9,190 nt of DNA from Candidatus Poribacteria bacterium (GTDB lineage Bacteria > Poribacteria > DTPJ01 > WJIO01), in NCBI GenBank assembly GCA_014730235.1, contig WJIO01000129.1, positions 1 through 9,190 on the forward strand. Direction: 5' to 3'. The number at the start of each line of letters is the position of its first letter. Positions within the stretch are counted from its first letter, which is position 1. Below are positions 1-9,190 of the stretch, piece by piece. A program made the position numbers and the translations under genes. The notes beneath the pieces are model-generated. The model was not told where the DNA came from. It saw nothing but the letters and a program-made list of their open reading frames with translations, and did not search any database.

Positions 1-52
1 GTTTATATTATACGGATTATGTTTTAAAAATCAAGGGGAAGGCTGAGCATCA

Positions 53-97
53 AAGCATAAATTTTACATCTCTGTGTTATTGCGAAGAACGGAGTAA
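53..97 (+). repeat. 45-bp repeat, left copy of an inverted pair
   Basis: This 45-nt segment contains the core TGTTATTGCGAAGAAC. It recurs in inverted orientation at 1600-1644 with 43 of 45 bases identical by direct comparison. The part GTTAT...GTAAC can form a short imperfect hairpin. The core loosely resembles the GTCATTGCGAGGAGC-type dispersed repeats seen in many bacterial genomes; that likeness is from memory. Each copy lies just outside a MITE-like element, so repeat and element appear to form a composite unit. Confidence 0.85.
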
Positions 98-130
98 CAA
101 ATAAAGTTTTTAGTCTGTATCAGAAGTTTT

Positions 131-272
131 GGCTCATCCAGTTTGAATGTGGAGGTGTAAAAAACATTGTCCAATTAAGAAAAAAAATATCCTCCATTTG
201 TCATTCCTGCGAAAGCAGGAATGACAAGTTGAGAAATTTTTCAATTATAACCACACTGAAGCCGGAAGAACC
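131..272. mobile_element. MITE-like palindromic element, copy 1
   Basis: This 142-bp element has no ORF. Its imperfect terminal inverted repeats are GGCTCATCCAGTTTGAATG at the left and, read from the opposite strand, GGTTCTTCCGGCTTCAGTG at the right. The centre is a perfect 12-bp stem (199-210 with 215-226, arm TGTCATTCCTGC) closed by a GAAA tetraloop, a GNRA loop. The right arm (AAGTTGAG...TTTTTCAATTATAA) matches copy 2 closely. A non-autonomous transposon or REP-type repeat explains it best. No target-site duplication is obvious. Confidence 0.7.
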
Positions 273-306
273 ATACATTTTAATGTTTTTATCTTTCCAA
301 AAAATC

Positions 307-315
307 TGTTATAAT
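307..315 (+). promoter_or_regulatory. Extended -10 promoter for the sugar-phosphate isomerase
   Basis: TG-T-TATAAT at 307-315 is a perfect extended -10 box. The -35 region about 17 nt upstream is only T-rich and poorly conserved, as is common for extended -10 promoters. It would give a leader of roughly 65-70 nt before the ATG at 390. A second TATTATAAC-like box near 341 is an alternative. Confidence 0.5.
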
Positions 316-389
316 AAATTACGGAGGGATATTTTCGGGGTATTATAACATAAATTATCTGCATATTAAACCTTTATGGAGGATATTTA

Positions 390-1172
390 ATGCTGTCAGT
401 AACCACCGATTATGCAAGGGATACAGGCGATCCCGCGCCATATCTCAAAAGCATTGCCGATCATGGTTTTACCTATATACACTGGTGTCATCACTGGAAC
501 ACCGATTTCATTTACTCCAAATGGGAGACAGAACAGATAAAGGAATGGCTGGATGAATATGGACTGAAACTGCTGGATTTACATGGTTCAGCAGGGAAAG
601 AGAAAAACTGGGCATCATCTCAGGAATATCAGAGATTGTCCGGTGTAGAACTGGTTAAAAACCGCATAGAAATGACGGCTTATCTTTCAGCCGATGTGGT
701 AATTATGCACGTACCAGGAGACCCGGATTCTATTGCCATAAGAAAATCTCTGGATGAATTAGAGCCATTCGCCAGAGAACATAATGTACGAATAGCTATA
801 GAAAACGGTGAATTTGCTGCTATAAGTAAACTTTTTTCGGAATACGCTCCCGATTACTTGGGTCTTTGCTATGATTCCGGGCACGGCAATATGATTTCCG
901 ACGGGTTGGATAATCTGGAAAAATTAAAAGATCGCCTGATTTCTGTGCATCTTCACGATAATAACGGCAGCGGCGACCAGCATAATCCGTTATTTTCCGG
1001 TACTGTAAACTGGGATAGACTGGCTAAAATAATGGCCAGTTCAGCCTATGATAAATGCGTTAGTATGGAAGTAACTATGGGTAATTCAGGATTTGAGGAT
1101 GAAGATTTATTCCTGGATAAAGTTTTCGAGACAGGAACTGAATTATCAGAAATGATAGACAAATACATTTAA
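390..1172 (+). CDS. Sugar-phosphate isomerase/epimerase, TIM-barrel (xylose isomerase-like)
   Basis: This 260-residue cytoplasmic enzyme belongs to the xylose isomerase-like TIM-barrel (AP endonuclease 2-type) superfamily, which isomerises or epimerises sugars using a divalent metal. The exact substrate cannot be read from the sequence. Visible family features are the start VTTDYARDTGDP, HWCHHWNTD (31-39), H65, MHVPG around H107, IENGE with E139, YDSGHGN with D162 and H165, VHLHD (186-190), GDQH (195-198) and MEVT with E227. Glu139, Asp162, His187/His189 and Glu227 are the expected metal ligands. The length is normal and no key residue is missing. The ATG start is supported by GGAGG at 378-382, 7 nt upstream. 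The gene stands alone, is closed by a strong hairpin, and lies convergent to a Gfo/Idh/MocA remnant, a frequent partner family in sugar catabolism. Confidence 0.88.
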   Translation: MLSVTTDYARDTGDPAPYLKSIADHGFTYIHWCHHWNTDFIYSKWETEQIKEWLDEYGLKLLDLHGSAGKEKNWASSQEYQRLSGVELVKNRIEMTAYLSADVVIMHVPGDPDSIAIRKSLDELEPFAREHNVRIAIENGEFAAISKLFSEYAPDYLGLCYDSGHGNMISDGLDNLEKLKDRLISVHLHDNNGSGDQHNPLFSGTVNWDRLAKIMASSAYDKCVSMEVTMGNSGFEDEDLFLDKVFETGTELSEMIDKYI

Positions 1173-1178
1173 AACCCG

Positions 1179-1220
1179 GATTCCCCAATCCTTGAACTCA
1201 AGGATTGGGGAATCTTTATA
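1179..1220 (+). terminator. Hairpin terminator after the isomerase
   Basis: GATTCCCCAATCCTTGA (1179-1195) pairs perfectly with 1198-1214 across a 2-nt centre (in practice a 4-6 nt loop). The run TTTATATCTT follows. It starts 7 nt after the stop codon. The T-tract is interrupted, so intrinsic termination may be incomplete. The symmetrical stem also lies where the convergent remnant breaks off, so it could act for both strands. Confidence 0.75.
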
Positions 1221-1384
1221 TCTTCGTATGCAATGCAACCCCTTTCCCGAATTTGCTGACGCTTTTCTTCACCACTGGAAACTACTCCATAGAGATTAAG
1301 ACCCGGTGTAAGCTCAATAAGACAGCTGTGGCATCCGCGTCACCACCAGCTATAATCTAATAACACAACATTCAAATCATTCAT
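1217..1384 (-). pseudogene. N-terminal remnant of a Gfo/Idh/MocA-family oxidoreductase
   Basis: Reading leftward from the ATG at 1384 gives MNDLNVVLLDYSWW, then an in-frame TGA (1340-1342), then RGCHSCLIELTPGLNLYGVV (1339-1280), then SSGEEKRQQIRERG and CIAYEDI, ending near 1217. This follows the first ~56 residues of Gfo/Idh/MocA NAD(P)-dependent dehydrogenases: a beta strand, a glycine-rich GxGxxG-type turn, a helix, and a second strand ending in VVS, with a typical RG..AYEDI later. The glycine-rich turn is eroded (DYSWW-stop-RG) and the rest of the ~350-residue protein is absent. Homology stops next to the isomerase terminator. An RBS (AGAGGA, plus-strand 1391-1396) sits 6 nt before the ATG, so the 5' end of the old gene is intact. 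The assignment rests on pattern recognition, not a search. Confidence 0.65.
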
Positions 1385-1424
1385 CTATTTTCCTCTTTTA
1401 ACAATTACATATTACAGATCCCCA

Positions 1425-1434
1425 GTATAATATA
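1425..1434 (-). promoter_or_regulatory. Promoter-like TATATTATAC box upstream of the dehydrogenase remnant
   Basis: The minus strand reads TATATTATAC here, identical to the -10 region of the gene at 1742 and to the box at 4-13. It lies about 40 nt upstream of the remnant's ATG, with an RBS between, a spacing close to that at the 1742 gene. The -35 position (GACATA on the minus strand) is weak. It is likely the relic of the lost gene's promoter. Confidence 0.4.
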
Positions 1435-1470
1435 AACACCAAACATAAAATTTATGTCCGTGAAAACTTC

Positions 1471-1590
1471 GGCTCTTCCGGCTTGAGTGGGGTAAAGATA
1501 AGAAACTTTTTTATGCTGTCATTCCTGCGAGAGCAGGAATGACAAGCTGAGAGGATTTTCAATTATAATCCCACTAAACCCAGAAGAACC
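1471..1590. mobile_element. MITE-like palindromic element, copy 2
   Basis: This 120-bp element has no ORF. Its left end is GGCTCTTCCGGCTTGAGTG. Its right end, from the opposite strand, is GGTTCTTCTGGGTTTAGTG. The central perfect 12-bp stem TGTCATTCCTGC (1517-1528 with 1533-1544) is closed by a GAGA tetraloop, a GNRA loop that differs from the GAAA of copies 1 and 4. Its left arm (GGTAAAGATAAGAAAC) matches the right arm of copy 4 in inverted orientation, and its right arm matches that of copy 1. The family therefore has two distinguishable arms. Confidence 0.7.
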
Positions 1591-1599
1591 AAACTTTTT

Positions 1600-1644
1600 T
1601 TACTCTGTTCTTCGCAATAACACAGGGATGTAAAATTTATGCTT
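1600..1644 (-). repeat. 45-bp repeat, right copy of an inverted pair
   Basis: This is the reverse complement of 53-97 with two substitutions (C for T and A for G). It lies 9 nt beyond the end of MITE-like copy 2, on the far side from the isomerase, mirroring the left side. Together the copies bracket 53-1644. No obvious direct duplication flanks the bracket. Confidence 0.85.
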
Positions 1645-1662
1645 GGATAAACACAAACAGAT

Positions 1663-1692
1663 TTGACAACCTGTATCCCTAAATGCTATATT
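1663..1692 (+). promoter_or_regulatory. Near-consensus sigma-70 promoter for the polytopic membrane protein
   Basis: A perfect -35 TTGACA (1663-1668) is followed by an 18-nt spacer and TATATT (1687-1692), preceded by TG at 1684-1685, giving an extended -10. Overlapping frames TATTAT (1689) and TATACT (1692) would also serve. The predicted start near 1699 leaves a leader of about 43 nt. This is the strongest promoter in the window. Confidence 0.75.
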
Positions 1693-1730
1693 ATACTATC
1701 GCTTATCCTGAAAAAGTCAGAAATATATTG

Positions 1731-1735
1731 AAAGG
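1731..1735 (+). promoter_or_regulatory. RBS that selects the ATG at 1742
   Basis: AAAGG at 1731-1735 ends 6 nt before ATG 1742. It directly abuts the upstream in-frame TTG at 1736, leaving no spacer. ATG 1742 is therefore the better start than the longer TTG reading. Confidence 0.6.
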
Positions 1736-1741
1736 TTGATT

Positions 1742-3703
1742 ATGCAAAACAGTTCTGAAGTCCGTTCAGGATTTACTTTTCGCGCTCTTCTTATAGCTTT
1801 TGCCTCAATAGTTATAATAAGTTATTGGACTCAACATAGCGAACTGGTTATAGACAGCCCGAGTTTCAACAGTATTCATCCGTCCATAGCAGCTTTTTTC
1901 ACTGTTATCTGTATATGCCTGTTTATAAATCCTTTGTTGACCCGGATACATCCCCGTATTTCCCTTACTCAGCCGGAATTACTGCTCATATATTCCATGT
2001 TAATCGTTGCCGGCCCTATAGTTTCTATCGGTGGAGTGCATTTTCTGATACCAACGCTTATAGCCCCGTTTTATTTCGCTACACCGGAAAACGAATATAA
2101 ACTGCTCTTTCACAAATATATACCCGATTGGTTCGGCCCAAAAGATCCCAGGGCCATCAAATTTTTTTATGAAGGTTCGCCTGATGGTACAGTTCCCTGG
2201 ATGCTTTGGATTAAGCCACTGCTGATATGGGCAGCGTTTTTGCTGGCTGTATATTTTGTATTTTTATGTATGAACGCCATAATCCGAAAGCAATGGGCGG
2301 ATATGGAAAAACTTACCTTTCCCCTGGTGCATCTGCCGCTGGAAATGACAAAAGAACCGGGGAAAGGTCGAATATTCAATGATTTTTTCAAAAACCATGT
2401 TATGTGGATCGGATTTCTTGTGCCGGTAATTATACATGGGCTTAACGGTACACATAACTATTTCCCGAATGTTCCTGACATTCGTTTCAGATACATAAGC
2501 ATCAGCCGGTATTTCACAGAAAAGCCCTGGAACGCTATGGGAAATACATATATATCCCTCTATCCATGTGCTATAGGTTTTGCTTATTTGTTGACACTGG
2601 ATGTATCCTTTAGCTGTGGTTTCTTTTACATATTCTCAAGGATGGAGAATATATTCGGGGCAATGGTCAATTGGGGAGATCGCAGTAGTTCCAGCCTCGG
2701 TCAGTTTCCTTTCATACAGAACCAGGGTGCGGGAGCATTTTTGATGATAACAATGATAGGCATATGGACAGGCAGAAGGCATATATGGGATGTATTAAGG
2801 AGTACATTCTCAGATAAATCAGGCATTGATGACTCTATGGAGCCATTATCATACAGGTTTGCGGTTATCGGCCTTATACTTGGTTTGACTTTTCTTTTAG
2901 GCTGTTGTGTCTGGGCGGGTATGGATATAGTTCCTGCGGCTATTTTCTTTCTGCTGTTCTGTATGCTTTCCATAGCCTTAACTCGATTAAGGGTTCAAGC
3001 CGGTCTGGGATGCGTTCACGGTCCTCTTACTCCACAAGATATGATGGTTTTAGGCGCAGGTTCAGTTCGTTTAGGAGCCGGAAATCTTACTATATTATCT
3101 CATTTTCATTTCATGACTGAAGAGATGAGGGGAGTAATATCCATAATGCCAAGTCAGCTAGAGGGCTTCAGAATTTCCGAATCAGCCCGAATAAAGGCAA
3201 AACAACTGGCTGTGGCCATTATGATTGGAATTGCCATTGCCATACCCTTTGGTTATCATGCCGCCCTGCGCAAGATATACCAGTTAGGGGGGAACCTGCT
3301 GAATAACTGGCGAATTCACAGCATGCCCAGACAGCCTTTCAGAACTCTTGGAACTATGCTCAGAAATCCGCGACCTACTGATTGGGTTGGCCTTCAATTT
3401 ATCGGCGTTGGCTCTATATTTACTTTATTTCTGGCTGTGATGCGTATGCGTTTTGTATGGTGGCCTTTTCATCCTATAGGGTATGCCGTAGCTTTTACCG
3501 AAAGAACCATACACTGGATCTGGGCTCCTATGCTCATAGGCTGGGGAGCGAAAACACTGGCACTTAAACACGGTGGGGTTAGGACTTATAGAAAATTTTT
3601 ACCCTTTTTCCTGGGTTTAATACTGGGTGATTTCTTTATGGGAGGATTCTGGGGTGTTATAGGCTTATCCTCGAATTCTCCCGGATACCTTATATTTCCG
3701 TAG
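1742..3703 (+). CDS. Large polytopic inner-membrane protein, DUF6784/DUF6785-like, possibly OPT-related
   Basis: This 653-residue protein has roughly 12-14 hydrophobic segments, around residues 14-30, 48-67, 79-111 (two), 155-180, 219-236, 270-300, 328-343, 373-418 (two), 486-508, 546-583, 590-605 and 618-640. There is no cleavable signal peptide. Conserved-looking signatures are LTQPELLLIYSMLIV near residue 75, MEKLTFPLVHLPLEM near 188, a short re-entrant-like stretch GAGSVRLGAGN, RNPRPTDW near 540, and WWPFHPIGYA near 573. The architecture and the (M/E)EKLTFPL motif recall uncharacterised proteins of the DUF6784/DUF6785 type, which I associate with Planctomycetota- and Poribacteria-like genomes and, more loosely, with oligopeptide transporters (OPT). 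That link is from memory. The role is probably transport of an unknown solute. It is transcribed alone from its own promoter, and no partner gene is adjacent. Confidence 0.7.
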   Translation: MQNSSEVRSGFTFRALLIAFASIVIISYWTQHSELVIDSPSFNSIHPSIAAFFTVICICLFINPLLTRIHPRISLTQPELLLIYSMLIVAGPIVSIGGVHFLIPTLIAPFYFATPENEYKLLFHKYIPDWFGPKDPRAIKFFYEGSPDGTVPWMLWIKPLLIWAAFLLAVYFVFLCMNAIIRKQWADMEKLTFPLVHLPLEMTKEPGKGRIFNDFFKNHVMWIGFLVPVIIHGLNGTHNYFPNVPDIRFRYISISRYFTEKPWNAMGNTYISLYPCAIGFAYLLTLDVSFSCGFFYIFSRMENIFGAMVNWGDRSSSSLGQFPFIQNQGAGAFLMITMIGIWTGRRHIWDVLRSTFSDKSGIDDSMEPLSYRFAVIGLILGLTFLLGCCVWAGMDIVPAAIFFLLFCMLSIALTRLRVQAGLGCVHGPLTPQDMMVLGAGSVRLGAGNLTILSHFHFMTEEMRGVISIMPSQLEGFRISESARIKAKQLAVAIMIGIAIAIPFGYHAALRKIYQLGGNLLNNWRIHSMPRQPFRTLGTMLRNPRPTDWVGLQFIGVGSIFTLFLAVMRMRFVWWPFHPIGYAVAFTERTIHWIWAPMLIGWGAKTLALKHGGVRTYRKFLPFFLGLILGDFFMGGFWGVIGLSSNSPGYLIFP

Positions 3704-3715
3704 TAAATACAAAAT

Positions 3716-3778
3716 AATTGGCCAATTGAGAAAAATATCCTCTTTTGTCATTTCTGCGTTCGCAGAATGACAATATGG
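3716..3778. mobile_element. Partial MITE-like element, copy 3
   Basis: This is a truncated copy that keeps only the core. The AATTGGCCAATT palindrome (3716-3727) and GAGAAAAATATCCTC match copy 1 around 166-193. The hairpin 3746-3772 (TGTCATTTCTGCG / CGCAGAATGACA) has one bulged T and a different loop. The terminal inverted repeats seen in the other copies are missing. As the only structure between the membrane-protein gene and larC, the hairpin could attenuate readthrough, but no T-run follows it. Confidence 0.6.
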
Positions 3779-3820
3779 GTGATATTCATATTTTAACGAT
3801 TACAAGAATAGGAACAAAAA

Positions 3821-5125
3821 ATGAAAGTATTATACTTCGACTGCTTCTCTGGAATCAGTGGAGACATGGTTTTAGGTACTCTGGTAGATTTAGGACTGGA
3901 CCCAGAACACCTGAGATCAGAGCTGGCAAAAATCAACCTAGATGGATATGAAATAAGCGTCCAGAAAACAGAGAAGCATAAAATAAGCGCCACGAAAGTC
4001 AACGTTAATCTGGAAGAAGATGAACATCATCACCATCATGAAAATAATCATGATGACAATCATACTCATAACCACAATCATAATCATAACCATAATCACG
4101 AACATACTCATAATCACGCTCATGAGCAACATCATCATGAACCTGAACATCATAGCCGTAATTTAAATGATATTCGGGATTTGATTAATGCCAGTGATCT
4201 GGAAGATAATGTCAAAGAAACAGCTATATCCATTTTTACACGACTTGGGGAAGCTGAAGCCAAAGTCCATGGAACTACCATAGATAAAGTTCATTTCCAT
4301 GAAGTCGGTGCTGTTGATTCCATTGTAGATATCGGGGGCGCTTCGATAGGAATACATGCCCTGGGTATCGAGAAAGTTTATTCATCTCCCCCTTCACTGG
4401 GAAGCGGATTCTCTAAATCATCTCATGGTATTATACCTGTTCCCGTTCCGGCAACGGTTGAACTGCTTAAAGGCAGACCTGTAAGACAAACAGATATTAA
4501 ATTTGAACTCGTTACACCTACAGGAGCAGCTATAATCAGTACTCTTGCTGAGGGTTTTGGCTCTATGCCTGATAATATGATTATAGACAAAGTAGGTTAC
4601 GGCTCAGGAAGCCGGGATTTGGCAGAAAGGCCTAACCTGCTTCGGGGTTTTATGGGTCATATTCAGAGCATTTATGAACATGACATTATAAGTGTAGTGG
4701 AAACCAATATAGATGATATGTCACCACAGATTTATGATATACTTATGGACAAGCTTCTTGGGCTGGGCGCTGTTGATGTATTTATGATACCTATAGTGAT
4801 GAAAAAAAGCCGGCCAGCCGTCAAATTGACAGTCCTTACAGATCAGAAGTATGTTCAGGATATATGCGACTCTATACTAGCAGAAACCACGACAATTGGT
4901 GTGCGTATATATAAAGCAGATCGGAAAAAGCTGGCAAGGGAAATTGTGGATGTAGAAACACCGTATGGGAAAATTAAAGCAAAGCTGGCAAGAATGGGAA
5001 GTAACGTGATAAAAGTTATACCGGAATATGATGACTGTAAAAAAATATCCCAGGATAAAAATGTGCCATTTCTCAGGGTTCAGCAGTCAGTATTAGATTC
5101 CTGGCACAATAAAGAAAGCAATTAA
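3821..5125 (+). CDS. larC: LarC, nickel insertion protein for the nickel-pincer nucleotide cofactor
   Basis: LarC catalyses CTP-dependent nickel insertion into pyridinium-3,5-bisthiocarboxylic acid mononucleotide, the last step in making the cofactor of lactate racemase (LarA) and related racemases/epimerases. The 434-residue cytoplasmic protein shows the family motifs DCFSGISGDM (7-16), HFHEVGAVDSIVDI (158-171), TPTGAA (232-237), GYGSGSRD (259-266), ETNIDDMSPQ (294-303), MKKSRP (327-332) and ETTTIGVR (355-362). Residues 69-111 form a histidine-rich stretch with 22 His, a plausible nickel store. It is one uninterrupted frame, unlike the L. plantarum gene, which needs a programmed frameshift to join LarC1 and LarC2. 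The ATG start matches the conserved N terminus; the RBS (AGGA at 3810-3813, 7 nt away) is modest. No larB, larE or larA lies in view. No clear promoter was found. Confidence 0.95.
   Translation: MKVLYFDCFSGISGDMVLGTLVDLGLDPEHLRSELAKINLDGYEISVQKTEKHKISATKVNVNLEEDEHHHHHENNHDDNHTHNHNHNHNHNHEHTHNHAHEQHHHEPEHHSRNLNDIRDLINASDLEDNVKETAISIFTRLGEAEAKVHGTTIDKVHFHEVGAVDSIVDIGGASIGIHALGIEKVYSSPPSLGSGFSKSSHGIIPVPVPATVELLKGRPVRQTDIKFELVTPTGAAIISTLAEGFGSMPDNMIIDKVGYGSGSRDLAERPNLLRGFMGHIQSIYEHDIISVVETNIDDMSPQIYDILMDKLLGLGAVDVFMIPIVMKKSRPAVKLTVLTDQKYVQDICDSILAETTTIGVRIYKADRKKLAREIVDVETPYGKIKAKLARMGSNVIKVIPEYDDCKKISQDKNVPFLRVQQSVLDSWHNKESN
4025..4153 (+). repeat. CAT/CAC-rich low-complexity tract encoding the LarC histidine-rich region
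   Basis: Irregular hexamers of the CATAAT/CATAAC/CACAAT type encode alternating His-Asn, flanked by His runs. The repeat is imperfect at the DNA level (CAT and CAC, AAT and AAC mixed), so it is not a pure microsatellite, but slippage in whole hexamers would keep frame and vary the His count. Confidence 0.8.
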
Positions 5126-5135
5126 AAATATTGTA

Positions 5136-5274
5136 GGTTCTTCCAAGTTTGGTGTGGTAATGAAGAAAGATTAAAAATTATACGGGAAAACATACTTTGA
5201 TTGCCATTCTTGCGAAAGCAGGAATGACAGCACAAAAAAGTTTCTTATCTTTACCATACTGAACCCGGAAGAGC
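5136..5274. mobile_element. MITE-like palindromic element, copy 4
   Basis: This 139-bp element has no ORF. Its left end is GGTTCTTCCAAGTTTGGTG. Its right end, from the opposite strand, is GCTCTTCCGGGTTCAGTATG. The central hairpin 5202-5229 has a GAAA loop, with one mismatch and one wobble pair in the 12-bp stem. The right arm is nearly the same as the left arm of copy 2 in inverted orientation (GGTAAAGATAAGAAAC then TTTTTT). It fills nearly the whole gap between larC and the ABC operon and ends 11 nt before the Shine-Dalgarno of the first ABC gene, so the operon's promoter may lie within or before it. Confidence 0.7.
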
Positions 5275-5285
5275 GAAATTAGTTT

Positions 5286-5293
5286 GAGGTGAT
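5286..5293 (+). promoter_or_regulatory. Strong Shine-Dalgarno that fixes a TTG start
   Basis: GAGGTGAT is complementary to the usual 3' end of 16S rRNA over eight bases. The TTG at 5299 lies at normal spacing (GGTGA ends at 5292). It supports initiation at a non-AUG codon for the first ABC subunit. Confidence 0.75.
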
Positions 5294-5298
5294 TATTT

Positions 5299-7050
5299 TT
5301 GAAAGGTCTAATAAAGCTATTGGGTTTTATGAAGCCATTTTTATGGATGATTATCCTGGCTGTAATATTTACGGGATGTCTTACCATGATAGGAATGGCG
5401 CAACCGCTTATAATGAGAAGATTAATCAACGACGTGGCTAAGGATGGAAAATGGGGTATTTTTCCCCTGGTTATGTCTTTACTTTTTGCTATACCTATAC
5501 TCCGGGCTCTGGTTAATACGGCCAACAGCCTGACCCTTAAAAGGGTGGGATTGGGTATGATCGCCAGGACGCGGAAACGAATGTATAAACATCTTATGCG
5601 TCTTTCTATGAAATTCTATAATGATACACCTGTCGGGAACATCAACCAGCGACTAATGGGTGATGTGGCCAATATATCAAATGTAACTACCAGCGGCATT
5701 ATCACCCTTCTGGCAGATCTGGTAGCTGTGGTTTTTGCTGTTTCTATTATGCTGCGGCTAAACTGGAGGCTTTCTCTCCTTACTTTCGCGCTCCTGCCTT
5801 TTTATTATCTTAACTTCCTTATATTCTCAAAGCGTATCAAAAACACCAATGCAGTGATCCGAACTCACATGGATCATATTTCATCCATGCTCCAAGAACG
5901 CCTGAGCGCCCACGAACTTATACAGTCCTATGGCCAGGAAAGAAATGAGTCAACCCATTTTTCATCCAGGGCTAAGCAAATTATGGATGCTTCTATTCGT
6001 GGGTCAGCGTATAATATATCTTTCGGTCAGGTTTCGGCCTTTATCAATAAGCTGGGTAATACCCTTATATACAGTGCGGGATGTTATTACTTTGTAAAAG
6101 GTGATATGGGATACGGTGACGTATTGGCTTTTGCAGCGTATTCCACTCAGATACTTGGGCCTGTGGTCAGATTTTCATCCGTGGCTAACCAGATTGTGCA
6201 GGTAGGAGTATCTATAGACAGGATAAACGAAATACTTGACAGAGAACCGGCCATTAAAGAAAAACCCGATGCTGTGCCTATTGAAGAACTCCAGGGTGAT
6301 ATAAAAGTAGATGGATTAACCTTCAGCTATGAGAATGATGAAACAACTCTGGAAAATATTCATCTGGATATACCAGCAGGTACACACCTTGCAGTTTTAG
6401 GAACGGCGGGGGCTGGAAGAACTACACTTGCTATGCTTTTGAGGCGTTTCTATGAACCCAGAGAAGGTAAAATAATGGTGGATGGTAAATCCATTAACCA
6501 GTATAACCTTCATGATTATCGTGAAAATCTGGCAATGGTTCTTCCTGAATCAGCTATATTTGATGGAACTATCCGGGAAAACCTTTGTTACGGTAAACCT
6601 GATGCTTCTGAAGAAATTATGCTCCAGGTATCCAAAGGTGTCGGTCTTCATAGTTTCGTGGAAAAACTGATTCATGGATATGACACCAAATTGGGTACAG
6701 GTGGTTTGAAGTTATCAGCCGGAACTCAACAGAGAATTGGTATAGCCCGGGCGTTGATTTCTCAACCATTTATCCTGATAACCGACGAAGCTACCGGTTC
6801 TCTTGATCCAGAATCTGCCGAGGCCGTTAATAAGGCCATAGATCGGGCTATGGAAGGTAAAACCTACATAATGATCGTTCATCGAGCATTAATGACCAGG
6901 GATGCAGACTCAATTGCTGTTATGGATGAAGGTAAAGTTGTGGAAACAGGAATACATGATGAATTAATCGTAGAACCCGACAGCCTCTACAGGGAAATAT
7001 ACGGAAAGCAATATGGCGAAAAACGTTTGCCAAAGGTAGAGGAGGATTAG
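5299..7050 (+). CDS. ABC exporter half-transporter (TMD-NBD), subunit A, with Walker A Lys to Arg
   Basis: This 583-residue type IV (MsbA/BmrCD-like) exporter subunit has six membrane helices (about 12-34, 53-75, 133-152, 156-176, 244-265, 272-295) and a nucleotide-binding domain from ~335. The A-loop is FSY (Tyr344). Walker A reads GTAGAGRTT (368-376), with Arg374 (codon AGA) in place of the invariant Lys. The Q-loop position is Pro416 (VLPES). The signature is LSAGT (472-476) rather than LSGGQ. Walker B keeps ITDEAT with Glu497, the D-loop is SLD, and the switch His528 is present. The start is TTG with a perfect RBS. The next gene begins 3 nt later and is clearly its heterodimer partner. 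By Walker B and switch residues this is the would-be catalytic subunit. The substrate is unknown; a lipid, drug or peptide exporter are all possible. Confidence 0.93.
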   Translation: MKGLIKLLGFMKPFLWMIILAVIFTGCLTMIGMAQPLIMRRLINDVAKDGKWGIFPLVMSLLFAIPILRALVNTANSLTLKRVGLGMIARTRKRMYKHLMRLSMKFYNDTPVGNINQRLMGDVANISNVTTSGIITLLADLVAVVFAVSIMLRLNWRLSLLTFALLPFYYLNFLIFSKRIKNTNAVIRTHMDHISSMLQERLSAHELIQSYGQERNESTHFSSRAKQIMDASIRGSAYNISFGQVSAFINKLGNTLIYSAGCYYFVKGDMGYGDVLAFAAYSTQILGPVVRFSSVANQIVQVGVSIDRINEILDREPAIKEKPDAVPIEELQGDIKVDGLTFSYENDETTLENIHLDIPAGTHLAVLGTAGAGRTTLAMLLRRFYEPREGKIMVDGKSINQYNLHDYRENLAMVLPESAIFDGTIRENLCYGKPDASEEIMLQVSKGVGLHSFVEKLIHGYDTKLGTGGLKLSAGTQQRIGIARALISQPFILITDEATGSLDPESAEAVNKAIDRAMEGKTYIMIVHRALMTRDADSIAVMDEGKVVETGIHDELIVEPDSLYREIYGKQYGEKRLPKVEED

Positions 7051-7053
7051 GAT

Positions 7054-8913
7054 ATGAATATTATATGGCGACTTATTCAGTCACAGCTTAAACAGCGTAT
7101 TGGATATTTAATAATAGTATTCTTCATAGTTGCTGTTATATCGGCTTCTCCCTATGCTTTTAGCTTTCTGGGGAAATGGTTAGTAGACGAGGTTTTACAG
7201 GTTACCGGCCCTCCAAAGACTAAGGTATCCTCCGAAAGCTCTGAAAACGGGGAATCAGCCGAAGAAAATAAGATTTCTATACAATGGAAAGCAAAGACAA
7301 CTGACGAAAAAATCCGCTTGCTCAAGATATTCTTTATTATCAGTATCAGTATCCATCTTGTTGTTACAGGTCTGAGTGCCTTATCTGAATTAATCAAATC
7401 CCGGATAAATAACCGAATGGTCTATGAACTCAGGACTTCCGTCCACGAAAAAATCGGGTCTATGAATATGGGCTTTTTTGCCCGGGAACAGGTGGGTCAG
7501 TTTATGACCCGTATAATGGATGATGCCGGTGGAATACCGGGTAATCTGACACAACTGGTAATCAATTTCTTTACACAAATTGCCATGCTTATACTGGGCG
7601 CGACTTTACTTTTTAGATTGAATCCAAGGATGGCCCTATTTGCCCTGGCGGCATTGCCGTTTTATGTCTTGATATGTCTGGTATTTCTACCAAGAATAAA
7701 AAAGAATGCCGAAGAACTCCGGATAAGAGGTGCATCTTTTAATGGATTTGTTATCGAGCGACTATCAAATGTGGCAACAATCAAGAACTATGCCCAGGAA
7801 GACCGAGAGTTAAAGGCCTTTAGTAATACCCTTGACGATAACATGAAGCTCAATCGAAAGCAGCAAAACCTTAACCTGGGGTTTGGTACATTAACTACTA
7901 TAGTCACTTCTCTGGGAACACTGGCGGCTTTGTTTTTTGGATTTCTCAATATAAAATCCGGCAAAATGCAGCTTGGACAGGTAATGGCTTTTTACCAGGT
8001 AACGGCTCAATTGTTTGTTCCCATCAGCGCGCTGGTTGGACTGACCACAGTAGTTCAAAATCTTCAGGTTCTGGGCTTTCGGGTGTTCAGCGTTCTGGAT
8101 ACTCCTGCAACTATGGAGGATGCACCGGATGCAGTACAAATAACGGAGTTTAGAGGTGATATTGAATTTGAGGATGTTTCATTGAGATATGAAGAAGAGG
8201 GGCCTTTTGCTGTGGAAGAGATAAAACTTTCCATTCCTGCAGGAACCAGTGCCTGTATAGTAGGGCCAACAGGGTGTGGTAAAAGCACTCTCTTGATACT
8301 TCTATCCAGATTGTATGATCCAACTGAAGGAGTTATAAATATTGATGGTATGGATATAAGAAAAATTCCCATTAAAGACCTGCGCCGGGCTGTTACTCAT
8401 GTGCTTCACGAAACCCAGGTATTTTCCGGAACTATAGGTGAAAATATATCCTACGGCGCTCCGGACGCAAGCTTTACAGATATACAACATGCAGCCCGGG
8501 TCGTCGGACTTCATGACTTTATCCAGAGCCAGGAAAATGGATATAAGACCAAAATTGGGCGCGGTGGAATAAGCCTGGATGCTGATCAGCTTGTTAAGTT
8601 AAATATGGCCAGAGCATTGGTAACGAGGCCATCAATCCTTACTGTAGATGATACTTATTCAGCTATCGAAGAGGATATAGAAAAAGAAATAAGGAAAGCT
8701 ATAAGGGAATTCCTTGTTGAAAAAACAATTCTGATAGCCACATCAAGGCTTTCTATATGTGAGGATGCTGATTTGGTTATAGTGATGCAGGAAGGTAAGG
8801 TTATACAAACCGGTTCACATAAAGAATTGCTGGCATCCCCTGGGCTATATCGAAGAATGTATATGCGCCAGATGGGATTGGAAGAAGCGGAAGTTTCTCT
8901 CAATGATAAATAA
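7054..8913 (+). CDS. ABC exporter half-transporter (TMD-NBD), subunit B, degenerate catalytic residues
   Basis: This 619-residue partner has six membrane helices and a nucleotide-binding domain from ~368. The A-loop Tyr379 is present. Walker A is intact: GPTGCGKST (404-412), Lys410. Other motifs deviate. The Q-loop Gln is His452 (VLHETQVF), the signature is LDADQ (508-512, lacking the Ser and both Gly), the Walker B Glu is Asp533 (TVDDTYSAIE), the D-loop Asp is Glu539, and the switch His is Ser564 (ATSRLS). Asp for Glu and a lost His are typical of the degenerate half of heterodimeric exporters such as TM287/288 and BmrCD; the eroded signature is not. A polar, Ser/Glu-rich loop of ~45 residues (about 48-88) separates TM1 and TM2 on the outer face. 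RBS GGAGG (7041-7045) lies inside the upstream gene 8 nt before ATG, indicating translational coupling. Confidence 0.93.
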   Translation: MNIIWRLIQSQLKQRIGYLIIVFFIVAVISASPYAFSFLGKWLVDEVLQVTGPPKTKVSSESSENGESAEENKISIQWKAKTTDEKIRLLKIFFIISISIHLVVTGLSALSELIKSRINNRMVYELRTSVHEKIGSMNMGFFAREQVGQFMTRIMDDAGGIPGNLTQLVINFFTQIAMLILGATLLFRLNPRMALFALAALPFYVLICLVFLPRIKKNAEELRIRGASFNGFVIERLSNVATIKNYAQEDRELKAFSNTLDDNMKLNRKQQNLNLGFGTLTTIVTSLGTLAALFFGFLNIKSGKMQLGQVMAFYQVTAQLFVPISALVGLTTVVQNLQVLGFRVFSVLDTPATMEDAPDAVQITEFRGDIEFEDVSLRYEEEGPFAVEEIKLSIPAGTSACIVGPTGCGKSTLLILLSRLYDPTEGVINIDGMDIRKIPIKDLRRAVTHVLHETQVFSGTIGENISYGAPDASFTDIQHAARVVGLHDFIQSQENGYKTKIGRGGISLDADQLVKLNMARALVTRPSILTVDDTYSAIEEDIEKEIRKAIREFLVEKTILIATSRLSICEDADLVIVMQEGKVIQTGSHKELLASPGLYRRMYMRQMGLEEAEVSLNDK

Positions 8914-9187
8914 TTACCAAAAAGCAAATAAATTTGACGATATACAGCACAAGTATTTAATACACTGCTGGGGTATACAAAAAGATTATCAACCCATAGC
9001 CATTGAGAAAACCGTTGTAAGTAAAATAGCCAGATATATGCTGGACGAAAGGAATATATACATACCTTCTGATAAATTCGGAATATGGATCGTTCCACCT
9101 TTAGTTATTAATAAGGAAGAGATTGACTTTGTGGTAGAAGCTATTGATGATGCTTTGGATATAGCAGATTCTAAAGTATCAGTATAA
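8903..9187 (+). pseudogene. Internally deleted class III aminotransferase (N-terminal and C-terminal ends fused)
   Basis: This intact 94-codon frame is built from two ends of one enzyme family. Residues 11-36 (FDDIQHKYLIH, then WGIQKDYQPIAIEK) look like the start of PLP-dependent class III aminotransferases. Residues ~41-90 (KIARYMLDERNIYI, then GIWIVPPLVINKEEID and a terminal helix) look like their C terminus. The ~350 residues between, with the PLP-binding lysine, are absent, so no transaminase activity is expected. The junction lies near 9008-9025. The frame is kept, so it may still be translated. The ATG overlaps the last 11 nt of the ABC gene and no good RBS precedes it. The assignment comes from pattern recognition only. 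A genuine small protein or an assembly deletion are the alternatives. Confidence 0.65.
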
Positions 9188-9190
9188 AAA

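Follow-up and report, generated by a model that had tools for sequence, protein, structure and literature searches.

The window, by which we mean the whole stretch of DNA that was analysed, is one entire contig (C48) of 9,190 bases from a 5.5-Mb assembly in 451 contigs that is 91.6% complete and 4.8% contaminated. It carries, on its positive strand, two adjacent genes for ABC half-exporters, which we refer to as subunit A and subunit B. Both frames are open and, as an earlier note on this DNA had claimed, full length (583 and 619 aa), and both contain the two Pfam domains described below. The start codon of B lies 3 nt past the stop codon of A, and this short gap, together with a likely ribosome-binding site for each gene (that of B lying within the 3′ end of A), suggests that A and B are probably co-translated. 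The genes, their start signals and one insert specific to B are as follows:

5286–5291, positive strand: GAGGTG, likely ribosome-binding site 7 nt 5′ of the TTG start of A (sequence inspection)
5299–7050, positive strand: subunit A, ABC half-exporter of 583 aa, TTG start (open frame, Pfam, AlphaFold2, Foldseek)
7040–7045, positive strand: AGGAGG, likely ribosome-binding site of B, within the 3′ end of A (sequence inspection)
7054–8913, positive strand: subunit B, ABC half-exporter of 619 aa, ATG start (open frame, Pfam, AlphaFold2, Foldseek)
7192–7299, positive strand: charged insert specific to B, residues 47–82, between transmembrane helices 1 and 2 (AlphaFold2, alignment)

Directly upstream of A, scanning for simple patterns turned up neither a terminator nor a promoter above chance. 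At the other end of the pair, a truncated aminotransferase-like frame overlaps the 3′ end of B, and the presence of this remnant may mean that genes in the neighbourhood are decaying. Two further neighbours have recognizable relatives among the genomes searched: the best match of the larC gene (61%) is to the sole genome of the same order, and the best match of the DUF6785 gene (62%) is to a genome of the same phylum. Because these two genes match their own order or phylum best, contamination of the contig is unlikely.

In both subunits Pfam identifies ABC_membrane (PF00664) and, after it in the same chain, ABC_tran (PF00005), with scores of 156 and 92 bits for A and of 133 and 74 bits for B, all of them above the cut-off. 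The membrane domain is N-terminal to the nucleotide-binding domain in A and in B alike, and the reverse order of the ABCG type is absent. Single-chain AlphaFold2 models, built from an alignment of 36 sequences, are confident, with a mean pLDDT of 89.6 (A) and 87.8 (B), and both predicted folds are of the exporter type: the six transmembrane helices are long and the nucleotide-binding domain is complete. When the models were compared with known structures using Foldseek, the best match of A was TM287/288 (TM 0.85) and the best matches of B were TmrAB and TM287/288, with TM values of about 0.8–0.85 for the two models against these two exporters; PCAT1 and MsRv1273c/72c were also among the top matches. 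A and B are full-length type IV (ABCB-like) half-exporters. The insert that is specific to B (~35 residues) is modelled with low confidence and is missing from the eight aligned proteins inspected alongside.

The nucleotide-binding motifs of the two subunits were assigned by alignment and are listed below. Here site 1 is the composite ATP site made up of the Walker motifs of A and the signature of B, and site 2 is the one made up of the Walker motifs of B and the signature of A.

6400–6426, positive strand: A, Walker A GTAGAGRTT, with Arg374 (AGA, 6418–6420) for Lys
6544–6546, positive strand: A, Q-loop Pro416 (CCT) for Gln, in the context MVLPESA
6697–6699, positive strand: A, X-loop Thr467 for Glu
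6712–6726, positive strand: A, signature LSAGT (residues 472–476), facing the ATP pocket of B (site 2)
6784–6789, positive strand: A, Walker B Asp496 and catalytic Glu497, both kept
6880–6882, positive strand: A, switch His528, kept
8263–8289, positive strand: B, Walker A GPTGCGKST, with Lys410 intact
8407–8409, positive strand: B, Q-loop His452 (CAC) for Gln
8560–8562, positive strand: B, X-loop Arg503 (CGC) for Glu
8575–8589, positive strand: B, signature LDADQ (residues 508–512) for LSGGQ, facing the pocket of A (site 1)
8647–8652, positive strand: B, Walker B Asp532, kept, and Asp533 at the position of the catalytic Glu
8668–8670, positive strand: B, D-loop Glu539 for Asp
8743–8745, positive strand: B, switch Ser564 for His/Gln

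Translation of the two frames reproduced every residue that the earlier note had named, at the number it had given, and the X-loop replacements Thr467 (A) and Arg503 (B) are additions to its list. In the LDADQ of B, both the Ser and the second Gly of the signature have become Asp. Retained in both subunits are the A-loop Tyr (Tyr379 in B), the Gly residues of Walker A and the Asp of Walker B. We rejected misalignment of the motifs as an explanation, each motif being unambiguous in its context, and an origin in sequencing error is unlikely because about a dozen replacements co-occur, several of which require two or three nucleotide steps.

We compared these motifs across 199 exporter subunits taken from the source genome itself, from genomes of the same phylum and from a public genome collection; 198 of the subunits, A and B included, had readable motifs. 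Among these 198, the Walker A Lys is replaced solely in A, the Q-loop Gln is replaced solely in A and B, and B is alone both in having lost the D-loop Asp and in having LDADQ. These changes exceed both chance and the variation within the family. Adjacent genes on the same strand gave 71 pairs, namely the window pair and 70 others, which come mostly from Clostridia because of the way in which they were found and which include several other phyla as well as C163 and C264, the two other adjacent pairs of the source genome, both ordinary. With a canonical composite site defined as one that has Lys, Gln, Glu and His together with an intact LSGGQ-type signature in the partner, there is exactly one such site in every one of the other pairs (70/70) and none in A-B. 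The central claim of the earlier note, that neither composite site of A-B is canonical while other heterodimers keep one, is thus borne out.

The same note had treated the two sites as both abnormal, and although both are indeed noncanonical they are not equally so, since site 2 is near a standard degenerate site. Specifically, in 70/70 pairs the subunit whose catalytic Glu is replaced by Asp has an intact [LIV]SGGQ signature, and its partner has Glu and His with a signature of the LSxG[QE] type. With Glu, His and LSAGT, A therefore looks like a subunit of the Glu/His type, and B, with Asp, like one of the Asp type, for which LSGGQ would be expected where LDADQ stands; the gene order is reversed, the Asp subunit being encoded first in 70/70 pairs and second in the window pair. 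Asp533 and a changed third position of the signature (LSAGx) are normal for such heterodimers and unremarkable alone, and site 2 would seem to be roughly an ordinary degenerate site, with His452, Ser564 and Thr476 as the changes that exceed the usual pattern. Judging from the motifs, the unusual event is the apparent loss of the sole catalytic site, site 1, which is damaged by Arg374 and Pro416 in A and by LDADQ and Arg503 in B, while Glu497 and His528 remain. Homodimers give no rescue, because A-A would combine Arg374 and Pro416 with LSAGT, and B-B would combine Asp533 and Ser564 with LDADQ; with no canonical composite site in A-B, A-A or B-B, it appears that such a site could be restored only by pairing with a different subunit.

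In a quick tree, A and B fell outside both subunit clades and grouped weakly together, with weak support, and AU tests rejected neither a derivation of A from the Glu type (p 0.14) nor one of B from the Asp type (p 0.31), so that A-B may be an altered transporter of the TM287/288 type or may have had an independent origin. Among 84 genomes of the same phylum, none of them from the same genus or family, we found no orthologue of B above ~32% identity, a level at which ordinary exporters match equally, and no orthologue of A, for which the best match was 34%. A search of a public genome collection of 84,980 species matched ordinary exporters only, at ≤33%, in a scan for six exact octapeptides that most orthologues less than roughly 80% identical would, by our estimate, escape, and no orthologue was found in viral contigs. 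A pair without a catalytic site has so far been seen in one genome among those searched.

The main rival to the interpretation that we favour is that loss of function is underway, A-B being a once-ordinary pair that is under relaxed selection, no longer transports anything and has frames that are not yet broken. We regard this as rather unlikely. It gains from the fact that the pair is known from one genome only, from the aminotransferase remnant that adjoins B and from the divergence of the nucleotide-binding domains: among 62 non-redundant sequences, those of A and B rank lowest in conservation, 3.7–3.9 SD below the mean, and of 66 near-invariant positions they have lost 14 and 15, where the median is 3, which together indicates accelerated evolution. 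However, these domains retain about twice the conservation of the membrane domains, just as they do in relatives, and both genes have good start signals; 11 of 12 near-invariant positions of the membrane domain are kept in each subunit. Moreover, the changes in A and B call for more than divergence as an explanation, since two relatives on long branches, L109 (14 near-invariant positions lost) and L073 (9 lost), keep all of their catalytic motifs. By a hand count, 11 of ~36 catalytic positions are lost as compared with 18 of ~96 scaffold positions, a weak excess that we do not take as proof.

The reading frames also bear on loss of function. There is no stop across the about 1200 codons of A and B, whereas neutral simulations run to an equal number of losses led one to expect ~6 stops for A and 7.6 for B and left each frame free of stops in ≤0.5% of runs. 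The outcome is kinder to loss of function if neutrality is assumed for no more than the few catalytic replacements (2–4 for A and 5–7 for B), in which case the frame stays open in 21–51% of runs for A and in 6–11% for B. Among the replaced conserved codons, 12 of 31 are two or three nucleotide steps away from any codon for the residue usual in the family (Pro416, Thr467, Thr476, Arg503, Asp509, Val514 and Ser564 are among them), as against a mean share of 1–7% in the neutral simulations. Provided that the ancestral residues were those of the family consensus, as this argument presumes, changes of several steps at so many altered sites suggest that the replacements are probably old and accrued in a gene that stayed translatable. 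These patterns argue against simple decay of A-B, which the earlier note had likewise thought less likely, in that the simulations under neutrality would lead to stops and mainly to changes of one step, and neither is observed; they would not thereby prove present function, and a recent loss of function may still stand alongside a reading in which the pair only binds ATP. Nor does the pair look like a pseudogene, meaning a disrupted frame or neutral change, the frames being open and the simulated pattern not being seen.

Our preferred reading, which we hold tentatively and with a confidence just short of even, is that A-B is an ABCB-type heterodimer in which the usual catalytic site has been lost besides the usual degenerate site, and which would bind ATP and hardly hydrolyse it. 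A and B would form a heterodimer, and ATP would most likely still bind, with the Walker A Gly residues, the A-loop Tyr and the Walker B Asp all kept. The pocket of B, which has Lys410, Tyr379 and Asp532 and would be closed by the near-normal LSAGT of A, is a plausible binding site for ATP; binding in the pocket of A, with Arg in place of Lys, is less certain. Binding of ATP would then bring about closure of the nucleotide-binding domains and a switch of the membrane domains, whereas hydrolysis and reset, if they occurred at all, would be very slow, such that the complex would act as a switch driven by ATP binding, a gate or a very slow pump, and not as a cycling exporter. In TmrAB, as single-turnover experiments indicate, translocation is driven by ATP binding alone and the reset is launched by hydrolysis (PMC7205462), and this binding-driven power stroke provides a precedent for a binding-only reading of A-B. 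With X-loop and Q-loop residues lost from A and B alike, it is just as possible that the coupling between domains is broken. That selection has kept the heterodimer while its sole hydrolytic site was abandoned, with ATP binding and release alone working it as a gate, a sensor or a single-stroke device, is possible in our estimation but doubtful, and a role of A-B as a channel, as a sensor or in slow hydrolysis can only be conjectured.

The missing catalytic site might instead be supplied from elsewhere, if A or B joins a half-exporter encoded in another part of the genome whose residues restore the composite site. Besides A and B, ten ABC_membrane subunits are encoded in the genome, all of them canonical at Walker A and the Q-loop and among them single half-exporters on C101 and C178, and the LSAGT of A could serve the intact pocket of another partner. 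However, only 3 nt separate the neighbouring genes of A and B, the two subunits group together, if weakly, in the tree, and adjacent half-exporter pairs of this type, such as TM287/288, TmrAB and BmrCD, normally heterodimerise; we consider a different complex to be quite improbable. Improbable, too, is an exporter that is active but inefficient, with slow hydrolysis either at site 1 through Glu497 and His528 with Arg374, or at site 2 through Asp533. In favour of such an exporter, A retains Glu497, His528 and the Walker B Asp496, and a degenerate site with a Walker A Arg and an altered signature is described for ABCG5/G8 in a review of degenerate sites (PMC7756269), so that a site of this sort can at least persist in a working transporter. 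Yet in ABCG5/G8 such changes mark the degenerate site, and in A-B the signature Ser and second Gly of B are Asp, the Q-loop Gln of A is Pro, and site 2 has neither a catalytic Glu nor a switch His; among the pairs that we examined, no other relies on a site of this kind as its sole one.

Setting A-B beside known systems, we find that it resembles exporters of the TM287/288, TmrAB, BmrCD and MsRv1273c/72c type in its half-exporter fold, its size, its adjacent genes and its combination of an Asp-type with a Glu/His-type subunit, as well as in the altered third signature position of the Glu/His subunit. The degenerate site of the TM287/288 type, in which an Asp Walker B faces an altered LSxG, is matched by Asp533 of B and LSAGT of A; the difference is that exporters of this type keep one consensus site, whereas in A-B that site, too, is altered, its Lys being replaced by Arg, its Gln by Pro and its LSGGQ by LDADQ. 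Site 1 is instead reminiscent of the degenerate site of human ABCG5/G8, which, in the passages of the review that deal with it, has a Walker A Arg for Lys together with an altered signature (PMC7756269), and the LDADQ of B is comparable with LNVEQ, the signature given in the corresponding passage for degenerate site 1 of yeast Pdr5, where the Walker A Lys is lost (PMC7756269). Unlike A-B, ABCG5/G8 keeps a second, consensus site, and it belongs to the ABCG fold class with the reverse domain order. In Pdr5 the Glu and His are lost as well, yet only one of its sites is degenerate, and Pdr5 differs further in being a fungal full-length transporter, again with the reverse domain order. The transporters described in the passages of the review concerned with degenerate sites have one such site (PMC7756269). 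In the open-licence literature we found no exporter with two degenerate sites.

The type of function that one might guess for a pair that does not cycle is that of CFTR (ABCC7) and SUR, in which ABC exporter folds serve as an ATP-gated channel or regulator, although these proteins keep one competent site and A-B shows no sign of a pore or a channel partner. The share of the work of ABC exporters that is done by ATP binding as opposed to hydrolysis is still debated. If our preferred reading is true, A-B would be a natural heterodimer without a competent hydrolytic site, and as such a ready-made system for testing binding against hydrolysis, and it would show that degeneration, so far known at one site, can reach both. 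If A-B is a relic, it would illustrate one order in which a transporter can be lost, with the catalytic site going first and the fold and the frame last.

The genome that carries the window also encodes two ordinary heterodimeric exporter pairs (L113 and L114, on contigs C163 and C264), and in both of them the gene for the Asp/Gln-type subunit precedes that for the Glu/His subunit. Subunit B, the Asp-type half-exporter of the window, contains an insert that is absent from the eight aligned proteins we inspected alongside it. This insert and the other features considered here are as follows.

390-1172, + strand: xylose-isomerase-like TIM-barrel protein, with a below-threshold match to CbiR, a cobamide-remodelling enzyme
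1736-3703, + strand: DUF6785/DUF6784 membrane protein
3821-5125, + strand: larC (nickel-pincer cofactor synthesis)
7192-7299, + strand: insert within the first extracellular loop of B, ~35 residues long and rich in charged residues
8903-9187, + strand: 94-aa frame at the contig end, sharing 11 nt with the end of B

Residues ~29 to 92 of the 94-aa frame give weak-scoring matches (best E-value 8e-5) to many NCBIfam models of class III aminotransferases, in the C-terminal part of these enzymes, and the frame lacks a catalytic domain. The frame is probably a truncated aminotransferase remnant.

The larC product contains a long, histidine/asparagine-rich linker, and the linker repeat also gives rise to a spurious antisense frame (3938-4153).

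We note a striking expansion in the source genome of DUF6785/DUF6784, a family of unknown function, with ~40 matches to the 1736-3703 protein compared to 7 to 36 in the relatives searched.
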